Shown piece by piece: positions 1-64,000 of a DNA stretch of 64,000 nt. The notes under the pieces were generated by a model. The model worked only from the letters and a program-made list of their open reading frames with translations. It did not search any database and was not told the origin of the DNA. The position numbers were made by a program, and so were the translations under genes. The stretch's first letter is position 1; every line of letters starts with the position of its first letter. The DNA comes from Effrenium voratum (Eukaryota; Sar; Dinophyceae; Suessiales; Symbiodiniaceae): assembly GCA_963377175.1 (NCBI GenBank), contig CAUJNA010002757.1, positions 395,005 through 459,004 on the forward strand. The letters run 5' to 3'.

Positions 1-2761
1 ATCAGCGGTTGACTCATTCAGCCGCTTCTCATTCTCCTGACTTTGAACTAAACAAAGTGCTTTGCCCCTGCTTCCATCGAAGAAGAGCCGTGGTTTGGCC
101 CCCGAGTCACGAGAGAACTCGTTTCTGGAGTGGCTTGGCGCCTCTATATATATGTATATATATACATATAGTGTGTATGTATATATATATATGTATATAT
201 GAATATATATACATATATATATATATATATATTCTCGTTCTTCTGGTGTAAATGCATGGGCCACACAATCATTGTACCGAATACCTGGCTTGTCTGGAGA
301 TGGGATCAGGCACAAAATAAGGGACAAACGTGTCATGTATATGAACTGGAATAGCCGGACAGTCAACAGGCAATGCATCTACCAATGGTTTGCGCACATT
401 GTGCAACCACAATTCTGTCAAATGACTCTCATGCAAAGCATCTATGTACATGAAATCCCAAAGGCGAGGCTGGTATGTGGACTGGACGTTTCCCAATACA
501 AACATCCATCGGGCAGTGAGCTTTTGCAGCCACTGTGATCGGTTCAGAACAAAGGGAGCTTTGTGCTCCATATCGAATGAGAACAAATGGCCAATCGCGA
601 CCACAGCGGAGTCAACTGCGGAGCAAGCTTGGTAACTTCTTCCCCTCTTCCCAGCAGCAGGAGCAGCAGCACCGCCACGACCGCCACCACCACCCAGCAG
701 CACTAGCTGTAGAACCAGCACCAGCAGCACCACAAGCGTCGTTGCCAGTCTCGAAGGGTGTGGTTTGAGAAAGCTGCGAAAACATCATTAGCGGAAGGGC
801 CACAGAAGGGCACAGCCTGGCGCGGACGGCTCGCCAATCGCCGACCAATCGCCGCACAATCGCGGGCCTCGCCGACTTTCCGGGTTCAACCGGCATGGCC
901 CGGTTGATCGGCTGAGCCATGCCTACGGGAGACTGAGACAAGGTGCCCCTGGAGCCTACCGCCTACCGTCCGCTGCAGATAAGTCAACGTGCTGCGCATC
1001 TCCCTCTCTACAAGGGAGCGGGGTCTGCAAATGAAATATGTCAAAAAGTGTTAACATGCCAAGAGGATGCTAACCCTCACAAGCAACCATTGATGTAACA
1101 ACAGGTTATGCACTTCCACAAAGGGGTCACCCAAACATGCAGATGTTACACCAATCGCGGCCCAATCCCCGGCCTTTCGCGATGCAGGTTTTACCAATCG
1201 CGAAGAAGTCACAAGATACCCGAATACATATATTTAAGACACGCATTTGCGGACGGCTCTCAAATGTCCATGGAGTCCATGGTCATTGTCAAGCAATCCA
1301 AGCATAATTGCCATGCTGCTCGAAGCGCATGCGGGACCAAGTTCGAAACTTTGGTGGGTCGGTTCTCTCTGTCTGTCAAGTACGACATTTCTGTTTCCAG
1401 AATGCACATTGGGGCGTGGCAGGCTATGTCTGATTTGTCAATGCTCTGACAATCAGCCATGTACTCGTGTAACCGCATCTCGGATTGGGCTGAGTGGGAC
1501 CCAAGTCGGGGCCTCTCGTTCTGATTTGCCGCCGCATGCAGCAACCTCTGACGGCGGTCGCGGCCAGCGATGCACCTGGGCGCCCCCCAGGATGATGTGA
1601 TTCTTCAGCGAAAGGGGAACCACGCCTGAATAGTATGCAAATGGGTTCTCGAAACAGGGGCCCTGTTGTAACACGGTTTTAAGCGGAACCCAACGCAAAC
1701 CACCTGAAAGGTCCCTTTGAGAAACACACGACTCCAAAGGGATTCCAGGTGTCCCCTCCAGGTTGGTGTCTTTCGGATTAAGCCATTCGACAAATCCCAA
1801 ATCAACCTGTGAGATGCTGACAACACACACACACATGCGAGTTACTCACAGCAGAACAAGCTTCCAACACACTCAAACCAAGTCATCCAGAGCTGTTGCA
1901 TTTCTCGCTTCCCATACACATGCTGTTGCTTGCGGACGCCCCATTCATCCTTTTCCAAGCGCTCTTCCATGTTTCTGAAATCTCACCGATGCTTGCTTCT
2001 CAGCCTTTTAGATGGTTTCTACTCACCCAAGCCAACCCGCGTAGAAAAAATGGCATGCAGTGGTAGTGGTGCCCGCTTAGAATGTCAATTCTCCGCTTCT
2101 AGCCAGTCCATACGTGCCTCTATGGCTATTCTCTGGCACGTTCGGTATCCGTGGAGCCATAGTCTACACCTAGTCATGTTATGCAGCCTCAGGGAAGTCA
2201 GGAATACTTCTCTGCTTGATTGTCAGGTGTCCCATTTGAGCGGAAAGAAACCCAAAATGACCGGATTGTGAAGTTTGATCCGGGGACTTGTCAGTTTGCG
2301 CGTGATCATTGAGGGAACTCGTTGATTCGACCATGCGCAGCACGCGTAAATATGTTTTGACCGAGGGCAACGAAACCGGGTCACCCACCAGGAAGCAGCG
2401 AATCCGAAAAAAAAAAAAAAAAACACTGCAAACAAAACTGCATCCTTCTAGGACAAATAGTCGGCACTGGTAAGTGATTGGAACCAAACTGAAACAAGTG
2501 GAACTCATGAGTCTCCAATCAAACAAGGGACCCCTATGCCCGCGACTGGACCTCCGGAACCTTGGCTCAGCCTGGGTTTGGCAACCTTTTCGCACGTTTA
2601 AAGCATATTTCATCAAGCCTAGTGTGGGCCTAGGGTTTAGTTGGGCTTGTTTTGGAGGCTCACCATTTTCAGGCTGAAAGCGGTTTGCAGGAAAGCCACA
2701 CCGTCTTTTTCGGGGTCCCCCAATTAAGAGGCGGGAGCCGTACCGACATCCCATCCCCGGC
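1..2761. other. Left end, no supported gene
   Basis: Contains an AT microsatellite (144-234), a poly-A run (2407-2423) and a CA run near 1820. A minus-strand open frame at 269-733 (154 codons, starting at GTG not ATG, with a Leu-rich then Gly-rich N-terminus) is the longest candidate but has no recognised family; it could hold the last exon of the hydroxylase gene or be chance. Confidence 0.35.
144..234. repeat. AT microsatellite
   Basis: Interrupted TATA/TACATA run of about 90 bp. Confidence 0.95.
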
Positions 2762-13380
<10,619 letters not shown>

Positions 13381-14774
13381 CTCGTAGGCAATTCTTCGAG
13401 ATCTGTGCCAACATTGTGACACATTGGACACAAAATCGTGGCGATGATGCACACTGGGGAGGCCGGTTGGAGGCCAGCAGGAAGCCGGGAATCAGAGGAT
13501 CCTTGTGATAGCTGACTGGTGGAAAGGCAGATCTCGACCAAACCCAGACTTTGACGAGGGGCACCAGGCTGGTCACCAGGCGCAACACCAAACTCCATGC
13601 CATGAATGCCTGATTCCGTTCTCTGTTCAGAACCAGCCGAAGGACCTCGCTTGATGTTGCTGTTCGCAACACACGTGTTAACCACACCAGCAACTTTCAC
13701 TTTGCCCTCCCTTTGAATTTAGTCTTCTCAGGCGTCCATCAAAAAGGATGCTTTGGAGACGTGAAGCAAGGGGGTTCACGTGGGGCTCAGATATCGACTG
13801 AGCGTGTGTTGCTATGTTGCTACACTGCTATGCAACTTGGGTGCCAGCGCCTCGCGAGGCAAATGATTCTACTGAGAGTAACCAACCCAGTTCGCCGTGC
13901 GACTCCCAAAGAACTCAAAGCAGGCCCAGCCGCATGCGCTCGAATCTGTGGAGTGGGCAGGCGGACAAAGGCCATGTACCTGAGAACACATCTGGGCCTG
14001 AGCATATGATTTCTGAAGTGCCTATTGAACAGGGAGCTTAAGTGCCACAATTCCCCCCAACATTGGCTAGGCGTCCTGGAAGTGAAGATCCGATTTTTTG
14101 GATTCTTTTGGACAGGAACTCAAAGGAACCAGCTTCACGTGCACATCCGAGTCAGGGAGACACTGGTCTGGCCAGAAGAAGCCCGAGAGCTATTCTATCC
14201 GAGGGCCCATCATGGACAGTTACCAGTCCCCGAATGACATTGGACTTTATTGGTGCAAGCTCCATTTCCTATTGGCAATTCGGAGCGCATGCCATGTCAC
14301 TCCCTTGGTGACAATAACAAAGCACACATCGACCGTTCCTCGAATCATTGCGAAACCTCTAGCAGCTCTCGGCGAGATTTGCGCCTAGTAGCTCCATCTC
14401 ATAGATCAAGCGCATTGGATCCTCCTAGACCGAAGGCAGCCGAAGCAAGCATGCAACGACCCGGTGTCTGGTTTCTGCTTATTTTCTGGCCCTTTAAAGA
14501 ATCAAAGGGCACTTTACAAGGTACTTGAACCTGGGCCACCTCAGATCCCCTGCTACAAGTTTCACTCCTAGAAGGTTCAATGGAAGCCCTCGCTGAACCA
14601 ACTAAGAACCGACCACAAAATCAGGGAACCGTCCAGCAAAATCTCACTTGCTGAGTGGATGGCCCAGTAAAAGTCCACTTTATTTTTACCACTAGAATGG
14701 TCTTCCCAAAAAGCTTAAAGTTCATGAACTCAGGAAGTGAGAAATGGGGTGTGGTTCCTTCCCGATGATCGATC

Positions 14775-14860
14775 CTGGCAGTTGGGCAGCACCAAGCCGC
14801 TGCTCAGCTTCGCCCACACCCGGCCCCGCAGCGATGCAGGCCGCTCACCAAAGGCCATGC
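14775..14860 (-). CDS. Exon-like stretch resembling the start of a TBC domain
   Basis: Encodes MAFGERPASLRGRVWAKLSS then GLVLPNCQ between acceptor cggcag|GC and donor TGCCAG|GA. P.SLRGRVW..L resembles the first motif of TBC (Rab GTPase-activating) domains. No other TBC motif was found nearby, so the call is tentative. Confidence 0.4.
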
Positions 14861-15654
14861 CTGCCGAGTCGCATCGTTATCCCCAACCAGCACCTTCCAA
14901 CTGTTTCTTGCACAGTTGGGATTTTGGCCAAGGAAAAGCATTTATTGGGGGTGCTAACTAAAAGGTAGATTTTAACATCACCTTTTGGTTGAAAAATGGG
15001 CCCGGCGCCGAACATTGTCCGAAAAAGCTCCGAGATCGCTCCGACAAGAACTTTCGAGTAGCCCGAAGCACCGAAACCCGGAGAAGGTTGCATGGCACAG
15101 CCCACTGCACCTCCAACACATCAGCAAAAGTGGGCATGTTGCCTAGAGACATCTCCAAAACCAGCTTTCCTAAAATTCATTGGTGGCTTGGCATGGTGGT
15201 TTGGTGGTTTAGGCCTGGTGGTTTCCCATTCTTATACCCTCTGCAAGAACCAGGGGTTCACATCCAAATCCAAACCACCGAAGGGTATAACCTGAAGCAA
15301 GTCAAAGAATCAAGCGTTCCCTGAAACTGCCAACCACCGATCTTTTTGGGCACAAACCATCTATCAGCCAATGCGGGGTTTCCGTCATCAACCCACTTGC
15401 TGAATCAGAGTGGTCGAGCCATGAGGCAGCCTCGACCCCTTGAGAGGCAGCGTACCATGCCAGCAGGAGTTGGGCAAACGAAAGGTGAACGGATCCCAAC
15501 GAGACAGGCGGACTTCTTGCTGGCGAACAGGAACATTGATAGAAAGCCGAACAGGGTATCGTTGCTTTTTTGTGTTTTTAGATTCCAAATGGAAACCAAA
15601 AGACACCCATGGTTGCGGAACCCATGGAAATCACTCCAGTGATATACTAGGCAT

Positions 15655-15776
15655 TCCCAAGAAACCTTCCTCCTCAAACGACGGTCCCTCCGCTTCGAGC
15701 CAACCGGCGCCTCTGAGCACCTCCTCCGCCCCCGCGGAGGGCCAGGGGTGGAGCTCCGTGGTCGCCGCCCTCGGCG
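15655..15776 (-). CDS. Unidentified exon-like stretch
   Basis: Minus-strand frame ATTELHPWPSAGAEEVLRGA then GWLEAEGPSFEEEGF after acceptor gccgag|GG, with several GA/GC donors. GC-rich relative to flanks. No family recognised. Confidence 0.3.
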
Positions 15777-16261
15777 CTTTTGGACCGGTGCCGTCAAAAG
15801 CCGGATGCACTTGGCTGGTTGCGTGAAAGGTTGTTGGCAAACGGAACTTCAAGCACAAAAAGCCAGAACAACACCAGAAAAGTGGGCTAGCATGACTGGA
15901 CGACTTTCACCTTTTACCGTCCTGAAGACAAGACGTGGCCTGAGAGCAGACTTGCCGCGGCTTTTGCGTGTACTGCGGGCGCTAGTTGCGCGCCGCTAGA
16001 GAGCTGCTGAAGCCTTGTCACTCTCTTCAGATACTTTTAAGAAGCCGGTCTGCGACTTCTAGCCGTGTACCTAGACAAGCTTCTGATGACACCCAAACAA
16101 ACGCCGCTTGTCAATGTTCCTGTTCGCGCAAAGGTTGCTTGATCTGTAAAAATTACCAGTGCATTGCAGTCCCGTTGCTGAAATGCCCATTGGACGCAGT
16201 GCCTTCAAGCAGGCGGACTGCAAACCAGAGCCGTGATGCACAAAACAAATGATGCCACCCG

Positions 16262-16469
16262 GCGCAAACATAATCCAAAAAGGTTCGCCGGACCTGATGA
16301 TGTTGCTTCGGACCTGCCCCGAACGCAGTGGAATTTGCAGACACATGATCAGGGCAAAGTGAATCGCGCAAACATAATCCAAAAAGGTTCGCCGGACCTG
16401 ATGATGTTGCTTCGGACCTGCCCCGAACGCAGTGGAATTTGCAGACACATGATCAGGGCAAAGTGAATC
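16262..16469. repeat. Tandem duplication of a 104-bp unit
   Basis: Units 16262-16365 and 16366-16469 are almost identical (GCGCAAACATAATCCAAAAA ... GGGCAAAGTGAATC). Two copies only, without spacers. Confidence 0.9.
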
Positions 16470-16902
16470 TCGTAATGATTGTCCCTTCGTGCAAAATGGA
16501 ACACGGTCATTCGAACCTGCCTAGCACGGGTGGGTGGCGGGTCCCATACACAGCAACTTGGAAGCCCCAACTGTGGATTCCACCCATCGTTGCATTTGTG
16601 GACCCTTGAAAGGTTGAATCCCAAGTTGGGGCATTTTAAAACCAGCCCATATATGAGATGAGCACACATTCAGCCCATGGGCTCATGGGCATTTCGGTGC
16701 ACCAATTGTTTGGATTTCAGAACCCCACGAGCTCCCATCAAACCATCGTCTCCATGGCCCGGGGTTTTGGGTGGTGCTATGGGTGCGCTGGTTTGAGGAA
16801 ACCCTTTTCACCTTCGTTTGAAGGAAAGCCAAAAGGAAAACACTTTGCTGGTGGGCCCATGTTCGTCTTGACAGCTTTGTCTCAAAATGGGGGAATCCCC
16901 AA

Positions 16903-17112
16903 CTAACTTTGGTTTGCCGTTTCAGCCGCCCAAGCCAAGCGGTTGGCCGTCCATTCGACTCGGCGCTTGAGAGTGTCTTCCCGGAAGGTGACCAGCTGAA
17001 TGGCCCGCAAGCAGGTGGGGCAGCAGGCGTCATAGAGCACATGGATAACCATCGCTCCGTTCCGGCGGGGTCCAAGGAACCGACGGGGCACGGGGGCACG
17101 GGGAACTCGAGG
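16903..17112 (-). CDS. Unidentified open stretch, possible exon or small gene
   Basis: After acceptor tgttcag|AC a frame stays open through RNGAMVIHVLYDACCPTCLR then AIQLVTFREDTLKRRVEWTA to a TAG at 16903. An ATG at 17052 would give a 49-residue peptide with a CCPTC motif. GC donors before the stop are also possible. No family recognised. Confidence 0.4.
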   Translation of the reverse strand, partial: PRVPRAPVPRRFLGPRRNGAMVIHVLYDACCPTCLRAIQLVTFREDTLKRRVEWTANRLAWAAETANQS

Positions 17113-18042
17113 TCTGAACATGTGGATTGGACTATCTGCCTGTGTGTAGTACATCCCATGAGAAGCATAGGCCTTTGTGGACCCAACACAAAAGCAAGCC
17201 TGAGCTAGTCCATCTCGTTGAATCTAAACCGCTCATAGTCTGCAGGTTCATCCTCTAGATTTGCACATCCCCCAACAAATCGTGGCTCAAACCGGTGACA
17301 TAATGAACCCCGGATCCTAGCTCCAATTGCTGCTGTGTACTTGCCTTTTGTTAAAATCGTGTCTGGAAACAAACTGCAATTCGGAGGGCTCGATTCCTGG
17401 TTCGACCCACATGCTCATCTCTCTGAAGTTGCTTTCGGGTGAACTTTGGTACTTGCCCCGGCAGGGTCAGGATTGACGGTCTTTGTCCTGCCCAACAACT
17501 CGCCCTCAGAGTTTTCGGCACTGGTCACTGTTTGGCGCGTGCAGCTTGCTTCTTCTCATTGGTTTCGAAAAGCCCTGTGGCTCTGGGTAGGCAGTCGGGT
17601 GGCTAGACCAGCTGTGGTGGCTCTTCTGCAGCTACAGATTCGAACTTCAGCCAAACACGAGTAGCAACCCATCAACGACTGCTTGCTTCGGATCCGGAAG
17701 AATATGTACCAAAAAGGCCTGCTCGCTCAGGAAGCAAGGTAAATGAAAGACATCTTGGGGTTGCGGGTATCCCTGGCCCCTCATTCATAAGTTTGCCCAA
17801 TCAAGATGTGCCATCGCCAAAAACTCATTATGTGGACCATGGCGGTTCTCTTGCCAGGAACGCGTAGTGGGACGTCACAAGGGCAACCCGGCACAAGGAG
17901 CAAGGGCTGATGTTTGAACCATCCAGTTGATGGTTGATTTCAACGGAAAATCCTGGGCAAAACTGATCCGCATCCCGCCGCCCGCCGCTTCAAGTCACGC
18001 AAGAGGGCGCTGTCCGCGTTTTGCCACTCGCGCGTGGCGGGA

Positions 18043-23766
<5,724 letters not shown>

Positions 23767-25840
23767 CTGAGCAAAGAACCAGAAGACACCTCCCGACCAG
23801 GACCAAGGGACCACCCCCAAAAACATCGGCAAACTCCGATTCCAGTGAAAAGCGTGTGCCTCCCAGGAAACCAGTATTCTAGGATTCAAAGCCCGTGATG
23901 CTGGAGAAATTGCTGCTGCCTCAAACCCATGTCTAAGCGTAAAAGGTCATCATGCTCGTTAGTTGTTGGCAGCGCTCTTTGCAAGCTCGGTTCCACCTGG
24001 TCCATCCAGAAAAGCTGTTGCACCAATATAAATGCTATGTTGGCATCAAACAAATGTGGCGTCCTGTTTCAAGACACCTCCTAAGGGAAGGATTTGGGCT
24101 GGATGACTTTATCTGAAGAGTTCCAGCACCCCAAGGGCACCAAACCCCTTTCGAGGTCCCTGTTCAGCAAGTTGCAACACATCCCAAATCGATTCCAACC
24201 CGAGTCAAGGATCGACCGGAAACAAAAAGAACAGGGTCGATCGACGTCACAGCACATTTCGTGAACTTGCGTACCCTGACACATTCGGAAAATCGCACAC
24301 GACCCTCACCTTGAGCGGTTGGGCTTTAGATTCACTTCGTGATCTTTATTCTTCCCTTTCGAGCACTGAGAGACCTGAACCCTTGTGCTCTTGCCAAAAT
24401 GACATATGGCCAAGCACAAGTTTCCCATCCTGACTCACTTGCACTGGCAAGTGGGAGATCCTTGGCCAAAAGGGCCAGCGGAAAAGGATTGCTCACTCAA
24501 AGCTATCACTCGCTCTATCAGTTCCAATTGCCCGAGTGAGGGGTGTTTCTCATACTCATCTTTCCGACCACGACAAAGGCGTTGGATGTTCCATGCAATT
24601 CGGCCCTCCATGCGTCGACTTAGTGAATGTGCGATCACACCAATGTGTATGCGTAACCTTCGCTATCCCTTCCTACGGGTATCTTTTGGCCTTGGTTCTT
24701 GTGCCACCCAACACCTAGGATTGAAACTCGGTCCAGCAGAGAGGTTAGAACAAGAGTACCCTTTTTCTCTGTAGTCTATTTTAGCAGGGGAACCCTGACC
24801 CAAAGAAGGGTGATAAAGGGCACTACTGGACCTAGTAAACTTTTTAAGCGAACAAGAGAAGTGGGCGACAGAGTGGCGCAGTGGAAATATATGGCCCCGC
24901 CTGCGCGGCTTGGCCGGCCCCTGCTTTGGACGCCTCCCGGCGAAGCACCTGGCTGGTCTCACCACTGGCCAGGCCCAGAAGAGCGAATACCTGGACTCGC
25001 GCAAAATGCAAAACCCGGGGTGTGTTGAAAAAACCGGTGGAACCCTCCTGTTTTGAACGGTCCAAAAAGAAAACCAAGAGGAAACCCAGCCTGGAGGGGT
25101 CCCAATTTGGAGACAAATAAACACCCGGGTTGTCAAATGGGTCAACTGGCATTTTGTTTACTGGGTGACCCTAGATCGGATGTCCTTTCGGAGCCCGTTT
25201 GTTCGAACCCGTTGAGTCGGGGTGAGTTTCCTTCTTTGCTTTCTGTGGATAAGAGGTGAAACACATACAGTTGTTCTACCGGTACTTCCCGAAGACTAGT
25301 TTGTTTTGGCTGGGTGTTTTCACAAATAGGTGGGGTAAGGATCAAAAGCCGAAGGTTATGAATCAAAGCGCGGCCGAGATACGAACAAACGGCCCATGAC
25401 TGGCCGATTCACCTGACTCCGGGCAGATCCAAGCCCAAACACTGCGGAGATAAGCAGGCAAGCGAGCAACTGGCAGTGATGCCATTAGAAACCCCCAAGT
25501 GTAGCTGTAGGCAAAAAGCATGCATCCATGTGCATCAAGTTCTTTTCGATCGCCGGCTAAGCTTGGGCGCGCCCAAGTGCTGGAACAAAATGCAAGCTAA
25601 TCGAATTCATACATACATAAATATATTTCGCAAACGCGGGTCCTCATCCAACGTGCTCGCTGTTGGATGCCCTGTTGGATCTTCCAGCAAAAAAGTGAAA
25701 TGAAAATGGCAAGCAAACCATTTGCCCGCCCTTCCATTTAACATGGAACCCACCAGAGGGTCGCTTTTAGAGGAAAAAAACGTCTTCCAGGATCCCTCCC
25801 CTCAGGTTCCATGTGGTGGAAGTCTACTGAAAGCCCCCTC
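23767..25840 (-). other. Region between hydrolase stop and collagen-like gene
   Basis: Mostly intergenic or intron-like DNA. One GC-rich stretch at about 24890-24980 reads SGETSQVLRREASKAGAGQA on the minus strand and may be an upstream exon of the collagen-like gene. A dispersed repeat (24770-24850) recurs at 55388-55470. Confidence 0.35.
24770..24850 (+). repeat. Dispersed intronic repeat, copy 1
   Basis: Shares GTCTATTTTAG, GGAACCCT, AAGGGTGA and GGGCACTACTGG in the same order with 55388-55470. Confidence 0.65.
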
Positions 25841-25908
25841 TCAGAGTTGCTGTGACACAAAATCCCGGAAAACCTTTGCGAAGTGAGCGTCGCGGGGCAC
25901 GCCGTGGC
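25841..25908 (-). CDS. Alpha/beta hydrolase terminal exon
   Basis: After acceptor ttctcag|GC the frame reads GHGVPRDAHFAKVFRDFVSQ then QL and TGA. GHG followed by a closing amphipathic helix fits the end of hydrolases in which His is the general base. Confidence 0.6.
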
Positions 25909-28900
25909 CTGAGAATCGCAAAAGCGATCGGCGGCGCCCGAGAGCCCACCGGCAGTGGTGGGTTTGGCATGGGAAAGGTCGATGAGAGAGAGCCCTGCGA
26001 GAAATTGAAGCCCTTTTCATCCGTAAAACCAATCTATTAAAATGCAAAAAGGTGGAAAGGGTGTGACAAGACATATAGCAACCAAACATGCACGAGCTTG
26101 GTGAAAGAGCCGCCTGCGTCATGCGCGTGGAGCTGTCTTCTTGTGAAGAACTCTCCCACGTGCTTGCCTTAGGCGCTGCTGACAGAGTACTCCCCTGCAA
26201 ATTAGCTTAAAACCCCGCAAAGCCATCATGCTTGATGGCATCTCCTTTTGGGGAACTCTCGTTTTGGGTCACAGCGAATCACAATGCAATGTCGTGTTTG
26301 TTTGCAGGGAAGTCACGGGAAGAGATGACCCAACTACTGCCAACCTGCGATCTAAACCAGCTCTCTGGAGGAACCCAACAAATTGTTGGTTTTCTTTTGG
26401 TGTCACTTCAAAAGTGAGACCCTCCCCCAAAAAAGCAGGGTTCCTTGAAGGATACGTCCAAGAACGCCCTCCTTGACAAGGGCGCCCATTTAATTGGCCC
26501 AACTTTGTCATCCCTTTCAAGGGCGTGAGCGGTGACTCCCATCGAGTCCAATCAGATCCGATGCCCAGGTGCATTCCTCCACGTGCTCTTCCTTACTTGT
26601 CCAGCCACGGCACATTGGACACCCCTCAATGACGCTCCAGGAAAGACCAACCCGAGAAGAAGAAAAGAAGGACACCATGACACCCTCTTTGGTCTCTTGC
26701 AGTTCACGGGGCCAAACACACACACACACAAACGCATTCTCCCGGAAAGAGCCACCAAACAGTGGCCAAAAAACATTGTGAGACAGGAATGACTGACCAT
26801 GGGTCACTTTTCCCAATTAGTGCCAAATCTCATCATTTCGGTGGTTTTCCCCAATGGTCGTCCCATGTAAAGGACCTTTTGATCAAGCCCTGAATCTCCG
26901 TGAGAAACATGAAAGTAACCGCAGCAGATGCTGACTTGTCTCAAAACAGATTTTCCCGTGGCCGATCCTGCACAAGATCTCTATAAAAGGACCCTTACAC
27001 AGGATCTCCGCGCAAGATGCGGACCTCGTAGCAAGACTTCTGTATCTGCGTACATTCCTCTTCTGATAAACTGGCGACAGATTGCAACTAAAACGCCCTG
27101 TCTTGAAACAAATCAGCCCAAGGCGACACAAGCGAAATCCGGTTGCACTCGAGGCTCTGCAGGGTCATAAGCCAGCAAGCAGCTATCAGAGCGGCGCTGC
27201 AGCCCCGGCGCTTTGACTGGTGACAGAAGCACTTTCCAAGCGCAGTCCTGGTGGAAAAAGTCGAAAGGGGTTCAGGTGGAAAGCAAGCGGTTTCTGCCGC
27301 AAGTATCTCCATTTGCTTTTTCGCCCCCTGGCAAGAAATGAGAACAAATCTGTCCAGTAGTGACAGATGTCCTTTAAAACCAACAGGGAACATATGACCT
27401 CTTCTTAAGCAAATGGAAGATTTCTAAAGTGGGCCATCCCCAGGACTATGATTTATCACTCGAAAGGGGTCTCCTTGTCACAGAAAGCTGCTCCAGCCTA
27501 CTTTCCACAGACATGAACGGTGACTCGGCGTTTGAAGATTGTTCGGCGATTTAACCCCCTGAACATGTCCAACCATATGATTGTTTTCACTTTTTAAGAT
27601 CAGGTATTTTCCAGCCTTTTATGGGGAACCCAACAGAAGGTTGTTTCAACAATGGTGGCTTAAGCATACAACGAGGCGTTGGTGCAGTCCTGACAAGTCT
27701 CAGTCTGAAGAGCATCTTGCTTCATGTTTATCTCTGACTCACCAAGAAAAGACACGCGCGGCCCTTTTTTTTGTACAGGACAGCAAAGAAAAAGGGGCGC
27801 CGCCTTTGTTTTCCCCTGGGGTTGAGCTCGTAGCCTTCAAGGGAGTTTTCTTCTCCCGAAGTGGGCTGGTCAAACCGGATCCGGACCAAACGTTGGACAG
27901 GCCAACTACTGGCCCTCGAAGATGTTTTTTTTCTTGCCTGGACCCAAGGCAACAGCCCAACCAGTTTTACTTGACTTGGTTGACGTTGGAAGGGGAGCCG
28001 AAAAATGAAAATTTTAGCAGCTGGAAGTGGTTGGATTTCAACCACTAAACCACAAAAGCAAAACTGGGCAAAATGTTTCCCAACAACATGTTGAAGCCCT
28101 GAATGCCAGGGCTTAACCCAAAGTCTTTAGCACGAACAAGGCCCAAGGAACCGGGCTAAAGGTGAGGTAGGCTTCTTCCTTTGCCCGCTGGTTGACCTTT
28201 AGAGGCAAAATGTACAAAGCAAAAGCACCTGCGTTAGACCAAGGACAAGCTGATATCACCCAGCAAATACGCGCTATTGTACTGGGCTTTGAAGGGAAAC
28301 CAAAAGGAACCCCATCCATTTTGGTGTGTCCCCTCAAAGATACACCATGCCTCTATATATATATACATATCAAGTATTGGCAGTGCTGACTACCTGGCTT
28401 GCCCCTGCCTGTAGAGGTTTGGGGCTGACGGTACGGACACCAAACCTATCCGCTTGGAGAGGGGATCTTTTCCGTTCAAGAAACACACGATCCATTCATC
28501 CCCCCGATTTGTTATTCTAGGGTTTACAAATTTGGGTGTTTCTCCAAGGGATCACCATGTGGCTGCGTCTTTCTTTGAGGGTGCCCTTTTTTAAAGGGAA
28601 ACCAAAGGAGCACCGCAGTTGGTGTGGCTCAAATTAGAGAGCTTGGGTTACGCAGGTTTCAGTCCTGGCGTTTTGGTGCATGTGATTGCCCCATAACACA
28701 GCCATTTGTGGGGCTCAGCTCCCCCCCGAAAAAAAGGAAGGAACCGGACCCAATTGTGCAAAAATCCTACTATAACTCCACAAGCTGAATTAAGAATTAC
28801 GAATTCATCTCCAAAAATCTTACTACTCCAAGAGCTGAACTAAGAATTTTGAATTCCCCCAAGTAACGAAGCATTATCATAGCTCGTGCCATCCCCTGAG

Positions 28901-29039
28901 CTCGCCATCCGCATCCACGTCTCTCGGTCCAGCAGCGCGGCCACGCCCCCGCCCTGGGAGAAGCCCACCGCGCCCACTGCGCCAATTTGGCGCACCGAGG
29001 GCAGCGTGGCGCTCAGCGCCTCGTAGTTGGTCTGCCAAC
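25841..29039 (-). CDS. Alpha/beta hydrolase gene (serine, dienelactone-hydrolase or carboxylesterase type), partial exon set
   Basis: Two exons are recognised: 29039-28906 with the nucleophile elbow GFSQGG, and the terminal exon 25908-25841 with a GHG motif suited to the catalytic histidine and a TGA stop. The acid-bearing exon(s) should lie in the 3 kb between them, and the N-terminal exons upstream, possibly across the retrotransposon. Position downstream of the synthase gene on the same strand invites a thioesterase-like role, but this is inference only; many general esterases share the motif. Confidence 0.6.
25909..28905 (-). other. Intron region of the hydrolase gene
   Basis: About 3 kb with CA runs near 26715, copies of the intronic GGGAAACCAAA(A)GGA motif (28291-28312, 28596-28617) and one member of a dispersed repeat shared with 51985-52035. 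The missing hydrolase exons should be here, but none is clear. Confidence 0.35.
28906..29039 (-). CDS. Alpha/beta hydrolase exon with nucleophile elbow
   Basis: Encodes WQTNYEALSATLPSVRQIGA then VGAVGFSQGGGVAALLDRET. The G-F-S-Q-G-G pentapeptide region after a hydrophobic strand is the serine nucleophile elbow. Acceptor ttccag|GT; the donor is most likely ATG|GC at 28905, though other GC/GA donors nearby are possible. Confidence 0.7.
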
Positions 29040-29278
29040 CTGGAAGACGCTTGCGCTGTTGACCCTCTGCAAAAAGTCTAGTACTCTTTGTGGCTAAAAT
29101 TTGGAAAACCCTTGATGTCAGCAAAAAAGTTGAAGTCCGGAGATCCAACCCAATATTCAAGTTTGGCTGGTTCGGAGGTGGCAACCCCTTTGGCTTCAAC
29201 AATTGGCATGGAAAAGATCAACTAGGGGACCGTCATGAGCTCCCAAAAAGCGCCATCGCAGCGAAACTGTCTGAAAAC

Positions 29279-29421
29279 TATAGATTCAAGGGTTACCGGT
29301 TTGGGGCCCAAAAGGAAACAACAAACCGTCCAAGTGCGCTGCTCGCACATTTTCACGCTTGAACAGCCACACTGCGGATGCAACGGATGTAAAACCCCAA
29401 ACTGACCGATCAAATTCTTCA
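29279..29421 (-). repeat. 3' LTR of the Copia element
   Basis: Identical over 143 bp to the 5' LTR. Preceded on the plus-strand side by target duplication AAAAC at 29274-29278. The element's polypurine tract abuts its TG end. Confidence 0.92.
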
Positions 29422-29430
29422 CCCCCCTCT
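29422..29430 (-). promoter_or_regulatory. Polypurine tract
   Basis: Element strand reads AGAGGGGGG immediately before the 3' LTR TGAAG, the expected position and composition of the plus-strand primer. Confidence 0.75.
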
Positions 29431-29533
29431 GCGTGTTAAAGGGGCCTTTCACAAAGCAGCCAAACAGAAACACAACAGAGGGAGAAGGTCATGGGGAACC
29501 GTTGTATACATGCAAACCATGACAGTTGCGCTT

Positions 29534-32500
29534 TTAGCGCCACTGCCAAGTAGATTGGTAACCGCTGCTGTCATACCATCCTCCCCAACCGGACCAGTTC
29601 TGCCAGCTGCCTTGGCTCCAATGCTCACCCTCGCGGGCGGCGGGAGCGCTCTGATCGGCATAGCGAGCGGCATTGCGAGCGAGGTGCTTGGTGCTCTCGT
29701 TCTTTGAAAACTCAACTGAGTTTCGGGCATATCGCTCGTTCTGGCTGAATATCCAGTCCATTTCATGGCGGAGGTCCTCGAGGGAATTGCTTCGCAAATG
29801 GATGATGCCATTCCAACATCCAATGCTGCGAGGCTTGTCCTGCTCGGAGACAACATTCACAAAAGCCCGTGGACTGTATGGCATTCCCTGAAACATGATG
29901 ATCCAACGGGAACTGAGTGCATCCTGCAATTCGCTGGGCAGAAACTCCACCTCCGTCTTTATGTACGCGAGCCTTGCGATTCGCGACTCAGAAGTTGATC
30001 CAAGGCCAACTCCAAGAGTGCGCTGGGCTTGCGACTGCTTTGGAGCAGCCAAGACGAGGTTTGCACACAACTCCATGCGGAGTATATCCGCATCCCGACG
30101 GCCCACTTCAAGCATACGAAATCTGTATTGAAGGTCGAGTTCATAGCGATCAAGTAGAGAGTGGTAGCCGTTCTTCAGGGCGGACTTGTGCTTCTTCCGG
30201 GCCTCCTGAATGACAGCACTGTCCGGGGAGTTCAGGCCACGAAGGATGCTACTCCGATCCTCCTCGCGGAGGTCAAAAGTTCCCACGGATGCCAAAACCT
30301 GGGCTGTGACATGGGTGCTGAGGCCCATCTTCTTCAGCAAATTGGAACGCTGCACAAGGTAATTCTTTTGCTGCTCTTTCAACAGGCGAGGATTGAGGGG
30401 TGACAACTGCCCACATGATGTGCAGTGGACCTGCCCCTCGAACACACTGTTGTTGCAAACCGGGCACGCGGCGACATTCAGCTCAACGTTCTCCATTGGA
30501 TTGAAAGTCTTCTGTCTCTTCGCTTCCCCTTGCGGGGCGCGAGGAGACGCCACATTGGTGCGGGTTGTTGCAATGCGCTCCAGTGCTGTGGACCGATCAT
30601 CAACCACGGCTTGGTCGCGCTTCATCCCCTGGGGTTCATCCTCAGTCGCCTCAGCTGGTGCACCTGCATCCGATTGCTCGGAGCGAGTGTACCATACATC
30701 GCCATTTGTAGCGTCCAACACAGAAATAATCGTGTAGTTGGGCACCTTGTCGCGCGTGAGGACGCCATCGTTCTCCGTCTTGAAAAAGCAAAGCCCTGCA
30801 CGAATGGCCATCCTGAGGTCGATCTGTATTTCCAAGGGCTTGTTAGCGCGTACACCTGAGATGTAATTCTCGTTCGTGCTCGGAATGTCAGCGAAGAAAA
30901 CGTGAGGTCTGCCTGTCTCGTGCTGGTCACCTCCTCCTGGAAGCAGTCCGTTTCGCATAATGTTGGCGAAGTTCCGCTTATCGGTGCGATGATAGAGCAC
31001 CGTAGGAGGGTTGCTGCAGACGTTCCAGCCAGACCAGCGCCCGAGGTCCGTCCCCGGGTTCACGTACCACTCCTTCGCGATGCCGGAGTCGTCAATTTGG
31101 AGCCAGTCCTCATGGCCTTGGGAGGCCTTGATCTTGAAAATCCAATGAGAACAGGGGACGTCTCCGCACCGGCTTGCGTCCGGGCAACCAAGCGCAATGA
31201 ACCTCTGCTTTTTGTCGAGCTTGAAGATGTCCATGATGCTCTGAATATTCCATGGAATGGGATGTCGCAGCTCCTTGCGAAGCGCGAGTCCCAAATCTTC
31301 AAGGTCCATGTAGCCGTCCTCATCCATCACGTACCCACATCCTTCTGTCCCTCGACCACGGAGGATCTTCGAGATGCACGTCAGGGAGCTGTGGCACTCA
31401 TTGCTGATTCTCCTGACGGAAGGGTCGTAATCAAAAGAAGGCTGCTTGATGATCTCAAGTCGCTTGGGGCCCTCACCATAGTCAACATACTTCACGCCGT
31501 CATGGGTGCTATAAACCCAGCAATCGTAGTGGCCCCCAGTCACGTTCCTCCCGTAGGAGTCGAGTGGTACCGGCCTGCTCGTCGCCTCGTCCCTCTGTGC
31601 CACCGCAGCCGCCTTTGCACCGGCTTGCGCCGGGCGAACACTTTCGGAAACATCAGCACCGGAAGGCTCACCTGAAGTCGCAAATTCGGCTGGATCGACA
31701 GGGGCGAAATCGAGGGGCTGCCGGAACTCCACTTCTTCACGGGTGAAAGGGAGCCCGATCATCTCTGACAATGAAACGCCGCACTTCGTTAGCGTTTCCT
31801 TGCAGTACGCGAGAACCTCAACGTTGACTGTGCAATCCTCTTGGTGGCGCACCTCGAGCACATCGATCGGACGCATTGTGCAACCATGCGAACGTGTCAG
31901 CTCGGCTACGCTGCCCATTGCGGGGCGCAAGATGGAAAGCATGTACAACATATGATGGGTTCCGCGCATAAACTGGACGGTCTTCGTGATATTGTCGTCA
32001 CTGAAGCACATATGATACCTGTCCAGCAAATCGATGGTCTCGACGAAGGGTGTAGCATCAACATACACAAACATATTGTTGGGGTCGCCGATGATGTAAT
32101 CCCGGACTTCCGTCATGAAACGGTCCCAAATCATAGAGAAGCCGTAGAGGTAGCTCTTCGCGCCGGTCATGACTCCAAGGCATGCGCAGCCCTTGCGGGC
32201 CGCGAAATCCCTGGTCCAAGCCAGGTGCCGTCTGGTGTCAGCGAGAAGTTGCTCGGCGTCTCCGATGGGGGTGTCGTAAGGATAAGTACCAGTGGGCTCG
32301 AGGCCGTCCTTCCCAACGAGCTCGTTGCCATTCCAGTAAATCATCGGAATGATGGTGGCTGCTGGGTAGTCGGTACGCACCTCGTCGATGAGGGCGGCCA
32401 ACCGCTTGCACAGCTGTTGTAAGCCCTTGCCCCAAAGCATTTCAGACCTCCATGCACCGACACGCGCCGGGCGAGAGGCATCCAAACGCTCCGCAAAGTC

Positions 32501-32857
32501 GTACTTGCGAAGCTTGCGCTTCTTGCCCGAAACCATGGACAGTCCTGAATCGGCGACAGTCACATAGATGAGGAGGTCGCGGTCTGGTACACGTGGGGCC
32601 TGCAAAACTTTCAAGTACGGTTCGCTTATGGTTAACAGGGGTGTAAGCAATTGCAGGTAGTGCGGTTGGTCCTGCACCCATGTATGAATAAGCGACTGTG
32701 CAGAGGTCGTCTCGAGGAGGCCCTTGACCGTGGCGGCGAGGTTAGCGTCGTATTTGCCGTTCGTGCATACCGAAGTGGTAGCGACATTCTCCATCCATCT
32801 CCTCCATGCCAGATCGCAATCCCTCGCGGGATGCGCCATAGCCGTCGCGCTGCTCAT
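29534..32857 (-). CDS. ORF3 of the Copia element: SGNH-like + KptA/Tpt1-like RNA 2'-phosphotransferase + zinc ribbon
   Basis: 1107 codons from ATG 32857, which overlaps the pol stop as ATGA; the upstream in-frame codon at 32878 is TTG, so 32857 is the first ATG. Residues about 90-300 look like an SGNH hydrolase (VADSGLS, YWNGNE, DRYH as a DxxH motif). Residues about 485-727 match both lobes of Tpt1/KptA: KILRG, DEDGYMDLEDL, DKKQRF, IKASQGHE, then LYHRTDKRNFANIM...GLLPGG, HVFFA and FKTENDGVLTRD. Tpt1 enzymes use NAD+ to remove an RNA 2'-phosphate, and some family members ADP-ribosylate 5'-phosphorylated ends. A CxxC-x10-CxxC zinc ribbon (798-815) and a tail rich in Trp, Gly, Ser and Gln follow, suggesting nucleic-acid binding. 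One Arg of the Tpt1 IRANQGH motif is Lys here. Expression by termination-reinitiation is inferred. Confidence 0.85.
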   Translation of the reverse strand: MSSATAMAHPARDCDLAWRRWMENVATTSVCTNGKYDANLAATVKGLLETTSAQSLIHTWVQDQPHYLQLLTPLLTISEPYLKVLQAPRVPDRDLLIYVTVADSGLSMVSGKKRKLRKYDFAERLDASRPARVGAWRSEMLWGKGLQQLCKRLAALIDEVRTDYPAATIIPMIYWNGNELVGKDGLEPTGTYPYDTPIGDAEQLLADTRRHLAWTRDFAARKGCACLGVMTGAKSYLYGFSMIWDRFMTEVRDYIIGDPNNMFVYVDATPFVETIDLLDRYHMCFSDDNITKTVQFMRGTHHMLYMLSILRPAMGSVAELTRSHGCTMRPIDVLEVRHQEDCTVNVEVLAYCKETLTKCGVSLSEMIGLPFTREEVEFRQPLDFAPVDPAEFATSGEPSGADVSESVRPAQAGAKAAAVAQRDEATSRPVPLDSYGRNVTGGHYDCWVYSTHDGVKYVDYGEGPKRLEIIKQPSFDYDPSVRRISNECHSSLTCISKILRGRGTEGCGYVMDEDGYMDLEDLGLALRKELRHPIPWNIQSIMDIFKLDKKQRFIALGCPDASRCGDVPCSHWIFKIKASQGHEDWLQIDDSGIAKEWYVNPGTDLGRWSGWNVCSNPPTVLYHRTDKRNFANIMRNGLLPGGGDQHETGRPHVFFADIPSTNENYISGVRANKPLEIQIDLRMAIRAGLCFFKTENDGVLTRDKVPNYTIISVLDATNGDVWYTRSEQSDAGAPAEATEDEPQGMKRDQAVVDDRSTALERIATTRTNVASPRAPQGEAKRQKTFNPMENVELNVAACPVCNNSVFEGQVHCTSCGQLSPLNPRLLKEQQKNYLVQRSNLLKKMGLSTHVTAQVLASVGTFDLREEDRSSILRGLNSPDSAVIQEARKKHKSALKNGYHSLLDRYELDLQYRFRMLEVGRRDADILRMELCANLVLAAPKQSQAQRTLGVGLGSTSESRIARLAYIKTEVEFLPSELQDALSSRWIIMFQGMPYSPRAFVNVVSEQDKPRSIGCWNGIIHLRSNSLEDLRHEMDWIFSQNERYARNSVEFSKNESTKHLARNAARYADQSAPAAREGEHWSQGSWQNWSGWGGWYDSSGYQSTWQWR
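30677..31405 (-). other. KptA/Tpt1-type RNA 2'-phosphotransferase domain within ORF3
   Basis: Both lobes are recognisable: the N-terminal winged-helix lobe (ILRG, DGYMDLEDL, DKKQRF) and the C-terminal NAD+-binding lobe (YHRTDKRNF, GLLPGG, HVFFAD, LEIQIDLRMA, DGVLTRD). Spacing between the IKASQGH and YHRT motifs is longer than usual. Family membership is well supported by motif order; activity is not known. Confidence 0.8.
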
Positions 32858-35800
32858 TGCGAAGAAGATGCAGCACAATCACTCGAAAGCAACGGCTGCA
32901 TGGTGGCATGTTCAGAAAATGCATTGTGAACGGCATCGGTGTAAACATACGTGTATCCCTCGGCTTCCTTCAAATGCGTACCACGGCTTTCATCATGCTC
33001 GTGAGAACCATCACACTTGAAGTACTCAACCACGGAAATAGTGGGCATATTACTGGCAACGATCCACTGCTTTTTCATAGGTTTTCCATTTCTCCCTTTA
33101 ATGCCGATTTTGCAACCATGGAATTCGTACTTGTTCATCTTGTACTTAGTCAAGAAACTCCATAGTTCGGGCCATTTCCAATAACGACACGCCTTGGGAA
33201 GTTCGAAGGCAACTCTAACGTCATCAGAATAGACATCATTGAGAATGCGTTTGAACCCTCTCAGCAGTGATCGGAATTGCTTGATGTGACCCTCAATCTT
33301 GGCAGCACCTTTGGGAGTTTGCTGGTTGACATAACCCCACGGGCATCCTCCAGTGCAAGGCAATGAAACGTAGAACATTATTGCACCCTTAGGATTCCTG
33401 CTCCTAAATTCGGCAATTTCATGGACTAACCACTGCCTGCATGTATCAGAGCACCCGTCTTCGGTTTCAGTTACCCGAATGACACGACATTCCTTTGAAG
33501 AGTCTCTTGATTCGCCCAACCGTGAGGTCGTCGAACAACAGAACTCAATAAGGAGGCGCTTGGGCTGAGCGTTGCATAGCGCGGCGATCTGCCCCCCCTG
33601 ATCACTAACTTCTCCGGCCTTGGCGCGCGGGGAAAGCAGCAAACTGGTGGCACAGGCTCGCGCCTGGCGATTTGGGGAGATACCGATCAGCTCGAGTGCG
33701 TGGTGCCACACTGGGGTGCTGTCAAACGCCTTGGTCAAGATGTCTGCAGCTTGGAGGGTAGTGTCAACATTGATTAACTCGAACTGCCTATTCACGAATT
33801 GCTCCTGGAGCCATCTGAAGCTAATGCGTTGGGTCCTATCCGTGTGCCTTAGCTTCTGTGAGTGTCCCTGCTGCAGGATAGTGATCGTGGCCTGATTGTC
33901 TTCCATCAGCTTATCTTTCCACTTATCACTGAGATGCACAGTTAGGGCATTGATGTTTGCTACACTTGTGCCCGCATCAACATTTCCGTACCGAATTTCA
34001 TCCAACTCGGGGTCGATGCGAGCAACAATGCCATCGGGCACATCAAGGGAGGCCTTTCCTGCCTTTTGAGCATACCCATGTGCTTCTTTCCCAAACAGGC
34101 TGAGCTGGCAGAAAAGCGACAGCGTCGGCAATCCCTCTGCTCTGAGCGCCTGATTCGCAGCGATGACCTCGGCTTCAGTCGAGCTTGTTGCGGTCGCTGT
34201 CTGCTTCCTACTGAAGGCATTCAGTGGGTAGTACGTGTTTGGCCCTACCAGGATCATGGTGCAACCAGTTGTACTATGCGAGTCGTATTCGCCTGCCCAA
34301 TCCGCGTCAGCGAACAGCCACAGCCTACAATCAGAGAACTTATCCCCGATAAAACCTCGCATCTTTAGGTCCTTCGAACAGTGTATGTAAGACACAAGCC
34401 GATGTAGAGCGCTGTCGCACTCAGTGGACCATTTACTCACGCGCGAGGCAAGGCTCTGCGTGGCTCTTAGCAGGTCATACCTAGCCATGCGGGCTGCGAA
34501 TAGAATCTTCATTAGTACTTTTGCAGCGATCGTTTGAAGCCTGCCCTTTGGCTCCTCTTCATTTACGACAGGTCTCGCGACCTTCGAACCAATGAATGGA
34601 GTGCTAACCTTACTCAACGAAGAAACGTTCACCTTGGCAAGTTCGCAATATGCATCAACGCATGACTTGAGGAAATCAGACATGTCGTACTCAACAATGT
34701 TGACTTCTTTAGTCATACAACCAACAGGTTTATCGCATATCGTTTCGGGTCCTTTGAACTTCGAAACCTTGTCTTCTTTCTTTGCCGCGGTTTTGTCTCT
34801 CATTGATCCAGGCTTAGAGGGCAATGCACATTGCAGAGCTGCTTCCTGATTCTCACCGTAGGAGAACACAGTACGTCCGGTCCACCACGCGGTGTCCGCA
34901 GAAATGCGATCACTTGCATGACGCGACCACTCATCGCAAATTGGACTTGATTTGGATTGATCTTTGATTGTCACACGCTGGGGGTCGAGGCTGCAAGCGA
35001 ATGCACTCATTTGCTCCTTAGGACGGAAAAGGCATTTTCTAGGCTGCAAGTGATAGCGTGTCCACGTTTTCGTGTTCTCATCATGCTCCCAGTAGTCCTC
35101 AGTCCTTCTTTGAGAGCAAACACCCGCGTGTTGCGCAGAACCCTCAAACACGTGATTAAAAGGGTGTTCCTCTTTAGACAATCTGACATTGTTCTTTTCG
35201 ATGTGATGACACCCAAAGTATCTACCGAATAGCTCGGGCGCGTCGATCTCGACAACCTTCCCGATCAGTTCCCATCCCTTATCGAGGCTACCGGCGGGTC
35301 CTGCAAGCTTGAAGTCATCAACATATACGACGAGCAGCAGGTCGAGTTCCGGATGATGGAAAATGGATGTCCATATTTCGGGCAACACTCTTACAAAGCC
35401 TTGCTTGCTTAGGGCATCTTCGAGGTGCTTTTCCCAAAGCCCCCCTGAATCGGGATGTCCGTACAAGGCTAGCACAAGTGGAACAATGGGGTCAATGTAT
35501 TGTTTGCTCCAATGGCTAGGCCATCTGTTCTTGGGCAATCTAAGCCATGTGGGAACGCCTTTGAACAGGGCTTGAATGTAGGCTTGCTTCGCATCGGCTT
35601 GCGCCTTGCGGTAGCCGGGCTGCGACCCGAAAGCGTCGAGGATTTTGGCTGCCTCCATTGACGCTGGGCTGGACCCTAGCTCCGCAAATAATGCTGCAAC
35701 AGAGTTTTCATCGTAAACATTGTTCCCTTGGAAAACGGTCCTTCCTTTGAATTTCTTGTTGGGATCATCATCAGGAAGCTCGCTACCCTTCTCGTAACAA

Positions 35801-38334
35801 GCCTCGAAAATCCTTCCAATGTGAACCTTTTCCCCTTTGTTCTGGGCTTCTCTGATGACGCGCCTACACTCATTTACTCTGAACTCATCCCAAGTGCCTT
35901 TCTTTCGAAGGTTTTCAAGGGCAGCTTGGGCCTTTGGCGTATTGGCTACTTCGGCTTTTGGTACAAGCCTGGCAACGACTGCACTGAACAGTTCAAGAGC
36001 AACATCAAATTCAACCTTCTTGATTCGCTCTTTGACCAACTCACGCAATTGCGGGCGATGCGGCTCCTTCGATGGCTTGTCACGTTCCGGAAGAACGGAC
36101 ATCGCAGGCGCGTGCCGGATCACAGGCAATGTCGGCTCGCCCTCGCGGGCGGCGCTGGTCGGCTTTGCACTCGATGCGGCTTCGGGGTGCTCGGATCTGG
36201 CCTCCGAAGAGACTGCTGTCTCAAGCACTGCCTTCTTGGCATCTGCACGGAGCTGATCTTCGTACTGCTGGGTTAGGGCCTTTCGGTCCTGGCTGCCGAG
36301 CATGACCCACATGTCAGACGGGATATCGGGAGGCCTTTTGGATCCGGCCTTCCTACGGACGAGCCGAACCCCATCCCACACATAGCCATCAGGTACTGGT
36401 GACCCATCAGGCATTATGCTCGGGTCGAATGCGCCGCCTTTGTCGGGCACGACAGGCTTGGTCTTCGCTTCGGATTTCTCCGATGCGGCGGGTTCCTCGA
36501 TGTGGGCTTGCCCACGTTCCAACGGCACAGGATCATCTCGTGTTCTAGCACTGGCAACAGGTGGATGAGATGCAGGGTCTTTCAACAACCTCATCGGGAA
36601 GATGAACTCATCGGTCGGAAGCTCAATGCGCTTAGTTCGCTGTACCGTGAGGGACGCATGTTCGATATGGTAATCGAGCCCTTCTAGTTTTGCAACGAGG
36701 AACTCACCCTTCCATGCGAACCCAGGCTGAATATGGTACCCGAGAAACACGCCTTCATTCGATGTTGGCGAAGTCTTGCCTGCCTGATTGTCAGCTCGTG
36801 CAGGGTTGTTCCAGAACAGTATCTTTGCTCCGAAAGGTATCTCAGCTTCATCAAAGGTCTTGTTAAACCTGAGGTACCATGGCGAATCGTTTCCATTCAA
36901 CTGTGGCAGGATGTTGGTCGCAACTGCATTATGCTGGATGGCAAATGGCCACATCGACAGTGGGAACCCTGACTGGACAAGGTTCGCACGTGCTCCCTCC
37001 AACAGATGTCTGATTTCCCTTTCCACGAAAGATTTGGAAGAATCAACATATTCAATGGAGGTCTGATGACGGTACCCCAACTGCTCTATTGCGGCTTTCA
37101 ATTCCCGGGAGTTATCAGTGTAGAGAACCTCAACCTCATCCCTACCGGAAATGAAATGCTGGATCCCTGCAACGGATTGCTCCGTGCTTTTGCTGGTCGA
37201 CGGGTAAACGTACCTGAACTGCGTATGCACGTCCTTGATCACAAGAGCACACCATTCACCTTTTATGCCTTGCTCGATGTTGGCCTTGAGAATCACATGA
37301 TCAGCAATGATGTGATCTCCAAACGCTTTCGTCTCGAGCCTTCCCTGCCCGCCTTTCGATCTTGCATATGGGGCAAGCATCTTGGCACGTTGGCAAGTGC
37401 GGCAAAAGGGATTCTTCGGATAGTGTGCAAACAAGTGCTCTTTGGTACCTGCTTCGGCAACCAGATCTTGCTCTTTGCGGGATCTCACAAACCGCTCAAC
37501 TTCGTCGTCGGGATCATCACCTTCGTCGATGCCTTCGTCATGAGCTGGCGCAGGCGCTGGCTTTGATGCTGCTACTGCACTCAACGATGGCTCAGCTTCA
37601 CAACTAGAGTCCATGTATGGCACATGACCGTCAACCTTGAGCTGGATCAGAGCACCGTCAGGGCGGACCATGATTGGTGCCTTCCCGGATTCCCAATGAA
37701 AGGAATATCCTTGATCCAGACACTTCACACCCAGCGACAGCACTGCGGGAGAACTCTCGAGGATGTAAGGCTGAGCAGGCTCGCACAATGCATCGACATT
37801 GATGTCGGCGATCTCGGAAGCAGTGATGTTTCCGTTTGCAGTCACAAGGCGAATAGGCTGCGGGGCCTGTTTTCGGATTGCCTTGGACGCATTCCTCAGT
37901 GCAGCCTTGCTGATGAGGTCCTGCTCACTACCGGAATCAATGAGCCACACATCCTTTCCCTTTGGGGCAGGGGTGGCTGCCCTTGGCGCTTCGACATCCT
38001 TGCGAACATCGTGGGGCGGCATGGCAACTCTCAGGCACTCATCACACGATAGGCTTGAGATGGAATCAGATTCCACATCGCACATGAAACCGCAAGCGGG
38101 CTGGGCTCCATTCTCCATGGCTTTGACTACGGCATTCAACTGATTCGCGGCCTTGCGCGCTGCCTTGTTAGTCCCTTTGGTCGGCCTGGGGCAGTCCTTG
38201 GCACTTGGAAACATCCTATTGTACTGACGTTCCTCATACTCAAGCTTGAAACCATCGCCTTCGGCGGGGATTTCATGAACATGAGCATTGGTGTCGAATG
38301 ACACTCCACTTGGGTTGATCGGCTTTGCGAACAT
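32854..38334 (-). CDS. pol: Pol polyprotein: protease, integrase, reverse transcriptase, RNase H, methyltransferase-like domain
   Basis: 1826 codons from ATG 38334. Visible motifs: aspartic protease IDSGS (132-136); integrase zinc motif H300, H304, C311, C314; integrase core D345, D407, E438; reverse transcriptase D914 and YVDD (1004-1007); Copia-type RNase H FADADWAG (1341-1348), SSTEAEV and EDNQAT (D1479); closing ADILTKAF. The order protease-integrase-RT defines Ty1/Copia. After RNase H a further 250 residues carry IEFCC, SLPCTGGCPW (PC at 1659-1660) and FELPKACRYW, a layout like cytosine-5 methyltransferases and common in dinoflagellate Copia proteins. The in-frame region upstream of the ATG is closed by stops within about 40 nt, so pol is reached either by reinitiation at this ATG or by a further -1 shift from the gag extension. 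The stop TGA overlaps the next ATG. Confidence 0.92.
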   Translation of the reverse strand: MFAKPINPSGVSFDTNAHVHEIPAEGDGFKLEYEERQYNRMFPSAKDCPRPTKGTNKAARKAANQLNAVVKAMENGAQPACGFMCDVESDSISSLSCDECLRVAMPPHDVRKDVEAPRAATPAPKGKDVWLIDSGSEQDLISKAALRNASKAIRKQAPQPIRLVTANGNITASEIADINVDALCEPAQPYILESSPAVLSLGVKCLDQGYSFHWESGKAPIMVRPDGALIQLKVDGHVPYMDSSCEAEPSLSAVAASKPAPAPAHDEGIDEGDDPDDEVERFVRSRKEQDLVAEAGTKEHLFAHYPKNPFCRTCQRAKMLAPYARSKGGQGRLETKAFGDHIIADHVILKANIEQGIKGEWCALVIKDVHTQFRYVYPSTSKSTEQSVAGIQHFISGRDEVEVLYTDNSRELKAAIEQLGYRHQTSIEYVDSSKSFVEREIRHLLEGARANLVQSGFPLSMWPFAIQHNAVATNILPQLNGNDSPWYLRFNKTFDEAEIPFGAKILFWNNPARADNQAGKTSPTSNEGVFLGYHIQPGFAWKGEFLVAKLEGLDYHIEHASLTVQRTKRIELPTDEFIFPMRLLKDPASHPPVASARTRDDPVPLERGQAHIEEPAASEKSEAKTKPVVPDKGGAFDPSIMPDGSPVPDGYVWDGVRLVRRKAGSKRPPDIPSDMWVMLGSQDRKALTQQYEDQLRADAKKAVLETAVSSEARSEHPEAASSAKPTSAAREGEPTLPVIRHAPAMSVLPERDKPSKEPHRPQLRELVKERIKKVEFDVALELFSAVVARLVPKAEVANTPKAQAALENLRKKGTWDEFRVNECRRVIREAQNKGEKVHIGRIFEACYEKGSELPDDDPNKKFKGRTVFQGNNVYDENSVAALFAELGSSPASMEAAKILDAFGSQPGYRKAQADAKQAYIQALFKGVPTWLRLPKNRWPSHWSKQYIDPIVPLVLALYGHPDSGGLWEKHLEDALSKQGFVRVLPEIWTSIFHHPELDLLLVVYVDDFKLAGPAGSLDKGWELIGKVVEIDAPELFGRYFGCHHIEKNNVRLSKEEHPFNHVFEGSAQHAGVCSQRRTEDYWEHDENTKTWTRYHLQPRKCLFRPKEQMSAFACSLDPQRVTIKDQSKSSPICDEWSRHASDRISADTAWWTGRTVFSYGENQEAALQCALPSKPGSMRDKTAAKKEDKVSKFKGPETICDKPVGCMTKEVNIVEYDMSDFLKSCVDAYCELAKVNVSSLSKVSTPFIGSKVARPVVNEEEPKGRLQTIAAKVLMKILFAARMARYDLLRATQSLASRVSKWSTECDSALHRLVSYIHCSKDLKMRGFIGDKFSDCRLWLFADADWAGEYDSHSTTGCTMILVGPNTYYPLNAFSRKQTATATSSTEAEVIAANQALRAEGLPTLSLFCQLSLFGKEAHGYAQKAGKASLDVPDGIVARIDPELDEIRYGNVDAGTSVANINALTVHLSDKWKDKLMEDNQATITILQQGHSQKLRHTDRTQRISFRWLQEQFVNRQFELINVDTTLQAADILTKAFDSTPVWHHALELIGISPNRQARACATSLLLSPRAKAGEVSDQGGQIAALCNAQPKRLLIEFCCSTTSRLGESRDSSKECRVIRVTETEDGCSDTCRQWLVHEIAEFRSRNPKGAIMFYVSLPCTGGCPWGYVNQQTPKGAAKIEGHIKQFRSLLRGFKRILNDVYSDDVRVAFELPKACRYWKWPELWSFLTKYKMNKYEFHGCKIGIKGRNGKPMKKQWIVASNMPTISVVEYFKCDGSHEHDESRGTHLKEAEGYTYVYTDAVHNAFSEHATMQPLLSSDCAASSSQ
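32920..33567 (-). other. Methyltransferase-like domain at the Pol C-terminus
   Basis: Pol residues about 1590-1805. Seen: an IEFCC motif where C5-methyltransferases have motif I, an acidic strand end (VTETED), SLPCTGG at the motif IV position with the catalytic-type Pro-Cys pair, and FELPKAC at the motif VI position, where Glu is kept but the usual Asn is not. Retrotransposon-borne C5-methyltransferases have been reported in dinoflagellates; whether this copy belongs to that group or is a degenerate relative is inference. Confidence 0.55.
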
Positions 38335-38633
38335 GGCGTACCTGGTGCAGTCGCGGCTTTGGCCTTGGGCTTAGGCTTAGGTGAATTTGCACGCTTCTTA
38401 GCCGCAGGATTTGCATTGGCCTCGCTGCTCGATGCCGCGGCGGCAGATTTGCCGCCCGTGGAGGCATGGCTAAACTTGCATTTGTCACCTCTCGTGCACT
38501 TCCCTTGGGCGAAGAAAGAACACGGTGCTTTCTCTCCTTTACCGCCTTTGGGGGAACTTGGCCTGCCGCGGGTCGCGGAGCGTCCTCGCGGCTCCTTGCG
38601 GTGCGCGTAAGGGCAGTTTGCCCCCTCGTGCAC
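38136..38633 (-). CDS. Gag C-terminal extension in the -1 frame (CCCH zinc fingers)
   Basis: Continues the Gag finger as HEGANCPYAH and adds a second complete CCCH finger, CSFFAQGKCTRGDKCKFSH (C-x7-C-x5-C-x3-H), then a Lys/Ala/Pro-rich tail. It has no ATG start of its own at the finger, so it makes sense only as an extension of the main gag frame by a -1 shift at 38621-38625 or after repair of an indel. It overlaps the start of pol, which lies in the third frame. Confidence 0.75.
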   Translation of the reverse strand: MHEGANCPYAHRKEPRGRSATRGRPSSPKGGKGEKAPCSFFAQGKCTRGDKCKFSHASTGGKSAAAASSSEANANPAAKKRANSPKPKPKAKAATAPGTPCSQSRSTQVECHSTPMLMFMKSPPKAMVSSLSMRNVSTIGCFQVPRTAPGRPKGLTRQRARPRIS

Positions 38634-40609
38634 GAGCCCTTCTGGAAGTCAAAACAGTACTTCTCCTCGGCGTCCTTCGGCTTAGGTGCGCTCTTTTTCT
38701 TGGGGTCCCTCTTTTCAGGGGCGGCAGCACCAGCCTTGGGCGTCGGAGCTTTACTGGCATTGACCTTGGACACGCGCTCTCGGTTCTCGCGGAGCCTATC
38801 CCTCTCGATTAGATCCCTCATGCAACGCATTAGGAAATCATACGATTTATTGGGATCATCATCACGGCAACGATCATATGTGTCGATGTCGTACCGCAAC
38901 AGATGGCAGCTTCTCACTTGGCGAAGCAAGATATCTTTCAACACCTTTTCTTCCGGCGGCTTTTTCATGCCGGCGATCACGGAATCCCAAGCATTCAGGA
39001 AACGCTTGAGATCGATGATTCCTTCGCCGTGTCGCGAGACACGCAACAGGTCCTCCAAGGAGTAGAGGTTTCCGGCTTCTTCACTGGTCTTGAAATATTG
39101 GTCAAACATAAACAAGACCTGCCTTCCTCTCATGGCCTTTCCCTCCTTGGCACATTCTTCCTTTGCTGTTAGGATTCGCTGAGCCAGATCGCCTTTCGCT
39201 GAACGCGTGAGCGCTGCGAGAATCTTCGTGTCTAGGGTCACGAATTTTCCCGGTTCGCCGAGCTCCTCCAACAGCTTCTTCTTGTCCTCGCGATCAGACC
39301 AGACTTCCATGATCCAAGGCCAAGCCTCGTCTGGACGGTCAGATGCAGCGCGGACATCCTCACGAACCGATGTTTTCCATTCACGGTACGTTTCAGGAGT
39401 TGGCATCTCCTTGAATCGCAACGTCTCGCTTTCGCGGGTTCTGGGCTTTTCATCGTTCGTTTGGCCTTTTACTAACTTCATCAACATCTTGGCGAATGCT
39501 TCATTGCCGAGGTTGGGCCCGAGGCCGTCACCATCGTCTTCGTCACCATCGCCGTCGCCATCATCATCAGGTGGCGGACCGCCAGGAGGCTTGCCACCCT
39601 GCTTGCGGTCAGTTGACATTGGCCCCTGAGAGAATTGCAGGGGTGGAACCGGTGCACTTGTTTTCACCGGGGATCGGCTGCTACCTGATGGCTTTTCAGC
39701 TGGTCCTTGCGGATCGCGAGCATCTGCGGGCAGTGCTTCGCATTCGGCAGTTGGAATCACGCTAGGGGTATATTCATCCCCGTAACCGTCATAGGTAACA
39801 AGCGACCTCAACTTTTCCTTTGCATATTGAAACGGATGGGTGAGCGGGTCCAACATTGACCTTTGGGACCGAGCTGACTTCATGTCGTCGGTCATCAACT
39901 CTGGTGAATCCTCTCGGGTATCACCTACCCCTTTGGGCTTCGATCCATCCTCGCGGAGGTCGTGTTGCTTCTGATACTTCTTCAGCTCATCAAGCTCGTC
40001 CTGCAGAAGCCCGTTTTGGTGTGCCATCATGTCAACCGTTCTGGCGTGTGTAGCCTCGACACGGGCTGTGTCATCGGCATGCTTAGCAGCTTGCTCATGG
40101 AGGAGCTGCTGGGCTTCAGCCAGGGTGGATTCGATGGCTTGCCTAAACTCAGTTGTTTTGCGTCCCATTTCCGCTTCATGCAATGCTTGGGCATTTTCCT
40201 CACACACTTGGCTTATCCTAGCTTCAGCGAAGTTCACTTCTTGCATGAACTCATCGCTCACTCGCTGTTCGTATTCACGAATCCTATGCGACTGGGCTTG
40301 CACACATTCAGCGTAGTGTGCATGCAGCTGATTCTGTGCGGCACGGAGCTCCTCACGGTTTTCCGCTTGCAAATGCGTTACAGCTGCTTGATGCAGGGCT
40401 TCGGCTTCAGACCTAATGGCTGCATCATTCCCAAAAGCAAAGATTGCGGTATTGTACAGTTGAAGGGAATTCATCAGGGTGCGGTTGTATTGCGCATTAG
40501 CGCTTGATGCGAACATTCGCACACCGCCGCCGGTGGCGTTGCCGGAGCTAGCTCCGGCAGCATCCACAGGCATGCTGGATCCATCAACTGGCACAAGGGA
40601 ACCGTCCAT
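38273..40609 (-). CDS. gag: Gag-like protein of the Copia element (first frame)
   Basis: A 778-codon frame from ATG at 40609. Residues about 60-225 are Gln/Glu/Ala-rich and heptad-like (coiled coil). A Pro/Asp-rich linker follows (about 300-370, with an acidic DDDGDGDGDEDDGDG run), then a helical region (about 390-640, from LRFKEMPTPETYREWK) resembling a Copia capsid core. Near residue 660 a CCCH finger begins (CFDFQKGSC). At the G5 run 38621-38625 the frame leaves the finger, whose remaining Cys and His lie in the -1 frame (38136-38633). Beyond that point this frame gives Arg/Pro-rich sequence of doubtful meaning. The protein would form the particle and bind the RNA. The break is either programmed -1 slippage or a one-base loss. 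Confidence 0.85.
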   Translation of the reverse strand: MDGSLVPVDGSSMPVDAAGASSGNATGGGVRMFASSANAQYNRTLMNSLQLYNTAIFAFGNDAAIRSEAEALHQAAVTHLQAENREELRAAQNQLHAHYAECVQAQSHRIREYEQRVSDEFMQEVNFAEARISQVCEENAQALHEAEMGRKTTEFRQAIESTLAEAQQLLHEQAAKHADDTARVEATHARTVDMMAHQNGLLQDELDELKKYQKQHDLREDGSKPKGVGDTREDSPELMTDDMKSARSQRSMLDPLTHPFQYAKEKLRSLVTYDGYGDEYTPSVIPTAECEALPADARDPQGPAEKPSGSSRSPVKTSAPVPPLQFSQGPMSTDRKQGGKPPGGPPPDDDGDGDGDEDDGDGLGPNLGNEAFAKMLMKLVKGQTNDEKPRTRESETLRFKEMPTPETYREWKTSVREDVRAASDRPDEAWPWIMEVWSDREDKKKLLEELGEPGKFVTLDTKILAALTRSAKGDLAQRILTAKEECAKEGKAMRGRQVLFMFDQYFKTSEEAGNLYSLEDLLRVSRHGEGIIDLKRFLNAWDSVIAGMKKPPEEKVLKDILLRQVRSCHLLRYDIDTYDRCRDDDPNKSYDFLMRCMRDLIERDRLRENRERVSKVNASKAPTPKAGAAAPEKRDPKKKSAPKPKDAEEKYCFDFQKGSCTRGQTALTRTARSREDAPRPAAGQVPPKAVKERKHRVLSSPKGSAREVTNASLAMPPRAANLPPRHRAARPMQILRLRSVQIHLSLSPRPKPRLHQVRHVRKADQPKWSVIRHQCSCS

Positions 40610-40641
40610 TGCTTAGAGCTAGGGGCCTACGGCTGATAACC
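40610..40641 (-). promoter_or_regulatory. Primer-binding region and gag leader
   Basis: Directly inside the 5' LTR the element reads GGTTATCAGCCG, resembling the initiator-tRNA-complementary site of many Copia elements (TGGTATCAGAGC) but not identical. The whole leader from LTR to the gag ATG is only 32 nt. Confidence 0.5.
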
Positions 40642-40784
40642 TATAGATTCAAGGGTTACCGGTTTGGGGCCCAAAAGGAAACAACAAACCGTCCAAGTGC
40701 GCTGCTCGCACATTTTCACGCTTGAACAGCCACACTGCGGATGCAACGGATGTAAAACCCCAAACTGACCGATCAAATTCTTCA
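40642..40784 (-). repeat. 5' LTR of the Copia element
   Basis: 143 bp, identical to 29279-29421. In element orientation it begins TGAAGAATTTG and ends GAATCTATA, so it has the canonical TG start but not a CA end. It is followed outside by the target duplication AAAAC (40785-40789). It is short for an LTR and shows no TATA box upstream of a plausible start. Confidence 0.92.
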
Positions 40785-40789
40785 AAAAC

Positions 40790-42391
40790 TACCCGCCAAG
40801 CGCCTTTTTGGTACCTTGCCCTGGGCCCTTTCTATTTTTTTGACCCCGAAAGAAAGACATGGCAGGTGAGAGCATTTCAACTCGACGCTTCAGCTTTCAG
40901 CTTTCAAGGCTCAAGGAATCTGGAAGTAAGAATATGGGGGCTTCAAATGGTGAACCAATGTGAACCACCTTTGGGGGAAAACACACACAAGAGAATCACG
41001 CGATCATGTCATGTGGGAACTTCTCAACATCGGAAAGAGTCCCCTAAAATGGACTGTTGGTTTCTTTTGGTTTCCTTTGACTGCCAGCCACAGTTGCCAA
41101 ACCTGGCCAACCCACGTCCGTCCCCCGAAATCCGTCCTGTCTCGAAATCGCCGCTGCCCCACCACCTCGAGGTGAGTCGGAAAAACCAAATCGACGGACT
41201 CGGCTGTATCTCTGGTTGGACACTGTTGGAGCAGGACATCTTTCTGCATGCCACCAAAACGAGCCAAAACTCACGTAACCGTATAGCAAACCCAAAGCAC
41301 GACCGCTAAACCAGCAGCACACCTAACACAAATCAGCTCCACGCGAACCCCAAACCCAAAAGTCAACCCGAAACCCACCCAACAGCAGACTGGATGTCAG
41401 CCCGTTGCTGAGCCTAAACAAACCCCAAACCAACCCAACTTCTAGGTCCTAGTGAGGCTGCCGGGGATGCGGCCAACCAACCAACCAACCACCCCTAGTT
41501 TCCCCCTGTCACAGACCAACTACATATACCCTGGTTCCCTCGTTCCTCTGGTTCCCCTGGCTCCCCTAGTCCCCTCAGGTTCCACTTTTTGAAGACCGCA
41601 GAGTTGAACCCAGGGGTGGTTAGTCCTTGAAGAGCTGCGATCTGGAAATCAGCGGAGTGCATGCTACTCCTGGCTGAAACGTACTAATGTACTTGAAGAG
41701 GATAAACACTATTTTTCCCGTGGCTCTCATGAACAAATCTTTGGATGCGGGTCAGCCTTTGTACAATCGTCATTTGGCCGAGGTGGATTTACTTCCGGGT
41801 GTCAGTTGTCAGTCAAATTCTGAAGGCAGCTTGGCGCATCCCAGCCGGCAGTGCGCACCACCCTCTGGCATTTGCCTCTGTTCGCACAAACCTGTTGCCT
41901 TATCCTGGGTTGGTACCGCTTGATCAAACATGTCCCTCCACGTATAGGGAGTGACAATCAAATCGCACAATTGTGGCTCGCTCATTTCCTGCTACCTGTA
42001 TCTAGTGGTTGACTATGCTGCCTGACTGTTGCTAAATACCAGCCTAATTTTGACTGGGCACTCAATGCGCGGCTTTGAAATGGAAACAAGCATGAACTGA
42101 GTCCAAGAAAGTGGACAAATACCCCCCCCGTATTTTTGAATCCCCCCTCTCTGTGAGTTCTTGAAACGGCGGTGTCTGAGAGCCCTTCACACGTGGACTG
42201 CGATCCTTGCTCAGCCTTGCTCGGCCGGGCTTCGGGAATCCACCTTGCAATGCTGGCAAAAGACACGCTGCCTGGTTTTGGTTTTTGCAGCCCTCTAAAC
42301 ATGAACAGAACCAGGAGTCAAAAGAAAAAAACCTAAACACATGCCAGTGACTTGAAAGCCATGTGGATGATTCACCCGCCGTTTATTTGCT
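40790..42391 (-). other. Intergenic or intronic DNA right of the retrotransposon
   Basis: Contains one member (41515-41625) of an inverted dispersed repeat pair with 52605-52712, a short CCAA run near 41480, and a weak exon-like stretch at 41110-41160 (GQRRFRDRTDFGGR after a ctcgag acceptor). Nothing here can be assigned to a gene with confidence. Confidence 0.4.
41515..41625 (-). repeat. Dispersed repeat, inverted copy of 52605-52712
   Basis: On the minus strand shares ACCACCCCTGGGTTCAA, GGGGACTAGGGGA.CCAGG and GGAACGAGGGAA.CCAG in order with 52605-52712. Confidence 0.6.
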
Positions 42392-42507
42392 TTACGCCTC
42401 CTTGGGCCCAGACTCGCGGGCGTCATGAGCGTCGATATGCTCTGCCGCTAGGCCAGTCGCCCTGCGCGGAGAGTCCACAAAGAGCCACTCCACCCCGCCG
42501 ATGGCGC
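42392..42507 (-). CDS. Terminal exon with stop codon, probably of the synthase gene
   Basis: After acceptor tctaag|GC the frame reads [20 protein letters not shown], then [17 protein letters not shown] and a TAA at 42392-42394. Composition and acceptor match neighbouring exons. No domain recognised. The link to the synthase rests on strand and order; it could be the end of a separate small gene. Confidence 0.55.
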
Positions 42508-45500
42508 CTTAGAGTCTGAAACGCTTGGATAGGGCAAAATTTGCGAGCCCTTTTTGTTGGCTGAACCTTGGATTGTTTGGAACATGAACAAACAAATGAA
42601 TGGCGGACGGCGCGAAACAGGGATGTTCCTGGTTGGATTGTATCGGGAAACAGTGGGAAACCACCCCTTACAACCCGAATGGTGGGTGGGGGGGGTGGGG
42701 TGGGGTGGGGTGGGGTGGGGTGGGGTGGGGTGGGGTGGGGTGGGGTGGGGTGGGGTGGGGTGGGGTGGGGGGGTGGGGTGGGGTGGGGTGGGGTGGGGTG
42801 GGGTGGGGTGGGGTGGGGTGGGGTGGGGTGGGGTGGGGTGGGGTGGGGTGGGGGGGGGGGGGTGGGGTGGGGTGGGGTGGGGTGGGGTGGGGTGGGGTGG
42901 GGTGGGGTGGGGTGGGGTGGGGTGGGGTGGATGGATAGATGGATACATGGATGGTGGATGGATGGAGCGCAAGGCGCACATATAAGATAGCTGCGGGTCC
43001 ACAAAGACCACTGCAAGCGTGAGGTGCCAGTGCCCTCCACTGTTCCTATCCATTCCACCCACGCTATACCCAGGATGGGTGTCCAAAAACTAGCTTAAGC
43101 TGCGAGGACCAGCCACGGCAGAGCTTTGTCAGCAGGCTGAAAATCATCAATATGATGGCAGTTTGGGCCTTGGAGCCTGATGTTAAGTTGTTCAGGGCAG
43201 CCAAAAACAAGTGAACCTTCTCAAAGCCTACCAATGATCCCCCAACGAAAGTGGATAGTCTTATTGGATGAACCAGGGAAAGATAGGGACCCCAAACGAC
43301 CCCCTCAAAAATGGCTTGTCTCAACGCAGGAAACCTCTGATGTTGATTCAGGGGTCCCTTCAAAAGGAAATTCATCTTCCAAATGTAGATTGTTGTTTGG
43401 GGAAAAACCTGACATTGGTTCAACTGCGTCGAGGCGCGCTGGGAAAAACCCTGAAAACCCCAATGAACCCCCAAACCTGAAACCCCCGAAGAAGCGTCCA
43501 AAAGGCAATCTGCTGTTTCTGACACCCCCGAGATACTCTTCGCTTCCCAAGAGGGCACGGGACAATTGTCACCCTCTACATTGGGGTGAACTTGGTTGTA
43601 CCAGGCCCTCTCCAAACCAACAGCACTCTGGCAGACCAACCAAGAATACAATACACCAGCCGCTAAAACGGAGATGCGAGTTTACAGAGAGTTCTACAAC
43701 CTAAACTAGAAGCCAAAACTCATACGTACAAACATGTTGTTCTGGGCAAACTCCCACATTCCACCATTTGGAAACAATGAACTCCCAGGTAAGGAACCCT
43801 CATCACCGTGAAGTCGAAGTCTTAGGGGTAGTGGAAACTACCACAAATAGCTAGACGCACGGCTCACATCGGTGCTCGGCGCGCCCGGATGTGCCAACAC
43901 CGTTCGGCAAAGGGACCTTTGGAACCGGATGCCTGGGAGCCATGGGCTGAACCCGTTCACGGTTTTTCGCCTGGGCACTGATCAATGGGCCCAGCTGTGC
44001 AGCAAGCGCGTCCTTGTTGGAGCGGAAGCCATGCCTGCGTTTCCGGGCTGAGAGAGAAACACCTCACGCCAGAAATGTTTGGCTTCCGATTGGCTTCCCT
44101 GGAAACCAAGCCCAAAGAAGGGTACACTCAACAAAAAGCCACCCCACAAAAACGGAAAAAAAGGCAACGCGCAAAACACACACAAACACATACGTTGTAG
44201 TGGCATCTGTTTGTGCGGAGGCTACCCATGTTTGGTGGTTCTCAAGGGAAACCAAAGGAAAACCGAAGCCAGCGTTGAGGGCCTCCGAAAAAGAAAAAGA
44301 AAAAAACACCCATTTCATGTTTTTTCAGAAGCCAAATGGGTCCGGCAATGTGTGTATTTATGTGCCAGACTGCAGGAAACAAGAGCGGACGGATGGTTAG
44401 CAGTTCGCTTCCTGGTCTTTGAGTTTAGCCGCAAGCAAAGCAGAAGCTAGGACTGCGAACATAGGACACCGGCAGTTGCCGGGGGACTTTCACGAAGTGC
44501 TTTTTGCTCTCTGACACAGATTTGTGGTGAGTCTGCCAATGTGACTCCGGACGCAACCGCCCACAGAAATGGAAGCACGAGTGGCACTGGGCAGCATGGG
44601 CTGTGAGAATCCGATGACTCGAATTTAGGATCAAGGATTGTCTTTTGTAGAGCCCCGCAAATGGGGTTCTTCATCAACTCCATAGCCACAGCCAAAATGA
44701 CATCTTCTGGGTTGTGTGGGGAAAATGTTCGATTTTATTAGAGAACTGGTAACCTTGATCAAACCTCATATACGCAAGGACCTTCAGAAGTCATGTGACA
44801 GCATCGGATTCTGGCTGATGTATGACCCTAATACTTCACCAAGACGCAGGGTTCAGGTGTCATACTCACAGGCTGAACGATGAACCCTTCCACTACCTCA
44901 ACTGGTTGGCTTGTTCTCAAAACAGCGTGCGCAAGATTGCAGCAAACGCGCACGCCAAAACAAACATTGATTTTGATGATGCCAAGCACTACAACGTCAC
45001 GGGTAGCAAACAACTTCCATGGCAAACACATACCATTTAACATCTAGCTTGATGACAGTCACCAAGGCCTCTCTCTCAACACGTTGCACATGTTCATTTC
45101 TTGGATGGTACAATCTGCCCAGTTCATAACTAAGTCTTTCAACATCAGGCACGTGTCGGGAAAACCGTTTGGTTCGCTGCCAGGAAGCAAACACACCGCT
45201 TTCGGCCGTGACAGCTGCGACCTCGACGGCGCAAAGAACAACCAAGAAAATGGAACGCGGGCCGGCTGAACCTGGGGTGCCCTGAAGTTACATAAAAAGC
45301 TCCGTGGGTTTGTCTCAAAATAGAAATCAGAACTCCCAACATGGTTGGGTTCCTTTTTGTTTCTCCAAGGTGAACAGGATAATTACCCAAAAGAACGAAC
45401 ACACACACACACATTGGGCCGGAGTGTTGGCTTTGACAAAATAATTTCTTTGCTCTTTTGAAGAAGACACCAACATCAAGCTGGCAACTTTCGCTGGCGG

Positions 45501-48500
45501 TTTCAGTTTGTCGGGCCATCAGCAGGGCTCGCAGCTCCCCTGCTTGACACTGCAATTGGCAAGACCCCGCAGTCGCTTGGAATGAGACTGGCCGGGTGTA
45601 CGCATGTCTCGCATGCCAATTAACAAGACATCTTCGAGGCCGGCATGCGGGTTTGCTGCACTTCATTTGCTGTGAACCCAAAGAAGATGAAATCACCTGG
45701 AGGCTGGCACATCCATCGCAAAAGCAAAGCTGCCCCCGGGTATTTCGTTTGTTTAGCTCATCCTGGCTGGGTCAACCCGTGAAAAGGCAGGGGACATACA
45801 GGTATCGTCAAAGGGGTTTGCGGTTGGGTTCAAGGGAAACTGGGAAACATGGGCACTCTCGTTGTTCCTTTAAAACTGCTCCACGTAAACCAGCCGCAAC
45901 CTGGACCGTTCAAAATGAAGGGCTGGCCAGTACAATTTTCCTGAACCCCAAGAAAAGGAATTCAAAGTTAAATTTAAGAACCAGGGGGGGGGAGGATTGA
46001 AATAAACCACTCCGAAGTTGGTGATACTTCTTAGACAACCTTGGGCTGCCCTGAGTACGTGCTTGCAAGCAAAGCCGCTGTGGACCTCCCGACAATGCCT
46101 GCAGGAGCCGTCCTCGGTGCCAGGATTGTGTGAACAAAGCACCACAACTTGGACTTTTTTCAAGCAACGGACACTACTAGTGATGGAGGCAATCTTGACG
46201 GAGAAAAACAAAGCCTCAGGCTTCCGCCTGTCACAGCTTTCCTTGTCACAGCTGTCCTGGTCCGGCCACGGGAGGGTCAGGCTTCTGAGTATCACGGCTG
46301 TCAGTTCAGTTCCTGTCACAGCTATGAAGGACGTGAAGGTCAGGGCAATGTCAGCGACGTCGAAACAAGCTGCGTCACAGCTGTCATGCGGCGCCGGCGA
46401 TCGTTAAACATCTTTCAGCCTCAAACCTGCGAGTGAGGCAAGGCAAGCCTGAGGCGCCTGAGGCGCCTGAGGCTTGGGAACATGTCTCCCATCCATCCTG
46501 CTGCGCTTCTGTTCACCGCTGTCATGCTTGTCTGAGCAGGCATCAACCATCACAGTCACGAGCCGGCTTCAGACTTTCACAGTCCTTTCCTGTCACAGTT
46601 GCCTGTCACAATCAGGCTCTGTCGCAACTGTCTCAGCTGACATTCGACACCAGGTGGGCCGGTGGGATGCGAACTCCAAGCGTGTCGGGTGCGGAAGAAG
46701 TACCCCCCCCCCCGGCCCCTTTGATGCATGACCGGCAGAGCAACCTGCGTCCAAGTCTCGTGGCGTCGGGTTGTCCATGAGGTCCGCTACCGATATCACC
46801 TCGGGCACCCCCTTCCTTTCAACGTGGCAACATGGATTGAGCAGCATGGTCTTGAAAGCAAGTTTTGCTTTGAAAGAAATATCTGCGGCCTAAGGGATCC
46901 CGCATGCACGACGCAGGGTTCCTACATACCACACCCTGACTTGTTGGGGTCCCAAAACGAAAGGAGCGGGCAATCAAATCCAAAACAAACAAAGGCGGCC
47001 ACACTGCCAAGTCGTGATGCCAAAGATCACGAGCTGCTGTCTTTGTTTTTGCCAAGGTGGGCAATGGAGATTGTCTTTTCGGGGCCCTTTCAAATGGGCG
47101 CGTTTTGGGGTGGTTCCCGTTTTCTGGTGAGTTTGCAGGACACATCCATCGTTTTAACAGGCCCCCCTCATTTCGACACAGCTAAATCATGAACCAGGTT
47201 TCCAACCGGGTAGCCTGGCCATTGGTAACAGTGGCATACTGTCCAATCCTCTTCCCTGCTTGCTTTTGCTCAACGGGTTCAGGAACAAACACACCCCGCC
47301 ACGAGGACACTCACTTTTGGCCCAAAACGTGGTCCTGAAAAAACCGGGCAATCCCCGCCTTGCTGACATTCGAGGATAGTCTCCGGGCCAAGGAAATCAA
47401 GCTGAGCGAGTCCAAGCCTCACGAGTGTCGTGTGTTGCTCCTTTGGCTACCAAGCTTGATGAAAGATGCGCATACCCCGCTTTAATCGGCCCATGCCACC
47501 TGAAAGTGTGAACTAAGAATATGGCACACACACACATGTATATATGTATATATACACATATATTGTCGGGGGTGCGACAAGAGTTTGCTAGGATGCCTTA
47601 GTCACATTTTTGGATCGGTCACCGATTACAGCTTCACTACCTCATACTCCGCCATGTCGTGAAGATGTCGGAGTGCTTCCAGCGCATGTTGCATGCGGAT
47701 TTGGCCATTCTGGATTCGGTAGTCTTGCTCAGCAGATTCTTCTGCTTTCCCTGTGTGTCTTTGACACTGACAACGTGCCGCTTCAGATTCAACATCGTTA
47801 GTGCGTGAACCGTCACTAGCTCGGAATCGCTTTTGGCGGTTGCATGTCTTCAAGGGCATTTCACTTTAAGGTATAGTATTTGATTCCCTTGAACCACTGT
47901 TATCGCGAAACCTTGAACGCAAAGAGCCAAATGCTTAGGCAAGCAAACGCTAATGACAACATACTGCAAGAAGAGGACGCCATAGCCATGTGTTCTTCAC
48001 GAATGCCAGATCCAGATCTAACTGAAAGACTTCCCACGCCATAGCAGTCCCCACTTCAATTACCTTAAGGCTTCTTGGTTCAAAGTCGCATTGACATCAG
48101 ACGCAGTTCGAGGGTCTAACAAAGATTCCTTTTGGCAACAGGCAACCCCTGGCCAACTTTCAACACGAGCGATTTTTGCTTGGTCTCGCAAACCATAGGA
48201 CGGGCGCTCTACTTCAACCACACACAGATTCCTTGTGGTTGTGTATCTTGTTTAACGGTGCCCTTTTCAGCCTGGGTTAACAGGACATTAACAGGAAAAC
48301 CAGCCGTTTTGGGAACGCATATCCTTGTGCCTACAAGCACGCAAGGGACAGGCAACGTTGAACGAAAGATCCCCAAATTGCCATGGAGTCTGCCTGGCGA
48401 GCGGAGCAGGCCTGCATCTTCGAAGGTGGTGTCCATTTCAATGGGGCCCGCCATCTCCTCTACGATGCTCAGCAACCATCCACCTGAAGCGGCTACGTGT

Positions 48501-51500
48501 ACCAAAAGACATGTCCCATGCAACAATGCAACAATGCAACAAACAGCCAAGGCAACCCTGGCCCCCAACGTGCCAAGTATCTAAACCAAATTGACCCGTG
48601 CAAGTATGCAACACAAGGTGACGCCAAGACATGTGTACCAATGTGCTTGAAAACGCCAGAGTACCCTACTCAGGTGTATGATCATGCGTTGCGACCGCAT
48701 CTAAGCATCTCGCTTAAATCTCCGATGGGCTCTTCTTCTGAAGCACGGATGAATCCTTGGCGAAGGCGCAAATCCGCAGTCCGGTGAAACTTCTTAGGTC
48801 ATGGTCCATTGTCTTAATGAAGCTTGCTTGCTCTCAAGATGGAAGCGGAATCGTGCAAGGACAGGCATCAGACTGCGAGCGGCCAGAGCGAACTCCCATG
48901 CCGTACACGGGATGGCACAGAGCCGCGCCAACTGCTATCCCCGTCAAGACATCAAGACACATGCCTTAGAAGCGCGGCACGTGCACGCGCGTTAAGTCAC
49001 ATCAGCGCGCGTGGCATGCGCGCTCTTCCATCCCGCCGGAACGAGGCCCGAACGAGGCCCCCCCAACTGGCAAATGTGAGGTGTACCACTTTTGGTTGCC
49101 TGTCTCCCTCCATGCCTGCCTCCCTTTCTTGTTTGACAAGCTATGGAATATTCTTGTTTAGGGATCAGCGGGCATCCCCCATGGCACACCTCCAAAACCA
49201 AACACGGAACCGGTTCAGTGCCACTGGAACGCAAGTCACAGCATCTGGAAAATTAAAGCAGATCGAACAAAGAAACCAAGCGGCCACGCTGATGGGACTC
49301 CACCCGCTCCTTTGAACCTATTGAGCCCATTGCCCTTCTGCCACCTAAGTTTGGCACGAGGAATCCTCACATTTTTCAAGCGATTTGTCCAGCCCTGAGT
49401 GAGCAAATGATCGTTGTGCCCCAAATTCTAAAAACCTGAGACAAGAACTGTATCCCAAATCCCAAGCAAAACGGCGATTGTGCTGCTCGCTCATTTTACC
49501 CTGCGCCAAAGCCGTTACAGATTCCGAGGATCCTCCCAGCTTGAGCCACTCATCCAGAGAGTTCACCGGCTCCCAACGAGGCAGCCACACGCAAGTGGCC
49601 TGGCGCTTTGATCGGCTTTGATCAGAAAGCGAGCCTTTTCTGACACGGGGGCACTTGGGTCTTCAATTCGCCAAGTGCTTGGATGATTATACATCACAAA
49701 CAAGGTTAACTGCACTTAGGGGCACTGAGAAGTGGGTTATAACCCTTCTTGTAGGTTACCAACTTATTGACTTGGCCGAACACCCAAGTATCCATTTTGA
49801 ATTGAGGACACCTGTTGAATTCTTCGGCAAGCAACAGGAACCTGGAGGCATTTTGAGGCAATCAGTTTCTAACTTTGGATAACCCAAAGACAGTTCACGC
49901 GGCTGTCAAAAAGCGCTTGCACCCTTCCAAATTGCCGGGGAAACACGATTTCCACCGACAAAACCCTTTGTTGTGCCGGTTCATCATGTTTCATCCCTAC
50001 TAGAATGTTCGAACACCCCTCTCCCCCCCTCCCCAAGGCAAAACGACATGGCAAGGGCCAATCAAACTCCCTCGCTTCGCTTCCGGTCGCCTAAGGAGCC
50101 CCTTTCGAAAGCTTGGTCTCCGGAAGTCGCAACGAGCTTCGTTTCCTGGCGAAGCTAACCGACCCCAAAAAGGGAAGCCTCCAAGAAAGACAGGCATATG
50201 CCACAAGGCATGGACAATCAGAAACAAGCTGACCTGGCACAGCTTCTGTGCAAGCTACATAAGCCCAGTCCGCGATATATGCACATGCCCATTTTGCACA
50301 ATGAATCGCCATCCCGCTGTGTCCCTCTTACAAGGTTCTATACTTTCACCGTCAACACACCCAAAGGACACCCCGTCTCAAAAAAGAGGGGGCTATGAGG
50401 AGCCCTATTTCAGTGGTGAGATCTGGATCCCTGCCTTGCAAGGACCTGCCCTCGACAAGTTGGGTTTCTTTTTTGGGAGACACTTTCGAAGCAAGGCAAA
50501 AGGACACCACCAGTTTTGAGACAAACCCGCATGGAGCTAAACAAATGGCGGGGGGGCGGGGGTATCCCAAAAGGAGATTCCTTCGAGCCCGGTCGTTGGG
50601 TTCTGTGTCACTCGGACGGGTGCTCCCACCTAGGAAGGAACCCTGGCAAAAGGAAAAGTAGACTGAAACCGATCTGGGCATCTCTCAAATGTTGCTCCCC
50701 ACCAGATCCGACGGCACCTCCGGGCAAAGCTCTCTGGCCATCGTTGCCACTGCACCCGAGGCTGTGAGAACCTCGAGGCCGTCGAGCCAACCCAACGCCC
50801 CTTGCGGGAGCCATAAACTGAAATTTGCAAGGGAACGAGGGAAACTCTGCAAACTCCCTTTGTGGTTGGTTTACTGAAAAGAGACTATTCAGGGCATCCA
50901 GCGTACCATGGTTGCAACTGAAAAATCAACTTTGAAATGTTCGTTGCCAAGTGTAGTGGCCAAGATTGTGGTTGATCTCACCAAGTTTGTCTGGATTCGT
51001 CTCGTCAGGTTGAAGACCATCCGCAATCCCAGGCAACCGGACGTTGGATCGCACCACAGCGCACCGTATCCCCCGCAAAAGTCAGTTTGCTCTGGTTCAC
51101 TTAGCCCGGAAGTTTTGTAGACCAGTCACATGAGCCCCGAAAACCCAGTGATCCTTGCGATGACAAGAAGGCTTTAGCAATTTTAACTATAAGACCCCCC
51201 GCCAAACACTACATCCTTGCAGCAACAGGCTAACAGAATGGCAAGGACTTGTTGCTTTCTTTTGAGCACGCTTACTTGTAAGCAGCCAAATTAAGTTCTG
51301 GTCCAAAGTCTGACATCTGCGGGTCCAATAGGCTGTAGGAAGAATCCCAATAGAATAACCTTGACTGGAAAGCTTTAAAGCAAATCTTAACTATCAATCC
51401 CAATTGACTTGATCGATTTCTCTCTTGCTCAAGGACACGCCATGGAAGCCTACATCGCCGTATCTAATGGGGGCGAGTACACCCTGTTTTCACACAGAGG

Positions 51501-53360
51501 TTACCGAGTGTGGGGTGTGGGCTGCCGAATAAATCGGGCAACTTATATTGATAGGCCAAATCCCGTGTTGTACAACGGTTGGGGCGTGGAGAACCATCCT
51601 CTGTGTCACCTGTGGCAACCGCTTGTGCTTAGCGAGGAACTTGTTTGGTTTATCGTCCAACAAACAAGCAACAACACACGTTCCTCTTTGGCCTCGCAAC
51701 TCATGTACTCCAACTCTAGTCATTCCTCATTTGGAATTTACTCCAAAGGGAAATGGGACTTCAGGGGCCTGGTCACAGCTGTTGTGGAAACATATCCTCT
51801 TACAGTGATGCCAAAGTAGTTGCATCTTCACAACTACTTCAACCCTTGGCCACGGGCAAGCTGCCTAACATCTCCATTTGCCACATCCCATGCACTCCAG
51901 GGCATGGGAAATTTGGCGGTCCATATGTGTGTCCGCCGCTTGCACGCAACCCCTCCATTGCGTTTTGCTCCCTGGACACAAACATAGAACCTATGTCCAG
52001 TAGTGATAGATTCTCTTTTAAAACCAAAAAGGGGCAATAACCACCTATTGTTTTGTTTTGTTTGGTTTTGTTCAACAATTGTTCTTTCTTTCCTTACTTG
52101 CTTTTTCTTATTTAATTGGCTGTGTTTGTTTAGTTCTTCGTCAGCAAATGGCAGACTTCCCTCGGATATTTTTTGGGGCCGAAGTGGCCATGCGGGCGTT
52201 GGGCGCCAGCAGCTCCTCGCTGGCGTCTGCCAGCTGCGGGACGCAGTGCACGCCCCCAGCGCCTGAGACGACTGCGAAGCCCAGGTGTTTGGGGGGCCCA
52301 GAGGTCTGACTAGGGGTCTGAGAGGTTTGAGGGTAAGAGGTCTGAGGGGAAAGGCTAGGGAAAGACCAGAAAAGGGGGCAAACTAGGGGAACCAGGGGTT
52401 GCAGGAGGGGAAGGAACCAGGGTCTCAGATGGTAAGGAGTCTCACAAAAACAAGAGTGTCAGGCGAACCAGGCGTCTAGGGGAACGAGGCTTAGCTTCTG
52501 AGTCAGCCCTCTGGTCTTAACGCGGGGGGGGGGGGGGTCGAAGGGCGAGATTCCCCTTTTGGACTAGCCCAAAATAGACTTAAACTCAGGGGGTCTCCTT
52601 TTGGGGGGAATGAACCACCCCTGGGTTCAACCCTGGGGTATAAAAAAAGGGGACTAGGGGAACCAGGAAAAGTAGGGGAACGAGGGAAACCAGGGGTATA
52701 TATATATATATATGAGTGTATATACGTGTATATATACATATATATATATATTAAATATGTATAGTTGCTCTGTGAAAGCGGGGGAAAGGGGGGGGCACCC
52801 AAAGCCTGGCACCAAGCAGAAATGGGAAGGCGTAACCACGCCCCTCTTCAGCGCAAACGCCAATCCATTGGATCAAGCAAAGTTGACATGTTTGCTGAAA
52901 CTTACATTCCAACGAATGATGACTTGACAATGGGCGTTCAAACGGAAAAAAAAGGGCAACCGGCTCCGCATTCCCCCCCTCCGCCCTCCCCAATTCACTG
53001 AACAACATGATCAGACTGGAACCAAACTCTGCGACCAAAGGCAATCCGGAAATGAAACGCAGCCATTGAATGCGACACTATCCCACTCCTCATGTTTTTC
53101 CAAGCAACACACGGCTCACAAGCAACCACATGCATCCCCAGAAAACCACCCGAGCCTTCGTCCATGCCATACTTCGCCTTCAGGGCTTGCGAGGCAAAGT
53201 CCTGAGCAAAAACGTTGGCCCCGGGTGTGCAGGACCACAAAAGCCGCGGGCTCAAGCCAATTTCTTTACCTGCTTGCCTTGATTTGCCTTGACTGCCATT
53301 ACTCTTGCTTGCCTGCTTGTCTGCTTGTCGGCTTGCAAGTTTGCTGGGCTTCACTGTCTA

Positions 53361-53409
<49 letters not shown>

Positions 53410-53441
53410 TCGATTGATTGATTGACTGACTGACTGACTGA

Positions 53442-53475
<34 letters not shown>

Positions 53476-53532
53476 CGATCGATCGATTGATTGATAGACT
53501 CATTGACTCATTGACTGCTTGATTGATCGATC

Positions 53533-53569
<37 letters not shown>

Positions 53570-56500
53570 GTTGATTGGTCCATTGCTTGATTGTACATTT
53601 CTTGTTTTCTTTGAGTGGGTGAGTGATTTCGTGCCTGCCAGCCTGCCTGCCTGCCTGCATGCCTACTTGTTTGCTGCTAAGCAAGCATGCACGTGTCTAC
53701 TAGGGTGTGTGTGTGTGTGTGTGTCTGTGTGTGTCTGTGTGTCTGTGTGTGTCTGTGTTCTGTGTGTCTCTGTGTATCTCTGTGTGTCTCTGTCTCTCTC
53801 TGTGTGTCTCTGTGTGTCTCTGTGTGTGTGTGTCTCTGTGTGTCTCTGTGTGTCTCTGTGTGGCTCTGTCTCTCTCTGTGTGTCTCTGTGTGGCTCTGTG
53901 TGGCTCTGTGTGGCTCTGTGTGGCTCTGTGTGTGTGTGTGTGTGTGTGTGTCTGTGTGTCTGTGTCTGTGTGTCTGTGTCTGTGTGTCTGTGTCTGTGTG
54001 TCTGTGTCTGTGTGTCTGTGTCTGTGTGTCTCTGTGTGTCTCTGTGTCTCTGTGTGTCTGTATCTGTGTCAGTCTGTGTCTGTCTCTGTTTGTGTGGTGG
54101 TATTGCTTGTGCCAGTGTGTGTGTGTGTCTACGTGCGCGCCTCCGTGTGGCCATCACTCCCTCAACAAGGATCCATCCCTAGGGTCATTCCCGAACCCCT
54201 TAGCAAGACGATGATTGACGAGACCCCGGCCAAAAAGTTCACGGCGGCTTCACACACGAGCGCCCGCCTGCTAGTTTGGTCGAACTTCGGCCTTCCGCTT
54301 GTTTCAGGAGCCACCTTGCAAATATCGAACTTCGACCTTCCGTTGGGCGCCACCTTTGGTTTTTGGCAAAAATGGTCCAGTATGCTGGACTTCCAGAACT
54401 GGAAAGGCACGGCTAGGACCTGCAGCCATGAGCTCGTTTGACTCCTCCACCACCTCGATCTGGATTTTAATACCGCAGGTGACTAACTTTTTGGCAGAGA
54501 AATACGGAAACCCAACCACCAAACGCCAAAAAGGCCCCAAAACGCTAAACAGCCAAGGAACCACATGGCTGGGAGCGACCCACAGTGGAAATGGCGCAAA
54601 ACACACACAGAGACCGAGAAAAGCCGAGCTTACGCATGCTTCTCGTGCGAGCTGCGGCTGGCGGCCGCAAGATTCTGCTGGGCCGGGCTGGCTGCACTGC
54701 CACATCCTCAACGGACACCAGGATCTTGCCGATGTGGACACCCTTGGCGAAGAAGTTCAGGGCACCTAGCGCTGGTGCCATGGAGGTTCACATGTACGAT
54801 GTTCACCGAAAAAAAAAGCGTTCGAGAGCGCAATTTTGATGGGAGGGTGATGCATTCTTGCTGCTGCTCTGGAATGACCGTTCCGGGTGTTGGGAATGAA
54901 CCGGCAGGGAATTCCCTGAAAGGAACCACAAGGGATGGTCTCGGGGTCATTCCGTTTCTCATTCTCTACAGAGAACGGAGACACAGGTTGCTTCGCAGAG
55001 CTGGATACGCCCCTGAGGTGACCCCCCCAAATGAAACAAATCATGTCCTGGCCGAAGGGAAACTCATCGCAACAAACCACCCCAGGCTTCCCCATTGTTT
55101 GAGTTTGGGGCAGCCAAAAAGTGAAACGCCAAAGAAGCAGGGGTCACTGGATTGTTTTTGCAGGGTCCAACATGTACAAAACAAAAAGAGAGAGATCCCA
55201 TTTTTTTGGCTCGGAAGCCCCGGGGGGAAATGGTATCTTGCTGGTGCTCAGTAGGGAATGAAGGAATGAACCCATGGGTCCCCTCAAAGGAAACCACAAG
55301 GGCTGGTTTATCTCGGGGTCATACCGTTTCTCATTCCCTACTGAGCACCCCCATTCTTCTTTTTAAATTCCGTCCATCTATCCGATTTTTAGTCTATTTT
55401 AGTAGAGGAACCCTCCCCCAAAAAAGGGTGAGAGGGCGGGCACTACTGGGGGACCTAGCCAACTTGTTTAAATTCCATCCATCCGATTCGTCGGCTCGCG
55501 CCTTGCAGGTCCGACATGGGGAAGGTCCTGCTGGGCAGCCGCGGCAGGCCGGGCATCTCGGCCCAGACCTCGACGCACCGATAAAAGAATTCCGCTGCGA
55601 CGGATCAACAAGCCGCCAACCAAAAAACACTTCTTCGCGCCGGATGAAGAGGGGTTTATTCATGGGATTTGCGAACCAGTTGTGTTTCTTTTTCTCTTTT
55701 TGTATTATGTTTTTCTTTTCATGTCCTTACGCAAATGTATGACATGTGCATGGTTGGTAGAAAACACCAAGGAACACGATGGAGTTGGTCAACAATGTAA
55801 CGTAGGTCTGGAATTGAAAACATGGAAACATGCTTGCCAGTCACCGCTTCTCCAGTGCACCAAGAACTTCAGGCCTGTAGTCCATATCCCCCGCCCCAGC
55901 TCTTGGACCCGCGTCTCTCCGATGAGATGGGTAAAACAAGAGAATCCCAAGGGGTCCGCCCCATGGAACCGTAAAATGACACGAGGATGGAAGTCTATGG
56001 CATTCCGCAAACTGGATCTGAGTCCACTTAAGGCCCCCCGATGGAACCAAACATAAACATGGCCCTCCAACAGATGTTTCACTGTATATGTGTCTGCCCC
56101 AGGTCCATTTAAACGGGACCACAAAATGGACGAACTCCTAATATTTCTCATTTGGGTCTAAATTTTAATCAGGGACCCTGTGGTGGACATCAAACATTGG
56201 TGGGGGTCTGCCAGACGCTCCCGATCAATATAGGGCCCTCAAACAGCCAAGTTTTGAGACCCCCAACCACCTCCGGGGTGTCTACTGGAAATGCCGTGGG
56301 GTATTTTCTCCAGCCGAAGCCGATCAGAATCAAAGCCTCTGGGTTCAGCCAAAAGTGCTTCGGCTTGGGCAGGGCTGTGGGAAATGGAATCCACTTCTGT
56401 GATACAACAGAAAGGGCTTCCCAAAGACTAACCCCCCATATAAAGGGAGAGATTCCCTTGCATCACAAAAGTGGGGACAAACCCCCTGATCCCACAACCC

Positions 56501-59500
56501 TGGGCTTGGGCGTTTGAATCGGGCCTCCTGTAAAAGCTTGGCGCACTTCTCCGGGCGCTTCAGCATGAGCACGTCGAAGTGGGCTGCGGAGAAGGAGATG
56601 CCTGCGCCGAGTTTGGTTTCGTCGCCGACCCGTAGGGGTGACGCCGCTAGAAGCCAGGGCGGCGGTTGAAAGACCAAGCCCCCCAAAACGAGGGGATGCG
56701 CTGGTATCACAGTGGTATATACCCGGAGTGATCCCACTGATTGAAACTCAGAGGCAACTTGCTCAGGGGATCAAAATTTTCGACACCTTTGGATATGGCC
56801 GTCTCGGATCGCTTAGGAAATCACCGCTTGGATGGTTCCGGGTTCCCAGAATTCCTGAGCAGCGAGGTGTGCTGCCCCGGAAGAATCGGAGAAGGAAACA
56901 GTGGCCCTGTTCTGGGTCGATGTCGAAGGCAACATCATCGACTTTGTTTTTGTCTGCTGGATGAAAGTTGGGCCCGACTCTGACACCATCCGCTCAAAAT
57001 GTCCGGGGCTTCAGCATGGCCCTTTCAAGCACAATGTGTCGCATTCCAGCGGGAACTCTTTGGGACCACCCCGAAGAAGAATTCGCTTCGTCCGAGTCCG
57101 GGTCGACCTTATGTGTTTGTTCCAGCACGATTCTGGGAGAATAGGACATGGGCCAGGGGTGCGGCTTTGTTTAGGCGCCCCCTCTTCTGGTTGTGGAAAA
57201 AAAAACCAGGAGCACCGCCGCCGCTTTGGGTTTCCCCCACCTTTCAGAAACTGGCCGAGGCCCAGCTGAGTGTTCTCATACTGGTCTCGCTTGCCGATCT
57301 CCAGGAAGCGCCCAAACTCCCGCAGCCTTGGATCGAAGGCAACCCCGCGCAAAGAGGGCGCTCTGTACTCAATACACTCTCTTTGAAACACGTCAAAGAT
57401 CTGAACTTCCGACTGGCGCAAGCCCCAAGCCAAGATGAAGCACGGATGTTACTCCGTCCCCCTCCAAACATGGGACAGTTGGAAGCTCTGGACGGGACTT
57501 GGCTTATAGTTGATCAATGCCATCCCCGGGGATGACAATAGACTACCATTTCCATGGATGTGGCTGGCCACTCAAATCTGGGCTGTTCAAATGGAGGATT
57601 GGCCAACCCTCCAGAATCCCTCTAGGGAAGCCACTACAAAGGGGACCGGGATTGAGGATTCCCTTTGAACAGCCCAGAAAAAATGGGCTTCCAAAAAAAA
57701 ACGTAGGTCCAAAGCTGGTTGGCAGTGAGACCCTTGGCTTCCTCGTTTGATCCAATGGGAAAGCCATGGGCTGCCGCGGCGCAGGCGGAAGGACGCCAAG
57801 ATGGCCTCGCCGCTGAGGGAGTTCAGCACAACGTCCACGCCCTCACCCTTCGTGGCCTCGAGAGAAAGGGAGTCCGGGCAACAGGGAGAAAACATACGCG
57901 GCGGGGAAGGGGGGGTGGGTGGGGTGGGTGGGTGGGTGTCTTTTTTGAGCCTCGGGCCATGAGAGTCCGCTAAAAGAAAGAACCACAGCCACATGGGTGT
58001 GGTTACCTTTTTTGAGGTTCGGGTCCCACGTTTGTGTTTTTGGCAACCCAAAAGGAAAACCAGCATTTCAGGCTGTCAAGCAAATCCAAAAGGAAAAGGG
58101 AAAGCACCATTTCAGGTTGTCAAGGAAGCCCTTAGAGGGAAAACAATGACATTTTTTGGCAGGTGGGTTGAATTCTGGGGAAAGGACAGCCACGAATCTT
58201 GGGCTTCCGAATCCGAGAACCGTCGCCTCCAAGATGCCATCCTCGAACTCTTTGGGCTTCCGGGAGTTGAAGGCTGTCGCCCCCAGCGACTCCAAGAGCC
58301 GCTTCTTCTCCTATGGAGAAAAACATAAAGCTTTGCTTTGGTCACTGAGAGAGAGGAACCAATTTGAGAAATTTGAAGGCTTGGCTTTGGACAAGCAGTA
58401 AGGTTCCAACAAATATAGGGGGTAGTGACGGGGGTCGTGCCAGATCTAGCCGTTTTTGTGTGCTGGGGCGGCCATGACCAAAACAAGAATCAACATAAGT
58501 GATAAGCCAACCATTTGTAAGTGTGCAAAAACCATTTGGTGACTTGTCAAAACTGTGGACTTTCTCTGCACCTCCTATCAAGTACGCACACGTGGAAGTT
58601 GTCTGCAAAAGAAAGAGGGGCCTAGATGGACACTTCCCTGGAAAACCGACATCACTCAAAGATGCCCTTTTGCTACTGAATTATTTTGGGTGCCCAAGCG
58701 TTTAACGGGGCTTATGACGATGCCTTGGGGAGCACACAGCAAGGGACCTTCACACAACTTGACTGGCGAACACAACACTCAACACATAACAGAAAGCAGG
58801 TCCGCCAAAGAACAATACCCATGACAGCGATCGTCATTGAGGCCCTTGTGAGCATTTAGCCGTTGGACAGGACGTCCCCGTGTGACGCTTCCCCAAGAGG
58901 ACATGACATGGGACAATTGGATGGCCCCCTGCACCACTTGTCTGCATGTACCCGAGCTATTGCAAGATGGAGGGTGCAAAACATCGCCTGGATCTTGTGG
59001 CATTTTGGGCCGCCCTAAAATGACCTCCCCAAACTCACGACAGTCAGTCCACTCATTTTGGGCCCCTTGGACTCACAGCCAAGGGGCCATTCCCCAAAGT
59101 GAGAAGTTGATACACTGACTGGGCTCGAATGTCGCCAACACGAGGTTCAAATATGCGAACATTTAGGGACCCCTGCGCCAGATTTCAGGTTTCCAGTTTT
59201 CATGGAAAAACTCCGAAGGCCTATTCCCTCCTTCACTCCCATTCTTGGGGCATGAATGTCGAAATCCCAAAATTCCCGGTTGTCTCTGCATTCGAACATT
59301 TCACCCGACTGCAATTCAGGCATGGACCAGAGAGGTCCCTGGGTCCTCTGTGGAGGCTGTGGCATAGATCTCGCACCCCACCTGCCGAACTGCCGAAACC
59401 ATCCAACGGTTTTTAGCGAGTGTACGAATGGATGCAAGTATGTATATACGGTACGTGATATACACCTATATATCTATATATATATATACACGTAATATAT

Positions 59501-62500
59501 TATTCAATGAGTGACATCTGTGCTGTACTTGGCATGAACCAGCTCATCGTACTTTCCGCACTAACCTTCGCCGCATCTTTTCCATCGCTTCCGGGAACAG
59601 AAGCAGCCACACAGTTCTGGAGAAGCGTTTTTCCGACGCCTGCGGCAAGCCACCCGCAACTGCAACTGGATCTCAAGTGGTAATAGTTCTTTGCGACCCA
59701 CAGGAGCTTTCATGGTTTCAACCAGGTGATGTAAAGCAACATCTCTCAGGGTATCTCCTTGCTGCTACGGCCCTGCGAGCTTCAGATTCCAAGCATGGAT
59801 CCCCCTCGGGATCCAAAAGGTTGAAGAAAACATCGCCAGGGTGAGGCCGAAACCGATTCTTCATGCCCAAAGCGTCACCCCGACAAATCCGGCAAGACTT
59901 AACATGGACGGTGAGCGAAAGCAATTCTAAGCTCAAGCAAGATCGTTGTGTTGCTCCTTGTCAGACCAGGGAACCAAGCGGAAGAGATGAATCCAGCATC
60001 CCGTGACGGCACCCTTGGTTGCAAGTTATGTTGGGTATTTATGAAGCTCTCAGGGGCTGGGGATGAAATACCCCAGAAATTGCTTTCCCGTGAGAGTGTC
60101 TTTCTCCTTGCGGTAGAAGTGCAGAACAGCTTAGATGCTGCCGTTTCCGTTGCCTTCTTGCACAGGTGCACGGCTGCCAAACCAACTCCCCCAGCGGCAC
60201 TGTGAATCAGCACCTCGAGTCGATGGGGCGGATTTTCATGTCCAAAGCTGGGAAATACCTGTGGATAGTGGTTCAACGGAATCCACACGAGACGCGACTG
60301 TTGAGGTGCCACACACACACACACATACATAAACGCACTTAAACACAAACATGTCAAAACCAACACGGACCCAAACACACGTAAAAGCACACGCACAAGT
60401 GCAAACACAGACACAAACACAAGTAAAACACAACGCAAGCAGAAACACAAGTATAACCACAAGCACAAGCACAAGCACAAATACAAACACAAGCACTAAA
60501 ACAAACACAACACAAGCACAAGCGCAAGCACAAACACAAGCGCAAGCGTAAGCACAAACACAAGCACAAGTACAAGCACAAGCCCAAGAGGAAGCACAAG
60601 CGCAAGCACAAGCGCAAGCCCAAGCACAAACACAAGTACGAGCCCAAGCAAGCACAAGAACAAGTAAAAGCACAAGCACAAGCACAAACACAAGCAGAAG
60701 TGAAAACACAAGCATAAGCACAAGCAAAAGAACTCAGTTTGCTGGCAAATGGAAAAAAACACCCATGGAAAGAAAGAACAACTTAAAAGCATGAGATGAC
60801 GGGTGATCCGAAAGCAGAGTAACAAGTTGTCTGCGCCTGGGACCTTTGCTCACAACTATGTCTAAAGTGAGTTGATCGGTCACTACGCATCTAATGAGAA
60901 ATTGCTCGATTTGTCACAGGGCTGTGGGGAATGACCACTTCTGTGACACAGCAGAAAGGGCTTCCCAAAGACTAGTTTGTTAATAGAAAGGGGGATTCCC
61001 AAAAGTATCACAGAAGTGGGGAGAAACCACGAGCGATCCCACAACCCTGATTTGTCATGTTCCAGGAGAAGCCGGAGCGTGCTTTGCGTCCTACACCGAA
61101 GCCTTCTAACTTGCGAGCCGTCGAGCGCAGCACACGTGGACGCATGCAACCAAAAGCTGGCTGCGACATCCAAGCTCGAGATTCGAGCTGCAACTACGAG
61201 AGCATACTTCGCACACTCCTTGCGTACTCAAAAGTGGCACTTTGCAAGCTTCTGCGGGAGAGCGCTTCGCTTACATATTTCGTAGTGAAACTCTGTGGTT
61301 TTCGAGCTGCAGAGTTGCGAGCGTTCCTTTGGCTAGGCCTAACTTTGCAATGGATCCCTGTGACAAGTTGTTGCCGCTGCTCAAGGACCGTGAAGAAAAG
61401 CCAAGGGCTCTATTTAGCAGCTTGGCTCTGTCTGAAATCCCCAAGGGTCAGCGGAAAAGCAGTCAATGGGGAAAAGCTGTTGAAGTCATTGGCTCACTCT
61501 CATCTGCCCAAAGGACCTGGAAAGAAGAAGGATTTCAAAAACCAAAAGGCCAAAGAGGAAGCTTTCCTTTCGGCAACACCCTTTTCTTGCTGATGCTCAT
61601 AAGAAATGATCAACAAAACCCGTGTGGTGGTTTCTCCTTTAAAGGGAATCCCCACCAGGTTATTCCCACCACCTATGGCATGCATCGCATGACGATAGGT
61701 GGACCGCGTGAAGGTCCTCGGGTGGTTTGTCCTGAGGCCGGGGCTCTCTCCCCAGGCTGGATACGGCCACACCAGTGCAAGGCCAGCCATGCGGTGGCAT
61801 AGACGCAGGTGCCTCCAAAGTCAGCAAATCTTGGTTCAGAATTGCATGGACCCCTCCCCCCAAACAAAAGACAAAACACACAAACAACAGCAACAACAAA
61901 CATATCGCAGATGCTCAGAGATATCTCATTTTGGGAATGTTCTGGTTGGGTTCCACTTTTTGACCGTGCAGCTTTTCTATCTTGAAGGCACGCACGCCAC
62001 CTAAACCGAAGGGGTGCTTCACCGGACATGGATCCAGACGGATCCGGTTCACTGAAATGGGATTCCACATGCTTCTGCTTTTTCGCTTTGCTTCGGGGAT
62101 TTCAACTTGGTATCACAGAAAGCGACCTTCAAACCCCGTTTCCCACCCTGAAGCAACAAAGGGACAGACAATCGTAGAGCATTCAACATGCAATCCACTT
62201 GTGTGATGCTTTTGATGGTATTTCCTGTGACACTGTTCCATGTTGGTGAGGAGATACCATCAAAACCATCAAAGTAGAGACATCTCCTTTGAGGATCACA
62301 CTCTGTTTAGAATCGGGCTCTTCTGTTCACATTGAAGTAATATAAAGGCCTGTCTAAGGGGCTAACAAGTGCACATGGGGTTTTCCCACTTATCAACTGG
62401 TTTTTAAGTACCCCACAAACCCATCTTAGTCATTTGGCCCTTGAACTTGCAGGTGGTTTGCGCCACAGATTCCCCCCGACTGCACTTCCGTCCGGTCCGG

Positions 62501-63224
62501 CGTCCGGCCTGAGACCGCCTCTTCAGGCGTCATGCCTTGTGGAGCTCTGGCCACCATCCTGGCATCCGTTACCAGGTAAGAGCCTGAGCCGGGCTCAAAG
62601 AAGCTGCGAGTGGCCCAACGGGCAGCTTGCCAAACCGGTGCGCGTTCGAGTTGTGTCTGCTTGAATATGTCGAGTGGCAGTTGCAATCAACCTCACTTCG
62701 GAATATGGCCATTAAAGACATCACGAGACCTGACGAACTTCAACTTTGAGCTTTCTCACTTCTGCAGCAACAAAGGCGAAAACTCGTGTCAGGCTCGCAG
62801 GAACCTCCCCCCGCATAGGTTCGATCTCTTGCGACCAGGGGGCCCATCCCATCGGGAGGAATGGCAATCACCGAGTCACCCACGGCCAAATGGGAAACAC
62901 CTTCGCCTGCCGTTCGCTCAGCTCGGAGAGCCCCCTATGTTTGCCACGCGACGAGCAGCTTAAAGAGGCACTATAGCGACCCTGAGGACATAAACAAATG
63001 TCTCTCAGTCTGTGCGTGTGTGTGTGTGGGTAGGTGGGTGGGTGGGTGGGAGGGGCGCATTCTTGCGCGGTGTTTCAGGGGAAGCCAGCAAGAGAACCCA
63101 GTTTTTGTTGCTCTCTATTCCAAATAAACACCCAAAACGATGTGTGCTGTGTTGTGTGTTGCGTTTTGTGTGTGTATGTGTGTTGTGTGCGTGTGTTGTG
63201 TGTGTGTGTTGTCTGTGTGTGTGT

Positions 63225-63255
<31 letters not shown>

Positions 63256-63992
63256 TTCTGTTTCTGTTTCTGTTTCTGTTTCTGTTTCTGTTTCTGTGGT
63301 GTGTGTGTGTGTGTGTTTTTGGTGTGTGTGTCTTTGGTGTGTGTTTTTGGTGTGTGTGTGTGTGTGTTTTTGGTGTGTGTCTGTGTCTGTGTGTCTGTGT
63401 CTGTCTCTCTGTGTGTGTGTGTGTGTGTGTGTGCGCATCGTGTCGTATCGTGCAGTGCTCGTGTTTGTGTTCGTGTCGTGAGGTGTTGTGTCTTGGCGCT
63501 TCGTGTCGTGGTCTTCTGGTGTTGTGTGTCGTGCTGTGGTGTAGCGTGCTGTGAGGTGGTGTTGTGCTTTGTTGTGTTGTCCTTTGTTCTGTTGTGCGTG
63601 TTTTGTGTTGTGTTCTAGCGGCGTGTGTTTGCATGTGTATGTGTTCTTTTGTGTTGTTGTCTGTGTGTGTGTGTGTGTGTGTGCGGCAGGGGGTTGTTTC
63701 TTGGCTTGTTTCTTGTTTGATGCCTTGTTTGTTTGTGCTTGGAGTGAGGGGTGCGAGGGAATATAGTCTACCCTATTCGACGGGACCCCAGTCAAGTTGG
63801 CTCCCAAACCTCATCCATCCGGAGGGTGCTGGTTGTCTCGCTGTCCCAAGGTGAAAACTCGTGGCTCGCAACCCTTGGCCCAAATCTGCTTGGCGCCTAG
63901 CGCGGTGACGGTGCCGTAGGTTTCCCCGCCCAGGCCCAGGGAGGTGCCGGCCACTGTGTCGGGGATGGCGCCCAATGCCACCAGGACATCGC
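42392..63992 (-). CDS. Type I polyketide/fatty-acid synthase-like gene, 3' part (enoyl reductase to carrier domain), multi-exon, 5' end outside window
   Basis: Twelve exons between 63992 and 54420 follow, in order, the medium-chain-reductase-type enoyl reductase (ER) domain of type I synthases: substrate lobe, nucleotide-binding glycine motif, [11 protein letters not shown] motif and the EIGKRD motif. Reading frame is kept across most junctions. Downstream come less certain exons, then carrier-domain-like exons (48483-48412, 46799-46745) and an exon with an in-frame TAA at 42392. ER domains reduce the enoyl double bond of the growing acyl chain with NADPH, and the carrier domain holds the chain on phosphopantetheine. 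I did not find a clear ketoreductase, nor the carrier exon with the phosphopantetheine serine. Introns run from about 0.3 to 4 kb and are rich in repeats. Assigning the last exon to this gene is inference from strand and order. Polyketide versus fatty-acid synthase cannot be decided here. Confidence 0.75.
42684..42932 (+). repeat. (GGGGT)n pentanucleotide array
   Basis: About 250 bp of GGGGT units with two short G-run interruptions, in the last intron of the synthase gene. Confidence 0.97.
44820..45245 (-). pseudogene. Codon-like open stretches in an intron, possible decayed gene or exon
   Basis: The minus frame at 45245-44997 reads [20 protein letters not shown] then [20 protein letters not shown]; an adjacent overlapping frame continues to 44828 ([18 protein letters not shown]). 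The run over two frames suggests an old coding sequence with a frameshift. No family recognised, and chance cannot be excluded. Confidence 0.25.
46745..46799 (-). CDS. Acyl-carrier-like exon, C-terminal helix
   Basis: Encodes [19 protein letters not shown], resembling the closing segment (lp...L.D.PT...LA) of carrier domains. Acceptor cccgag|GT, donor GACGCAG|GT. Together with 48412-48483 it brackets the missing serine exon. Confidence 0.5.
48412..48483 (-). CDS. Acyl-carrier-like exon, first half
   Basis: Encodes [20 protein letters not shown] then EDAG. The pattern PI..DT.F.DAG matches the segment just before the phosphopantetheine-serine motif (G.DSL) of carrier domains. Acceptor gcttcag|GT, donor GATGCAG|GC. 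The exon that should begin with the serine motif was not located. Confidence 0.6.
49500..49588 (-). CDS. Candidate synthase exon, domain unassigned
   Basis: An open stretch reading [20 protein letters not shown] then [11 protein letters not shown], ending at a possible GT donor. A second frame after acceptor gccag|GC also looks coding ([15 protein letters not shown]), so frame and limits are not settled. Confidence 0.3.
50718..50761 (-). CDS. Candidate synthase exon, domain unassigned
   Basis: Encodes [14 protein letters not shown] after acceptor ctcacag|CC, ending at donor CGGAG|GT. The open frame also extends upstream as [10 protein letters not shown], so the true 5' boundary is unclear. 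No family recognised. Confidence 0.4.
52189..52262 (-). CDS. Candidate synthase exon, domain unassigned
   Basis: Reads [20 protein letters not shown] then NARM. Acceptor tctcag|GC gives the same phase-1 pattern as neighbouring exons and could join exon 12 directly; donor ATG|GC. The GC-rich, codon-like composition stands out from the surrounding intron. A ketoreductase origin is possible but no clear motif is present. Confidence 0.45.
52605..52712 (+). repeat. Dispersed repeat, partner of 41515-41625
   Basis: Opposite orientation to 41515-41625; runs into an AT microsatellite, whereas the other copy ends in a short TATA stretch. Confidence 0.6.
52693..52752. repeat. AT microsatellite
   Basis: Interrupted TATA run at the right edge of the dispersed repeat 52605-52712. 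Confidence 0.9.
53359..54132. repeat. Compound microsatellite: (GGCT)n, (GATT)n, (TGCC)n, (GTGTCT)n
   Basis: Successive blocks at 53359-53408, 53409-53580, 53636-53662 and 53704-54132. The GT/TCT part yields long Cys/Val/Ser or His/Thr frames that are not genes. Confidence 0.95.
54420..54459 (-). CDS. Exon 12 after the enoyl reductase
   Basis: Encodes [14 protein letters not shown] in phase with exon 11. Acceptor atccag|AT, donor GCTGCAG|GT. No domain is recognised in this linker. Confidence 0.55.
54701..54765 (-). CDS. Enoyl-reductase exon 11 (domain C-terminus)
   Basis: Encodes [20 protein letters not shown] then V, matching the closing A.R.M....HIGK.V.. of ER domains. Acceptor gctag|GT, donor GATGTG|GC. 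Confidence 0.85.
54875..54980. repeat. Diverged relative of the 55243-55349 element
   Basis: Shares the core GAAAGGAACCACAAGGG and the segment TCTCGGGGTCATTCCGTTTC with 55243-55349, with degenerate ends. Confidence 0.6.
55243..55349. mobile_element. Inverted-repeat element, copy C (107 bp)
   Basis: Perfect 19-bp terminal inverted repeat GGTGCTCAGTAGGGAATGA (55243-55261, 55331-55349). The interior carries CAAAGGAAACCACAAGGG. No clear target duplication. A diverged relative lies at 54875-54980. Confidence 0.7.
55388..55470 (+). repeat. Dispersed intronic repeat, copy 2
   Basis: Second copy of the 24770-24850 repeat, same orientation, more than 30 kb away and next to enoyl-reductase exon 10. 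Confidence 0.65.
55502..55568 (-). CDS. Enoyl-reductase exon 10
   Basis: Encodes [20 protein letters not shown] then LQ, the L.PLP...FP...L..A segment before the ER C-terminus. Acceptor gtcgag|GT, donor CTGCAAG|GC. Frame continues into exon 11 as [13 protein letters not shown]. Confidence 0.8.
56370..56502. mobile_element. MITE-like element, copy A (133 bp, terminal inverted repeats, 8-bp target duplication)
   Basis: Begins CAGGGCTGTGGG and ends CCCACAACCCTG, with an inner inverted pair CCACTTCTGTGAT / ATCACAAAAGTGG. It is flanked on both sides by GGCTTGGG, an 8-bp duplication. The CAGGG terminus and 8-bp duplication fit non-autonomous hAT-type elements. It lies in the intron 22 bp after enoyl-reductase exon 9. 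Confidence 0.85.
56525..56601 (-). CDS. Enoyl-reductase exon 9
   Basis: Encodes [20 protein letters not shown] then KLLQE, the SF...D.D.L....P.....L..E segment. Acceptor cgcag|GC, donor CAGGAG|GC. A MITE-like element begins only 22 bp into the following intron. Confidence 0.85.
57241..57326 (-). CDS. Enoyl-reductase exon 8 (EIGKRD motif)
   Basis: Encodes [20 protein letters not shown] then LGLGQFLK, the GGRFVE.GK.DI..N..LGL motif of ER domains. Acceptor tccaag|GC, donor CTGAAAG|GT. Joins exon 9 as [14 protein letters not shown]. Confidence 0.85.
57781..57856 (-). CDS. Enoyl-reductase exon 7 ([11 protein letters not shown] motif)
   Basis: Encodes [20 protein letters not shown] then ASFRL, the most diagnostic synthase ER motif. 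Acceptor tctcgag|GC joins exon 6 as ILEATKGEG. The 3' end is uncertain by a few bases: a GC donor lies at 57780, but the phase to exon 8 is not resolved. Confidence 0.85.
58227..58310 (-). CDS. Enoyl-reductase exon 6
   Basis: 28 codons beginning [20 protein letters not shown] and ending EFEDGILE, matching the ER segment K...L..LG....NSR...F...I...T. Acceptor ccatag|GA, donor TTGGAG|GC. A short exon carrying the usual AEVYATAG stretch should lie between exon 5 and this one; I did not find it. Confidence 0.8.
59461..59496. repeat. AT microsatellite
   Basis: Short TATA-rich run in an intron of the synthase gene. Similar short runs lie at 10912-10937 and 47522-47563. Confidence 0.85.
60154..60213 (-). 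CDS. Enoyl-reductase exon 5 (NADPH-binding glycine motif)
   Basis: Exactly 20 codons, [20 protein letters not shown], the hallmark AAGGVG.AA nucleotide-binding motif of synthase ER domains. Acceptor ctcgag|GT, donor AAGAAG|GC. Confidence 0.9.
60312..60731. repeat. ACAAGC/ACAAAC hexanucleotide array
   Basis: About 420 bp of degenerate hexamers in the intron after enoyl-reductase exon 5; it starts with a short CA run. Confidence 0.93.
60917..61049. mobile_element. MITE-like element, copy B (133 bp)
   Basis: Same length, ends and internal layout as 56370-56502 (CAGGGCTGTGGG ... TCCCACAACCCTG), flanked by an 8-bp duplication ATTTGTCA on both sides. The two copies differ by scattered substitutions and small indels, so they are separate insertions. 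Confidence 0.85.
61745..61812 (-). CDS. Enoyl-reductase exon 4
   Basis: Encodes [20 protein letters not shown] plus ER, the P.VF.TA.YALH.LARL.PGE segment. Acceptor ttggag|GC, donor GAGAGA|GC. Joins in phase 0 to VLIHSAAGG of exon 5. Confidence 0.8.
62516..62583 (-). CDS. Enoyl-reductase exon 3
   Basis: Encodes [20 protein letters not shown] plus EA, the G.YVVTDARLV..P.G.S.EEAA segment of ER domains. Acceptor gctcag|GC, donor GAGGCG|GT. The phase does not fit the next recognised exon exactly, so a very small exon (about A-T-x-P) may be missing between them. Confidence 0.8.
62844..62906 (-). CDS. Enoyl-reductase exon 2
   Basis: Encodes [20 protein letters not shown], the V.GL.VGD.V motif of the ER substrate lobe. 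Acceptor cggcag|GC, donor ATGG|GC. Using the GC donor joins it in frame to SYLVTDARM of the next exon, whereas a downstream GT would break the frame. Confidence 0.8.
63012..63684. repeat. GT-rich array with a (TTTCTG)n block
   Basis: Dispersed GT runs with a clean TTTCTG hexamer block at 63258-63297, then imperfect GTGTC-type sequence. It lies between enoyl-reductase exons 1 and 2. Confidence 0.9.
63897..63992 (-). CDS. Enoyl-reductase exon 1 (N-terminal lobe)
   Basis: Translates to [20 protein letters not shown] followed by [13 protein letters not shown], matching the start of synthase ER domains (DVL.ALG.YP ... G.E..G.V.A.G). The acceptor is ctcag|GC at the window edge; the donor is CTAG|GC. 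The junction to the next exon reads [16 protein letters not shown] without a gap, which fixes both ends. Confidence 0.8.
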   Translation of the reverse strand, partial: AMSWWHWAPSPTQWPAPPWAWAGKPTAPSPR

Positions 63993-64000
63993 CTGAGGTC

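Follow-up and report, generated by a model that had tools for sequence, protein, structure and literature searches.

A Ty1/Copia-type lineage in Effrenium voratum carrying a conserved accessory module with methyltransferase-like, SGNH and KptA-like domains

Sequence comparison identifies an element of Effrenium voratum as a member of an old Copia lineage in which Gag-Pol is extended by an accessory module. This module is fused to Pol in many relatives. In the present family, the part that follows the methyltransferase-like domain is instead encoded by a separate ORF, ORF3. The element itself was inserted recently and is organised as a Ty1/Copia LTR retrotransposon. The interpretation given in the earlier note is supported, with corrections to the gag-pol frame and to the KptA tetrad. 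Overall, the best explanation is a Copia lineage whose accessory module acts on nucleic-acid ends and cDNA; we infer both the activity and its substrate, and regard this reading as probable.

The element lies on the minus strand of the window, the 64-kb stretch of DNA that was analysed, and the boundaries given in the earlier note, 29279-40784, are correct (Table 1). In agreement with that note, the two LTRs, 143 nt each, show no difference, AAAAC target duplications are present on both sides, and gag, a pol in Copia order and an ORF3 of 1107 aa from the first ATG (1114 aa when counted from TTG) were all found. The polypurine tract AGAGGGGGG is unchanged in 19 of 20 sampled copies, namely the 19 with a readable 3' LTR. 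The candidate primer-binding site, which we take to resemble tRNA-Ile(GAU) or initiator tRNA, is unchanged in 18 of the 19 sampled copies whose 5' LTR could be read. No Rfam match, no tRNA and no spliced-leader sequence (0 matches) were found within the window. LTRs with a target-site duplication, a polypurine tract, Gag and the order protease-integrase-RT-RNase H, with the integrase before RT-RNase H, are shared with Ty1/Copia elements (Pseudoviridae). The differences are the accessory enzyme module after RNase H and a CCCH Gag finger, the usual Ty1/Copia finger being CCHC. In this Pol, RVT_2 scored 19.3 of 31.6 bits, which is below the cut-off, and 12 of 17 relatives matched it with E values of 0.1 or lower, down to 4.8e-9. 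The ICTV profile lists fungi, plants and animals as hosts of Pseudoviridae and describes the third ORF of Sirevirus as a putative envelope gene, whereas ORF3 of the present element matches enzyme folds. Its zinc ribbon, also claimed earlier, scores 11 of 27 bits and so falls short of the Pfam cut-off, but the double CxxC is conserved in the consensus of the family.

Table 1. Features of the element and its target-site duplications (positions in the window)
Feature	Position	Strand	Remark
Target-site duplication AAAAC, left copy	29274..29278	.	direct reading
3' LTR, 143 nt	29279..29421	-	identical to 5' LTR
Polypurine tract AGAGGGGGG	29422..29430	-	direct reading
ORF3 from first ATG, 1107 aa	29534..32857	-	including stop codon
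C-terminal region of ORF3	29657..30478	-	begins with double-CxxC zinc ribbon (~30404-30469)
KptA/Tpt1-like ADP-ribosyltransferase-fold domain, ORF3	30677..31393	-	R507, G508, K584, H630, T632, R657, R677
SGNH hydrolase domain, ORF3	31940..32599	-	D110-S111, G150, N185, D286, H289
ATGA overlap	32854..32857	-	ORF3 ATG 32855-32857, pol stop TGA 32854-32856
pol ORF, 1826 aa	32854..38334	-	
Methyltransferase-like domain, Pol end	32908..33570	-	P1659-C1660, E1711
RNase H part	34111..34722	-	profile-matched
Reverse transcriptase	35158..35736	-	YVDD inside 35311-35328; RVT_2 weak, E 9.4e-4
Integrase	36565..37437	-	HxxxH/CxxC at 37390-37437, then D, D, E motifs; motifs by eye, bounds approximate
Aspartic protease region	37690..37977	-	DSG motif inside 37912-37947; motifs by eye, bounds approximate
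Open stretch, second frame, CCCH zinc finger(s)	38136..38633	-	
gag ORF, 778 aa	38273..40609	-	frame leaves CCCH-finger region
Candidate primer-binding site GGTTATCAGCCGT	40629..40641	-	directly inside 5' LTR; without initial TGG
5' LTR, 143 nt	40642..40784	-	identical to 3' LTR
Target-site duplication AAAAC, right copy	40785..40789	.	direct reading

The earlier note had described the reading frames as intact. This holds for ORF3, but gag, the CCCH-finger stretch and pol stand in three different frames in the window copy, where gag-pol is interrupted at the zinc-finger region of gag. Among 20 other copies, the fetched gag part and pol share one frame in 11 and are broken in nine. Because gag-pol is broken in this copy, the case for recent mobility is carried by the family and not by this copy, from which it had originally been drawn. 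Within the family, 17 of the 18 sampled copies whose two flanks could be read have 5-bp target duplications, and the LTR pairs were identical in 16 of 18. A first look at the same 1.16-Gb genome gave 748 ORF3 candidates. ORF3 was open in all 41 scored copies, including that of the window (94-100% identical), these copies having been picked by their ORF3 match.

The pol frame ends at the ATGA overlap in the window copy and in 20/20 copies with upstream sequence, and the junction motif GCAATGAG is present in 29/29 sequences; copy L025 contributes pol only from residue 1600 on. Judging from this arrangement, ORF3 is probably translated by stop-start reinitiation at the overlap. Classical -1 frameshifting at the pol/ORF3 junction was also considered; no X-XXY-YYZ heptamer was seen by eye in the overlap, and reinitiation is preferred.

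ORF3 shows purifying selection, which appears to keep the extra domains. Its dN/dS is 0.087 (29 sequences, 406 pairs) and that of the KptA domain 0.048, in copies ranked by ORF3 protein similarity, a ranking that favours intact copies with low dN. Across the same 11 copies, the uncorrected values are 0.084 for ORF3 and 0.066 for the gag part with pol. The extra ORFs of bdelloid LTR retrotransposons differ in this respect, as their account in PMC5408684 reports no significant departure from neutrality. Neither of the two outcomes that the earlier note had named as refuting, an ORF3 confined to this copy or one free of purifying selection, was observed. That ORF3 was captured as a functionless fragment is very improbable. 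The broken gag-pol frames of this copy and of nine others are what such a fragment has in its favour; the open ORF3 copies, even if chosen by ORF3 match, the low dN/dS, and the residue conservation and near-constant domain order seen among distant relatives led us to disfavour it.

Co-occurrence of ORF3 with this Pol clade, which the earlier note had proposed as a check, is borne out by diverged relatives, in which the module follows RNase H within one polyprotein, nearly always in the order methyltransferase-like, SGNH, KptA-like and C-terminal. One candidate search scored just those 7993 candidates that had the most words in common. The search set comprised 96 proteins and the two window proteins and was run with six profiles. 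The domain profiles were built from members of this same set and are not independent of it; the independent count is that of PF01885, found in the same polypeptide in 22 of 94 Pol relatives. With P0001-P0003 dropped as duplicates of the window, 37 relatives extend for 1100 residues or more beyond RNase H; of these, 31 carry the KptA-like domain, 34 the SGNH domain and 27 a methyltransferase-like match (the last including eight P0019-type matches without Pro-Cys). Near-identical rows inflate this set, and after collapse at 90% RNase H identity the counts are 18, 21 and 16 of 24, respectively. P0055, P0063 and P0076 match none of the six profiles, and the methyltransferase-like domain was undetected in one nine-row subclade and in P0022, P0075 and P0083. 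The distances of RNase H correlate with those of each domain (r 0.76-0.84; 0 of 2000 permutations), and within a clade of 68 rows (support 99/95) the main subclades have the module. No relatives of ORF3 were confirmed in prokaryote genomes and viral contigs. The residue counts below omit the matches that are short, namely 14 of the 61 methyltransferase-like, 4 of the 49 SGNH and 3 of the 34 KptA-like ones.

Predicted structures back the folds that had been proposed earlier for the SGNH-like and methyltransferase-like domains. The predicted fold of the former matches TesA-type SGNH hydrolases, and the catalytic Ser, Gly, Asn and His are all found in ORF3, S111 and H289 being conserved in 45/45 sequences and N185 in 44/45. 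SGNH hydrolases are also carried by bdelloid LTR retrotransposons, as a GDSL ORF3 (PMC5408684), and by non-LTR elements with esterases such as ZfL2-1 (PMC3905857). The descriptions of these elements, as far as consulted, name no KptA or methyltransferase, unlike the present combination.

The methyltransferase assignment of the Pol tail is purely structure-based: its predicted fold matches C5-cytosine methyltransferases, although the Foldseek TM, ~0.35, counts against the link. The motif IV Pro-Cys and the motif VI Glu are present in this Pol and, among long matches, the Pro is found in 46 of 47 and the Cys and Glu in all 47. The Pro-Cys stands after the expected strands of the predicted fold, superposition of the Cys not being seen residue by residue. 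C5-cytosine methyltransferases also carry FxGxG in motif I and QxRxR in motif VIII; in the alignment of Pol tails, IEFCC replaces the former and the latter was not seen. Eight closely related short matches, P0019 and its relatives, have no Pro-Cys inside the matched stretch, so the domain decays in places. Pfam DNA_methylase gave no match in 17 relatives or in this Pol, a PDB sequence search with the tail returned three weak unrelated rows (best E 0.21), and the search for a sequence link to known methyltransferases gave 23 hits, apparently of the same family and none with a Pfam domain. The CpG observed/expected ratio is 0.91 in the element versus 0.63-0.71 for the flanking DNA, and transitions in a CpG context show a small excess (117 of 329, versus a context share near 0.30). 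With no CpG depletion and only this slight excess, strong self-methylation is not favoured. Cytosine-methyltransferase domains occur in other dinoflagellate retrotransposons, SymbioDIRS-Dnmt3 and SymbioLINE-Dnmt (PMC5890265); these are DIRS and LINE elements, whereas the domain described here belongs to a Copia element and is too diverged for Pfam.

The KptA/Tpt1-like domain of the earlier note was confirmed, residues 502-709 of ORF3 matching Pfam PTS_2-RNA (Tpt1/KptA) with 63.8 bits against a cut-off of 26 (E 2.8e-17). Its predicted fold matches TRPT1; the fold matches also include entries that are, by their titles, KptA complexes with 5'-p-ADPR-DNA. It thus resembles Tpt1/KptA/TRPT1 2'-phosphotransferases in sequence family and fold, but is retroelement-encoded and has an altered tetrad, Arg-His-Arg-Arg reading R507-G508-K584-R657. 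In 30 of 31 KptA-like sequences Gly takes the place of the His, which is kept only in P0086; at the second Arg position 24 of 31 have R, whereas this family has K, and the last position varies (K15, R13, N2, M1). H630 and R677 are conserved in 31/31, and in the NAD-binding HGT motif the H is found in 31/31, the T in 29/31 and an Arg at the middle position in 25/31. As the whole tetrad is called essential in the Tpt1 structure paper, loss of its His means that canonical KptA chemistry may be lost. From these residues we conclude that the domain is not a canonical 2'-phosphotransferase, though the residues of the NAD pocket are largely kept. KptA domains inside the polyprotein of a replicating element are also known from a few picorna-like viruses and nidoviruses (PMC9503650), which are RNA viruses and not retrotransposons. 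The words "retrotransposon" and "retroelement" do not occur in the main text of that paper, and our open-access searches brought up no description of KptA in association with such elements.

Several roles can be envisaged for this altered domain. It may add ADP-ribose to the 5'-phosphates of element RNA or cDNA and so protect or mark the ends, as the titles of the 5'-p-ADPR-DNA entries and the retention of H630, R677 and T632 alongside the lost junction contact would suggest; with a variable Arg set and an activity that is itself only predicted, we consider this unlikely. Similarly unlikely, in our view, is the healing of a primer made from the 5' half of a tRNA. Cleavage of the tRNA in the anticodon region may leave an extension-blocking 2',3'-cyclic or 2'-phosphate, and by removing the terminal 2'-phosphate the KptA-like domain would free a 3'-OH for extension. 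In 18 of 19 copies the 5' LTR is directly followed by GGTTATCAGCC instead of TGG, which fits an internal tRNA stretch, and priming by a short tRNA segment is a mark of Hemivirus. In the CthTpt1 structure, moreover, the tetrad His touches only the junction 3'-phosphate, which is absent at a terminal end. The expected 5' tRNA half would end in GGCTGATAACC or be one mismatch off, but the one tRNA-Ile(GAU)-type pattern tried had 0 matches in the genome, and the tetrad varies beyond the His. Alternatively, the KptA-like and methyltransferase-like domains could serve as nucleic-acid-binding modules without catalysis. The tetrad changes, the loss of Pro-Cys in the P0019 group and the missing Pfam DNA_methylase score are in keeping with such a scaffold, whereas H630, R677, C1660 and E1711 are invariant in long matches, and we hold it to be doubtful yet conceivable.

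In the preferred reading of end and cDNA chemistry, the module would work inside the particle during replication, with ORF3 made by reinitiation. The KptA-like domain would use NAD+ on the terminal phosphates of element nucleic acids, be they RNA, primer or cDNA; modification of new cDNA or RNA would fall to the methyltransferase-like domain; and the SGNH domain would hydrolyse an acyl or acetyl ester, or bind lipid, as proposed for other retroelements. In a bolder version, which we consider unlikely, the lineage would possess its own end and DNA-modification chemistry. An NAD+-dependent, KptA-derived enzyme, having taken on a new specialisation when it lost the junction-reading histidine, would act on ends of primer, RNA or cDNA, and a minimal cytosine methyltransferase at the end of Pol would give the cDNA the same kind of mark that the methylated host genome bears.

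Gag and Pol are generally regarded as all that an LTR retrotransposon requires, and the conservation of a three-enzyme extension suggests that additional chemistry is necessary, or at least of benefit, for some elements. Should the KptA-like domain prove active, retrotransposition would include an NAD+-dependent step, which can be tested in vitro. To our knowledge, such a step in LTR retrotransposition and a methyltransferase in a Copia element would both be firsts, if true. Copia elements are the most abundant retroelement class in Symbiodinium (PMC5890265), where they were described as being without any DNMT domain (de Mendoza 2018, PMC5890265). If the Pol tail is a methyltransferase, that statement may need revision, and self-methylation of cDNA would become testable in this most abundant class.

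The LTRs, the AAAAC flanks and the gag, pol and ORF3 reading stretches of the Copia element were found as the earlier note had described them (table). In a Pfam search, ORF3 matched the Tpt1/KptA family (E 2.8e-17), pol gave a weak RVT_2 match, and CCCH fingers were detected in a 165-aa open stretch of the window whose frame differs from that of gag. Such CCCH-type fingers also occur in the Gag region of several relatives. The frames were not as intact as had been claimed: gag, the finger stretch and pol occupy three frames, so the window copy is probably not autonomous, barring assembly indel errors there. Among the 20 other copies fetched, the part of gag covered and pol form a single open frame of at least 2040 codons in 11 and are likewise broken in nine.

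Features of the element and nearby repeats in the window
Feature	Position or size	Strand	Remark
LTRs	29279-29421 and 40642-40784	minus	143 nt each, identical
AAAAC	both flanks of the element		direct reading
Polypurine tract AGAGGGGGG	adjoins 3' LTR	minus	
gag ORF	778 aa	minus	
pol ORF	1826 aa	minus	
ORF3	1114 aa	minus	
CCCH-type zinc fingers	38136-38633		Gag region
Tandem duplication	16262-16469		perfect, 104 nt, two copies
GGGTG simple repeat	42684-42930		~250 nt, near element

The element family is recently mobile. The 1.156-Gb assembly containing the window (3699 contigs) holds 748 first-look ORF3 candidates, and all 41 copies scored were open, with 1102-1114 codons and 94-100% identity. 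Sequence was fetched for 20 copies (up to 10 kb) and for the 5' ends of 20 copies; for eight diverged copies, the fetched region comprised ORF3 and the 3' LTR. Where both flanks were readable (18 copies), the LTR pair was identical in 16 and a 5-bp target duplication was present in 17, the exception being the pair L039/L011. In two copies, L027 and L028, identity with the window is 98.9 and 98.7% for Pol and just 96.6 and 97.1% for ORF3, a mismatch which suggests recombination between subfamilies. In another copy, L025, just the 3' LTR, ORF3 and the end of Pol (residue 1600 onwards) can be recognised in the 10-kb stretch, and the preceding part of pol is missing. The dN/dS of ORF3 was 0.087 (29 sequences, 406 pairs), with 0.100 for the SGNH, 0.048 for the KptA and 0.081 for the zinc/C-terminal part, and uncorrected values in the 11 copies with open gag-pol were 0.084 for ORF3 and 0.066 for the gag part plus pol, all biased downward by the ranking of copies on protein similarity. 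Even so, copy L030 combines a dN of 0.03 with a synonymous distance of 0.39 from the window, the largest reached.

With regard to relatives, a search with the ORF3 protein gave two proteins, 96% and 72% identical and representing 126 and 1 sequences, among the best 7993 word-sharing candidates scored. The Pol search gave 94 proteins, 22 of which carry PF01885 in the same polypeptide. BLAST and profile maps showed the order RNase H, methyltransferase-like, SGNH, KptA-like and C-terminal, diverged relatives being ~20-41% identical to ORF3; in the Pol relatives P0071 and P0088, the methyltransferase-like domain precedes RT rather than following RNase H. Among 37 relatives with at least 1100 residues beyond RNase H, matches numbered 27 (methyltransferase-like), 34 (SGNH), 31 (KptA-like) and 26 (C-terminal), or 16, 21, 18 and 15 of 24 once near-identical rows were collapsed. 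Eight proteins (P0019, P0020, P0021, P0023, P0024, P0041, P0060 and P0094) have a short methyltransferase-like match without the Pro-Cys motif, upstream of intact SGNH and KptA-like domains, and represent a lineage losing the methyltransferase-like domain alone. As many relatives carry the same domains fused to Pol, the separate ORF3 is a variation of the window element's family. The motif GCAATGAG stands at the ORF3 start in all 29 sequences, and the pol frame stops there in the window and in the 20 copies with upstream sequence, stop and start overlapping as ATGA. Termination-reinitiation is the likeliest reading of this arrangement; trans-splicing or frameshifting would also yield ORF3 and is less likely.

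SGNH domains have been described in retroelements (PMC5408684, PMC3905857), and in dinoflagellates some DIRS and LINE elements are known to carry a methyltransferase (PMC5890265). In the open-access literature searched, we found no published description of a KptA domain in a retrotransposon or of a methyltransferase-like domain in Copia. The most likely place and time for the module to work is within the particle, while reverse transcription proceeds. There, the KptA-like domain would act on nucleic-acid ends in an NAD+-dependent manner, the methyltransferase-like domain may target cDNA or RNA, and the SGNH domain may target an ester or lipid, by analogy with the role proposed for a non-LTR retroelement esterase in PMC3905857. 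A candidate PBS, GGTTATCAGCC, directly follows the LTR and lacks an initial TGG; 18 of 19 copies have it without change. A search of the genome with one tRNA-Ile(GAU)-type pattern found no primer tRNA for it. If a cut tRNA serves as primer, a phosphate-removing enzyme would be useful. CpG depletion was looked for in the element and not found, and transitions in CpG context were only slightly in excess, which leaves strong self-methylation unsupported.

RNase H distance correlated with the distance of each module domain (r 0.78-0.87, n 25-45; r 0.76-0.84, n 17-35 with near-identical rows collapsed), and none of 2000 permutations was as high for any domain, before or after collapsing. The RNase H tree (84 rows) contains a 68-row clade (support 99/95) with the module present in its main subclades; a methyltransferase-like match is absent from one 9-row subclade and from P0022, P0075 and P0083. 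P0086, which also has the module, sits outside this clade on a long branch and is the single protein with the canonical KptA histidine. We infer from these sequences that the ancestor of the 68-row clade already had the module and that the change of this histidine to glycine is derived, the placement of P0086 being unsure. A deeper-branching Pol, P0090, has a short KptA-profile match at its end (2719-2776), possibly an older acquisition. The P0071 and P0085 polyproteins contain a dUTPase domain, PF00692 (two of 17 relatives in one Pfam scan), and this Copia group has thus gained further enzymes.
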